A DNA stretch of 43,787 nt from an uncultured Synechococcus sp. (GTDB taxonomy: Bacteria > Cyanobacteriota > Cyanobacteriia > PCC-6307 > Cyanobiaceae). The first letter of the stretch is position 1; each line of letters starts with the position of its first letter. The notes under the pieces are model-generated. The model did not search any database, was not told where the DNA came from, and worked only from the letters and a program-made list of their open reading frames with translations. Both the position numbers and the translations under genes were made by a program. This document shows, piece by piece, positions 1 to 43,787 of this stretch. Location: assembly GCA_913057985.1 (NCBI GenBank), contig CAJXPL010000021.1:1-43787 (forward strand). Direction: 5' to 3'.

Positions 1-1086
1 GCGCTGCTCTGGGTGCTGTGGCGTTGCGTGGAACCCACCAAGCAGCTGATCCACCAACGCTTCCCCAAGGTGCCCGTGGAAGAAATCGATAAATCGTTCT
101 TCCGGCCTGTGCTGCTGGTGATGTCGATCCTCACCTTTGTGCAGATGCTGGGCAGCCGGGAAACGTTGTCGCTGATTTCCCTGGGTGACATGTTCGGGGT
201 GACACTCACCATCGGCAAATTGTTCACCGCCCTGGTGATCGTTTACCTGGTGATCGCCCTGGCCAGCCGGCCTGCGGCCTTCGCCGCCTGGCTGGGGGGC
301 AGCTTCTTCGGCATCAGGCCCCAGGGCCGCAAGGCACTGGAAGTGATTCTTCGCTACTCGGTGATCGGCGTCGGCGTGATGGGGGTGGCGTATTACATCG
401 GCATCAACGGCACCGCCCTGGTGGCCGTGGCCGGGGGCCTCTCGGTGGGCATCGGCTTCGGCATCAAGGAGATCATCTCCAACTTCATCAGCAGCCTCTG
501 GCTGCTGTTCGAAGGATCGGTGCGCCCCGGCGAAATCCTGATGATCAACGGCGACCCCTGCACCGTGCGCAAGCTGGGGCTTCGGGCCACTCAGTTGCGC
601 CGCGGCCGCGATGGAGCGGAACTGCTGATTCCGAACCAGAACTTCTTCACCCAGGAGGCGGAGTCGTACACCGCGGAGGAAACCTCACGCCGCGACGCAG
701 TGGTCGTGGGAGCGGCTTATCACCATGAACCCAGTCAGGTGATCGCAATCCTTGAGGAGGTGGCCCGTCAGCACGAGAAGGTGCTGCAGTACCCACCACC
801 ACAGGCGTTCACGGTGGATTTCGCCGATTCATCGATCAACTACAAGCTGCTCTTCTGGGTGCGCAATCCCCTGGAAGCCTTCGCTGTGGGCAGCGATCTG
901 CGGCAAGCCATCTGGACGGCGTTCGACAAGAACGGCATCGGCATTCCCTTCCCCCAGCGCCAGGTGTACCCAATGGAATGGCCCCCATCCAAGGAACAAA
1001 CCCACCGGATCGGCAGCCCCACCAATCAGCTCCAGGCCGAGGCAGACAGCGATCCTGCCAACGACTCAGCTGGCGAGACGCCGTAG
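1..1086 (+). CDS. MscS-family mechanosensitive ion channel, 5' truncated
   Basis: The reading frame is open to the left edge of the window, so the N-terminus is missing. The visible part has several hydrophobic segments, then a glycine-rich pore-lining helix (GGLSVGIGFGIKEIISNF) followed by the MscS beta domain (SVRPGEIL, then TQLRRGRDGAELLIPNQNF) and an alpha/beta C-terminal region. This order is characteristic of MscS/YnaI-type channels, which sit in the inner membrane and release solutes on hypo-osmotic shock. The last ~35 residues are polar and probably disordered. The gene converges on the oxygenase gene and overlaps its end by about 21 bp. Family assignment is secure; the channel subtype cannot be given without the N-terminus. 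Confidence 0.9.
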   Translation, partial: ALLWVLWRCVEPTKQLIHQRFPKVPVEEIDKSFFRPVLLVMSILTFVQMLGSRETLSLISLGDMFGVTLTIGKLFTALVIVYLVIALASRPAAFAAWLGGSFFGIRPQGRKALEVILRYSVIGVGVMGVAYYIGINGTALVAVAGGLSVGIGFGIKEIISNFISSLWLLFEGSVRPGEILMINGDPCTVRKLGLRATQLRRGRDGAELLIPNQNFFTQEAESYTAEETSRRDAVVVGAAYHHEPSQVIAILEEVARQHEKVLQYPPPQAFTVDFADSSINYKLLFWVRNPLEAFAVGSDLRQAIWTAFDKNGIGIPFPQRQVYPMEWPPSKEQTHRIGSPTNQLQAEADSDPANDSAGETP

Positions 1087-1689
1087 GTAGTCCTCCTGGC
1101 GTCCAGCGTTGATCCAACCGGTGGCGATCAACTTGCTGGCGCTCTCATTCACCCGTCCGCGGTGAATGTAGGACGGACCAGCCGGAAAGATCACCAACTT
1201 GCCCCGCTCCGCCGGTTCGTGGTGGTCCTGCCAATGGAACTCGGTGCCAGCCTCATCCACGTCGTTGCAATAAAGAATCCAGGCCAGCACCCGGTGCACC
1301 GGTTCGGTGGCTTCATCGCTGATGGTCCAATCGCAGTGCCATCGCTTGAACCCTTCCCCCGGGGCGTAGTGCTGGAGGTTGAAGATCGGATTCACAAACA
1401 GGCTCTGCTGCGGGCAGCACTGCCGGAACAACGGCCGCTCCTGCAGATAGCGCTCCAAGCCGGCCGTCACCCCCCGCAGGATCAGTTGCGAGAGGGCAAA
1501 GGATTCGGGTTCCGAGCGATCAATCGCCACCAGGCTGATGTCGGTGCTCTGTTTCGCCGGTTCCCCCTCACCCTCGGGCCCGAAGGCCACACCAGGCCGC
1601 TGTAAGTCCACCCGGCGCTCGAAGAACTCACGCACCGCATCGGCCACCGAGGCGTAACCGGGATTGCTGTAGCGCCCGATCAGGTTCAT
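1066..1689 (-). CDS. 2-oxoglutarate/Fe(II)-dependent oxygenase (prolyl 4-hydroxylase-like)
   Basis: A 207-residue protein with the facial triad of 2OG-Fe(II) oxygenases: H118 and D120 in RWHCDW, distal H176 in SYIHRGRV, and a basic residue at K186 in NESASKLIATGW that could bind the 2-oxoglutarate carboxylate. Length and motif spacing fit the single-domain prolyl-hydroxylase/PiuC-like group. The substrate cannot be read from sequence. It is transcribed after the 152-residue gene with a 4-nt ATGA overlap, so the two are probably co-translated and may act together. No signal peptide is visible, so the protein is likely cytoplasmic. Confidence 0.85.
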   Translation of the reverse strand: MNLIGRYSNPGYASVADAVREFFERRVDLQRPGVAFGPEGEGEPAKQSTDISLVAIDRSEPESFALSQLILRGVTAGLERYLQERPLFRQCCPQQSLFVNPIFNLQHYAPGEGFKRWHCDWTISDEATEPVHRVLAWILYCNDVDEAGTEFHWQDHHEPAERGKLVIFPAGPSYIHRGRVNESASKLIATGWINAGRQEDYLRRLAS

Positions 1690-2144
1690 GCCGCAGCCTC
1701 CAAGCGAGGAATCGCCACCACAGCATCGAGCTGCTGCCAGCGCGACCGGTCAGCCACATGGCCCTGCAACTGCACCTGTTCGATCACCGTGGCAGCGCGC
1801 TCAAGATCCAGGGGAACACCCGGGCCCATCGGCAACACCAGCACCTGCTGCTCAGCCGGATCGGCCATCACCTGAAGATCGAGGGCCTCCAGCTCCCGCT
1901 CAAAGAACACCCGCCGCATCCGGGTGGTGAGGCTTGGCCCAAGCGCCTCGACGAACCGGGCCATGCCGGCTTCATCTCCGGAGCTGCCGCAATTCAGCGA
2001 CAACCAGATCAGCAGCTTCACCCAACTTTCCGCCGTCCACAGGGGTTGGAAGCTTTCCCGGTGCTGCCGCACCAGCTCAGCGATTGAAAAATCAAACAGC
2101 GTGGCCTGCAGGCCAGTGGCATCAGCGGAATCCATGCTGTTCAT
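1686..2144 (-). CDS. Conserved hypothetical protein, partner of the 2OG oxygenase
   Basis: A 152-residue soluble protein I do not recognise. The N-terminal half contains RQHRESFQPLWTAESWVKLLIWLSLNCG, predicted amphipathic helices. The C-terminal half looks like a small alpha/beta domain (LDLQVMADPAEQQVLVLPMGPG). There are no catalytic motifs. Its stop overlaps the start of the oxygenase gene (ATGA), which suggests translational coupling and a shared process. It is divergent from the 85-residue gene across a 45-bp gap that must hold both promoters. Confidence 0.75.
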   Translation of the reverse strand: MNSMDSADATGLQATLFDFSIAELVRQHRESFQPLWTAESWVKLLIWLSLNCGSSGDEAGMARFVEALGPSLTTRMRRVFFERELEALDLQVMADPAEQQVLVLPMGPGVPLDLERAATVIEQVQLQGHVADRSRWQQLDAVVAIPRLEAAA

Positions 2145-2189
2145 CCTCTCCTGCGAAAGGTCAGACTGGGTCGACTGGCTATTCGCACC

Positions 2190-2447
2190 ATGGCCCTGGA
2201 CCTGAACGATCCCGAACTCGAGTTCTCCGATCTGGTCTACGCCTACCAGAGCTGGGTGATGGCGGTGATCAATGACGAAAAGCTGGACAGCGACGACAAG
2301 CTGCTCACCGACGACATCGCCGAGGACGCCCTCAACTCAATGCGCTTCCTGCCGGGCGAGGTAACCAACGCCATCGAAACCAGCCTGGCCCGCGTCTACG
2401 ACGTGGACGCCGACGAACTGGCCGAGCTGCTCTTCCCTGAGGACTGA
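2190..2447 (+). CDS. Conserved hypothetical small acidic protein
   Basis: An 85-residue, strongly acidic protein (for example DDKLLTDDIAEDAL and DVDADELAELLFPED) predicted to be all-helical. I recognise no family. Synonymous usage is GC-rich like the flanking genes, and the ATG lies just downstream of the divergent gap, which supports a real gene. It ends about 20 bp before the SDR gene, so the two could be one transcript. Function unknown. Confidence 0.7.
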   Translation: MALDLNDPELEFSDLVYAYQSWVMAVINDEKLDSDDKLLTDDIAEDALNSMRFLPGEVTNAIETSLARVYDVDADELAELLFPED

Positions 2448-2467
2448 GCCCAGGCTCAGAGGACGCG

Positions 2468-3376
2468 ATGGGTTGGTCCGCGGCTGACATCCCGAACCAG
2501 AAGGGCCGTATCGCCCTGATCACTGGAGCCAACAGCGGCCTGGGCCTCGAAACCGCGCGCGCCTTGAAACGCTGCGGGGCCACGGTGTTGCTGGCGTGCC
2601 GCAGCCCCCGCAAAGCCGAGAGGGCCAAGCAGGAGTTGCTGCAGGAGCGCGATGGGGGAGCGGTGGATCTGGTGGACCTGGATCTGGCGGACCTGACCAG
2701 CGTGCAGAAGGCGGCGGCCACCGTCGGGGAGCGCTACGGCTGCCTTGATCTGCTGATCAACAACGCTGGCGTGATGGCACCGCCGCGCCGCACCACCGCC
2801 CAGGGGCATGAACTGCAGTTCGGTGTGAATCACCTGGGGCACATGGCCCTGACCCAGGCCCTGCTGCCGCTGCTGCAGAACCGGTCCGATCCCCGCGTGG
2901 TGACGGTGACCTCCGGAGCGCAGTACTTCGGCAAGATCCGCTGGGACGACCCCAGCTGGAGCAAGGGCTACGACCGCTATGGGGCCTATGGCCAAAGCAA
3001 ACTCGCCAACGTGATGTTTGCCCTTGAGCTGGATGCACGCCTGCGCCAGCAGGGCAGCCCCATCCGCTCCCTGGCCGCCCATCCCGGCATCGCGCGCACA
3101 GACCTGCAACCCACCGCGATCGCCAGCGTCGGCAACCGCTTCGAGGCCCTTGCCTACCGGCTGATGGATCCCCTGTTCCAAAGCGCCGGCATGGGTGCCC
3201 TGCCCCAACTGCATGCCGCCACCGCGGCGACTGCTCAGGGTGGCGAGCACTACGGCCCTGAGCAGTTCGGCGGCTTGCGGGGTGCACCGGCGCTCTGCCG
3301 TGTGGCGCCAGCAGCGAGCCAACCTGCCGAACGGCAGCGGCTCTGGAGCTTGAGCGAGCAGCTGATCAGTGGCTGA
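2468..3376 (+). CDS. Short-chain dehydrogenase/reductase (SDR)
   Basis: A 302-residue classical SDR. The cofactor motif TGANSGLG is at residues 19-26, with LLINNAGVMAPP in the core and a catalytic Tyr-Lys pair in YGAYGQSK preceded by Ser in TVTSGAQYFG. The arginines after the glycine motif (ACRSPRKAERAK) suggest NADP(H). The overall pattern (TGANSGLGLETAR, GVNHLGHMALT) resembles the protochlorophyllide reductase/retinol dehydrogenase-like branch. It lacks features specific to true light-dependent Por, so the substrate is unknown. Confidence 0.88.
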   Translation: MGWSAADIPNQKGRIALITGANSGLGLETARALKRCGATVLLACRSPRKAERAKQELLQERDGGAVDLVDLDLADLTSVQKAAATVGERYGCLDLLINNAGVMAPPRRTTAQGHELQFGVNHLGHMALTQALLPLLQNRSDPRVVTVTSGAQYFGKIRWDDPSWSKGYDRYGAYGQSKLANVMFALELDARLRQQGSPIRSLAAHPGIARTDLQPTAIASVGNRFEALAYRLMDPLFQSAGMGALPQLHAATAATAQGGEHYGPEQFGGLRGAPALCRVAPAASQPAERQRLWSLSEQLISG

Positions 3377-3426
3377 ATCCCACGCTGTGATGTTGAGTGG
3401 CCGCTGGTTGGTCGCCCTTTAAAACC

Positions 3427-3837
3427 ATGGCCACTCGCCGCCCTTCCACCCAGATCAATTCCCGCCAGAAGGTGTTGCTGGCGAGCCTGCAGGCCTGTGG
3501 TGATGAGATGAGCGGTCAGCAGCTCCACCGCAGCCTGGAACCCGACCAGGCCATGGGCTTGGCCACGGTGTATCGCAATCTGCGCCAGCTTCAGCAACGG
3601 GGCCTGGTGCGCTGCCGCCACCTGCCCAATGGGGAAGCGCTTTATGCGCCGCTGGAGCGGGATCGCCACCACCTCACCTGCGTCGATTGCGGCAAGACCC
3701 AGGCGCTCGACCACTGCCCGATTCACGACCTGGAAGTGCCCGAAGACGGCCGCAAAGGCTTCGATCTCTTGTTTCACACGCTTGAATTCTTTGGTCTCTG
3801 CAGCGACTGCCGCGATCGGCAGCAAAGCCCGTCATGA
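3427..3837 (+). CDS. zur: Fur-family metalloregulator, probably Zur
   Basis: A 136-residue Fur-family repressor when started at the ATG of MATRRPS. An upstream in-frame GTG would add ten residues without family similarity. The winged-helix reading head (LATVYRNLRQLQQRGLV) is followed by a metal-binding half with HHLTCVDC (Cys85, Cys88) and LCSDC (Cys125, Cys128), the structural zinc cysteines of the family. The short length and two CxxC pairs fit the cyanobacterial Zur group better than Fur or PerR, but the metal is inferred. The stop overlaps the next gene by ATGA. A palindrome of Fur/Zur type lies before amiF near 29482-29501, a possible target in this window. Confidence 0.8.
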   Translation: MATRRPSTQINSRQKVLLASLQACGDEMSGQQLHRSLEPDQAMGLATVYRNLRQLQQRGLVRCRHLPNGEALYAPLERDRHHLTCVDCGKTQALDHCPIHDLEVPEDGRKGFDLLFHTLEFFGLCSDCRDRQQSPS

Positions 3838-4571
3838 CCCTGGCCGCCACCTACTACGGAGCCAATGGCTGGTTGCTCGAATTCGATGATCTCCGCGTTC
3901 TGGTGGATCCCTGGCTGCACGGCAGCCTGAGCTTCCCCCCAGGGGAGTGGCTGCTGAAGGGGGAGCTGCCCTGTGAGCGCAAGGCCCCCGAGAAGCTGAA
4001 CCTGCTGTTGCTCACCCAGGGGCTCGCGGACCATGCCCATCCGGAGACCTTGGCGCTCCTCCCCAAGGACCTGCCCGTCATTGGATCGGTGGCTGCTGCA
4101 CGGGTGGTGGATCGCCTGGGCTTCACCAGCGTGAAAGCCCTCTCCCCCGGAGAGCGCACCAACCATCAGAGCCTGCAGGTGCGGGCCAGCGCCGGTGCAC
4201 CGGTGCCGATGGTGGAAAACGGTTATCTGCTCAAGCATCCGGCCGGATCGCTCTATCTCGAACCCCACGGTTTTCTCGATCCAGCGCTGGAGCCGCAACC
4301 GCTGGATGCCGTGATCACGCCGATGGTGGATCTAGGCCTTCCAGCACTTGGGGCTTTTGTCAAAGGCTGCTCCGTGGTGCCGCAACTGGTGGAACGCTTC
4401 CAACCGAGCACGGTGGTCGCCAGCACCTCCGGCGGCGACGTGCGCTTTGGCGGCGCCTTGAGTCGGGCCCTGCAGATGAAAGGATCCGTTGCCTGCACTG
4501 GAGCCCAGCTGCCGGCCAGCAGCTCCTGGACCGATCCAAGACCTGGGGAACGACTGCTGCTGAAAAACTGA
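3834..4571 (+). CDS. MBL-fold protein with a degenerate metal-binding motif
   Basis: A 245-residue protein of the UlaG-like metallo-beta-lactamase fold group: YYGANGWLLEFDDLRVLVDPWLHG at the start, a VIGSVAAARVVDRLGF segment, and late D/H-containing loops. The expected THxHxDH motif reads TQGLADHAHP here, so both histidines of the HxH pair are replaced while the DH pair remains. It may bind one metal, bind differently, or be catalytically inactive. It is translationally coupled to the Fur-family regulator by a 4-nt overlap, which hints at a role in metal homeostasis. Confidence 0.75.
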   Translation: MTLAATYYGANGWLLEFDDLRVLVDPWLHGSLSFPPGEWLLKGELPCERKAPEKLNLLLLTQGLADHAHPETLALLPKDLPVIGSVAAARVVDRLGFTSVKALSPGERTNHQSLQVRASAGAPVPMVENGYLLKHPAGSLYLEPHGFLDPALEPQPLDAVITPMVDLGLPALGAFVKGCSVVPQLVERFQPSTVVASTSGGDVRFGGALSRALQMKGSVACTGAQLPASSSWTDPRPGERLLLKN

Positions 4572-4609
4572 TTTTTCGGATTAAGCTTTGTAACAACAGC
4601 CTGAGTTCG

Positions 4610-4846
4610 ATGAAATCCACGCAAGCCAGCGATTCCTGGTTCCAGGGCGTCGCTGCCCGCGACATCCACATGGAGCAGCTCAAAAAGGCCGAACGCTTCA
4701 ACGGTCGTGCCGCCATGGTCGGCATCGTGATCGGAATCATCACCGAGGGGCTCACCGGTGCCGGCATCGTTCACCAGATCGGGCTGGGTCCCCTGGTGGA
4801 TGGCTATGCCGCCTGCCGCACCCAATTCCTGCCCTTCTGCTTCTGA
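4610..4846 (+). CDS. hli: High-light-inducible protein (Hli/Scp), single-helix CAB-like
   Basis: A 78-residue protein with the chlorophyll-binding ExxNGRxAMxG signature at residues 28-38 (ERFNGRAAMVG) leading into one hydrophobic helix (IVIGIITEGLTGAGI). Hli proteins sit in the thylakoid membrane, bind chlorophyll and carotenoid, and protect newly made or damaged photosystems under excess light. The polar N-terminus and a C-terminal tail with a cysteine near its end (PFCF) extend past the core. The AT-rich stretch just upstream probably holds its own promoter. I cannot assign it to a specific hli subclass. Confidence 0.88.
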   Translation: MKSTQASDSWFQGVAARDIHMEQLKKAERFNGRAAMVGIVIGIITEGLTGAGIVHQIGLGPLVDGYAACRTQFLPFCF

Positions 4847-4853
4847 TTCGGAA

Positions 4854-4867
4854 GGGGGACCACCCCC
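4854..4867 (+). terminator. GC-rich hairpin after hli
   Basis: GGGGG-ACCA-CCCCC lies just past the Hli stop codon. It could stop or stabilise the short hli mRNA, but no T-tract follows, so intrinsic termination is only a possibility. Confidence 0.35.
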
Positions 4868-4903
4868 CGATGACGAGAATGGTGCGATTCACGTTCGAAT
4901 CGA

Positions 4904-5209
4904 ATGGCTGCTGACAAGGAACTGCTGAAGGAAGTGGCCCTGGAGCTGTGGAACACCACCAAAAAGCTCCGTCCCGGTCTGCCCAAAGCTCCTCGCGCCC
5001 AGCTGGTCTTGAAGGCTCTGCTCACCATCGGTGACATGAGCGATCAGCTGGAAGCCGCCATGGTGCTTGGGGTGATTGAGGCGCAGGAACCCGACGATGG
5101 GCCCGGGCAGGGAGAAGCGGCCGGCGAAGACAAGACGGTGTCTGAAACCGATGCCAAGACCGAGCGGGAGACCCCCAGGGTTGTGCGCAAGCGCTCCAGC
5201 AGCCGCTGA
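4904..5209 (+). CDS. Conserved hypothetical protein with acidic/basic tail
   Basis: A 101-residue protein. Residues 1-60 form a compact helical domain (KELLKEVALELWNTTKKL, RAQLVLKALLTIGDMSDQLEAAMVLG). The rest is a low-complexity charged tail ending VVRKRSSSR. I recognise no family. GC-rich codon use and the helical pattern support coding. A small inverted repeat (CGATTC/GAATCG) lies directly before the ATG and could affect initiation. Confidence 0.7.
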   Translation: MAADKELLKEVALELWNTTKKLRPGLPKAPRAQLVLKALLTIGDMSDQLEAAMVLGVIEAQEPDDGPGQGEAAGEDKTVSETDAKTERETPRVVRKRSSSR

Positions 5210-5233
5210 TCAAGACCTCCAGATGACACGGAC

Positions 5234-5341
5234 ATGCAGCCCATTCCCCCTTCAGAGGGTGCTAGATGGGCTGTCTTCCAAAAAGGAACGCGGCGCAGTC
5301 TGAGTAACTTTTTAAGCCCCGCACCACAGCCCGAACCTTGA
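5234..5341 (+). CDS. Candidate micro-ORF, 35 aa
   Basis: ATG ORF encoding a proline-framed polar peptide that starts MQPIPPSEG and ends PAPQPEP. Its stop shares TTGA with the start of the next micro-ORF, the same coupling geometry seen for real gene pairs in this window. No homologue is known to me and no strong ribosome-binding site is evident. It is a candidate only. Confidence 0.25.
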   Translation: MQPIPPSEGARWAVFQKGTRRSLSNFLSPAPQPEP

Positions 5342-5433
5342 TTCTGTTGATCGTCACCGCCACCTTTATTGGTCTGCTTTGGCTCACGCAAAGCCTGATC
5401 AGACGTGGCATGGATGACGGCAGCAACGGCTGA
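5338..5433 (+). CDS. Candidate single-helix membrane microprotein, 31 aa
   Basis: TTG-initiated ORF encoding one strongly hydrophobic helix (LILLIVTATFIGLLWL) followed by TQSLIRR, a positively charged stop-transfer segment, and GMDDGSNG. This is the architecture of small thylakoid or plasma-membrane subunits, but I cannot match it to a named Psb, Psa or Pet peptide. No ATG or GTG start is available in frame after the upstream stop at 5314, which weakens the case. Confidence 0.3.
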   Translation: MILLIVTATFIGLLWLTQSLIRRGMDDGSNG

Positions 5434-5566
5434 GGCGCCTTCATTCCGCTGACGGGACAAACCTCGTCAGCGATGCCTGGCCTCCCTCGGGGCCTGCTCT
5501 GCTTCGGCTTTCAGGAAACGGCGATGCTGAGATGAGGCATAGCCGCTGAGGTCAATTCTGCTGGCA

Positions 5567-5947
5567 TTGCTGCCAGCCTTTCGCCACTCCCTCGGGGGAG
5601 TGCTGGATCTTCGGTTCATGGAATCGAGTTATCGGTTCTCGCGCAGTGGGCCTTCAATCAGGCTCTTTGGCGTTGATCCACCTTTGCACACCTACCCTTC
5701 CGACGCGCCCAGCGGATGGGTAATTGCAGCTACGGCGAGCCATGCGAATCGGACCGATACTCCGCCCAACGGCAAACGGCTTGTGACTCCTGAAGAGCAG
5801 TACGTGCAATGCATGGACGCTGCCTACGCCGCCGCTGACAGGGAGACCTGCCTGAAAATGATGCGAAGGGCAGAAGTCGGCCTGCGCGGTGAATTCAGAG
5901 CCCAGCCAACAGGCGATGGCCCAAGAAAGCGAGCGTTGGCGATCTGA
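5567..5947 (+). CDS. Hypothetical protein; C-terminal part more convincing
   Basis: An ORF of up to 126 residues. The first half (HSLGGVLDLRFMESSYRFSRSGPSI) has low coding character. The second half (TPEEQYVQCMDAAYAAADRETCLKMMRRAEVGL) reads like a genuine amphipathic helical region with two cysteines. The true start may therefore be internal, for example the ATG at 5620. It could be a decayed gene. No family recognised. Confidence 0.35.
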   Translation: MLPAFRHSLGGVLDLRFMESSYRFSRSGPSIRLFGVDPPLHTYPSDAPSGWVIAATASHANRTDTPPNGKRLVTPEEQYVQCMDAAYAAADRETCLKMMRRAEVGLRGEFRAQPTGDGPRKRALAI

Positions 5948-5989
5948 AGCAAAACCTCAGGAAACCCAGTGCTGCACTGCGTTTTGAGA

Positions 5990-6061
5990 TGGGCGATACT
6001 GGGATCGAACCAGTGACAATCTCCTTGTAAGGGAGGTGCTCTACCGCTGAGCTAATCGCCC
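5990..6061 (-). tRNA. tRNA-Val (anticodon TAC)
   Basis: On the minus strand the acceptor arms GGGCGAT and ATCGCCC pair over 7 bp. The D-arm TAGCTCAGCGGTAGAGC, the anticodon stem CCTCC/GGAGG enclosing loop CTTACAA (anticodon TAC), and the T-arm with GGTTCGATCC are all present. About 72 nt, CCA not encoded. Confidence 0.95.
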
Positions 6062-6118
6062 CACTGGGCAGATTCTGCCTTAACGCGTCAGCTTGGGGGC
6101 GCACAGCACTCCGAAGGC

Positions 6119-6601
6119 TTGGCAACGGGTCACCGCCACGACCAAAGCATCTGGATCCTGAGCCTCCCGCTCGGGATTGCCGTTGGATTGGTGCTGGGAT
6201 GGGCTGCAGCCTTGATCGCCGCAGCGAGCTGTCTGGTAGGAGGACTGTGGCTGTCCCCCGATCTTGATACCCGCTCCAATGCGCTGCGGCGCTGGGGCCC
6301 CCTCGGCTTCCTCTGGTGGCCCTATCGCCACCTCATCCCCCATCGCTCGCTCTGGTCCCATGGTCCGCTGCTGGGAACAACCGCGCGCCTGGCGGTGCTG
6401 CTCACCTGGTGCCTGATCGTGAGCATGGCGGTTCCAGCACTCTCACCAGCGGTGCTGCTGACGACGCTCCAGCAACTGATGCATCAGCACCCACGGGAGT
6501 TCATCGCTCTGCTTGTGGGTTTGGAGGGCAGTGCCTGGATCCACCTGATCCTCGATGGCGACCCCTGGCCCCAGGAATGGTCGAAGAAACGACAGCGATG
6601 A
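6119..6601 (+). CDS. DUF2227-type putative metal-binding membrane protein
   Basis: A 160-residue protein beginning with a TTG. The N-terminal GHRHDQS, the internal LSPDLDTRS, and PHRSLWSHGPLLG form the histidine/aspartate set typical of the cyanobacterial DUF2227 'metal-binding' family. A late LEGSAWIHLILDGD adds another His and Asp. Hydrophobic segments at about residues 12-45 and 85-115 suggest membrane association. Function is not established; the fold resembles the YdjM-like membrane hydrolase group. The TTG start is chosen because the conserved HRHD motif follows at once. Confidence 0.75.
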   Translation: MATGHRHDQSIWILSLPLGIAVGLVLGWAAALIAAASCLVGGLWLSPDLDTRSNALRRWGPLGFLWWPYRHLIPHRSLWSHGPLLGTTARLAVLLTWCLIVSMAVPALSPAVLLTTLQQLMHQHPREFIALLVGLEGSAWIHLILDGDPWPQEWSKKRQR

Positions 6602-6634
6602 GAAGGTGGGCGTTGCCCCAGTTGTTGCCCCGGC

Positions 6635-7468
6635 ATGGCCAATGCTCCTTCTGACGCCATCCAGCGACTGATCGATGTTGTGGCCCAACTCAGGGATCCA
6701 ACAACGGGCTGTCCCTGGGATCTGGAGCAGACCCATGCCTCGCTGGTGCCCTACGTGCTGGAAGAGGCCCACGAAGTGGCCGATGCGATCCGCCAGGGCA
6801 GCGATGCCCATATGAAGGAGGAGCTGGGGGATCTGCTGCTGCAGGTGGTGCTGCATGCCCAGATCGCTCGGGAGCAGCAGCGCTTTGATCTGGATGGGAT
6901 TGCCGATGGCATCAGCGACAAACTGATCCGCCGTCACCCCCATGTGTTCGGCGATGCCGCCGCCAGCACCAGTGACGAGGTGCGACGCAGTTGGGAGGCC
7001 ATCAAGCTCCAGGAGCAGGCCGAGGCCCTGGCGGGCTCCTCCAGCCCCCTCAGCGACCGGCTCAGAGCCAAGGTGCGGGGCCTGCCGGCCCTGGCTGGGG
7101 CCATGACCATTTCCAAGAAAGCGGCCAAAGCCGGCTTCGAGTGGGATGACATGGCCGGCGTCTGGGAGAAGGTCCATGAGGAGCTGGACGAACTCAAGGA
7201 GGCGGTGGCCAGCGGCGACAAAGGCCATGCCCAGGAGGAACTGGGCGATCTGCTGTTCACCCTGGTGAATGTGGCCCGTTGGTGCAGCATCGAACCCGAG
7301 GAGGGTCTCGCCGGCACGAATCAACGCTTCCTCGACCGCTTCTCCCGCGTTGAAGCTGCCCTGGAAGGGGATCTGCAGGGCCGCAGCATCAACGAATTGG
7401 AAACCCTGTGGAAACAGGCCAAAGCAGCGATCCGAGCAGAACACTCGCCCACCTCTGGATCCGATTAG
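6635..7468 (+). CDS. mazG: MazG nucleoside triphosphate pyrophosphohydrolase
   Basis: A 277-residue protein with two MazG repeats. The first has CPWDLEQTHASLVPYVLEEAHEVADAI and KEELGDLLLQVVLHAQIA, the EExxE/ExxD magnesium ligands of the all-alpha NTP-PPase fold. The second has WEKVHEELDELKEAV and QEELGDLLFTLVNVARW. MazG converts (d)NTPs to NMPs plus pyrophosphate, a house-cleaning and stringent-response role. Length fits the family. Its end overlaps the convergent ArfB-like gene by 4 bp. Confidence 0.93.
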   Translation: MANAPSDAIQRLIDVVAQLRDPTTGCPWDLEQTHASLVPYVLEEAHEVADAIRQGSDAHMKEELGDLLLQVVLHAQIAREQQRFDLDGIADGISDKLIRRHPHVFGDAAASTSDEVRRSWEAIKLQEQAEALAGSSSPLSDRLRAKVRGLPALAGAMTISKKAAKAGFEWDDMAGVWEKVHEELDELKEAVASGDKGHAQEELGDLLFTLVNVARWCSIEPEEGLAGTNQRFLDRFSRVEAALEGDLQGRSINELETLWKQAKAAIRAEHSPTSGSD

Positions 7469-7896
7469 TCGTCCAGGGAGGGCCGACTGCGCCGTTGACG
7501 CTTGAGGTCACCACGCTTTTTCTTCGTGTCCAAGCGCCGCTTCACCGCACCACGACCTGGCCGGGTAGCTTTACGGGTACGCGGTGCTGGCTGCAAGCCC
7601 TCCCGCAGCAGCTCCCCCATGCGATGCAGCGCCTTCTGACGGTTCTGCAATTGGGAGCGTTCTTCTGCGACCACAACCCGCAGGCAGCCCTCCACCAACC
7701 GGGCCTGGAAGTGCTCCAGCAATCGGGCGCGACGAAATGGACCCAGACAGGAGCAGTTCGCCAGATCCAGAAGCAATTCCACACGGGAATCGGTGGTGTT
7801 GACCCCCTGCCCACCGGGGCCGGATGAGCGGCTGAACCGCCAGCGCAGCTCCCTGGACGGAATGGTCAACCGCTCGTTCACCACCAGGTCTTGCAC
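7465..7896 (-). CDS. arfB: Peptidyl-tRNA hydrolase ArfB-like (GGQ domain)
   Basis: A 143-residue protein with the catalytic GGQ motif in SRSSGPGGQGVNTTDSRVEL, the domain shared with class I release factors but lacking their codon-recognition domains. The basic tail (RKATRPGRGAVKRRLDTKKKRGDLKRQRR) is the part that enters the empty mRNA channel in ArfB/YaeJ. The protein should release peptides from stalled ribosomes. It is convergent with mazG. Confidence 0.9.
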   Translation of the reverse strand: MQDLVVNERLTIPSRELRWRFSRSSGPGGQGVNTTDSRVELLLDLANCSCLGPFRRARLLEHFQARLVEGCLRVVVAEERSQLQNRQKALHRMGELLREGLQPAPRTRKATRPGRGAVKRRLDTKKKRGDLKRQRRSRPSLDD

Positions 7897-7992
7897 CAGC
7901 CATCTCCTGGCTCAAGAACAACAGGATGCTCCCACCAGGTTGATGCTTCGAAGAAGGAACACCTGCACCAACCCTGAGCCCTATCGATAAAA

Positions 7993-8050
7993 CCAAAGGC
8001 CTTGATCTGACGAAAAAGGCTTTGGAGCTGCCCTCTTCCACAGCAGCTCC
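7993..8050 (+). promoter_or_regulatory. Two overlapping hairpins in the speE leader
   Basis: CCAAAGgCCTT pairs with AAGGCTTTGG (one bulged G) at 7993-8025. Directly after it GGAGCTGC pairs perfectly with GCAGCTCC at 8024-8050. The two share two bases and cannot both form completely. They could be a terminator/attenuator pair, but no T-tract follows and nothing identifies a ligand. Confidence 0.3.
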
Positions 8051-8142
8051 CCAAACGAGCACATTCGACCTTCACATCTTGCGTTCGTCAATCCCAAAAG
8101 CACTACATCTGGTGTTTGGGAACAGGCCCACCAGGTCCTTAG

Positions 8143-9889
<1,747 letters not shown>

Positions 9890-9893
<4 letters not shown>

Positions 9894-10285
9894 TAGAAGT
9901 GACGGGCATCAGCCCGCTGCTGCCGCAAACGGCTGTGCTGCTTGCTGAGCAATTGCAGCACCAGCGTTGGGTGCCGATGGATGAGCGCCAGAAAATTGGA
10001 GCGGCTCAGGCGGAACAACGAAACAGGCGTCACCGCTGTGGCATCACGGCTGTGACACTCGGCGCCATCCACCAGATCCTCGTAGAAAAACAATTCACCG
10101 GAACCAAAGCGAATGCGGTTCAACGGACCACTGCTCAGTTCCATCCATCCCCGTTCAATCACATGGATGAACTGCACAGGCTCACCGGCACTGAAAACAG
10201 TTGCGCCGGTGGGAAGGGTCAGGCGATCCACCTCAGGCTGTTCCTGAATGAGCTCCAGAGGAGTCAGCGGAGCTGAGGCGGACAA
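9890..10285 (-). CDS. Stand-alone cyclic-nucleotide-binding-like domain protein
   Basis: A 131-residue protein covering one CRP/FNR-type beta-barrel domain: LPTGATVFSAGEPVQFIHVIERGWMEL, RFGSGELFFYEDLVDG, and TPVSLFRLSRSNFLALIHRHPTLVLQLL (the hinge helix). No helix-turn-helix follows. The phosphate-binding cassette consensus (GELALxxxxPRAATV) is poorly kept: FFYEDLVDGAECHSRDATAV. It may bind another ligand or act as a regulatory subunit. It converges on speB with touching stop codons. Confidence 0.75.
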
Positions 10286-10369
10286 GGCAATAACGGGGGT
10301 TGGCTGCAGTATCCCGCGTTCTTCCGGTGGAGGCCATCAGCAATGGCGGAGACGTGGATGGATCCAGGC

Positions 10370-10582
10370 TCACGTCAAGCTGCGATCCAGCTCCAGCTGA
10401 CGCTCTCCAACACCGCTGCTCTGCAGAGCCGGAAGCTTGGGGGAACGGGGGGTCCAGTGGTGACAGACCATCAGATCTGCAATCTCGGCATGCACCTCCA
10501 ACCGGCGCAGACGGCACCACCCCTTCGCACCTGCCGGCAGGGTGCAGTACTGACAACTGCGACAGCAGGAGCTGGCGGCCAA
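10370..10582 (-). CDS. Small cysteine-rich conserved-looking protein
   Basis: A 70-residue ORF starting with TTG. It carries SSCCRSCQYCTLP, GWCRLRRLEVH and DLMVCHHW, a set of Cys and His residues that could form a small zinc site, followed by a basic/proline segment. It is the only plausible gene in the interval between the cNMP-domain gene and gcvT (10286-10712); I see nothing else assignable there. A competing frame on the plus strand has no family-like features. Confidence 0.5.
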   Translation of the reverse strand: MAASSCCRSCQYCTLPAGAKGWCRLRRLEVHAEIADLMVCHHWTPRSPKLPALQSSGVGERQLELDRSLT

Positions 10583-10712
10583 ACAAGCGCTCCGGAAACG
10601 CGCTCAAGCTAGTGACGGTCTGCGAAACGGACCATGGACAGGGGCAAATTTCCGGGTTCCCTTCCGGATCGTGAAGCCCTCCATAAGAATGCGCTTCCCA
10701 TCGGCCGCCCCC

Positions 10713-11816
10713 ATGACCCTGCAGCGCACTCCCCTGTTCGAGTCCTGCCGCAGCGCCGGGGGCCGCATGGTGCCGTTTGCAGGCTGGGAGATGCCAGTTC
10801 AGTTCAGCGGCCTGATCCAGGAGCACAAGGCCGTTCGCGAACGGGTCGGCATGTTCGACATCTCCCACATGGGAGTGCTGCGCCTCGAAGGTGCTATTCC
10901 CAAGGATGCGCTGCAACGGCTGATCCCCAGCGACCTGCACCGCATCGGTCCCGGCGAAGCCTGCTACTCGGTTCTGCTGAACGAGCTCGGCGGCATTCGC
11001 GACGACCTCATCGTTTACGACTGCGGTGCCATTGATGCCGAACGGGGTGCGCTGGTGCTGGTGATCAATGCCGCCTGCGCCGACAGCGACACCGCCTGGA
11101 TCCGTGAACAGATGGAGCCCGCTGGCCTGACGGTGACCGACATCAAAAAGGACGGAGTGCTGCTCGCTCTGCAGGGCCCTGAGGCCATGGGAGTGCTGCA
11201 GGAGCTGAGCGGCGAAGACCTCAGCGGCTTGCCCCGCTTCGGCCACCGGATGCTCAACCTCAAGGGCCTGAGCCAACCGGTGTTCAGTGCTCGCACGGGC
11301 TACACCGGCGAAGACGGTGCCGAGCTGCTGCTCAACGCCGACGACGGACAGAAGCTCTGGCAGCTTTTGCTCGATCGCGGTGTCACCCCCTGCGGCCTGG
11401 GGGCACGGGACACCTTGCGGCTGGAGGCCGCCATGCACCTTTACGGCCAGGACATGAACGACAAAACCAACCCCTTTGAGGCCGGGTTGGGTTGGCTCGT
11501 GCACCTGGAAATGCCCGTGGATTTTGTGGGCCGACAGGCGCTGGAGCAGGCGGCGGAATCGGGCCCCGCCAAACGCCTGGTGGGGCTCAAGCTGCAGGGT
11601 CGTGCCATCGCCCGCCACGACTACCCCGTGATGCACAACGGAGAGACGGTGGGCATCGTCACCAGCGGCACCTGGTCACCCACCTTGGAAGAAGCGATCG
11701 CCCTGGCCTACGTGCCGCCGTCCCTCGCCAAGCTCGGCACCGAACTGAGCGTTGAGATCCGCGGCAAGGCCCAGCCGGCAACGGTCGTTCGCAAGCCCTT
11801 CTACAAACGCGCCTGA
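10713..11816 (+). CDS. gcvT: Glycine cleavage system T protein (aminomethyltransferase)
   Basis: A 367-residue protein beginning [12 protein letters not shown]. The N-terminal GcvT fold shows [33 protein letters not shown] and the folate-pocket regions [13 protein letters not shown] and [23 protein letters not shown]-terminal barrel ([40 protein letters not shown]) completes the normal architecture. It transfers the aminomethyl carbon from H-protein lipoate to tetrahydrofolate during photorespiratory glycine breakdown. An upstream in-frame start adds 14 residues and is not needed. No glycine riboswitch is obvious upstream. Confidence 0.95.
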
Positions 11817-11865
11817 AGCTCACCGCTGCTGTGGGAAACTCGCTCTTCTCCAGTTGAGACATCCC

Positions 11866-13695
11866 ATGCGCAGCAACGGTTGCGGCGACCTGCGCGAACA
11901 GAACATTGATCAGCAGGTGCAACTGTGCGGCTGGGTGGATCGACGCCGTGATCACGGCGGGGTGATTTTCATCGACCTGCGGGACCGCAGCGGCACGGTG
12001 CAGATCACGGTGGACCCCGATCTGGGCGCCGACGCCTTCGCCGTCGCCGAGCATCTGCGCAGCGAAACCGTGCTGCAGGTTGAAGGGAAAGTCCGGGCCC
12101 GGCCCGGCGACTCCCTGAACGACAAGCTGGCGACGGGAGCCGTGGAAGTGCTCGCCAGCGGCATCACCGTGCTGAACAGCGTGAAAGGCAACCTGCCCTT
12201 CCCCGTGTCGGTGCACGACGAGGAGAACACCCGCGAAGAACTGCGGCTGCGCCACCGCTATCTGGATCTGCGCCGCAAGCGCATGAACGACAACCTGCGG
12301 CTGCGGGCCCAGACCATCCAGGCCGCCCGTCGCTTCCTGGAGGACGCAGGCTTCATCGAGGTGGAGACCCCGGTGCTGACCCGCTCCACCCCGGAAGGCG
12401 CCCGTGACTACGTGCTGCCCAGCCGGGTCTGCGGCGGCGAATGGTTCGCCCTGCCCCAGTCCCCCCAGTTGTTCAAGCAGCTGCTGATGGTGGGCGGCAT
12501 CGAGCGCTACTACCAGGTGGCCCGCTGTTTCCGCGACGAAGACCTGCGGGCCGACCGCCAGCCGGAATTCACCCAGCTGGACATCGAGATGAGCTTCATG
12601 GATCAGGAGCAGATCCTGGAGCTGAACGAATCACTGATCTGCGCCATCTGGAAGGCCGTGAAGGGCATCGAACTGACGAGGCCCTTCCCTCGCATGACCT
12701 GGCATGACGCCATGGAGCGCTACGGCACCGACCGACCCGACACCCGCTACGGCATGGAGCTCACCAACGTGAGCGACATCGTCAAGGACATGGGCTTCAA
12801 GGTGTTCAGTGGCGCCGTGAAGTCCGGCGGCGCTGTGAAGTGCATCGCGGTGCCCGGCGGCAACGATGCGGTGAGCAACGTGCGGATCAAGCCCGGCGGC
12901 GATGTGTTCAGTGAGGCACAGAAAGCTGGTGCCGGTGGCCTGGCCTTCATCCGGGTGCGCGACGGCGGTGAGATCGACACGATCGGCGCCATCAAGGACA
13001 ACCTCAGCGATGAGCAGAAGCAGGAGCTGCTCAGCCGCACCGGTGCGGAACCCGGCACCCTGCTGCTGTTCGGTGCCGGCGACACCGCCACGGTGAACAA
13101 GGCCCTCGACCGGGTGCGCCAGTACCTGGCCAAGGAGCTGGGCATGGTGAAGGCCGACCGGGACAACGACCAGTGGAACTTCCTCTGGGTGGTGGACTTC
13201 CCGATGTTCGAGTTCAACAGCGACGAGAACCGTTACGAGGCTCTGCACCACCCCTTCTGCGCCCCCAATGCGGAGGATCTCGGCAGCGATGCATCGAAGT
13301 GGGCCGACACCCTGCCCGGAGCCCGGGCCCAGGCCTACGACCTTGTGCTCAATGGCCTTGAGCTCGGCGGCGGCTCCCTGCGCATCCATGACTCCGCCCT
13401 GCAGCGCCAGGTGTTGCAGACGGTTGGATTGCCCCTCGAGGAGGCCCAGGAGCAGTTCGGCTTCCTGATGGACGCTCTCGATGTGGGCGCACCGCCCCAC
13501 GGCGGCCTGGCCTTCGGTGTGGACCGGATGGTGATGCTGCTGGCCGGCGAAGAGTCGATCCGCGACACCATCGCCTTCCCCAAGACCCAGCAGGCCCGCT
13601 GCCTGATGACCAGTGCTCCAGGGGGCGTGGCCGACAAGCAGCTGGAGGAACTGCACGTGGCCAGCACCTGGGTTGAGCCCGACCAGGAGGACTGA
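11866..13695 (+). CDS. aspS: Aspartyl-tRNA synthetase
   Basis: A 609-residue class II synthetase of the long bacterial type. The N-terminal OB-fold anticodon domain ([26 protein letters not shown]) is followed by motif 2 ([20 protein letters not shown]), a GAD insertion around residues 300-420, and motif 3 (HHPF and [21 protein letters not shown]). The start is the ATG of [10 protein letters not shown], 49 bp after gcvT; a longer ORF extends back into gcvT. Whether it is discriminating or also charges tRNA-Asn is not decided here. Confidence 0.96.
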
Positions 13696-13797
13696 CCGCA
13701 GCCACTGGGCTGAGCAGATCCCGAAGGGAATCAGCGCATTTGTCGCACCGCGGCCAACGGCGAGGAACCCTGAAGTTGGACTTCACAAGGCCAGCTT

Positions 13798-14931
13798 TTG
13801 CCCAGCAAGCCCCGACGGACCGGGGGGACCCGTGAACGCCGCAGCAGCGGCACAACGGATCTGCTGCGGCTTTATCTCCAGGACATCGGCCGGGTCGACC
13901 TGCTCACCAATGAGGAGGAGGTCACCTTGGCACGTCTGGTGCAGCGCCGCGAAGCACTGCTGCTCCAGCAACGGGAGCTGGCTGAGAGCGATGCCGCCAT
14001 CGGTGAACTGCACCATCTCGAAGAACTGCAACGGCGGGAAGCCAACCAGCACAGCCACTGGCCAACCAAGCAGGAATGGGCACGCGCGGCAGGACTGCCC
14101 TTGCCCGAGTTGCAGCAGCGGATTGACCTGGGCTATCAGGCCTGGGCTGAGCAGGCCCAGCTTGAGGCCAAAGATCTGAAGCTGGCCCTCCGCAACGGGC
14201 GGCGAGCCAAAGACCACATGATTCAGGCCAACCTGCGCCTGGTGGTGGCGGTGGCCAAGAAGTACCAGCAGCGGGGCATGGAAATCCTGGACCTGGTCCA
14301 GGAGGGAACGCTCGGGCTGGAGCGGGCCGTGGAAAAGTTCGATCCCACCCGCGGTTTCCGCTTCAGCACCTACGCCTACTGGTGGATCCGCCAGGGCATC
14401 ACCCGGGCCATCGCCACCCAGAGCCGCACGATCCGGTTGCCCGTTCACGTCACCGAAAAACTGAACCGGATCAAACGGGTCCAGCAGGAGATTGCAAGCA
14501 ACGAAGGACGCATTGCCTCGATCGCGGATCTGGCGCGCGAGCTGGGCATCAGTGAAGACACCGTGCGCCAGACCCTGGCACGGGTGCCCCGCTCAGTGTC
14601 TCTGGACACCCGTGTCGGCCGCGACCAGGACACCCAGCTCGGAGATCTGATCGAGGACGGCCATGCCACCCCGGAGCAGACCCTCACCCACGACGAACTC
14701 CACAACGATCTGGAGGATCTCCTGGATGAACTCACCAGTCGGGAGGCCGCTGTCCTGCGCCGGCGCTTCGGATTGGAGGACGACACGCCCCAGACCCTGG
14801 CCCAGATCGGGGAAGAGCTGAAACTCTCAAGGGAGCGCGTTCGTCAGATCGAAACCCGCGCCCTGCTCAAACTGCGGCAACCCCAACGACGCAGCAAAGT
14901 CCGGGATTACATCCAGGGCCTGGATTCCTAA
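13798..14931 (+). CDS. Sigma-70 family RNA polymerase sigma factor, group 2
   Basis: A 377-residue primary-like sigma factor lacking a long region 1.1. Region 1.2 (DLLRLYLQDIGRVDLLTNEEEVTLARLVQRRE), region 2 (NLRLVVAVAKKYQQRGMEILDLVQEGTLGLERAVEKFDPTRGFRFSTYAYWWIRQGITRAI), region 3 and region 4 with the -35 helix (TLAQIGEELKLSRERVRQIETRALLKLRQP) are all present. This is typical of cyanobacterial type-II sigma factors, which respond to light, nutrient or circadian signals. The start is a TTG; no better in-frame start precedes region 1.2. The specific paralogue cannot be named. Confidence 0.92.
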   Translation: MPSKPRRTGGTRERRSSGTTDLLRLYLQDIGRVDLLTNEEEVTLARLVQRREALLLQQRELAESDAAIGELHHLEELQRREANQHSHWPTKQEWARAAGLPLPELQQRIDLGYQAWAEQAQLEAKDLKLALRNGRRAKDHMIQANLRLVVAVAKKYQQRGMEILDLVQEGTLGLERAVEKFDPTRGFRFSTYAYWWIRQGITRAIATQSRTIRLPVHVTEKLNRIKRVQQEIASNEGRIASIADLARELGISEDTVRQTLARVPRSVSLDTRVGRDQDTQLGDLIEDGHATPEQTLTHDELHNDLEDLLDELTSREAAVLRRRFGLEDDTPQTLAQIGEELKLSRERVRQIETRALLKLRQPQRRSKVRDYIQGLDS

Positions 14932-14976
14932 AAAACCAGTCCCCCTGGAGCCCATGACCGACGCCAGCTAATTTGA

Positions 14977-16644
<1,668 letters not shown>

Positions 16645-16653
16645 ACCGCGTCG

Positions 16654-17271
16654 ATGGCTGACTCCCAGCGTCTCCCGGTGGTGGAAACATTCCATTCCCT
16701 GCAGGGAGAGGGCCACCATGCCGGACGCAGTGCATTTTTCATTCGGCTCGCGGGCTGCACCGTGGGCTGTCCCTGGTGCGACACCAAGCACTCATGGCCG
16801 GCCCAAGGGCACCCTGAGCAGCCCGTCGATGCCTTGGCTTCAGCCGCCCAGATGGCTGCTGAAGCCGGGGCCAGCTTCGTTGTGATCACCGGTGGAGAAC
16901 CGTTGCATCACGATCTACAGCCCCTCACCCAGAGCCTCGATGCGCGATGCGGTCTCCCCCTGCATCTGGAAACCAGCGGGGTGGATCCGCTGAGCGGACG
17001 CTTCGACTGGATCACCCTCTCGCCAAAACGCCTCCGCCCCCCACGGCAAGAGCTCTTACAGGCCTGCCATGAGCTGAAAGTTGTGGTGCATGGCCCGGAA
17101 GACATCAGCTTCGCTGCAGCCATGGCGTCCAAGTGCGAGGACGACACAGAGCGGCTGCTGCAGCCGGGCTGGGAGAGCAGCATCGGAGAAGCCCTGGCCG
17201 TGGAGCATGTGCGTCAACACGCCCAATGGCGCCTCAGCTTGCAAAGCCACAAATGGCTTGGAATCCGCTGA
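16654..17271 (+). CDS. queE: 7-carboxy-7-deazaguanine synthase
   Basis: A 205-residue radical SAM enzyme. The FeS cluster motif CxxxCxxC is C35, C39, C42 in GCTVGCPWCDTKHSW, preceded by ETFHSLQGEG, and the SAM-binding TGGEP follows. It contracts the pterin ring of CPH4 to CDG in queuosine biosynthesis. The next pathway gene, queC, is present 3.6 kb downstream on the same strand but is separated from it by a protease and a dehydrogenase gene. Confidence 0.94.
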   Translation: MADSQRLPVVETFHSLQGEGHHAGRSAFFIRLAGCTVGCPWCDTKHSWPAQGHPEQPVDALASAAQMAAEAGASFVVITGGEPLHHDLQPLTQSLDARCGLPLHLETSGVDPLSGRFDWITLSPKRLRPPRQELLQACHELKVVVHGPEDISFAAAMASKCEDDTERLLQPGWESSIGEALAVEHVRQHAQWRLSLQSHKWLGIR

Positions 17272-17394
17272 AAGGTTCCTTCAGGCACTTCAGTAAGTCG
17301 TTTCCAATACCAAGCCAATCACCACGAACGCTGGAGCTACCGTTTGTTGGGGAGGTGGAGATGTCCAACAGTTCAGAAGACATCCGGTTGAACG

Positions 17395-19971
17395 ATGGCT
17401 TTTCTCAGAAAAATTCTTCATGGCTACCTCCTTCCTGGACCCAACGGGCCCATCACCCTCCGCAGCCGCCGCGGATGGAGACCTTCCGATCGCTCCTCGC
17501 GCCATTGGGATGCAACCCACGCCGTACGCACCGCCTCCGGCTACAAAGTTCTCCTCGCCGGCACCGCTTCTCTCAACAACCAGTTCTGCGTCTGGGATGT
17601 CAATAAAAACGGTGTCATCACACGCTCTTCAGGCTGGAAAACAGTTCGGGATGCCCTAGTAGCCGGCTGGGAAACCAGCTTCGGAGATGTCATTCTTCGA
17701 GATGGCGTAATCGGGCTCAACGATGATTACGACGACAGCATCAACACCGACGGCAAGGTTGAGATCAATGAGCCAGAAATCGGCGAACTTGAGATCGAAG
17801 GCGACCACGATTGGTTTGCCATAACTCTTACTGAAGGCAAGCGATATCAATTCGACGTTTTTGGAATCACTCTGGTTGACCCTTACTTATATCTAAGAGG
17901 AGCCAATGGTTCGTTAATCTCGAGTGATGACGATGGTGGCGCCGGAGGAAACTCAAGACTCAATTTCAATCCCACTCAGACAGGTGATTACTTCCTCGAC
18001 GTCGGAGCATGGGCAGACCGCGGCGAAGGGCGATACATCATTTCAGCTACAGAACTAGCGCCAGTCGATGATGGCGACGCCAGCTTCCTCATCCGTGGAA
18101 CACCGGAAATCGGCAACACGCTCACGGTTGCGCTAACAGCTGATGACCCCGATGGCAATGGATCATCACCAACAATCACATGGCAGAGGTCCAGCGACGG
18201 AAACAGCTGGACCAACGTCGCCACGGGCAGCCAGCTGACGCTCACCTATGCCTTCGCCGGCCAACAACTCAGGGCCACAGTCTCGTACATCGACGGAGAG
18301 AACTTTTCTGAACAGGTGTTCACCAACACCGTTGAAGTCGTGAACAGTGGTGACGACTTTCCTGGTTCAGTCGATACGAATGGTGTGGTCAACATCGGCG
18401 CGTCAGTCACAGGAGAATTGGAGAAGCAAGCCGATCGTGACTGGTTTGCGGTTGAACTGGAAGCGGGTGAGCGTTATCGCTTCGATCTCGTTGGCAACAG
18501 CCTTCGTGATCCTTATCTCTACTTGCGCGGTGCCGCTGGTGAGCTCCTTGCCTACGACGACGACGGCGGCAGTGGGTTGAATTCGCAAATCACCTTCCAA
18601 GCCAATGCAGATGGGCGCTATTTCCTGGACGCGGCTGCTTATGCCGACTCCTACACGGGCACTTACACCCTCTCGGCAATACAACTGGCTCCGCCAGATA
18701 CCGGCTTTAACAGCACGGACGGTTATGGCCACATCGACGCCAAGCGCGCCTTTGAAAACCTTCTCGACATTTCTCTATCAGACGAACCAGAGCTGGGAGG
18801 GAACCTCTGGGGCCTCGACAATGTCAATGCCCCAGAAGTTTGGGCGGGGGGAGACGGCTTCAGCGGTGTCACCGGTGAGAACGTCACCATCGCGGTGATT
18901 GACACCGGAGTTGATAGCAATCACAGCGAATTCACCGGGCGCATGGTGGCGGGTTACGACTTCGTGGATAACGACACCACCGCAGAAGATGGCAACGGCC
19001 ATGGAACCCACGTCGCGGGCACTATTGCAGGCGCAAACGATGGAACTGGAATCACTGGCGTTGCCTACGACGCCGACATCATGCCGATCCGCGTGCTGAA
19101 CGACTCAGGATCTGGCTCGCTGTCCGACGTCATCGCCGGCATCCGCTGGGCTGCCGACAACGGCGCAGATGTGATCAACCTTTCATTGGGAGGTGGCAGC
19201 TACAGCCAGTCGATGTTTGATGCGGTGCAACATGCATCCGAAAGCGGTTCTGTCGTAGTGATGGCAGCAGGCAACAGTGGTGGCCGCTCACCGGGCTACC
19301 CCGCGGCCCATGCCATCTCCTATGGGATGGCGATCGGCGCAGTCGACCAAAGCCGAGCTATGGCTGGATTCTCCAACCGAGCCGGCAACGACACCATGGA
19401 TTACGTCACTGCGCCGGGCGTGAACATCTACTCCGCCATCCCCAGTGGCGGGTATGCCCGCTTTAGCGGCACCTCCATGGCAGCCCCACACGTTGCAGGC
19501 ATCGCCGGACTCCTGAAAAGTCACGACCCCAACTTGACAGCAGCAACAATTGAAACATTGCTAACCCAAAGCGCCAGCAATGTTCCAGCCAGTGCCAGTT
19601 CCAATCTGGCAAACAATGAGTCTGGCGATTCCATCGGCAGCTCCAGTACCGACCCAAAACAACTCATCACCTTGGAAACTCTGGATAATTTCAACTCCAG
19701 GGAGCTGCGTGATCCACTTATCGGTAACCTCAGCGGCAATCGAGATAGACGTCAGATCACATTTGAGTCAATTGACCGAAAAGTTGATAGCGATCTCGGC
19801 AACTATGCCGATTTAAACAGCTTTGAAACGCTTGATCCCAACGAAAACCTGTTCGCCAGTCTCGACTTCAATAATGCACATTCGACCGACCCAAAAGACA
19901 TGTTGCGAGCATTACTCAGCACCAAACAATTCGACTACTTCGAATTCGATCAAACGTTTACGGCTCTCTGA
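17395..19971 (+). CDS. Multidomain subtilisin-like serine protease (S8)
   Basis: An 858-residue protein. Residues ~38-108 resemble the tryptophan-rich W_rich_C module (HWDATHAVRTASGYKVLL, VWDVNKNGVI, SGWKT). Residues ~111-228 and ~321-437 are two similar PPC-like beta domains (each with DWFA, DPYLYLRGA, DDDGG and YFLD), separated by an Ig/cadherin-like segment. The S8 domain follows, with D503 (VIDTG), H536 (GHGTHVAG), oxyanion N627 (AAGN) and nucleophile S694 (GTSMAAPH). The ~150-residue C-terminus has no known domain. No Sec signal is evident at the chosen ATG, so export would need another route or an unseen start. Parts are clearly AT-richer than neighbouring genes, suggesting transfer. 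Confidence 0.88.
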   Translation: MAFLRKILHGYLLPGPNGPITLRSRRGWRPSDRSSRHWDATHAVRTASGYKVLLAGTASLNNQFCVWDVNKNGVITRSSGWKTVRDALVAGWETSFGDVILRDGVIGLNDDYDDSINTDGKVEINEPEIGELEIEGDHDWFAITLTEGKRYQFDVFGITLVDPYLYLRGANGSLISSDDDGGAGGNSRLNFNPTQTGDYFLDVGAWADRGEGRYIISATELAPVDDGDASFLIRGTPEIGNTLTVALTADDPDGNGSSPTITWQRSSDGNSWTNVATGSQLTLTYAFAGQQLRATVSYIDGENFSEQVFTNTVEVVNSGDDFPGSVDTNGVVNIGASVTGELEKQADRDWFAVELEAGERYRFDLVGNSLRDPYLYLRGAAGELLAYDDDGGSGLNSQITFQANADGRYFLDAAAYADSYTGTYTLSAIQLAPPDTGFNSTDGYGHIDAKRAFENLLDISLSDEPELGGNLWGLDNVNAPEVWAGGDGFSGVTGENVTIAVIDTGVDSNHSEFTGRMVAGYDFVDNDTTAEDGNGHGTHVAGTIAGANDGTGITGVAYDADIMPIRVLNDSGSGSLSDVIAGIRWAADNGADVINLSLGGGSYSQSMFDAVQHASESGSVVVMAAGNSGGRSPGYPAAHAISYGMAIGAVDQSRAMAGFSNRAGNDTMDYVTAPGVNIYSAIPSGGYARFSGTSMAAPHVAGIAGLLKSHDPNLTAATIETLLTQSASNVPASASSNLANNESGDSIGSSSTDPKQLITLETLDNFNSRELRDPLIGNLSGNRDRRQITFESIDRKVDSDLGNYADLNSFETLDPNENLFASLDFNNAHSTDPKDMLRALLSTKQFDYFEFDQTFTAL

Positions 19972-19988
19972 ATCTTCATAAACAACCC

Positions 19989-20846
19989 ATGTCTTGCATT
20001 GCGCTACTAGGAACTGGACTTCTTGGGTCAGCCATTGGTCACCGGCTCCTGAAAAAAAGCATTGAAGTTTCTGTATGGAACCGCAGCAAAGATCGCTACA
20101 AAAAGCTTGTTAATTTGGGAGCAACAGCGATTGACCAACTCGCTGATGCTGCTCAGAGTTGCGATGCCGTGATCACAGTGCTTCGCGATGGACCTGTCAC
20201 CCAACAGGCCATCGCAGAACTCGGTGATCTGCGGGGCCGTTGTGTGATCCCGATGGGGACCATGGGCGTGAGCGAAATCCGCAACCTGGATCAACAAATT
20301 CGACGCCAGAACGGGAGATGCCTGGAAGCTCCCGTGTTGGGCAGCAAACCCCAGGCCATCAGCGGCACGCTGCTGGTGATGGCTGGCGGCGACCCAGCAC
20401 TGTTTGAACAGCAACGCCCGTTACTGAGCCACCTCTCCGAGGCCCCCATGCTTGTGGGCCCCATCGGCAGCGGCGCAGCCACCAAGCTGGCTCTCAATCA
20501 GTTGATCGCCAGCCTCACCCACGCCTTTTCGCTGTCGTTAAGGCTGGTGCAGCAGGCCGGTGTTTCGGTGGAAACCTTCATGGCGATCCTGCGACCTTCT
20601 GCCCTTTATGCCCCCACCTTCGACAAGAAACTGCAACGAATGCTGGATGGGCACTACAGCGATCCAAATTTCAGCACTGATCTGTTGCGCAAAGATCTAC
20701 GCCTGTTTCTCGAAGAAGCCACTGCCGCTGGATTACAGACCAGCGGTCTCAGCGGGCTCGATGCCCTGCTGGAAAACGCACAAGGGAGTGAGCTTGACCA
20801 GCTCGACTACTGCGCACTGCATGAGCTGACGCAGACAAAAAACTAG
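19989..20846 (+). CDS. NAD(P)-binding beta-hydroxyacid dehydrogenase (3-hydroxyisobutyrate dehydrogenase family)
   Basis: A 285-residue protein with the Rossmann glycine motif GTGLLG at 8-13. It also has the substrate-pocket segment EAPVLGSKPQAISGTLLVMAGG and the catalytic lysine in GSGAATKLALNQLI, all in the order of the 6PGDH/HIBADH/GLYR group. Such enzymes reduce or oxidise small beta-hydroxyacids, for example glyoxylate or tartronate semialdehyde. The residue after the second beta strand (VWNRSKDRYKKL) favours NADP(H). Lying 17 bp after the protease, it may share its transcript without sharing a role. Confidence 0.85.
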   Translation: MSCIALLGTGLLGSAIGHRLLKKSIEVSVWNRSKDRYKKLVNLGATAIDQLADAAQSCDAVITVLRDGPVTQQAIAELGDLRGRCVIPMGTMGVSEIRNLDQQIRRQNGRCLEAPVLGSKPQAISGTLLVMAGGDPALFEQQRPLLSHLSEAPMLVGPIGSGAATKLALNQLIASLTHAFSLSLRLVQQAGVSVETFMAILRPSALYAPTFDKKLQRMLDGHYSDPNFSTDLLRKDLRLFLEEATAAGLQTSGLSGLDALLENAQGSELDQLDYCALHELTQTKN

Positions 20847-20867
20847 GCCGAGGGCTTGAATGATCGG

Positions 20868-21548
20868 ATGGCTCAACGCACTTCGATCGCGCTGCTCTCC
20901 GGTGGGCTGGATTCCGCCACTGCTGCGGCCCTTGCCCTTGAGCAGGGCGACCGCGTCATCGGCCTGTCCTTTGACTACGGCCAGCGCCATCGCCGCGAAT
21001 TGGACGCTGCCGCTGCCGTTGCTGAGCAACTTGGCTTGGCAGAGCATCACTGCATCAGCGTGAATCTGGCCAGTTGGGGGGGCTCAGCCCTCACCGACGC
21101 CAGCATCTCGATCCCCACCCATGGCGTTGAAGAGGGCAGCATTCCGCCCACCTATGTGCCCGGGCGCAACACCGTGTTCATCTCCGTTGGCCTCAGCCTG
21201 GCGGAGGCTCGCGGCGCCGAAAGGTTGGTGCTGGGTGTCAATGCTGTCGACTACTCGGGTTACCCCGACTGCCGGCCCGATTACCTCAACGCCTTCCAGA
21301 CCCTGGCCGACCTGGCCAGCAAAGCTGGTCGGGAGGGCCATGGCGCCCAACTCTGGGCACCGCTTGTGCAGTGGAGCAAGGTGCGCATCGTTGAGGAAGC
21401 CCTTCGCCTGGGTGTTCCGATCGAAACAACCTGGAGTTGCTACAGCGGCGGCACGCACCCCTGCGGCGTCTGCGACAGCTGCCGCATCCGTGATGCAGCG
21501 CTCCGCGAGGCAGGCCGGCCTGACCTCTGCAGTTCAACAGCGGCATGA
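20868..21548 (+). CDS. queC: 7-cyano-7-deazaguanine synthase
   Basis: A 226-residue protein starting [16 protein letters not shown]. The PP-loop SGGLDS (11-16) activates the substrate with ATP. The C-terminal zinc cysteines are in [14 protein letters not shown]. It converts CDG to preQ0 using ammonia, the step after QueE. An upstream TTG in frame adds four residues and is less likely. Its stop overlaps the pabB start (ATGA). Confidence 0.95.
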
Positions 21549-22843
21549 TCCGCCCCCAACGGCTTGAACTGCCCTGGCAGGAGCCCAAAGCGCTCGCGCA
21601 CCAACTGGCCCATGCCTACGGCGAAGAAGGCCTGGTCTGGCTGGATGGCGACGGCAGCAACCTGGGCCGATGGGCCACCCTGGCGGTGGCACCCCAGGAG
21701 ATCATCTGCTGCCGTGGCCTCCCTGGAGAGTCAGGAGCCGGCAATCCCTTCGAGGCACTGCGGGGGCTTGCCCCAGGGCATTGGTGCGGCTGGCTGAGCT
21801 ATGAAGCCGCCGCCTGGGTGGAACCGGGAAACCCCTGGGCCAGCGATGGCATGGCCACGCTTTGGATCGCCCGCCACGATCCGGTGCTTCGCTTTGATCT
21901 GCAAAAGCGCAGGCTGTGGATCGAAGCCAGCAGCACGGCTGCTTTGGAACGCCTCACCCAACAGCTGGCCTCCAGCCCTGAGCAGCCCAAAGACGAGCCC
22001 CCATCAATCCCCCTAACGGCCTGGAGTCACCACACCACACCCGAGCAGTACGCCGCAGGAGTGCAGCGCATCCGTGATCTGATCGCTGCAGGTGATCTTT
22101 TCCAAGCCAATCTCACGGCCTGTTGCAGCACAGCCTGGCCCCAGGGAAGCAGTGCCCTCGAGCTGTTTCTCACCCTGAGGCAGGCCTGTCCTGCCCCCTT
22201 TGCAGGGCTGATCATCAGCGACCAGAACGAGGCGTTGCTGTCATCGTCCCCAGAGCGTTTTCTGCAGGTGAGTGCTGATGGAGCCGTACAAACCCGGCCG
22301 ATCAAAGGCACCAGGCCGCGCCATGGCGACCCCGAACAGGATGCAAATCTCGCCGCGGAACTCGTGTGCAGTGACAAGGACCGGGCCGAGAACGTGATGA
22401 TCGTCGACCTGCTGCGTAACGACCTCGGTCGTGCCTGCCAGCCGGGTTCGATTCAGGTTCCCCAACTGGTAGGTCTCGAAAGTTATGCATCCGTGCATCA
22501 CCTCACCTCAGTCGTGGAGGGACAACTTCAGGCCGGATTGAGCTGGGTCGATCTTCTGGAAGCCAGTTGGCCTGGGGGGTCGATCAGCGGGGCGCCGAAA
22601 CTGCGGGCCTGTCAACGTCTGCATGAGCTCGAGCCCACCAGCCGAGGGCCTTACTGCGGATCACTGCTGCGGATCGACTGGGATGGCAGCTTCGACAGCA
22701 ACATCTTGATCCGATCCTTACTGCGCCAAGGCGACACCCTGCGGGCCCATGCCGGCTGCGGAATTGTCGCCGACTCGAATCCCCTTGGCGAAGCAGAGGA
22801 GTTGATGTGGAAACTGCAGCCCTTGCTGGAGGCGCTGACATGA
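21545..22843 (+). CDS. pabB: Aminodeoxychorismate synthase component I
   Basis: A 432-residue chorismate-utilising enzyme. It has the PabB-specific lysine in [11 protein letters not shown] (anthranilate synthases have Ala there), the magnesium and chorismate regions [18 protein letters not shown] and SVVEGQL, and the terminal [11 protein letters not shown] and [10 protein letters not shown] motifs. It aminates chorismate to ADC in folate synthesis. It overlaps queC upstream and pabC downstream, each by 4 nt. Confidence 0.93.
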
Positions 22844-23667
22844 CCACCACTGACATGACCACCTCAGTCGCCTGGATCGAGGGCCAGTGGGGGACAGCTG
22901 CAAGCCTGCAGCTTCCCCTCGACGACCGCGCCCTGCTCCTGGCCGATGGCCTCTTTGAAACGGTGCTGATCCGCAACGGTGCACCGCAACTCCTGCAGGA
23001 GCACCTGCAGCGATGGAGCGACAGTGCTGCTCTGCTGGGCATGGACCCGCCACCGCAGCGAAAAGCGCTGGAGCCTCTGCTTGAAGATGCGATTCAACGC
23101 AACCAACTGAGCGAAGCCGATGGAGCTCTGCGCCTCAACTGGAGCCGTGGCAGCACATCCCAACGCGGAATCGGGCTGCCGGTTTCAGGCCATCACCGCT
23201 TTTGGCTCACCCTCCAGCCCTGCACACCAACATTTTCAGCCATCACCACCATCACCAGTCGCCATGAACGCCGCAATGCCTCCAGCCGCTTGAGCCGTTG
23301 CAAGACCTTTGCCTACGGGCAATCGATCCAGGCCCGCAGGGAGGCCCAGGAGCAAGGGGCCGACGACGCTCTGCTCCTGAACACAGCTGGAGCCCTGTGC
23401 TGCGGAACGGCGGCCAATCTGCTGGTCCGGCGTCACGGGCAGTGGCTGACACCGCCCCTTAGCAGCGGCTGCCTCCCGGGGGTGATGCGGGGCCGTGCAC
23501 TCGCCCGAGGCATCGCGGTGGAAACCGAGCTGGCGGCCGCGTTCGATGCCGACGATCAGGCCGTTCTGATCAACAGCCTCAGCTGTCGACCGATCGCGTC
23601 CCACAACGGTCAGCCCATGGCGGCCACGACGACTGCATTGGAGCTATGGCAATCCTTGCTGGATTGA
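22840..23667 (+). CDS. pabC: Aminodeoxychorismate lyase-like class IV aminotransferase
   Basis: A 275-residue fold-type IV PLP enzyme. The start is the ATG overlapping the pabB stop. Seen are DDRALLLADGLFETVLIRNG, the PLP lysine region SRCKTFAYGQSIQARREA, and GADDALLLNTAGALCCGTAANLLV. Position directly after pabB supports aminodeoxychorismate lyase, which releases p-aminobenzoate and pyruvate. Related D-amino-acid or branched-chain aminotransferases share the fold, so the call rests partly on context. Confidence 0.88.
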   Translation: MTTTDMTTSVAWIEGQWGTAASLQLPLDDRALLLADGLFETVLIRNGAPQLLQEHLQRWSDSAALLGMDPPPQRKALEPLLEDAIQRNQLSEADGALRLNWSRGSTSQRGIGLPVSGHHRFWLTLQPCTPTFSAITTITSRHERRNASSRLSRCKTFAYGQSIQARREAQEQGADDALLLNTAGALCCGTAANLLVRRHGQWLTPPLSSGCLPGVMRGRALARGIAVETELAAAFDADDQAVLINSLSCRPIASHNGQPMAATTTALELWQSLLD

Positions 23668-23672
23668 ACCAG

Positions 23673-23688
23673 AGGCCAGCGATGGCCT
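23673..23688. terminator. Hairpin between convergent pabC and gpgP
   Basis: AGGCCA-GCGA-TGGCCT forms a 6-bp stem in the 19-bp gap between convergent genes and reaches into the gpgP stop codon. It could serve both directions, but neither side has a T-tract. Confidence 0.35.
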
Positions 23689-24478
23689 AGATCCGGAGAA
23701 TCCGGCGCACCGCCTCGTTCCAACCGTTGGCATGGGGGGCTGCCGCCAGCTGGAAACGCCCGGCAGCGATCCCAGAACGCAACTCGGGATGGGGGCCATC
23801 GGGCCCGGGAACAACGACAGCGATGTCAGCCACCTCGAGCAACGGCAGGTCGTTGGGGGAATCCCCCAAGGCCAAGACCTGCACCTGCTCAGCACCCAGA
23901 TGTCGCTTCAGGGTGGCCAAAGCCTTGCCTTTGCTGATGTCTGGACCCAGCAGGTGACCCATGCGGTTGCCCTGCACCACCGTCAGGCCCATCCGCTGCA
24001 CCAGGGCCTCAAGCCGAAGGCGTCCCTCCGCCGAGGGCGGAACAAAAGGCACGCTGCAACAGCGCCGCTGGGCCTGGCGTAAGGCTTCGCCGCCAAGCCC
24101 CAACAAGCGCTGCCCTTCCGCCTCACTGAGTTCATCCAACGGACGCAGGGGCTCACCCAACTCGGCCTGAAGACGCTGCAACTGAGGTTTCAACGCCGTC
24201 CAATCCGGACCCAACGGCAGCTCCCAGGGCATCCCGTCGGGGGTTTCACCGTGCACGGCACCACCGTTTTCAACGATGTACGGGTCATGAAGCCCCGCCT
24301 CGAAGCGAAAGCCGCGCACTTCCTCGGCCGTTTTGCTGGTGCAGGGAATCACCGGAATCCGGTGCTGTTGCAGCTCACGGATCAGATCCTTGGCCGGCGA
24401 CCAGTCGTAACTGTGATCCAGCAAGGTGCCGTCGAGATCGGTCACCACCCACCACGCCGGCTCAACACTCGCGGTCAT
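23687..24478 (-). CDS. gpgP: Glucosyl-3-phosphoglycerate / mannosyl-3-phosphoglycerate phosphatase family
   Basis: A 263-residue HAD phosphatase of the Cof/IIB type when begun at MTASVEP. The nucleophile motif is D14-L-D16-G-T, with PVIPCTSKT as motif II, a late lysine in DISKGKALATL, and LGDSPNDLPLLEVAD as motif IV. A longer ORF start would overlap the upstream gene by ~90 bp; the ATG chosen overlaps its stop by ATGA. With gpgS nearby the substrate is most likely glucosyl-3-phosphoglycerate, giving the compatible solute glucosylglycerate. Confidence 0.87.
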   Translation of the reverse strand: MTASVEPAWWVVTDLDGTLLDHSYDWSPAKDLIRELQQHRIPVIPCTSKTAEEVRGFRFEAGLHDPYIVENGGAVHGETPDGMPWELPLGPDWTALKPQLQRLQAELGEPLRPLDELSEAEGQRLLGLGGEALRQAQRRCCSVPFVPPSAEGRLRLEALVQRMGLTVVQGNRMGHLLGPDISKGKALATLKRHLGAEQVQVLALGDSPNDLPLLEVADIAVVVPGPDGPHPELRSGIAAGRFQLAAAPHANGWNEAVRRILRI

Positions 24479-26202
24479 GGCTGAACCAACCAATGCACCG
24501 CATAAGGCTCCAGCGAATGCAACTGATGTGGTTCGAACACATGACCGCTCAGGCAATCGGCCCATGGCTGGTTCAGATCACCACCCAAGCGACCAAGGCG
24601 CAAGCTCAGCCGTGCTGCCGTCATGTTGTGAACGGCCACCAGCGTTTCCCCACCGCGGGAGCGCTGCAGAATGACGCGATCACTGCGATCCGCACTCAGC
24701 ACCGTCATTGGGGCATCCGGATGCAAGGCGGGATGCACAGCCCGCTCAACCAAAGCCCGCCGCAACACCGGCAGCAGCGCGGAGACATCCGAATCGGGAT
24801 CAGCCAGGCGGCGCTCCAGGGCCTGGGCCGTGAACTGAGGCCGATTCAGATCCCGTCGATGACCCGTACGGCGAAAACGGGTCAGATCATTAGGGGCTGC
24901 CAGCAACGCCGGCAGATAAAAGGCAGGAACCCCGGGCAAGGCCAGGATCAACAGCTGGGTGAGCAGAAAGCGCTCCCGTTGTAGATAGGTGGGATCAATC
25001 CCCCCATCGGCCATGGCACTCCACCAGCTGATGTTGATTTCGTAGGGAACCTCCTCACCGGAACTGAGCATCCTGTGGCTGACCAATCCACCCCGTTGCT
25101 CACAACCGATCAACAGCTGCAGCAAGCGCTTCTGGGGCATCAGGCCCTCCAGCGGTCTTAAACCGATGCCGTCATGACAGGCGGTGAAATTGAGCAGCCC
25201 TGTCTGCGGCGGCAAGTCGGGCCAACGACTCAGCCAGGCATTGAGTAAATCGGCCCGACCACTGACGCTGGCCTCCAGCATCAAAGGCGGCAGGGGAAAG
25301 TTGTAAGCGAGATGCGCTTCATCACCACTCCTCAGATAAGAGAGGTTTTCCTGCTCCGGAACGTTGGTCTCGGTGACCACAACGCCATCAGATCCCACCT
25401 GACCGAGCAGCAGACGCAGCACCCGAACCAGTTGATGGGCCTGCGGCAGATGGATGCATGAGGTGTGGGGTTCCTTCCAGACAAAACCCACGGCATCCAG
25501 ACGGATCCAACGCACCCCATGCCGGGCCATGCGCTGCATCAGCCGGGCAAAGCCCAGCAGCACCTCCGCACTGCGCCAGTTGAGATCCACCTGATCGGGG
25601 CCAAAGGTGGTCCAGACCTGACGCGCACCAACGGGACCCCTCAATTGCGTGAACAGATTGGAACTGCGCGGACGAACAACATCCGCCCAGCAGGGATCAG
25701 GGGCTGCCTCCAGCACACAGGAGCAGCCGGGCTGCTCATCGCGCATGAACTGCTGCACCCAAGGGTGAGAAGCCGACACATGATTGAGAACCAGATCCGC
25801 CATCAGCCGTCGGCCCTGGGCCAGGGCGGCGAGGTCGCTCCAATCGCCGAAACGCGGCTCGAGCGTGGTGTGGCTGGCCACCGCAAAACCGCCGTCACTG
25901 GTGGATTGCAGGAACGGCAGCACATGAATCACCGCTGCGAAGGGCTGCAGATGGCGATTCACAAACAACTTCAACGCTTGAAGACCAGGCATACCCTCAT
26001 CACCAATGGTGTCGGCGTAGGTGATCAAGACCACGTCGCCACCGTCCCAGCGGTGGGCGTGCTCAGCCATATCGCCATCTCCTGACGCATCGCTCAAGAT
26101 CTGCAGCAATTGCGACGACAACTCCTGGCCATCCCCGGAAGAATCGTCCGGGTACAGATCACCAAGCAGGGTCCGCAGCGTCTCGTCGCGCGGGGGCTGC
26201 AT
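24475..26202 (-). CDS. GH13_18 phosphorylase (sucrose/glucosylglycerate phosphorylase type)
   Basis: A 575-residue alpha-amylase-superfamily enzyme. An AGGAGG ribosome-binding site six bases ahead of the ATG favours MQPPRDE over an upstream GTG. Catalytic residues are D236 (RLDAVGF), acid/base E278 (TETNVPEQENLSY) and H343/D344 (CHDGIG). These and DLVLNHVSASHPW mark the GH13_18 subfamily, which phosphorolyses sucrose or glucosylglycerate to glucose-1-phosphate. The gene lies between gpgS and gpgP and is coupled to gpgP, so glucosylglycerate is the better guess. Turnover of the solute would then be encoded beside its synthesis. Confidence 0.85.
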   Translation of the reverse strand: MQPPRDETLRTLLGDLYPDDSSGDGQELSSQLLQILSDASGDGDMAEHAHRWDGGDVVLITYADTIGDEGMPGLQALKLFVNRHLQPFAAVIHVLPFLQSTSDGGFAVASHTTLEPRFGDWSDLAALAQGRRLMADLVLNHVSASHPWVQQFMRDEQPGCSCVLEAAPDPCWADVVRPRSSNLFTQLRGPVGARQVWTTFGPDQVDLNWRSAEVLLGFARLMQRMARHGVRWIRLDAVGFVWKEPHTSCIHLPQAHQLVRVLRLLLGQVGSDGVVVTETNVPEQENLSYLRSGDEAHLAYNFPLPPLMLEASVSGRADLLNAWLSRWPDLPPQTGLLNFTACHDGIGLRPLEGLMPQKRLLQLLIGCEQRGGLVSHRMLSSGEEVPYEINISWWSAMADGGIDPTYLQRERFLLTQLLILALPGVPAFYLPALLAAPNDLTRFRRTGHRRDLNRPQFTAQALERRLADPDSDVSALLPVLRRALVERAVHPALHPDAPMTVLSADRSDRVILQRSRGGETLVAVHNMTAARLSLRLGRLGGDLNQPWADCLSGHVFEPHQLHSLEPYAVHWLVQP

Positions 26203-26271
26203 CACCTTCCTCCTCAACACCGTTCAGGTATGGGGCAGGACTCTGACCTCTGTTGTTGCATCGAACACCAC

Positions 26272-27522
26272 ATGGATTTTCAGCAGGGCCTGATCAGCAC
26301 CGTCCACGACTACAGCGTGGGCAATCTGGATGCGGTTGCCTTCAACCAGGAGCTGAGTCAGCGACCCACAACCCTGCTGATCCCCTGCCTGATGGAGGAA
26401 TTCAGCCGCCCGGCCCTCGGCCTGATCCGCGACACACTCTCGGGCCTGAAGGGACTCAACGAGCTGGTGGTGGCATTGGCGGCCACAAATGTCGAAGACG
26501 TCAAAGCGGCGGAAAAATTCTTCGAGGGAATGCCCTTCCCCGTCCGGGTGCACTGGACCAACGGCCCCGCCGTCCGTGAGTTGCTCGAATCCGTCGGAGA
26601 ACTGGGGCTCGACGTGACCGGACCACCGGGCAAGGGCTGGGCCGTCTGGCAGGGACTTGGGGTGGCTTGCCAGAACGCCGAGGTGGTTGGCCTGTTCGAT
26701 GCCGACATCAGGACCTTTGGATGGGCGTATCCAGAGCGCATGCTGCGTCCCCTGCTCGACCGTTCCCACGGCATTGCCTACGTCAAGGCGTTCTACAGCC
26801 GTCTATCCCTCGAAACCCAGGCGCTTCAAGGCCGAGCCACCCGTCTGTTTGTTGGCCCATTGCTGGCCAGCCTGGAGCAGATTTTCGGGCCTCTGCCCTA
26901 CCTGTCGTACCTGCAATCCTTCCGCTATCCCCTGGCGGGTGAATTCGCCTTCACCACCGATCTGGCGATGAATCTGCGCATCCCATCGGACTGGGGACTG
27001 GAGGTGGGCCTGCTGTCTGAGGTGTATCGCCATGTGGCCTCCAGCCGAATCGCCCAAGTTGACCTGGGGTTGTTCGACCACAAACACAAGGAGCTGGGCC
27101 AGCAACCCAGCGAGGGCCTGCAGCGCATGGCGGGCGAAATTTTCGGCACGGTGTTGCGCGGCCTGATGGAACACGAGGGCTGTGTGATGTCGATGGATCA
27201 ACTGCCAACACTGGAAGTGCTGTACCGAAGGGTGGGCGAAGATCGCGTGCGGCAGTTCGGCCTTGATTCGGCGATCAACCGACTGCCCTACGACCGCCAC
27301 GGCGAAGAACTGGCTGTTCAGAACTTTGCGGGCCTCCTGCGCCCCGGCCTGGCCAAACAGATGCAGGCACCCATCGCCCATCAACTGCCCAGCTGGTCGA
27401 GACTGCGCAGTTGCAATTCAGCCCTGCAGGCTGATCTGGCCGCAGCAGGACAAGCGGACCGGACTTCACTGAAACGGCCGAACCACAACCCTGAACCCTT
27501 GGCCTCTGAGCTGGCTGCGTAG
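26272..27522 (+). CDS. gpgS: Glucosyl-3-phosphoglycerate synthase
   Basis: A 416-residue GT-A glycosyltransferase (GT81-like). The nucleotide-sugar and metal site is D143-A-D145 in GLFDADIRTFGWAYP, preceded by LLIPCLMEEFSRPAL and PPGKGWAVWQGL. The region LAGEFAFTTDLAMNLRIPSDWGLEVGLLSEVYR is typical of GpgS. It transfers glucose from an NDP-glucose to 3-phosphoglycerate. The ATG at MDFQQGL is preferred; a longer ORF would run into the divergent gene. The 69-bp divergent gap must contain both promoters, so synthesis and turnover may be inversely regulated from one region. Confidence 0.92.
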   Translation: MDFQQGLISTVHDYSVGNLDAVAFNQELSQRPTTLLIPCLMEEFSRPALGLIRDTLSGLKGLNELVVALAATNVEDVKAAEKFFEGMPFPVRVHWTNGPAVRELLESVGELGLDVTGPPGKGWAVWQGLGVACQNAEVVGLFDADIRTFGWAYPERMLRPLLDRSHGIAYVKAFYSRLSLETQALQGRATRLFVGPLLASLEQIFGPLPYLSYLQSFRYPLAGEFAFTTDLAMNLRIPSDWGLEVGLLSEVYRHVASSRIAQVDLGLFDHKHKELGQQPSEGLQRMAGEIFGTVLRGLMEHEGCVMSMDQLPTLEVLYRRVGEDRVRQFGLDSAINRLPYDRHGEELAVQNFAGLLRPGLAKQMQAPIAHQLPSWSRLRSCNSALQADLAAAGQADRTSLKRPNHNPEPLASELAA

Positions 27523-27541
27523 AACGAAGCGAAGGGGATCT

Positions 27542-27724
27542 TTAGCCAAGCTGCTCCCGCTGTCGCGTGATCCAAACGGTTGCAGCGCGCTGGGAATGCC
27601 AGGCCTGAAGCAATTGCTTGGCCAACACCTGCAGCTGCTGTGGATCGATTGTTGATTCGATCGCGCGATTCATCCGCTCAACCTCAAACTGCTGAGTAAC
27701 ACTCAAACCAATCGTTTCTTCCAT
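27542..27724 (-). CDS. Small conserved hypothetical protein, NblA-like in appearance
   Basis: A 60-residue all-helical protein with SVTQQFEVERM followed by PQQLQVLAKQLLQAWHSQ. The QQFEVxRM element and two-helix size recall NblA, the phycobilisome-degradation adaptor, but the C-terminal part (AATVWITRQREQ) differs and I would not name it so. ATG start, own transcript likely. Confidence 0.6.
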   Translation of the reverse strand: MEETIGLSVTQQFEVERMNRAIESTIDPQQLQVLAKQLLQAWHSQRAATVWITRQREQLG

Positions 27725-27989
27725 CGCGTCATCCTCTACATCGACGAATTAATCATGCAAACAGCGGCGAAAAAGATTTGTTTCGAATGAAACGAAAGAC
27801 CCGCTATGCGCGGCCACTCAAACCCTGAACAACGCACGCCCAAGAGGAGCCGGGTCAAAAGTGTGATGATGGCTACAAAAAAGATCAGCTTTGTATCAGC
27901 TCATCTGCATCAAATCTAAAGGCGTGCCGATTCGGTGACCAATCCAACATCTTCCTTGCCTGAAAAGCAAGAGATTGGCATCATTCCAG
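27725..27989. other. Intergenic, divergent control region
   Basis: 265 bp between the NblA-like gene and the DUF1830 gene. AT-rich, with a short imperfect hairpin TTTGTTTC/GAAACGAAA near 27778-27798. No NtcA-type box or clear -10/-35 pair is identified. It probably holds two promoters. Confidence 0.4.
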
Positions 27990-28244
27990 ATGGTAAAAAT
28001 GATTGAGTGTATTTACCAAAACGACACCAGCCGCATGGTGATCGTGAAATGCATCGGCACAGACCACTTCTATCGCGAGAAGGTGGTGATGCCCACAGAG
28101 GTCTTTTGGTTCGAAGCCCCCAAGGATGCGCGCCTGGAAATCTGGAAAATGTCGATGACAGGGCAGATGCTGCACGTGCGTGCCGACGTGAGCGATTACG
28201 CCATGAATGAAGAGCCTGCAACAGAATCAATCTGGGCCAGTTGA
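27990..28244 (+). CDS. DUF1830 family protein
   Basis: An 84-residue protein matching the cyanobacterial DUF1830 pattern: ECIYQNDTSRMVIVKC, FYREKVVMPTEVFWFEAPKDARLEIW. The family is a small beta-rich domain of unknown function. Starts at the ATG of MVKMIEC or three codons later; the TTG upstream adds five residues and is less likely. It stands alone between divergent and convergent genes. Confidence 0.78.
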   Translation: MVKMIECIYQNDTSRMVIVKCIGTDHFYREKVVMPTEVFWFEAPKDARLEIWKMSMTGQMLHVRADVSDYAMNEEPATESIWAS

Positions 28245-28269
28245 TCGATTGCGCGAAGCAATCCATCAC

Positions 28270-28689
28270 TCAGTGGGCAACACCCCGATACACGCGGGAC
28301 AACTTTCCCCTTGTGCAATCCAACTTCAGAAGATCAGCGGTGGCACGGGACCGCACAACCCCATGAGGCCGCACCGGAGCACCGGCGGCTTTCACAGGAT
28401 TGATGCCCAGCAATTCGGCTGTCATGCGGGAGCGCAGGAAGCCGCCCCGCTGAATCGGAGCATGGTCGAGCCGCTTGGCCTGAAGAGAACGAACCGGGAC
28501 ACCGCGGTAGACGAGGCGGGTGTCCGCTGTTGGGTCCTCAAGCTGGAGCAGAGCCGCTGTCCGAGCGGAGCGAATGACCCGCTTCTCTTGGGCAGGAGAG
28601 CGATAGACCAGCTTTTGAACAGGAGCTTCGGAGCCAGAAGGAGAAGAAGCCTGCTCGTAACGGACTCCGCGGAAAGTGAGGACTGACAT
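28270..28689 (-). CDS. DUF4278 family protein with internal repeats
   Basis: A 139-residue basic protein. Four copies of a short aromatic-R motif (FRG 6-8, YRS 29-31, YRG 61-63, YRG 134-136) mark DUF4278. Interleaved are three copies of an RS-x-x-TAxLL repeat at residues 40-48, 86-94 and 113-121. The high Arg and Val content suggests binding to nucleic acid or another acidic partner; function is unknown. The 222-bp upstream interval carries the structured element at 28708-28780 in the same orientation. Confidence 0.75.
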   Translation of the reverse strand: MSVLTFRGVRYEQASSPSGSEAPVQKLVYRSPAQEKRVIRSARTAALLQLEDPTADTRLVYRGVPVRSLQAKRLDHAPIQRGGFLRSRMTAELLGINPVKAAGAPVRPHGVVRSRATADLLKLDCTRGKLSRVYRGVAH

Positions 28690-28707
28690 GGTGACGACGG
28701 CAAAAGA

Positions 28708-28780
28708 CGAGCCCCCGTTCCTTGGCTCGTTGTAGATGCGCCCTGGTTCAGGGTGAACGCAGTGTAGCCGTTGCTACAGA
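28708..28780 (-). promoter_or_regulatory. Putative structured leader element, copy A
   Basis: Read on the minus strand toward the DUF4278 gene. Hairpin 1 is GTAGC-AACG-GCTAC. A linker ends in CGTTCAC. Hairpin 2 is CCCTG-AAC-CAGGG, followed by GCGCA. Hairpin 3 has stem CGAGCC/GGCTCG around a loop containing AAGGAACGGG. The linker CGTTC is complementary to loop GAACG, allowing a pseudoknot. A second copy with the same blocks but different stem sequences lies at 43708-43787. Hairpin 1 also matches the NtcA box GTA-N8-TAC (28764-28777), but no -10 follows at 22-23 nt in either direction. Confidence 0.5.
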
Positions 28781-28911
28781 CAGAGTTTGACCATTGACTG
28801 TCTTGGCATGGCGTTCACAGGGCTACACATACGCCGAAAAAAAACTTTTTTTAATGGTTGGGCCGCGATGTAGACAGAAGGGAATCTCGGTCTATCGGGC
28901 ATCGCAACGTC

Positions 28912-29391
28912 ATGCCAAAAGAAGTCGCCACAACGCCTCGGATCCTGCTGGCCACAGCCGTGGTCTTACTCTGCCAAGCCTGCAACGGAGCTCCCACAGA
29001 GACACGACTGCACGAAGCCAAGCCCGGCGACGCTCTTGTGATCGACGGCGAAACGACCATCACACTGACCAAGAAATTTCGAGCCGGAACCCCGAACGGG
29101 CTCTTCGATGGTGGGGTGATGGTCAGCAGCCCAGGAGCCGAGGAAAGGACAGTCGAAGTGAATGCCGTGTGCAGCATGCCGGACCTGCCCAACTGGCCCG
29201 ACTACGACAACATCTACGGCCGCTGGCTGGAATCAGGCGAAGCCCCTGGAGCGAAAGGCGGTGACACCGACTGGCAACTGCTGATCTACTTCGACGGCAC
29301 CACACAAAACAAAGGCGGAGAAGACGCACCGCCTTGGGCGCAACGCCTGGCCCAAAACGCCTGCCGAAAAGGAGAGTTCAGCGACAACTGA
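28912..29391 (+). CDS. Putative lipoprotein, function unknown
   Basis: A 159-residue protein with an N-terminal export signal (PRILLATAVVLLCQAC) and a lipidation-like cysteine at residue 24. The mature part carries EAKPGDALVIDGETTITLTKKFRAGTPNGLF, likely beta strands, and two further cysteines (VCSMPDLPNW, NACRKGEF) that could form a disulfide outside the cytoplasm. No family recognised. The ATG chosen directly precedes the signal peptide. It is divergent from the DUF4278 gene. Confidence 0.65.
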   Translation: MPKEVATTPRILLATAVVLLCQACNGAPTETRLHEAKPGDALVIDGETTITLTKKFRAGTPNGLFDGGVMVSSPGAEERTVEVNAVCSMPDLPNWPDYDNIYGRWLESGEAPGAKGGDTDWQLLIYFDGTTQNKGGEDAPPWAQRLAQNACRKGEFSDN

Positions 29392-29481
29392 GCACTTACA
29401 GGTATCAATCGCGACTCTTTTACGGCTTAAAGGCTGATAACTGCAGCGAGAGATACAACGACAGGAAAACGGTGAAAGCAA

Positions 29482-29501
29482 GATAAGAATGATTCTCATT
29501 C
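29482..29501. promoter_or_regulatory. Fur/Zur-type palindromic box before amiF
   Basis: Contains the perfect inverted repeat GAATGA-TTC-TCATTC. The reverse strand reads TGAGAAT-C-ATTCTTA, close to the 7-1-7 Fur/Zur box TGATAAT-N-ATTATCA. It ends eight bases before the amiF ATG, so a bound repressor would cover the ribosome-binding region or early transcribed DNA. Which family member binds is inference. Confidence 0.55.
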
Positions 29502-29508
29502 CTGCTTT

Positions 29509-30558
29509 ATGGCCAGCACCGGCAGCGTCAGCTCCTGGGACGAATCACTGCTCGTCGCGATGATTCAGTATCCGGTCCCAGTGATCAAAGGACCCGAAGA
29601 TATCCAGACCCAAGTCGATCAAATCTGCAAAGCTGTTGCGACGACTAAGGCTGGCTATCCAGAAGCCGATCTGATCGTGATGCCGGAGTACTCGACTCAG
29701 GGGCTCAACACATCGATCTGGACATACGATGAAATGCTCCTGACCATCGACTCTCCAGAAATTGGCCGCTTCAAGCAGGCGTGCAAAGAGAACGATGTTT
29801 GGGGCGTATTTTCATTAATGGAGGTCAATGACGACCCGAGCAAACCTCCCTTCAATTCAGCCATCATCATTAATTCGGATGGTGAAATAGCACTGCATTA
29901 CCGAAAACTGCAACCCTGGGTCCCCATCGAGCCGTGGTCACCCGGCAACTACGGCATGCCTGTCTGTGATGGACCCAAAGGCTCCAAGCTCGCAGTCTGC
30001 ATCTGCCATGACGGCATGTTCCCAGAGCTCGCTCGAGAAGCTGCATACAAGGGAGCGAACGTCTACATCCGAATCTCGGGTTATTCAACCCAGGTGAATG
30101 ACCAGTGGATTTGGACCAACCGAACCAATGCCTGGCAGAACCTGATGTACACCATTTCGGTCAACCTAGCTGGTTACGATGGTGTCTTCTACTACTTCGG
30201 CGAAGGAACAGTTTGCAACTACGACGGCAACGTTATTCAGCAAGGTCATCGGAACCCCTGGGAGATCGTTACAGCAGAACTATTCCCACGTCTTGTTGAC
30301 AAGGCAAGGGAAAATTGGGCACTTGAAAACAACATCTTCAACTTGGGATGCCGTGCCTACGTAGGCAAGCCTGGGGGCGAAAAAGAGAACTACCTTACCT
30401 GGGTTGAAGACCTAGCCAAAGGCGAATACAAACTTCCTTGGGACAGCAGCATTCGGGTCCGCGACGGATGGAAGTATTACCCCGATGGCGTGAAACTGGG
30501 ACCGATGCCCAAAAACGGAACAACAGCTGCCAAACCAGCTGAGTCAGTCACGGTATAA
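29509..30558 (+). CDS. amiF: Formamidase, nitrilase superfamily (AmiF)
   Basis: A 349-residue carbon-nitrogen hydrolase. The catalytic triad is E60 (MPEYSTQG), K133 ([13 protein letters not shown]) and C166 (CICHDGM), the same positions as I recall for Helicobacter AmiF. Long stretches such as [18 protein letters not shown] are near-identical to that enzyme from memory. It hydrolyses formamide to formate and ammonia in the cytoplasm, without a metal cofactor. The ~15-residue C-terminal Ala/Thr/Pro tail is an extra. It precedes the unrelated formamidase fmdA and has its own hairpin terminator and a Fur/Zur-like box. Confidence 0.93.
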
Positions 30559-30567
30559 GCAGGCCTC

Positions 30568-30597
30568 GCCCGGAGCTATCTAGCACCAGCTCCGGGC
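30568..30597 (+). terminator. Hairpin after amiF
   Basis: GCCCGGAGCT pairs perfectly with AGCTCCGGGC (10 bp, 10-nt loop) shortly after the amiF stop. No T-tract follows at once. A second small stem AAAAAC/GTTTTT lies just downstream. Likely separates amiF from fmdA transcription. Confidence 0.6.
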
Positions 30598-30623
30598 GCT
30601 ATCAAAAACGCCACCAGTTTTTA

Positions 30624-30637
30624 GTGTAATCAAATAC
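30624..30637 (+). promoter_or_regulatory. NtcA-like box upstream of fmdA
   Basis: GTGTAATCAAATAC matches GTA-N8-TAC with one change and differs at only two of 14 bases from the urtA box GTGCGATCAAATAC. A -10-like TAGTTC follows after 21 bases (consensus TAN3T). The fmdA ATG is about 100 bp downstream. Confidence 0.5.
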
Positions 30638-30740
30638 CAATATATTTAAACCAAAAAATAGTTCAAGAAAATAAGTATCAGCCACCACATCTCGGCTTTT
30701 TTGTGCTGATTTGAATGTTGGTGGTTGATAGTGTCTTTTC

Positions 30741-31946
30741 ATGCCCGAGACCCTGTTCAAGGTGGATCTCACCAAGCCCATGGACCAGCAGGAGATGCCT
30801 GGTCACAACAGATGGCACCCCGACATTCCTGCTGTTGCATCAGTCAATCCAGGCGACGTCTTCCGCATCGAATGCAAAGACTGGACCGATGGACAGATCA
30901 AAGACAACGACGACCCGCAAGATATTGCTGACGTCAACCTGGAAGTTGTTCACGTCCTGAGCGGCCCGATCTGGGTGAACGGTGCCCAACCGGGCGACAT
31001 CCTCGTTGTGGACATCCTCGAAGTGGGTGCCCTCCAGGGTGATGAATGGGGTTTCACGGGAATTTTTGCCAAAGAAAATGGCGGCGGTTTCCTCACCGAT
31101 CATTTCCCCAAAGCGGCCAAAGCCATCTGGGATCTGGAGGGGGTTTACACCACATCACGGCACATCCCCGGGGTGCGGTTTGCGGGAATCACGCACCCAG
31201 GCTTGATCGGCTGTGCCCCTTCCATGGAGCTGCTCAACGAGTGGAACCGCAGGGAAACAGAACTGGTCAACACAGCACCGGATCGCCGGACCTACGGCGC
31301 TGGCCTTTCCGGCAGTGAGCCTGTGCTGGCCGCCCTGCCCAACCCCAACAGCGCCATTCTTGGCAATGTGGCAGCGGGTGATTTCGATCGCATCGCCAAT
31401 GAAGCAGCCCGCACCGTTCCACCCCGGGAGCATGGCGGCAACTGCGACATCAAGAACCTCACCAAAGGCACACGGATCTATTTCCCTGTGTATGTGGAAG
31501 GGGCAAAACTCTCCATGGGAGACATCCACTTCTCCCAGGGTGATGGAGAAATCTCCTTCTGCGGTGCCATCGAGATGTCGGGCTACCTCGACCTGCATGT
31601 TGATCTGATCAAAGGTGGCATGGCCAAGTACGGGATGGTCAATCCCATGTTCAAGACCAGCCCCGTGGAGCCTCACTACAGCGACTACCTCGTCTTCGAG
31701 GGAATTTCTGTGGATGAATTCGAAGGCAAGCAGTACTACATGGATGTGCATATTGCTTACCGCCGAGCCTGCTTGAACGCTATTGAGTACCTGAAGAAAT
31801 TCGGCTACACCGGCGAACAGGCCTATCTGCTGTTGAGTTGTGCTCCTGTGGAAGGCAGGATCAGCGGCATTGTCGACATCCCCAATGCCTGCTGCACCCT
31901 GGCGTTGCCGACATCCATCTTTGACAAGGACATTCTTCCTTGCTGA
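30741..31946 (+). CDS. fmdA: Formamidase, acetamidase/formamidase family (FmdA)
   Basis: A 401-residue protein of the FmdA/AmdA family, unrelated to AmiF. Visible are KPMDQQEMPGHNRWHPDIPAVASVNPGD, IECKDWTDGQIKDNDDP, a histidine-bearing centre (HVLSGPIWVNGAQPGDILVVDI) and HPGLIGCAPSMELLNEWNRRE. Length and order match the ~407-residue FmdA of methylotrophs. It releases ammonia from formamide; family structures contain a metal. The zinc-ribbon FmdB gene follows, as in methylotroph fmd clusters, whose transporter is of the Urt type. Confidence 0.92.
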   Translation: MPETLFKVDLTKPMDQQEMPGHNRWHPDIPAVASVNPGDVFRIECKDWTDGQIKDNDDPQDIADVNLEVVHVLSGPIWVNGAQPGDILVVDILEVGALQGDEWGFTGIFAKENGGGFLTDHFPKAAKAIWDLEGVYTTSRHIPGVRFAGITHPGLIGCAPSMELLNEWNRRETELVNTAPDRRTYGAGLSGSEPVLAALPNPNSAILGNVAAGDFDRIANEAARTVPPREHGGNCDIKNLTKGTRIYFPVYVEGAKLSMGDIHFSQGDGEISFCGAIEMSGYLDLHVDLIKGGMAKYGMVNPMFKTSPVEPHYSDYLVFEGISVDEFEGKQYYMDVHIAYRRACLNAIEYLKKFGYTGEQAYLLLSCAPVEGRISGIVDIPNACCTLALPTSIFDKDILPC

Positions 31947-32021
31947 GGGACAACCCTCCAAGCTCAACAGCGAAGGGGTCAATCCAACGATTGACTCCTT
32001 CTTTTTGAACCAATCAAGACC

Positions 32022-32297
32022 ATGCCAGTTTACGAATTCGCCTGTTCCACCGACGAATGCCCAACCTATGAAGTGTGGAGAGCGATCTCTGATCGCGACG
32101 CCAGCACAGAATGTCCGGAATGCGGCAGTCAGGGACGGCGACTGTTCAATCCACCGATGATGCTGACCGGTGGTTTGCGTTTGAAAGCCGAACGGAAGGA
32201 ACCTGAACTCGTCACCAAGAAAATTCGGGAGCCTTCCAGCAAACCACGGCTACAAGAAAGCACCACCCGACCGTGGATGCTGAATCGCGGTTGCTGA
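32022..32297 (+). CDS. fmdB: FmdB-type zinc-ribbon regulatory protein
   Basis: A 91-residue protein starting MPVYEFAC. The zinc ribbon is made by an N-terminal CSTDEC and a CPECGSQGRR. The rest is basic and probably disordered (SSKPRLQESTTRPW), with a final cysteine. FmdB proteins accompany fmdA and are thought to regulate the cluster, but the mechanism is not established. It lies 75 bp after fmdA and before a strong terminator, so it shares that transcript. Confidence 0.85.
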   Translation: MPVYEFACSTDECPTYEVWRAISDRDASTECPECGSQGRRLFNPPMMLTGGLRLKAERKEPELVTKKIREPSSKPRLQESTTRPWMLNRGC

Positions 32298-32317
32298 CGA
32301 ACTAACTCCAAAACAAA

Positions 32318-32350
32318 CCCCCCGCAACGTGCTGTTGCGGGGGGTTTTTT
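32318..32350 (+). terminator. Strong intrinsic terminator after fmdB
   Basis: CCCCCCGCAAC-GTGCT-GTTGCGGGGGG, an 11-bp perfect stem, followed by TTTTTT. On the other strand the stem is followed by a TTTGTTTT run, so it can also stop the converging urt operon. Confidence 0.95.
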
Positions 32351-32359
32351 GATGACCGA

Positions 32360-33115
32360 TTAAACAGTTAGGAACTCTTGAATGACTGCCTCCGACAGAT
32401 TAGATGTAGGCCCGCTGGAGACAATTCCACCACGCTGCATGGCGTAGTAGAAGTTCGATTGACGTACAAAATGCAAGTGTTGCTCAACAAGTAAGACGCT
32501 GATACCCGTCTCTTTAATGATGCGCTGAACAGCCCGCTCGATATCAAGGATGATCGAGGGTTGAATCCCCTCGGTGGGCTCATCCAGCAAAAGCAGCTTG
32601 GGCTGACCAAGCAAGGCACGCGCAATGGCCAGCTGCTGCTGTTGACCACCACTCAGGTCACCCCCACGCCGATTCAGAAACTCCTCAAGAATGGGGAAGA
32701 GTTCATAAATGAAGGGATCAATATGGCGATTTTTGCCCATACCGCCAGGGAGAGCTTCCATGCCAAGCATCAGATTCTCGCGAACCGTCAGGCGGGGAAT
32801 GATGTCACGCCCCTGGGACACATATCCAATGCCATGGCGAGCACGGCGATAAGGGGGTTGCTTCAACAACTGGTTTGATTCATATTCGATCGAACCACTT
32901 TTCTGCTGAAGCAGACCAATCAATGTTTTCAGGAACGTGGTTTTACCCACACCATTGCGACCAATCAGGCAAACCATTTCCCCTTTGGGAATCTGTAGAT
33001 CAACATCCCGAAGAATGTGACTTTCACCGTAATAAACGTTGACGCCTGACGCCTTAAGGATCAAGTCAGATGAAGTTGGATGCATGGTGGATGTTTCAAG
33101 AATTGCAGTCGGCAT
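32360..33115 (-). CDS. urtE: Urea ABC transporter ATP-binding protein UrtE
   Basis: A 251-residue ATPase of the LivF type. Walker A is GRNGVGKT (52-59), the signature LSGGQQQQ, Walker B LLLLDEPTEG, and the switch histidine in LLVEQHLHF. It powers urea import from the cytoplasmic face with UrtD. It is the last gene of the urt operon, 21 bp after urtD. The ATG of MPTAILE is used; an internal ATG (MHPTSS) is a possible alternative. Confidence 0.95.
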   Translation of the reverse strand: MPTAILETSTMHPTSSDLILKASGVNVYYGESHILRDVDLQIPKGEMVCLIGRNGVGKTTFLKTLIGLLQQKSGSIEYESNQLLKQPPYRRARHGIGYVSQGRDIIPRLTVRENLMLGMEALPGGMGKNRHIDPFIYELFPILEEFLNRRGGDLSGGQQQQLAIARALLGQPKLLLLDEPTEGIQPSIILDIERAVQRIIKETGISVLLVEQHLHFVRQSNFYYAMQRGGIVSSGPTSNLSEAVIQEFLTV

Positions 33116-33136
33116 GACATCTAGTTCAATAGATTT

Positions 33137-33886
33137 TTAGTGGTCATCAGATTCACCGAGATACACTTCAATCACGCGAGGGTCAGCCTTCACCTCATCC
33201 AACGTCCCCTCCGTCAATTTCTGGCCTTGATGGAGCACGGTGACAGGAGCCCCGAGGTCGCGGATGAACTCCATGTCGTGTTCAATCACCACAACGGTGT
33301 GCTCCCCCGCCAGGGATTTGATCAGATCAGCAGTTTTGGAGGTTTCCTCATCCGTCAAACCAGCAACAGGCTCATCCAAGAGGATGATGTCGGGAGACTG
33401 GGCCACCAACATTGAAATGGCAAGCCACTGCTTCTGACCGTGGGACAACGAGCCCGCCTGCCATTTGGCATAGGGAGCGAGACCCACGTACTCCATGATT
33501 TTGAAGACCTCGTCCTTAACAGTGTCGTTCAAGGATTCCGTCAATAACGCCAACGGATTCTTATTCGGTGATGCCGTGAGCTCAAGGTTGCGCTGAACAG
33601 TCAAGTTCTCCCATACACGAGGAGTTTGGAATTTGCGTCCAACACCAAGGCGAGAAATCTTTTGCTCAGAGAGACCGACGATGCTCTTGCCACGTAATGT
33701 CACATCCCCTTTTGTTGGACGAACTTTGCCGGTGATCACATCCAGGAATGTTGTTTTACCGGCTCCATTTGGACCGATAATCGAGCGAAGCTCACCGGGA
33801 CGAAGCGAGAAGGAAAGATCAGTGAGGGCGTAGAAGCCGTCAAAACTGACGCTGACGTCATCTAGATCAAGAATGGCTTGCGACAT
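33137..33886 (-). CDS. urtD: Urea ABC transporter ATP-binding protein UrtD
   Basis: A 249-residue ATPase of the LivG type. Walker A GPNGAGKT (38-45), signature region LSHGQKQWLAISM, Walker B IILLDEPVAGLTDEE and the His of VVIEHDMEF. Paired with UrtE on the UrtB/UrtC permeases. The LSHGQKQW form of the signature is a recognised UrtD trait. Confidence 0.95.
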   Translation of the reverse strand: MSQAILDLDDVSVSFDGFYALTDLSFSLRPGELRSIIGPNGAGKTTFLDVITGKVRPTKGDVTLRGKSIVGLSEQKISRLGVGRKFQTPRVWENLTVQRNLELTASPNKNPLALLTESLNDTVKDEVFKIMEYVGLAPYAKWQAGSLSHGQKQWLAISMLVAQSPDIILLDEPVAGLTDEETSKTADLIKSLAGEHTVVVIEHDMEFIRDLGAPVTVLHQGQKLTEGTLDEVKADPRVIEVYLGESDDH

Positions 33887-33915
33887 AAGAGCAAATTCAA
33901 TGGGATTAGAAACAT

Positions 33916-35064
33916 TTAGGCTGATGCAGACTCACTTTGAGCTGATTCATCAAGGTCGAGTTTGGGATAGGTTGCTGTCTTCTTGGCAAGACCAAAGGCT
34001 GCAAGCATTGAGCGGAATCCACCTTTGGTGAACCAGCCGTAAATTCCATCAGGCATCAAAACAACAACAAATACAAATAGTGCGCCTTGGACAAATAGCC
34101 ATGCTTCCGGCAATGCCTCACTAACCAAACTTCTAAGGTAGTTGACAACAACAGCACCAAGAATTGGACCTATAAGCGTGCCGCGACCACCGACGGCAAC
34201 CCAGATCACCATTTCAATCGACATCGAAATCGACATGAACTGCGGAGAAACAATGCCCGACTGAACGGTGTAAAGCGCGCCCGAAACACCAGCCAAAGCA
34301 CCTGCTACAACAAAGACGATGACTTTAAATGGAGTTGGATTAAATCCTGAAAAGCGAAGACGTGGTTCATCATCACGAATTCCAATAAGCGCATCCCCAA
34401 AGCGCCCAGATGTTAGATATTTACAAAGCAAAAAGGCAAATGGGAGAAGAATCAATGTGATTCGATAAAAAAGCAACTGGGCATCATCTGAACCAGCTTG
34501 CATTCCAAAAATTTCAGTCGTACTGGTCTTCAGACCATTGGTTCCGTTGACAAGTTTTTGCTGACCGTTGAAGAAATGGTAGAAAACCATCAAGGAGGCT
34601 TGGGTGATAATCGAGAAATACACACCCTTGATCCTGTTCCTAAAAATAAGATAGCCAACAAGTCCTGCCACAATCGACGGGACAATAAAAATCGCGGCTA
34701 TCGAAACGGGGAAGGACCAGAAAGGTTCCCAGAAGAATGGCAATTGATCGACACCATAGTTCTCAAAAAACTTGGGCAATCCGTTTGCGCCTGTTGTGAA
34801 GTCATTTTTGGTAACCAGCAACAGGTGCATGGCGATGGCGTAACCACCGAGGGAGAAGAAAATACCCTGACCCAGACTGAGCAAACCTGTATAACCCCAG
34901 ATAAGGTCAATACCAAGGGCAACAAAAGCGAGAGAAAAGTAGCGACCAAACAAATTTAGCCGAAACTGAGAAAAACCAAATAAATCCTTATCTGCCATGG
35001 CTGGCAATATAAAGAAGGCAAAGGCCAGAAGGATCCAGGGGATCAGGCGCTTAAAAAGTTTCAT
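33916..35064 (-). CDS. urtC: Urea ABC transporter permease UrtC
   Basis: A 382-residue LivM-type permease with eight to ten hydrophobic segments. It contains the extended loop KNDFTTGANGLPKFFENYGVDQLPF and the EAA-like stretch FGDALIGIRDDEPRLRFSGFN contacting the ATPases. It forms the inner-membrane channel with UrtB. Sequence here is visibly AT-richer than the urease genes. It follows urtB by 18 bp. Confidence 0.94.
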   Translation of the reverse strand: MKLFKRLIPWILLAFAFFILPAMADKDLFGFSQFRLNLFGRYFSLAFVALGIDLIWGYTGLLSLGQGIFFSLGGYAIAMHLLLVTKNDFTTGANGLPKFFENYGVDQLPFFWEPFWSFPVSIAAIFIVPSIVAGLVGYLIFRNRIKGVYFSIITQASLMVFYHFFNGQQKLVNGTNGLKTSTTEIFGMQAGSDDAQLLFYRITLILLPFAFLLCKYLTSGRFGDALIGIRDDEPRLRFSGFNPTPFKVIVFVVAGALAGVSGALYTVQSGIVSPQFMSISMSIEMVIWVAVGGRGTLIGPILGAVVVNYLRSLVSEALPEAWLFVQGALFVFVVVLMPDGIYGWFTKGGFRSMLAAFGLAKKTATYPKLDLDESAQSESASA

Positions 35065-35082
35065 TGGAATAATGCAAAGTCA

Positions 35083-36243
35083 TTAAGCATCAACTGAGCG
35101 TCCCTTTTGAGGGAACATACCGGTTGGCTTGAACTGAAGGAAAGCAATAATGAAGATGAAAACGAGCACCAACGACATACTCGTTGTGGCAAAGAATTCG
35201 GTGACAGCCCTCAAACCCTCTGGCATATCGGGGAATGCAATCAACAACGATCCAGAGCCGATGATGGATTGAATAATGCCAAGCATCATCGACGCAATCA
35301 CGGTTCCAACCAGGTTGCCGACACCACCAAGAACAATCACCATGAAGCAGGAGACGATGTAGGACGCTCCGAGGTTTGGACCGACAGAGCCCAACAGGGT
35401 GATGGCACAACCCGCCACCCCAGCAAGACCAGATCCAATACCAAAAGTGATGCTGTCAACGCTGTCGGTGGGAATGCCCAGACAGTTGCTCATTTCACGG
35501 TTCTGGGTCACCGAACGAATGCGGACTCCCCAGACACTTTTGGTCAGGAACCAGGCGACGGCAGCCAACAGAAGCGCCGACAAAACAATGATAAAGATTC
35601 GGATACCAGGCAGTTCAATCCCACCGATGGAACCCCAACTTCCTTGCAACCATTTGGGTGCCGTGACATCAATGTTGCGTGGCCCAAACCAGGGGTTTGA
35701 AAAGAAGCGACCAAAAGAAGCGAAAATATTGATTGAAAAAATCCCAAGCAAACCGGCCACAGCCCAGACAGCACCACCGAGATAGCTGGAAAATGATGCT
35801 TCTTTCAGGGACGAGGGCATGAAGCGTTTGGCCAACCAACCCAGCAGTGCTGTCACACCGATTCCCAGCACCATGGCCAGGGAAACACTGCGAACGAACT
35901 GAATCAGGATGAGGCTGACACCCCATGTGGCCAGAAGAGTTTCTAGCGGTCGCCCGTACAAACGCCGGATCAACGTGCGTTCCAATAAAACACCGACCAA
36001 GGCCGTGACCACGAAAGAAGCAACAAGTGCCACGAGGTAATACAGCTCGAACACAGATGCACCCAAGGGGCGAAACATGTTCTGAATCACAAAGGTGACA
36101 TAGGCGCCTAGCATCATGAATTCACCATGGGCGAGATTAATTACACCCATCAATCCAAAGACGATTGCCAAGCCAGTCGCCGCAAGCAAAAGCACCGAGC
36201 CAATGCTTAAACCATCAAGAATCTGCGAAAAAACTAGCTCCAT
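35083..36243 (-). CDS. urtB: Urea ABC transporter permease UrtB
   Basis: A 386-residue LivH-type permease. Hydrophobic helices start at LVFSQILDGLSIGSVLLLAATGLAIVFG; the ATPase-contact loop is SVTQNREMSNCLGIPTDSVDSITFG. The central insertion of about 50 residues (SIGGIELPGIRI and before) fits UrtB rather than the shorter LivH. It is separated from urtA by a hairpin with a T-tract, so its expression probably depends on read-through. Confidence 0.94.
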   Translation of the reverse strand: MELVFSQILDGLSIGSVLLLAATGLAIVFGLMGVINLAHGEFMMLGAYVTFVIQNMFRPLGASVFELYYLVALVASFVVTALVGVLLERTLIRRLYGRPLETLLATWGVSLILIQFVRSVSLAMVLGIGVTALLGWLAKRFMPSSLKEASFSSYLGGAVWAVAGLLGIFSINIFASFGRFFSNPWFGPRNIDVTAPKWLQGSWGSIGGIELPGIRIFIIVLSALLLAAVAWFLTKSVWGVRIRSVTQNREMSNCLGIPTDSVDSITFGIGSGLAGVAGCAITLLGSVGPNLGASYIVSCFMVIVLGGVGNLVGTVIASMMLGIIQSIIGSGSLLIAFPDMPEGLRAVTEFFATTSMSLVLVFIFIIAFLQFKPTGMFPQKGRSVDA

Positions 36244-36256
36244 GATTTCATCGGAT

Positions 36257-36291
36257 AAAAAAAAGGCGGATCAAACAAAGTCTGATCCACC
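36257..36291 (-). terminator. Intercistronic terminator between urtA and urtB
   Basis: On the minus strand GGTGGATCA pairs with TGATCCGCC (9 bp including one G-T), followed by TTTTTTTT, 14 bp before the urtB start. It should end most transcripts after urtA and let a fraction continue. Confidence 0.85.
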
Positions 36292-36316
36292 CAGGATTAA
36301 ATTTCTGAATCAAGAA

Positions 36317-37612
36317 TCACATCTTGAACTTACCGGCGTCCGGACGATCGAGAGTCCAGTCGCAGGCGTATCCCTTGGTCTCAGGAACGTACTGGTTCCA
36401 AGTGATCGGAGCAACGGGAGTTTTGCTATCCCAAAGGATTTCAAACTGACCGTCAGCCTTGGCTTCACCGATACGAACGGTCTGTGAGATGTGGTGGTTG
36501 GGATACATCTCGATGGGACCCTGCGGAGCATCCAACTTGATGCCAATCAGAGTGTCTCTGACAGCATCGAGATCCTCATAAGTGCCAGCTTTCTCAACTG
36601 CAGCCTTCCACAGGTAGACCATGTTGTAGGCCGATTCCATCGGGTCATTGGTCACCCGATCGTCGCCATACATTGCGATGAAAGCTTCATTGAAGTTATT
36701 GGCAGCCTCCGTTCCGAGAGACATGAAATAATTCCAAGCCGCATAGGTTCCACCAACATAGTCAGGACCGATCTGGCGAATCTCTTCTTCCGCAATGGAG
36801 AAGGACATGATCGGATACTTGTCCGGGGTGATGCCAGCAGCCTTGAACTGCTTGAACAGTGCAACGTTGGAGTCACCGTTCAGAGTATTGATGATGATTC
36901 CACCATCGGGGAATTCCTTCTTGATCTTGGCGATGATCGGAGCAACCTCAGTGTTACCCAGGGGGATGTAGTCCTCACCCACAGTTACACCACCCAGGCT
37001 CTTGACCTGCTCTTTAATGATGGTGTTTGCCGTGCGTGGGTAAACGTAGTCAGAGCCGACGAGATAGACCTTCTTGCCGTACTTGTCGGCAAATTTTTCA
37101 AACAACCAGTCAACAGCGGGCTCAGCCTGCTGGTTGGGCACAGCACCGGTATAGAAGATGTTCTTGGAACACTCCTGACCCTCGTACTGAATGGGATAGA
37201 AGAGGAAGTGATCCTTGGCTTCGTAGACAGGCAGCATGGCCTTACGGCTGGCTGAGGTCCAACCACCGAACACCACAGCAACCTTGTCTGCGTCGATCAG
37301 CTTCTGAGATTTCTCGGCGAAGGTGGGCCAGTCAGAGGCACCATCTTCGGAGACGTAAGTGATCTTATAAGACTTGTCGTCGATCTTGACGCCACCCGCG
37401 TCATTGATCTCCTTAATCGCCATCTCCTCAACCTCCTTGAGGGTGGTTTCAGAGATCGCCATGGTTCCACTCAGGGAGTGGAGAATGCCCACCTTGATTT
37501 CGCCGTCGAAATCACCACCGGCAGTATCACCGCCGCCACAGGCCGTCATCGTGACGCCGACAGCCGTTGCAGCGAAGCCAGCGAGAACTCGCTTTGAAAG
37601 TGAACTAATCAT
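36317..37612 (-). CDS. urtA: Urea ABC transporter substrate-binding lipoprotein UrtA
   Basis: A 431-residue binding protein when started at MISSLSK, which gives a proper lipoprotein signal ending TMTAC with Cys25. A longer ORF start would run through the promoter box. The mature part is a Leu/Ile/Val-type periplasmic domain (IKVGILHSLSGTMAISE, VFGGWTSASRKAMLPV, LFYPIQYEGQECSKNIFYTGA). The latter is typical of UrtA/FmdD/AmiC-like proteins that bind urea or short amides. Abundant expression is expected because of the terminator behind it. Confidence 0.95.
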   Translation of the reverse strand: MISSLSKRVLAGFAATAVGVTMTACGGGDTAGGDFDGEIKVGILHSLSGTMAISETTLKEVEEMAIKEINDAGGVKIDDKSYKITYVSEDGASDWPTFAEKSQKLIDADKVAVVFGGWTSASRKAMLPVYEAKDHFLFYPIQYEGQECSKNIFYTGAVPNQQAEPAVDWLFEKFADKYGKKVYLVGSDYVYPRTANTIIKEQVKSLGGVTVGEDYIPLGNTEVAPIIAKIKKEFPDGGIIINTLNGDSNVALFKQFKAAGITPDKYPIMSFSIAEEEIRQIGPDYVGGTYAAWNYFMSLGTEAANNFNEAFIAMYGDDRVTNDPMESAYNMVYLWKAAVEKAGTYEDLDAVRDTLIGIKLDAPQGPIEMYPNHHISQTVRIGEAKADGQFEILWDSKTPVAPITWNQYVPETKGYACDWTLDRPDAGKFKM

Positions 37613-37661
37613 TTCCCGAGAGACAAGCAAAGAGACAAGAACCGCCCAGGGGCGTTTACGA

Positions 37662-37704
37662 AAGGTATGGAGAGTGACAACTGCGGAAATGTATTTGATC
37701 GCAC
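37662..37704 (-). promoter_or_regulatory. NtcA-activated promoter of urtA (box and -10)
   Basis: On the minus strand GTGCGATCAAATAC (37691-37704) matches GTA-N8-TAC with one change. Exactly 23 bases later comes TACCTT (37662-37667), matching TAN3T. This is the classic NtcA class-II spacing, with transcription starting roughly 45-50 bp before the urtA ATG. Confidence 0.7.
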
Positions 37705-37732
37705 CTTTTGTTGATTCCAAGGTTTTCGACAA

Positions 37733-38335
37733 CTAGTTCGGTAGCTGTTGCAACAAGAACTCCACCACCTGCTCCAGGCCTTCACCGCTGTGGAGGTTGG
37801 TGAAGCACCAAGGCCGCTCGCCACGCATCCGCCGGGTGTCCTGTTTCATCACCGCAAGATCGGCACCGACCTGGGGAGCCAGATCGATCTTGTTGATCAC
37901 CAGCAGATCAGAGCGGGTGATGCCAGGCCCGCCTTTACGGGGGATCTTGTCGCCGGCGGCCACATCGATCACGTAGATGCAGAGATCCACCAGTTCCGGG
38001 CTGAAGCTCGCCGCCAGGTTGTCGCCACCGCTCTCCACCAGAACGAGATCGAGATTGGGAAACTGCGTCTCCAGCTCCGCCACGGCAGCTCGGTTGATCG
38101 AGCAGTCTTCACGGATCGCTGTGTGAGGGCAACCACCGGTCTCCACGCCACGGATCCGCTCTGGATCCAGGGCACCCGCACGGGTGAGGAACTGGGCATC
38201 CTCCTGGGTGTAGATGTCGTTGGTGACCACCGCGAGCTGGAGCTCGTCGCGCAAGCGGCGACAGAGGGCCTCCACCAGTGCGGTCTTGCCGGATCCCACA
38301 GGACCCGCCACCCCCAGGCGCAGTTTGCTGCTCAT
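37733..38335 (-). CDS. ureG: Urease accessory GTPase UreG
   Basis: A 200-residue SIMIBI GTPase. P-loop GPVGSGKT (11-18), the nickel-binding CPH motif in [34 protein letters not shown] as switch region, and the NKID guanine specificity motif. It supplies GTP-dependent nickel delivery with UreE, UreF and UreD. Its start directly follows the ureF stop, and urtA begins 120 bp downstream on the same strand. Confidence 0.97.
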
Positions 38336-39006
38336 CAGCTTCGAAACAGGCGTGAATACAACTCAGCATGGGCAAGCTGGGCCATGCCCGCACCCACACC
38401 GCTGCTCCAGAGCTGCTGCGGATCGGCCGCCTGGAGCAGCTGCGCTTGGGAGGCAATCAGCGGCAGCAGCCGCTGTTGCAGCACCTGCGCTCGGGAGGGC
38501 CCCAACGGCAGCAGCCGCACCGAGGCACTGAGCTGATTGGCAACCCAGCCGTAGAGGTACCCCTCCACCATGTCTCCCCCTGAAACCGACAAGCCCACAG
38601 CAGCCCAAGCCCAGGCCGCAGGCCAGCTCAGGGCCACGGGTTCAGGCAGGTCGTGTCCCATGTCTGACATCAACTGCAGCAGCGACATCCCCATCTGACA
38701 CTGCTGGGCTCGCAGCTCCGCGGCCTCGCGGGTGGCCAGCAGCCAACCATCCAGATCGATCAGGCGCGCCTTGGCCGCCGCATCAGCCTGGGTTGACCAG
38801 GCCACAAGTGCCTCCGCCAGAGGCCTTAATGCCGCAGCTTCCAGCCGCACCGCGCCCCGTTGCAGTTCAGCCTCCAACCAAGCCTGAATGGCCTGCTCAT
38901 CGGTGATGGAGCCCGCCTGAATCAACACCTCCAGCCCCTCTGAATAGCTGAAGGCACCCACGGGCAGGGCCGGGCTGACCAGTTGCAGCAACGCAAGCGA
39001 AGTCAT
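38335..39006 (-). CDS. ureF: Urease accessory protein UreF
   Basis: A 223-residue all-helical Ure[32 protein letters not shown] at the N-terminus and the family's helical core after it ([28 protein letters not shown]). It links UreD-urease to UreG and gates GTP hydrolysis. It overlaps ureE by ATGA and abuts ureG by one base, so ureEFG is translated as a unit. Confidence 0.95.
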
Positions 39007-39455
39007 CCGTGCTGATGGCCTCCATAGGCACCGCCTTCGGGGGCAAACGGCTGCAGACAGCGGCTCACCGTCAAGCCACGCCCTTCCAGCATCGTGGCGA
39101 GAACGGAATCCTCCGGCAGCAACAGCTCCTGCTCATGCAGCTCCAGGGCGACATGGCGATTGCCCAGGTGATAGGCCGCCTGCAACAGCTCCAGGGGATG
39201 CGATCCCTGCACCCGCAGTAATGCTTCCGGAGCTGCCGTCACCTCCACAACGGTCGAACCGAACTGATCCCCCAACAAGTCACCGGGCTGGAGAGAACCC
39301 TCACGGGGCAACTGGAGCAGCACCGGACGACCGCAGGAGGTGGTGCGACGGCCTCGCAGCACCGTGCGCTCTTCGGCCGTTAACGGCAACTGCAGAGTGG
39401 CCGTGGCACTGCTGTTCTGCAGGCGCTGCTCCAGCACGACCACCGCATCCGTCAC
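39003..39455 (-). CDS. ureE: Urease nickel metallochaperone UreE
   Basis: A 150-residue protein. A GTG start is chosen because AGGAG lies six bases before it and VTDAVVVLEQRL is the expected first strand. Longer ORF starts would overlap ureD. The peptide-binding domain (LPLTAEERTVLRGRR, VLLQLPREGSLQPGDLL) is followed by the metal-binding domain with the conserved histidines in AAYHLGNRHVALEL. The C-terminal tail is short ([10 protein letters not shown]), with only two histidines. Confidence 0.93.
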   Translation of the reverse strand: MTDAVVVLEQRLQNSSATATLQLPLTAEERTVLRGRRTTSCGRPVLLQLPREGSLQPGDLLGDQFGSTVVEVTAAPEALLRVQGSHPLELLQAAYHLGNRHVALELHEQELLLPEDSVLATMLEGRGLTVSRCLQPFAPEGGAYGGHQHG

Positions 39456-39512
39456 CAGCAGCTCCTCTCCAGTTCCACAACGAAAGCGTGCCGATCCATA
39501 AGCAGCGCTTTG

Positions 39513-39526
39513 GTGTGCATTGCTAC
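39513..39526. promoter_or_regulatory. NtcA-like box between ureE and ureD
   Basis: GTGTGCATTGCTAC on the plus strand (one change from GTA-N8-TAC). Toward ureE the same box is followed after 22 bases by CACGCT, one change from TAN3T, giving a short leader. Toward ureD no -10 is found at the right distance. Confidence 0.4.
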
Positions 39527-39560
39527 AGAGTTGAAGCCGCTGGCGGCGGAGCGTGAGGCC

Positions 39561-40496
39561 ATGCAACGTCTCGATCCCTGGCACGGCCGCTGCGACCTGC
39601 AGTTTGATGCCACCAACGGCAGCACCAAACACCAGGGGGGCTGCACGGCTCCGTTCAAGCTGCTTCGCAGTGAACGTGGTGAAGACGGACGCTGCGAGCT
39701 GCCGGTGCTGCACACCGCCGGAGGCCTGGTGGGCGGCGATCAACTCAGCCTGGACTTCAAGCTTGAGGCCAACAGCCGCGGCCTGATCACCAGCGTGGCG
39801 GCGCAGAAGGTTTACGGGTCGATCGGCCGCAGCCGCCTGCAACCCGAGGGCTGCTTTGCCCATCAACAGGTGCGCTGCTCATTGGCCAGCGGCAGTGACC
39901 TCGAATGGCTGCCGCAGGAACTGGTGCTGTACGCCGATGCCCTGTTCGAGCAGCAGCTGACAGTGACCCTGCCCCAGGACGCCTCCTTTCTCAGTGCAGA
40001 GATCGTGCGCTTGGGACGAACCGCAGCCGGTGAAACCCTGCAGCAGGGACGTTGGCGCTCGAGCCTCACCATCCAACGCCTCGCAGGCAACAGCTCGACC
40101 TGGGAGCTGGCGGATCGGGTGGACCTCGGCGGCGCCAGCCTGAACAGCCCGCATGGGTTGGGAGGCGCACCGGTGTTCGGAACACTGGTTTGGGCCGCAC
40201 CGATGGCCATGGGAGCCGAAACAACAGCAACACTGCTGGAGGGAGCGCGGGCCGACCGCGAAGGTCTGACGGGCACGATGCGCTGCGGTGCCCTCAATCA
40301 AGGCCTGATCGCCCGCTATTCCGGCGAGTCGAGCCGTGATGCCCGCTTCTGGTTCAGCCGGATCTGGGAGCGAACGCGAGCGATCCGGGGACTGACACGG
40401 CCTCGCATCCCCAGGGTCTGGCCCCTGCAGGAACAGCCTCTGCGCAGTCAAACGTCCACTGTGAACGCTTTAGAGGCTGCAGCGGAGACACACTGA
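39561..40496 (+). CDS. ureD: Urease accessory protein UreD
   Basis: A 311-residue protein starting MQRLDPWHGRCDLQF; the upstream TTG of the ORF would include the shared promoter. Family features are GCTAPFKLLR, LHTAGGLVGGDQLSLDF, VAAQKVYGS and LEWLPQELVLYADALFEQQL. UreD is the scaffold that docks on UreABC and receives UreF/UreG for nickel insertion. First gene of ureDABC, divergent from ureEFG. Confidence 0.95.
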   Translation: MQRLDPWHGRCDLQFDATNGSTKHQGGCTAPFKLLRSERGEDGRCELPVLHTAGGLVGGDQLSLDFKLEANSRGLITSVAAQKVYGSIGRSRLQPEGCFAHQQVRCSLASGSDLEWLPQELVLYADALFEQQLTVTLPQDASFLSAEIVRLGRTAAGETLQQGRWRSSLTIQRLAGNSSTWELADRVDLGGASLNSPHGLGGAPVFGTLVWAAPMAMGAETTATLLEGARADREGLTGTMRCGALNQGLIARYSGESSRDARFWFSRIWERTRAIRGLTRPRIPRVWPLQEQPLRSQTSTVNALEAAAETH

Positions 40497-40514
40497 AGAA
40501 GACCGAGCTTCGCC

Positions 40515-40817
40515 ATGCATCTCAGTCCCCAGGAAAAGGACAAGCTCCTGATCGTGACCGCGGCACTGCTTGCTGAGCGGCGCTTGAACCGTGGCCTGAA
40601 GCTCAACCACCCCGAAGCGGTGGCCTGGCTCAGTTTTCTGGTGCTGGAAGGCGCCCGTGACGGCAAGAGCGTGGCAGAGCTGATGCAGGAAGGCACCACC
40701 TGGCTGCGTCAGGACCAGGTGATGGAAGGCGTGCCCGAGCTTGTCCATGAGGTGCAGATCGAGGCCGTCTTCCCCGATGGCACCAAGCTCGTCACCCTGC
40801 ACGACCCGATTCGCTGA
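40515..40817 (+). CDS. ureA: Urease gamma subunit UreA
   Basis: A 100-residue subunit, the normal length: [35 protein letters not shown] and the conserved [23 protein letters not shown]. It packs with UreB and UreC into the (ABC)3 enzyme. It follows ureD by 18 bp. Confidence 0.97.
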
Positions 40818-40827
40818 GGCAGAACCC

Positions 40828-41148
40828 ATGGCACCTCTCATTCCAGGCGAACTGCTCCCCGAACCGGGCGAACTGGAGCTGAATGCAGGCCGGCCCGTCA
40901 CCACACTGAGCGTCTCCAACAGCGGCGACCGGCCGGTGCAGGTGGGCTCCCATTTCCATTTCGCCGAAGCCAATGCCGCCCTGCAGTTCGACCGGGCCGC
41001 AGCCCGCGGTCAACGGCTCGACATCCCCGCCGGCACCGCCATCCGCTTCGAACCCGGCGACAGCCGCGACGTGAACCTGATTCCCTTCGCCGGTGCGCGA
41101 CGCGTCATCGGCTTCAACGGCCAGATCAACGGACCCCTCGACGCCTGA
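40828..41148 (+). CDS. ureB: Urease beta subunit UreB
   Basis: A 106-residue subunit starting [19 protein letters not shown], with the conserved [19 protein letters not shown] and [19 protein letters not shown]. The ATG ten bases after the ureA stop is used; the longer ORF overlaps ureA. Structural part of urease that clamps the active-site flap. Confidence 0.97.
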
Positions 41149-41151
41149 CCC

Positions 41152-42857
<1,706 letters not shown>

Positions 42858-42861
<4 letters not shown>

Positions 42862-43616
42862 GCCCCACCCTGCTCGTGGTCCAACACGTGGACCACGAAG
42901 ACGCCGCACTGGTGGGAACACTGGCGCGGCAACGGGGCATGAGCCTTCAAACCCTGAGGCCCGACCGAGGCGACCCCCTGCCTGACCCCAGGGCATGTGC
43001 GAACAGCATCGCGCTGGTGCTCGGTGGTCCGATGAGCGTGAACGAGCGCGACCAACCGGGCATGGACTGGTTGCAGCAGGAACTGGACTGGCTGAGGGCC
43101 TGGCACCAGCAACGCCGACCGGTGCTGGGCATCTGCCTGGGGGCGCAGCTCTTGGCTGTGGCTGCAGGGGGCTCCATCGAACCCCTGCAGGTGGGAGCAC
43201 CACCACAGCAGCTGAAGGAGCTGGGCCTCGGCGCGATCCACTGGGTCGCGGATCCAAGCGATGAGGCTCTGCTCAAGGGGCAAGCAAGGAGCAGCTTGGT
43301 GCTGCACTGGCATGGCGATCGCATCCAACTGCCGGCTGAAGCAACCCTGCTGGGTTCCTCGCTGCACTGTGCGGAACAGGTGTTTCGGATCGGGTCCCAC
43401 GCCGTTGGCCTGCAATGCCACCTCGAGATCGACGGTGATGCACTTGAGCGCTGGATCGCCAACGATCACGACTACGTGGTGAGCGCCCTTGGGGCTGAGG
43501 GGCCCGTCCGCCTGAGACGGGACTGGCGCAGGCTGGGCGCCACGCTCCGCGTGCATGGCCAACACTTCTTTCATGCTGCACTCAATCAGCTGATTGAGTG
43601 CAGCCAAGGGCAGTAA
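42858..43616 (+). CDS. Class I glutamine amidotransferase domain protein
   Basis: A 252-residue GATase1 protein. The nucleophile C93 is in [12 protein letters not shown], and the H/E pair lies in [15 protein letters not shown] preceding [13 protein letters not shown] completes the oxyanion region. It resembles GMP-synthase-like or gamma-glutamyl-polyamine hydrolase-like members and has no synthetase domain of its own. The TTG start overlaps the ureC stop; a GTG six codons later is possible. Its place at the end of ureDABC suggests nitrogen salvage, but the acceptor is unknown. Confidence 0.85.
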
Positions 43617-43707
43617 TTCCTACGGACAAAAACAAACAAAACCAAAAACTTTTCTGAAGAGGTATCAACCTGAACACCACTTCGGCTTTTGCAGGGGCTT
43701 CAATATT

Positions 43708-43787
43708 TCTGTAGCAACAGCTACCGATCGTTCACTTCGCATCACGCGAAGCGCAGTTCGCCTCAGGCCATGGAACGGGGACCTGAG
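43708..43787 (+). promoter_or_regulatory. Putative structured leader element, copy B (window edge)
   Basis: Hairpin 1 is GTAGC-AACA-GCTAC, with linker CGTTCAC. Hairpin 2 is CTTCGC-ATCAC-GCGAAG, then GCGCA. Hairpin 3 is CTCAGG/CCTGAG around a loop containing ATGGAACGGGG. Blocks and order equal copy A at 28708-28780 while stems 2 and 3 differ in sequence but stay paired. The element runs to the last base, so the gene it controls, if any, lies to the right. Confidence 0.5.

Follow-up and report, generated by a model that had tools for sequence, protein, structure and literature searches.

A Zur-type box and NtcA-type sites before amiF in Synechococcus: a candidate zinc-independent spare formamidase

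The formamidase pair and the palindrome before amiF

The window, meaning the whole stretch of 43,787 nucleotides that was analysed, carries two formamidase genes side by side on its forward strand. The first, amiF (29509..30558), encodes a formamidase of the nitrilase superfamily (NCBIfam PRK13287, 600.9 bits against a cut-off of 406) whose closest named relatives are from Synechococcus. The triad residues Glu60, Lys133 and Cys166 are present, and the closest solved structures are the formamidases 5g3o and 2dyu (E 2e-145 for the latter); we take this enzyme to need no metal. The second gene, fmdA (30741..31946), encodes an FmdA/AmdA-family formamidase (NCBIfam NF045496, 669.1 bits against a cut-off of 500) and belongs to a different Pfam family (FmdA_AmdA, PF03069, versus CN_hydrolase for AmiF). 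It is followed on the same strand by a gene for a zinc-ribbon protein (32022..32297; PF09723, Zn_ribbon_8), presumably of the FmdB type, and then by urtEDCBA. A close solved relative of FmdA is PDB 2wkn (E 5e-166), which a passage of PMC4602302 describes as related to a "bi-zinc" formamidase, and the zinc need attributed to FmdA below is that inferred from its family by way of this one passage on relatives. At the other end of the pair, a small ORF at 28858-29391 has no Pfam match and looks lipoprotein-like by eye; such a gene directly precedes amiF in the majority of the marine relatives examined, in which a small lipoprotein-like gene is usually followed by amiF, fmdA, the zinc-ribbon gene and the urt genes.

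The segment just upstream of amiF, GATAAGAATGATTCTCATTC (29482-29501), contains the exact inverted repeat AATGA-N3-TCATT at 29488-29500. A preliminary description of this DNA had noted a near-consensus Fur/Zur palindrome eight bases before the start codon, and this spacing is correct, the repeat ending at 29500 and the ATG lying at 29509. The 7-1-7 core of the box is TAAGAATGATTCTCA (29484-29498), which differs from TGATAATnATTATCA at three positions. Within 44 kb, AATGANNNTCATT with at most one mismatch is expected by chance 0.97 times and the 7-1-7 pattern with at most three mismatches 0.26 times, so that the bare pattern by itself is just modestly unusual.

For this reason a Zur matrix was built from which all amiF sites were excluded. 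It comprises 24 sites from relatives and from the window's own genome, the best site being taken at each locus: 14 are from znuA orthologues of at least 47% identity (the distant matches L153-L168 lie outside the set), and 10 are COG0523-type sites, seven of them immediately before the matched gene and three (G054, G077 and G235) about 1 kb before it. The own-genome member of the COG0523-type group is assigned by a domain match to CobW_C only. With this matrix the predicted Zur-type operator of amiF occupies the 23-bp window AAGATAAGAATGATTCTCATTCC (29480..29502, forward strand) and scores 26.6 bits, whereas no other separate site in the window exceeds 11.1; these scores, together with the conservation described below, bear out the palindrome as first described. 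When the genome itself is left out of the matrix the box retains 26.5 bits, a score reached in none of 3000 shuffles of amiF upstreams, for which 8.2 bits marked the 99% point and the highest score was 21.3.

The box is conserved. Matches of at least 14 bits occur within 150 bp of 29 of the 30 cyanobacterial amiF genes (24 of 25 distinct genomes), and in 25 of these 29 boxed upstreams the best match is directly before the ATG. At L016 and L041 a second box at −149 outscores the one at the start codon, and at L081 and L082, both outside the family, the box is near −105. Among non-cyanobacterial amiF orthologues, drawn from the best 80 of 116 relatives, 0 of 67 reach 14 bits (best 11.4). Shine-Dalgarno (SD)-like sites have the opposite distribution, being found at 2 of the 30 cyanobacterial genes and at 65 of the same 67 non-cyanobacterial ones, and because of this opposition the box is, on comparison of these upstreams, placed where the ribosome-binding site of amiF formerly lay in the Synechococcus lineage. 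All of these counts are raw, and the compared rows share descent. Three loci whose AmiF N-terminus was unmatched (L020, L105 and L021) were dropped from the conservation count. L038, labelled Deltaproteobacteria, was counted as cyanobacterial, its locus being Synechococcus-like. For the shuffle and NtcA geometry tests 21 of the 30 upstreams were used, leaving out L035, L038, L041, L043, L047, L053 and L063, which come from the same contigs as used rows or are near copies of them, as well as L081 and L082. A more distant group of AmiF-like amidases in other cyanobacteria (43-50% identity) has a 7-1-7 box at 11/12 or better in 0 of 19 scanned loci, the set consisting of 22 loci (L206-L228 without L216, a piece of an 89% copy) and the scan covering those up to L225.

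As a separate observation, the L038 contig (UBA6967) resembles marine Synechococcus in its amiF-fmdA order and in its upstream sequence, and is probably a misbinned Synechococcus contig.

Conservation also bears on whether the palindrome could be fortuitous, or could act at the start codon as a hairpin in the RNA. In 44 kb the bare pattern is no rarity; the box takes up the place of an SD site in the expected leader; and the L018 sequence folds well (z −2.62). Against this, five of the six folds are no better than those of shuffled sequences, chance leaves unexplained why 29 of the 30 cyanobacterial amiF genes have the box, and nearly the same sequence is found at znuA and COG0523-type promoters. 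Both candidates were rejected, chance on conservation and the hairpin on its folds, and taken together they are regarded as extremely improbable.

The regulator and the metal

A Fur-family gene had been noted at 3427-3837 on the forward strand, and it is indeed there: the long ORF extends over 3397-3837, with an in-frame ATG at 3427, the start originally given. The best PDB match of its product is 7ne9 (E 4e-66), and it is 74% identical over 128 residues to SynZur of Synechococcus WH8102, with the sensory residues D77, H79, C95 and H115 (numbering from PMC9337993) all kept. Judged by this identity and these residues, the protein is Zur, the zinc-sensing member of the Fur family. As described in passages of PMC9337993, SynZur represses znuABC and activates bmtA, and a box lying over the −10 is associated with repression; the present system resembles it in the sequence and sensory residues of the regulator and in the type of box. 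The experimental Zur regulon of WH8102 has eight genes, and unlike the arrangement proposed here it includes no formamidase named in those passages (PMC9337993), a comparison that covers the regulon rather than the amiF content of WH8102.

The earlier proposal left the metal as zinc or iron. Fur-like sites were collected by pattern because a de novo motif search of 30 iron-gene upstreams gave no credible Fur motif, and the comparison of the two matrices is to that extent partly circular; with each genome left out in turn, Zur scores above Fur in 19 of 20 amiF boxes (the set of 21 without L036), 14 of 14 znuA sites and 10 of 10 COG0523-type sites, but in none of the 19 Fur-like ones. The amiF box of the window gives 26.5 bits for Zur and 15.2 for Fur. 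A less dependent comparison uses the 7-1-7 box itself, which at 10/12 or better is found upstream of 14 of 14 znuA and 7 of 10 COG0523-type genes, as against 3 of 20 futA and 0 of 17 flavodoxin genes. The znuA core of G273, TGAGAATGATTCTTA, is the reverse complement of the window's amiF core apart from the central base. Because Zur outscores Fur at nearly all amiF boxes, zinc is the likely signal at amiF, and of the two metals first put forward iron is the one disfavoured.

Repression by Fur in response to iron, in the manner of amiE of Helicobacter pylori, has some points in its favour. The Fur and Zur boxes of these cyanobacteria have a common AATGA...TCATT outline, a ferritin box (TTTGATAATGACTCTCATTTA) resembles the amiF boxes of freshwater strains, and the L016 box, the one exception in the matrix comparison, is close to a tie (Fur 18.7, Zur 18.1 bits). 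The scores at the other amiF boxes and the distribution of the 7-1-7 box run counter to it, as does the company of amiF in other genomes, where its cluster partners are CobW GTPases, and control by iron is considered improbable. The genome that carries the window (G000; 2.43 Mb in 61 contigs) has three Fur-family genes in all, and conceivably the third product (G000:C7:6014, PerR-like or other) uses the box for, e.g., a peroxide signal. This is less probable still, since the amiF boxes match the znuA and COG0523-type boxes of the same genomes.

With at most one mismatch, 21 matches to the 7-1-7 pattern occur over both strands of this genome, compared with 8 in the control. They include znuA/znuC, the COG0523-type gene, the futA-ferritin intergenic region and amiF, and some have no clear gene nearby. 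One of the matches, TCATAATGATTCTCA (L115; G000:C1:133321-133335; one mismatch), lies near ORFs without a Pfam match and may be a further Zur or Fur target.

The Helicobacter parallel, which had been raised as amidases responding to iron, carries over in part. Passages of PMC9696931 name amiE as repressed by iron-bound Fur, and it is not amiF that is so named there. The likeness is that AmiF belongs to the same enzyme family as AmiE and AmiF of H. pylori and that a Fur-family repressor acts on an ammonia-producing amidase; the difference is that in H. pylori iron-Fur is described at amiE, whereas here a Zur-type box is found at amiF (PMC9696931).

In view of the strength of the box, its conservation and its Zur character, control of amiF by Zur is considered very probable.

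NtcA-type sites and promoter architecture

Class II NtcA promoters have a GTAN8TAC-like site about 22 nt before a −10 element of the form TAN3T. A looser form of this arrangement precedes amiF, where an NtcA-like site, GCAGCGAGAGATAC (29443..29456, forward strand), with GC rather than GT in its first half, is followed 22 nt later by the hexamer CAAGAT (29479..29484, same strand). From its position this hexamer is inferred to be the −10 of amiF; a consensus promoter scan gave no sigma-70 consensus match at the gene. The Zur box abuts this conserved −10-like hexamer, and the hexamer has one base in common with the Zur core. The general geometry, G[T/C]N10AC followed after 21-23 nt by [N]ANNNT, is present in 21 of 21 amiF upstreams, starting between −64 and −68 and preceding the place of the Zur box, and in 1000 shuffles of the set it never occurred more than four times in one 5-nt bin. 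An exact GTN10AC occupies this place in 14 of the 21, the window and its nearest relatives having GC; counted at a single position, it is found in 12 of 19 upstreams (the 21 without L022 and L036), the maximum in shuffled sets being five.

Upstream of fmdA, two NtcA-like sites are found on the forward strand in the window, as they are in its clade: a distal one, GTGTAATCAAATAC (30624..30637), whose GTN10AC recurs at −113 to −120 in 12 of the 13 loci from the genus, and a proximal one, GTATCAGCCACCAC (30675..30688), with GTN10AC at −62 to −75 in 56 of 57 fmdA promoters, L271 being the exception. A gene for NtcA is present. The preliminary description had given fmdA an NtcA-like box instead of the metal-responsive one; the NtcA-like site on fmdA is borne out, and in duplicate, but the exclusivity is not, since all 21 amiF upstreams also have an NtcA-type site. 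Because both promoters carry NtcA-type sites, the proposed division of labour between FmdA for nitrogen limitation and AmiF for metal limitation has been replaced by one in which both genes look nitrogen-gated and amiF appears to be zinc-gated in addition. Activation of amiF by NtcA is likely, if less so than its control by Zur.

A scheme in which amiF responds to both signals can be drawn from these elements. When zinc is sufficient, zinc-bound Zur would occupy the box, which directly adjoins the −10-like element and would extend over the expected start of transcription, and amiF would be off. When zinc is short this block would be lifted, and strong transcription would still require NtcA just upstream, that is, nitrogen shortage. 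AmiF would then do metal-free what FmdA does, converting formamide into formate and ammonium; formamide could thus still be used as a nitrogen source and no zinc would need to be spent on FmdA. Sequence comparison itself supplies the box with its Zur type, its position and its conservation, the geometry of NtcA type and the co-occurrence with fmdA, whereas Zur binding, repression, NtcA activation and the zinc dependence of FmdA enter the scheme as inferred steps. In marine and freshwater Synechococcus-type cyanobacteria, amiF thus resembles a reserve gene brought into use under a joint shortage of nitrogen and zinc, and the scheme as a whole, a zinc-independent spare formamidase needing both shortages, is judged slightly more probable than its alternatives combined. 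A meeting of NtcA and Fur-family regulators on the same promoters has a counterpart in the FUR/NtcA co-regulation of Anabaena PCC 7120, with the difference that the targets described in passages of PMC12282138 are regulators and sigma factors, no formamidase or amidase being mentioned anywhere in that text.

Zur-like boxes are also found upstream of some fmdA genes. At 12 bits or more within 300 bp they occur at 19 of 57 fmdA promoters, a count made by position, such that the owner could be a neighbouring gene. In the controls, 13 of 228 real blocks reach 12 bits, all 13 being the box of amiF itself by place and score, and the same level is reached in 2 of 342 shuffles. These boxes lie at −125 to −217 from the ATG, upstream of the NtcA site where one is present; at L271, which has no NtcA site, the box is at −286. 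Nine of the 19 belong to genomes or loci that also carry amiF (G054, G175, G235, G292, G277, G119, G070, G401 and G629), and ten are in genomes without a whole amiF, many of the latter being weak (12-18 bits, with one poor half). The close relatives of the window are without a Zur-like box at fmdA and have the second NtcA-like site in its stead. At L259 (G629) a perfect 27-bp palindrome (13-1-13), AAATAAGAATGATTATCATTCTTATTT, scoring 26.5 bits for Zur, is positioned 172 bp upstream of fmdA, directly 3′ of the hairpin that comes after amiF; the distal NtcA-like site that 12 genus relatives have is missing there. By likeness to the activation of bmtA in WH8102, it could be that in lineages with an fmdA box zinc-bound Zur activates fmdA as well as repressing amiF. 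Such a reciprocal arrangement is doubtful, and would mean that zinc status picks which formamidase a nitrogen-starved cell makes.

AmiF as a candidate stand-in for FmdA

The distribution of the two genes is consistent with a spare role. Among 300 genomes of the family, fmdA is present in 54 and a near-complete amiF in 17, and all 17 amiF genomes also have fmdA; in one of these (G292) the amiF match is missing its first 29 residues, and in another (G216) fmdA contains three in-frame stops. The genes lie apart in five genomes (G054, G077, G175, G235 and G292), and linkage therefore does not explain their co-occurrence. Outside the family, G401 carries both genes. The counterexample likewise comes from outside the family: in G612, a MAG of 93% completeness and 6% contamination, amiF has a box of 27.1 bits and no fmdA match was found. 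The idea that AmiF takes over the job of FmdA is thus favoured by the 17 family genomes and opposed by G612. Because of the latter the grading of this role, and with it that of the whole scheme, has been lowered slightly, and a stand-in role for AmiF is regarded as rather probable.

Decay at individual loci gives a further view of this relationship. At L201 (G162) and L202 (G112), amiF is reduced to its first 73-74 residues, while the Zur box and the NtcA-like site are kept and fmdA is whole. The converse is seen in the CPC35 MAG, where a remnant of fmdA lies between amiF and urtE (37% identity over 49 residues; E 1e-6 when searched against that stretch alone, the best reversed control for FmdA giving 0.42) and no match to the zinc-ribbon gene was found in the same stretch. 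Here amiF is whole and has kept its NtcA-type site, and its upstream has no Zur box (best −2.5 bits). The G216 locus, with its interrupted fmdA, was considered as a second natural experiment of this kind, its amiF box being weak (16.4-16.7 bits) and the weakest among its close relatives; the box of L037, however, is equally weak (15.6 bits) alongside a whole fmdA, and G216 is therefore suggestive only.

In several other genomes amiF stands near CobW GTPase or WD40 genes. In G054, amiF is the last gene of a one-strand run that includes CobW-type proteins and a phosphoesterase and lies behind a Zur-type box. In both G054 and SM2_3_1 its neighbours are CobW GTPases, a WD40 protein and an FAD oxidoreductase, and Zur-type boxes are present; in G077 it is among CobW and WD40 genes, and in a Leptolyngbya MAG it is near a boxed WD40-type gene. 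Part of these neighbour assignments was made by sequence cluster only. According to passages of PMC10957091 and PMC6103462, the Zur targets of Anabaena include COG0523 genes and paralogues of zinc proteins.

Such neighbourhoods also accommodate a different purpose for Zur control of amiF, namely the supply of ammonium or formate, or the handling of some amide or nitrile that zinc-short cells produce. Consistent with this, the zinc need of FmdA comes from its family, amiF in G612 has a strong box and no fmdA that was found, and the gene stands beside CobW GTPases and the FAD oxidoreductase in G054 and SM2_3_1, some COG0523 proteins being described in part of PMC2770081 as activators of nitrile hydratase, an amide-making enzyme. 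What speaks against it is that amiF without fmdA was not found in the 300 family genomes, the single qualification among the 17 being the fmdA with stops, and that the CPC35 lineage has lost the box where fmdA has decayed at the locus. A purpose of this sort is possible but unlikely, and the reading of AmiF as a stand-in for FmdA is retained.

If this reading is correct, AmiF has both precedents and peculiarities among Zur-repressed, zinc-independent stand-ins, which as listed in passages of PMC6103462 comprise ribosomal protein paralogues, folE2, hemB2, thrS2 and dksA. As in those cases, there is a Zur box at the promoter, AmiF can presumably do the job of a protein from a metal-binding family metal-free, and CobW GTPases adjoin the gene in some genomes. 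The stand-ins covered there are mostly paralogues, while AmiF and FmdA are of different Pfam families, and amiF adds an NtcA-type nitrogen site. Among the portions of the literature seen in a search for formamidase under Zur or zinc limitation, nothing relevant was found, the matches looked at concerning kynurenine formamidase. Zur would then swap one enzyme for an unrelated enzyme of the same reaction, and zinc and nitrogen status would meet at one promoter in ocean cyanobacteria, for which both are scarce. The arrangement would also offer a reason for the two side-by-side formamidases in these genomes, and would tie the zinc economy of marine Synechococcus to its nitrogen economy in a way open to direct test.

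A minor observation concerns the makeup of the clusters described above. At L189 (G054, 2627-9398), L190 (G077) and L082, clusters of CobW/COG0523 GTPase genes and a WD40-repeat protein adjoin amiF and have Zur-type boxes, and those of G054 and L082 additionally contain an FAD oxidoreductase.
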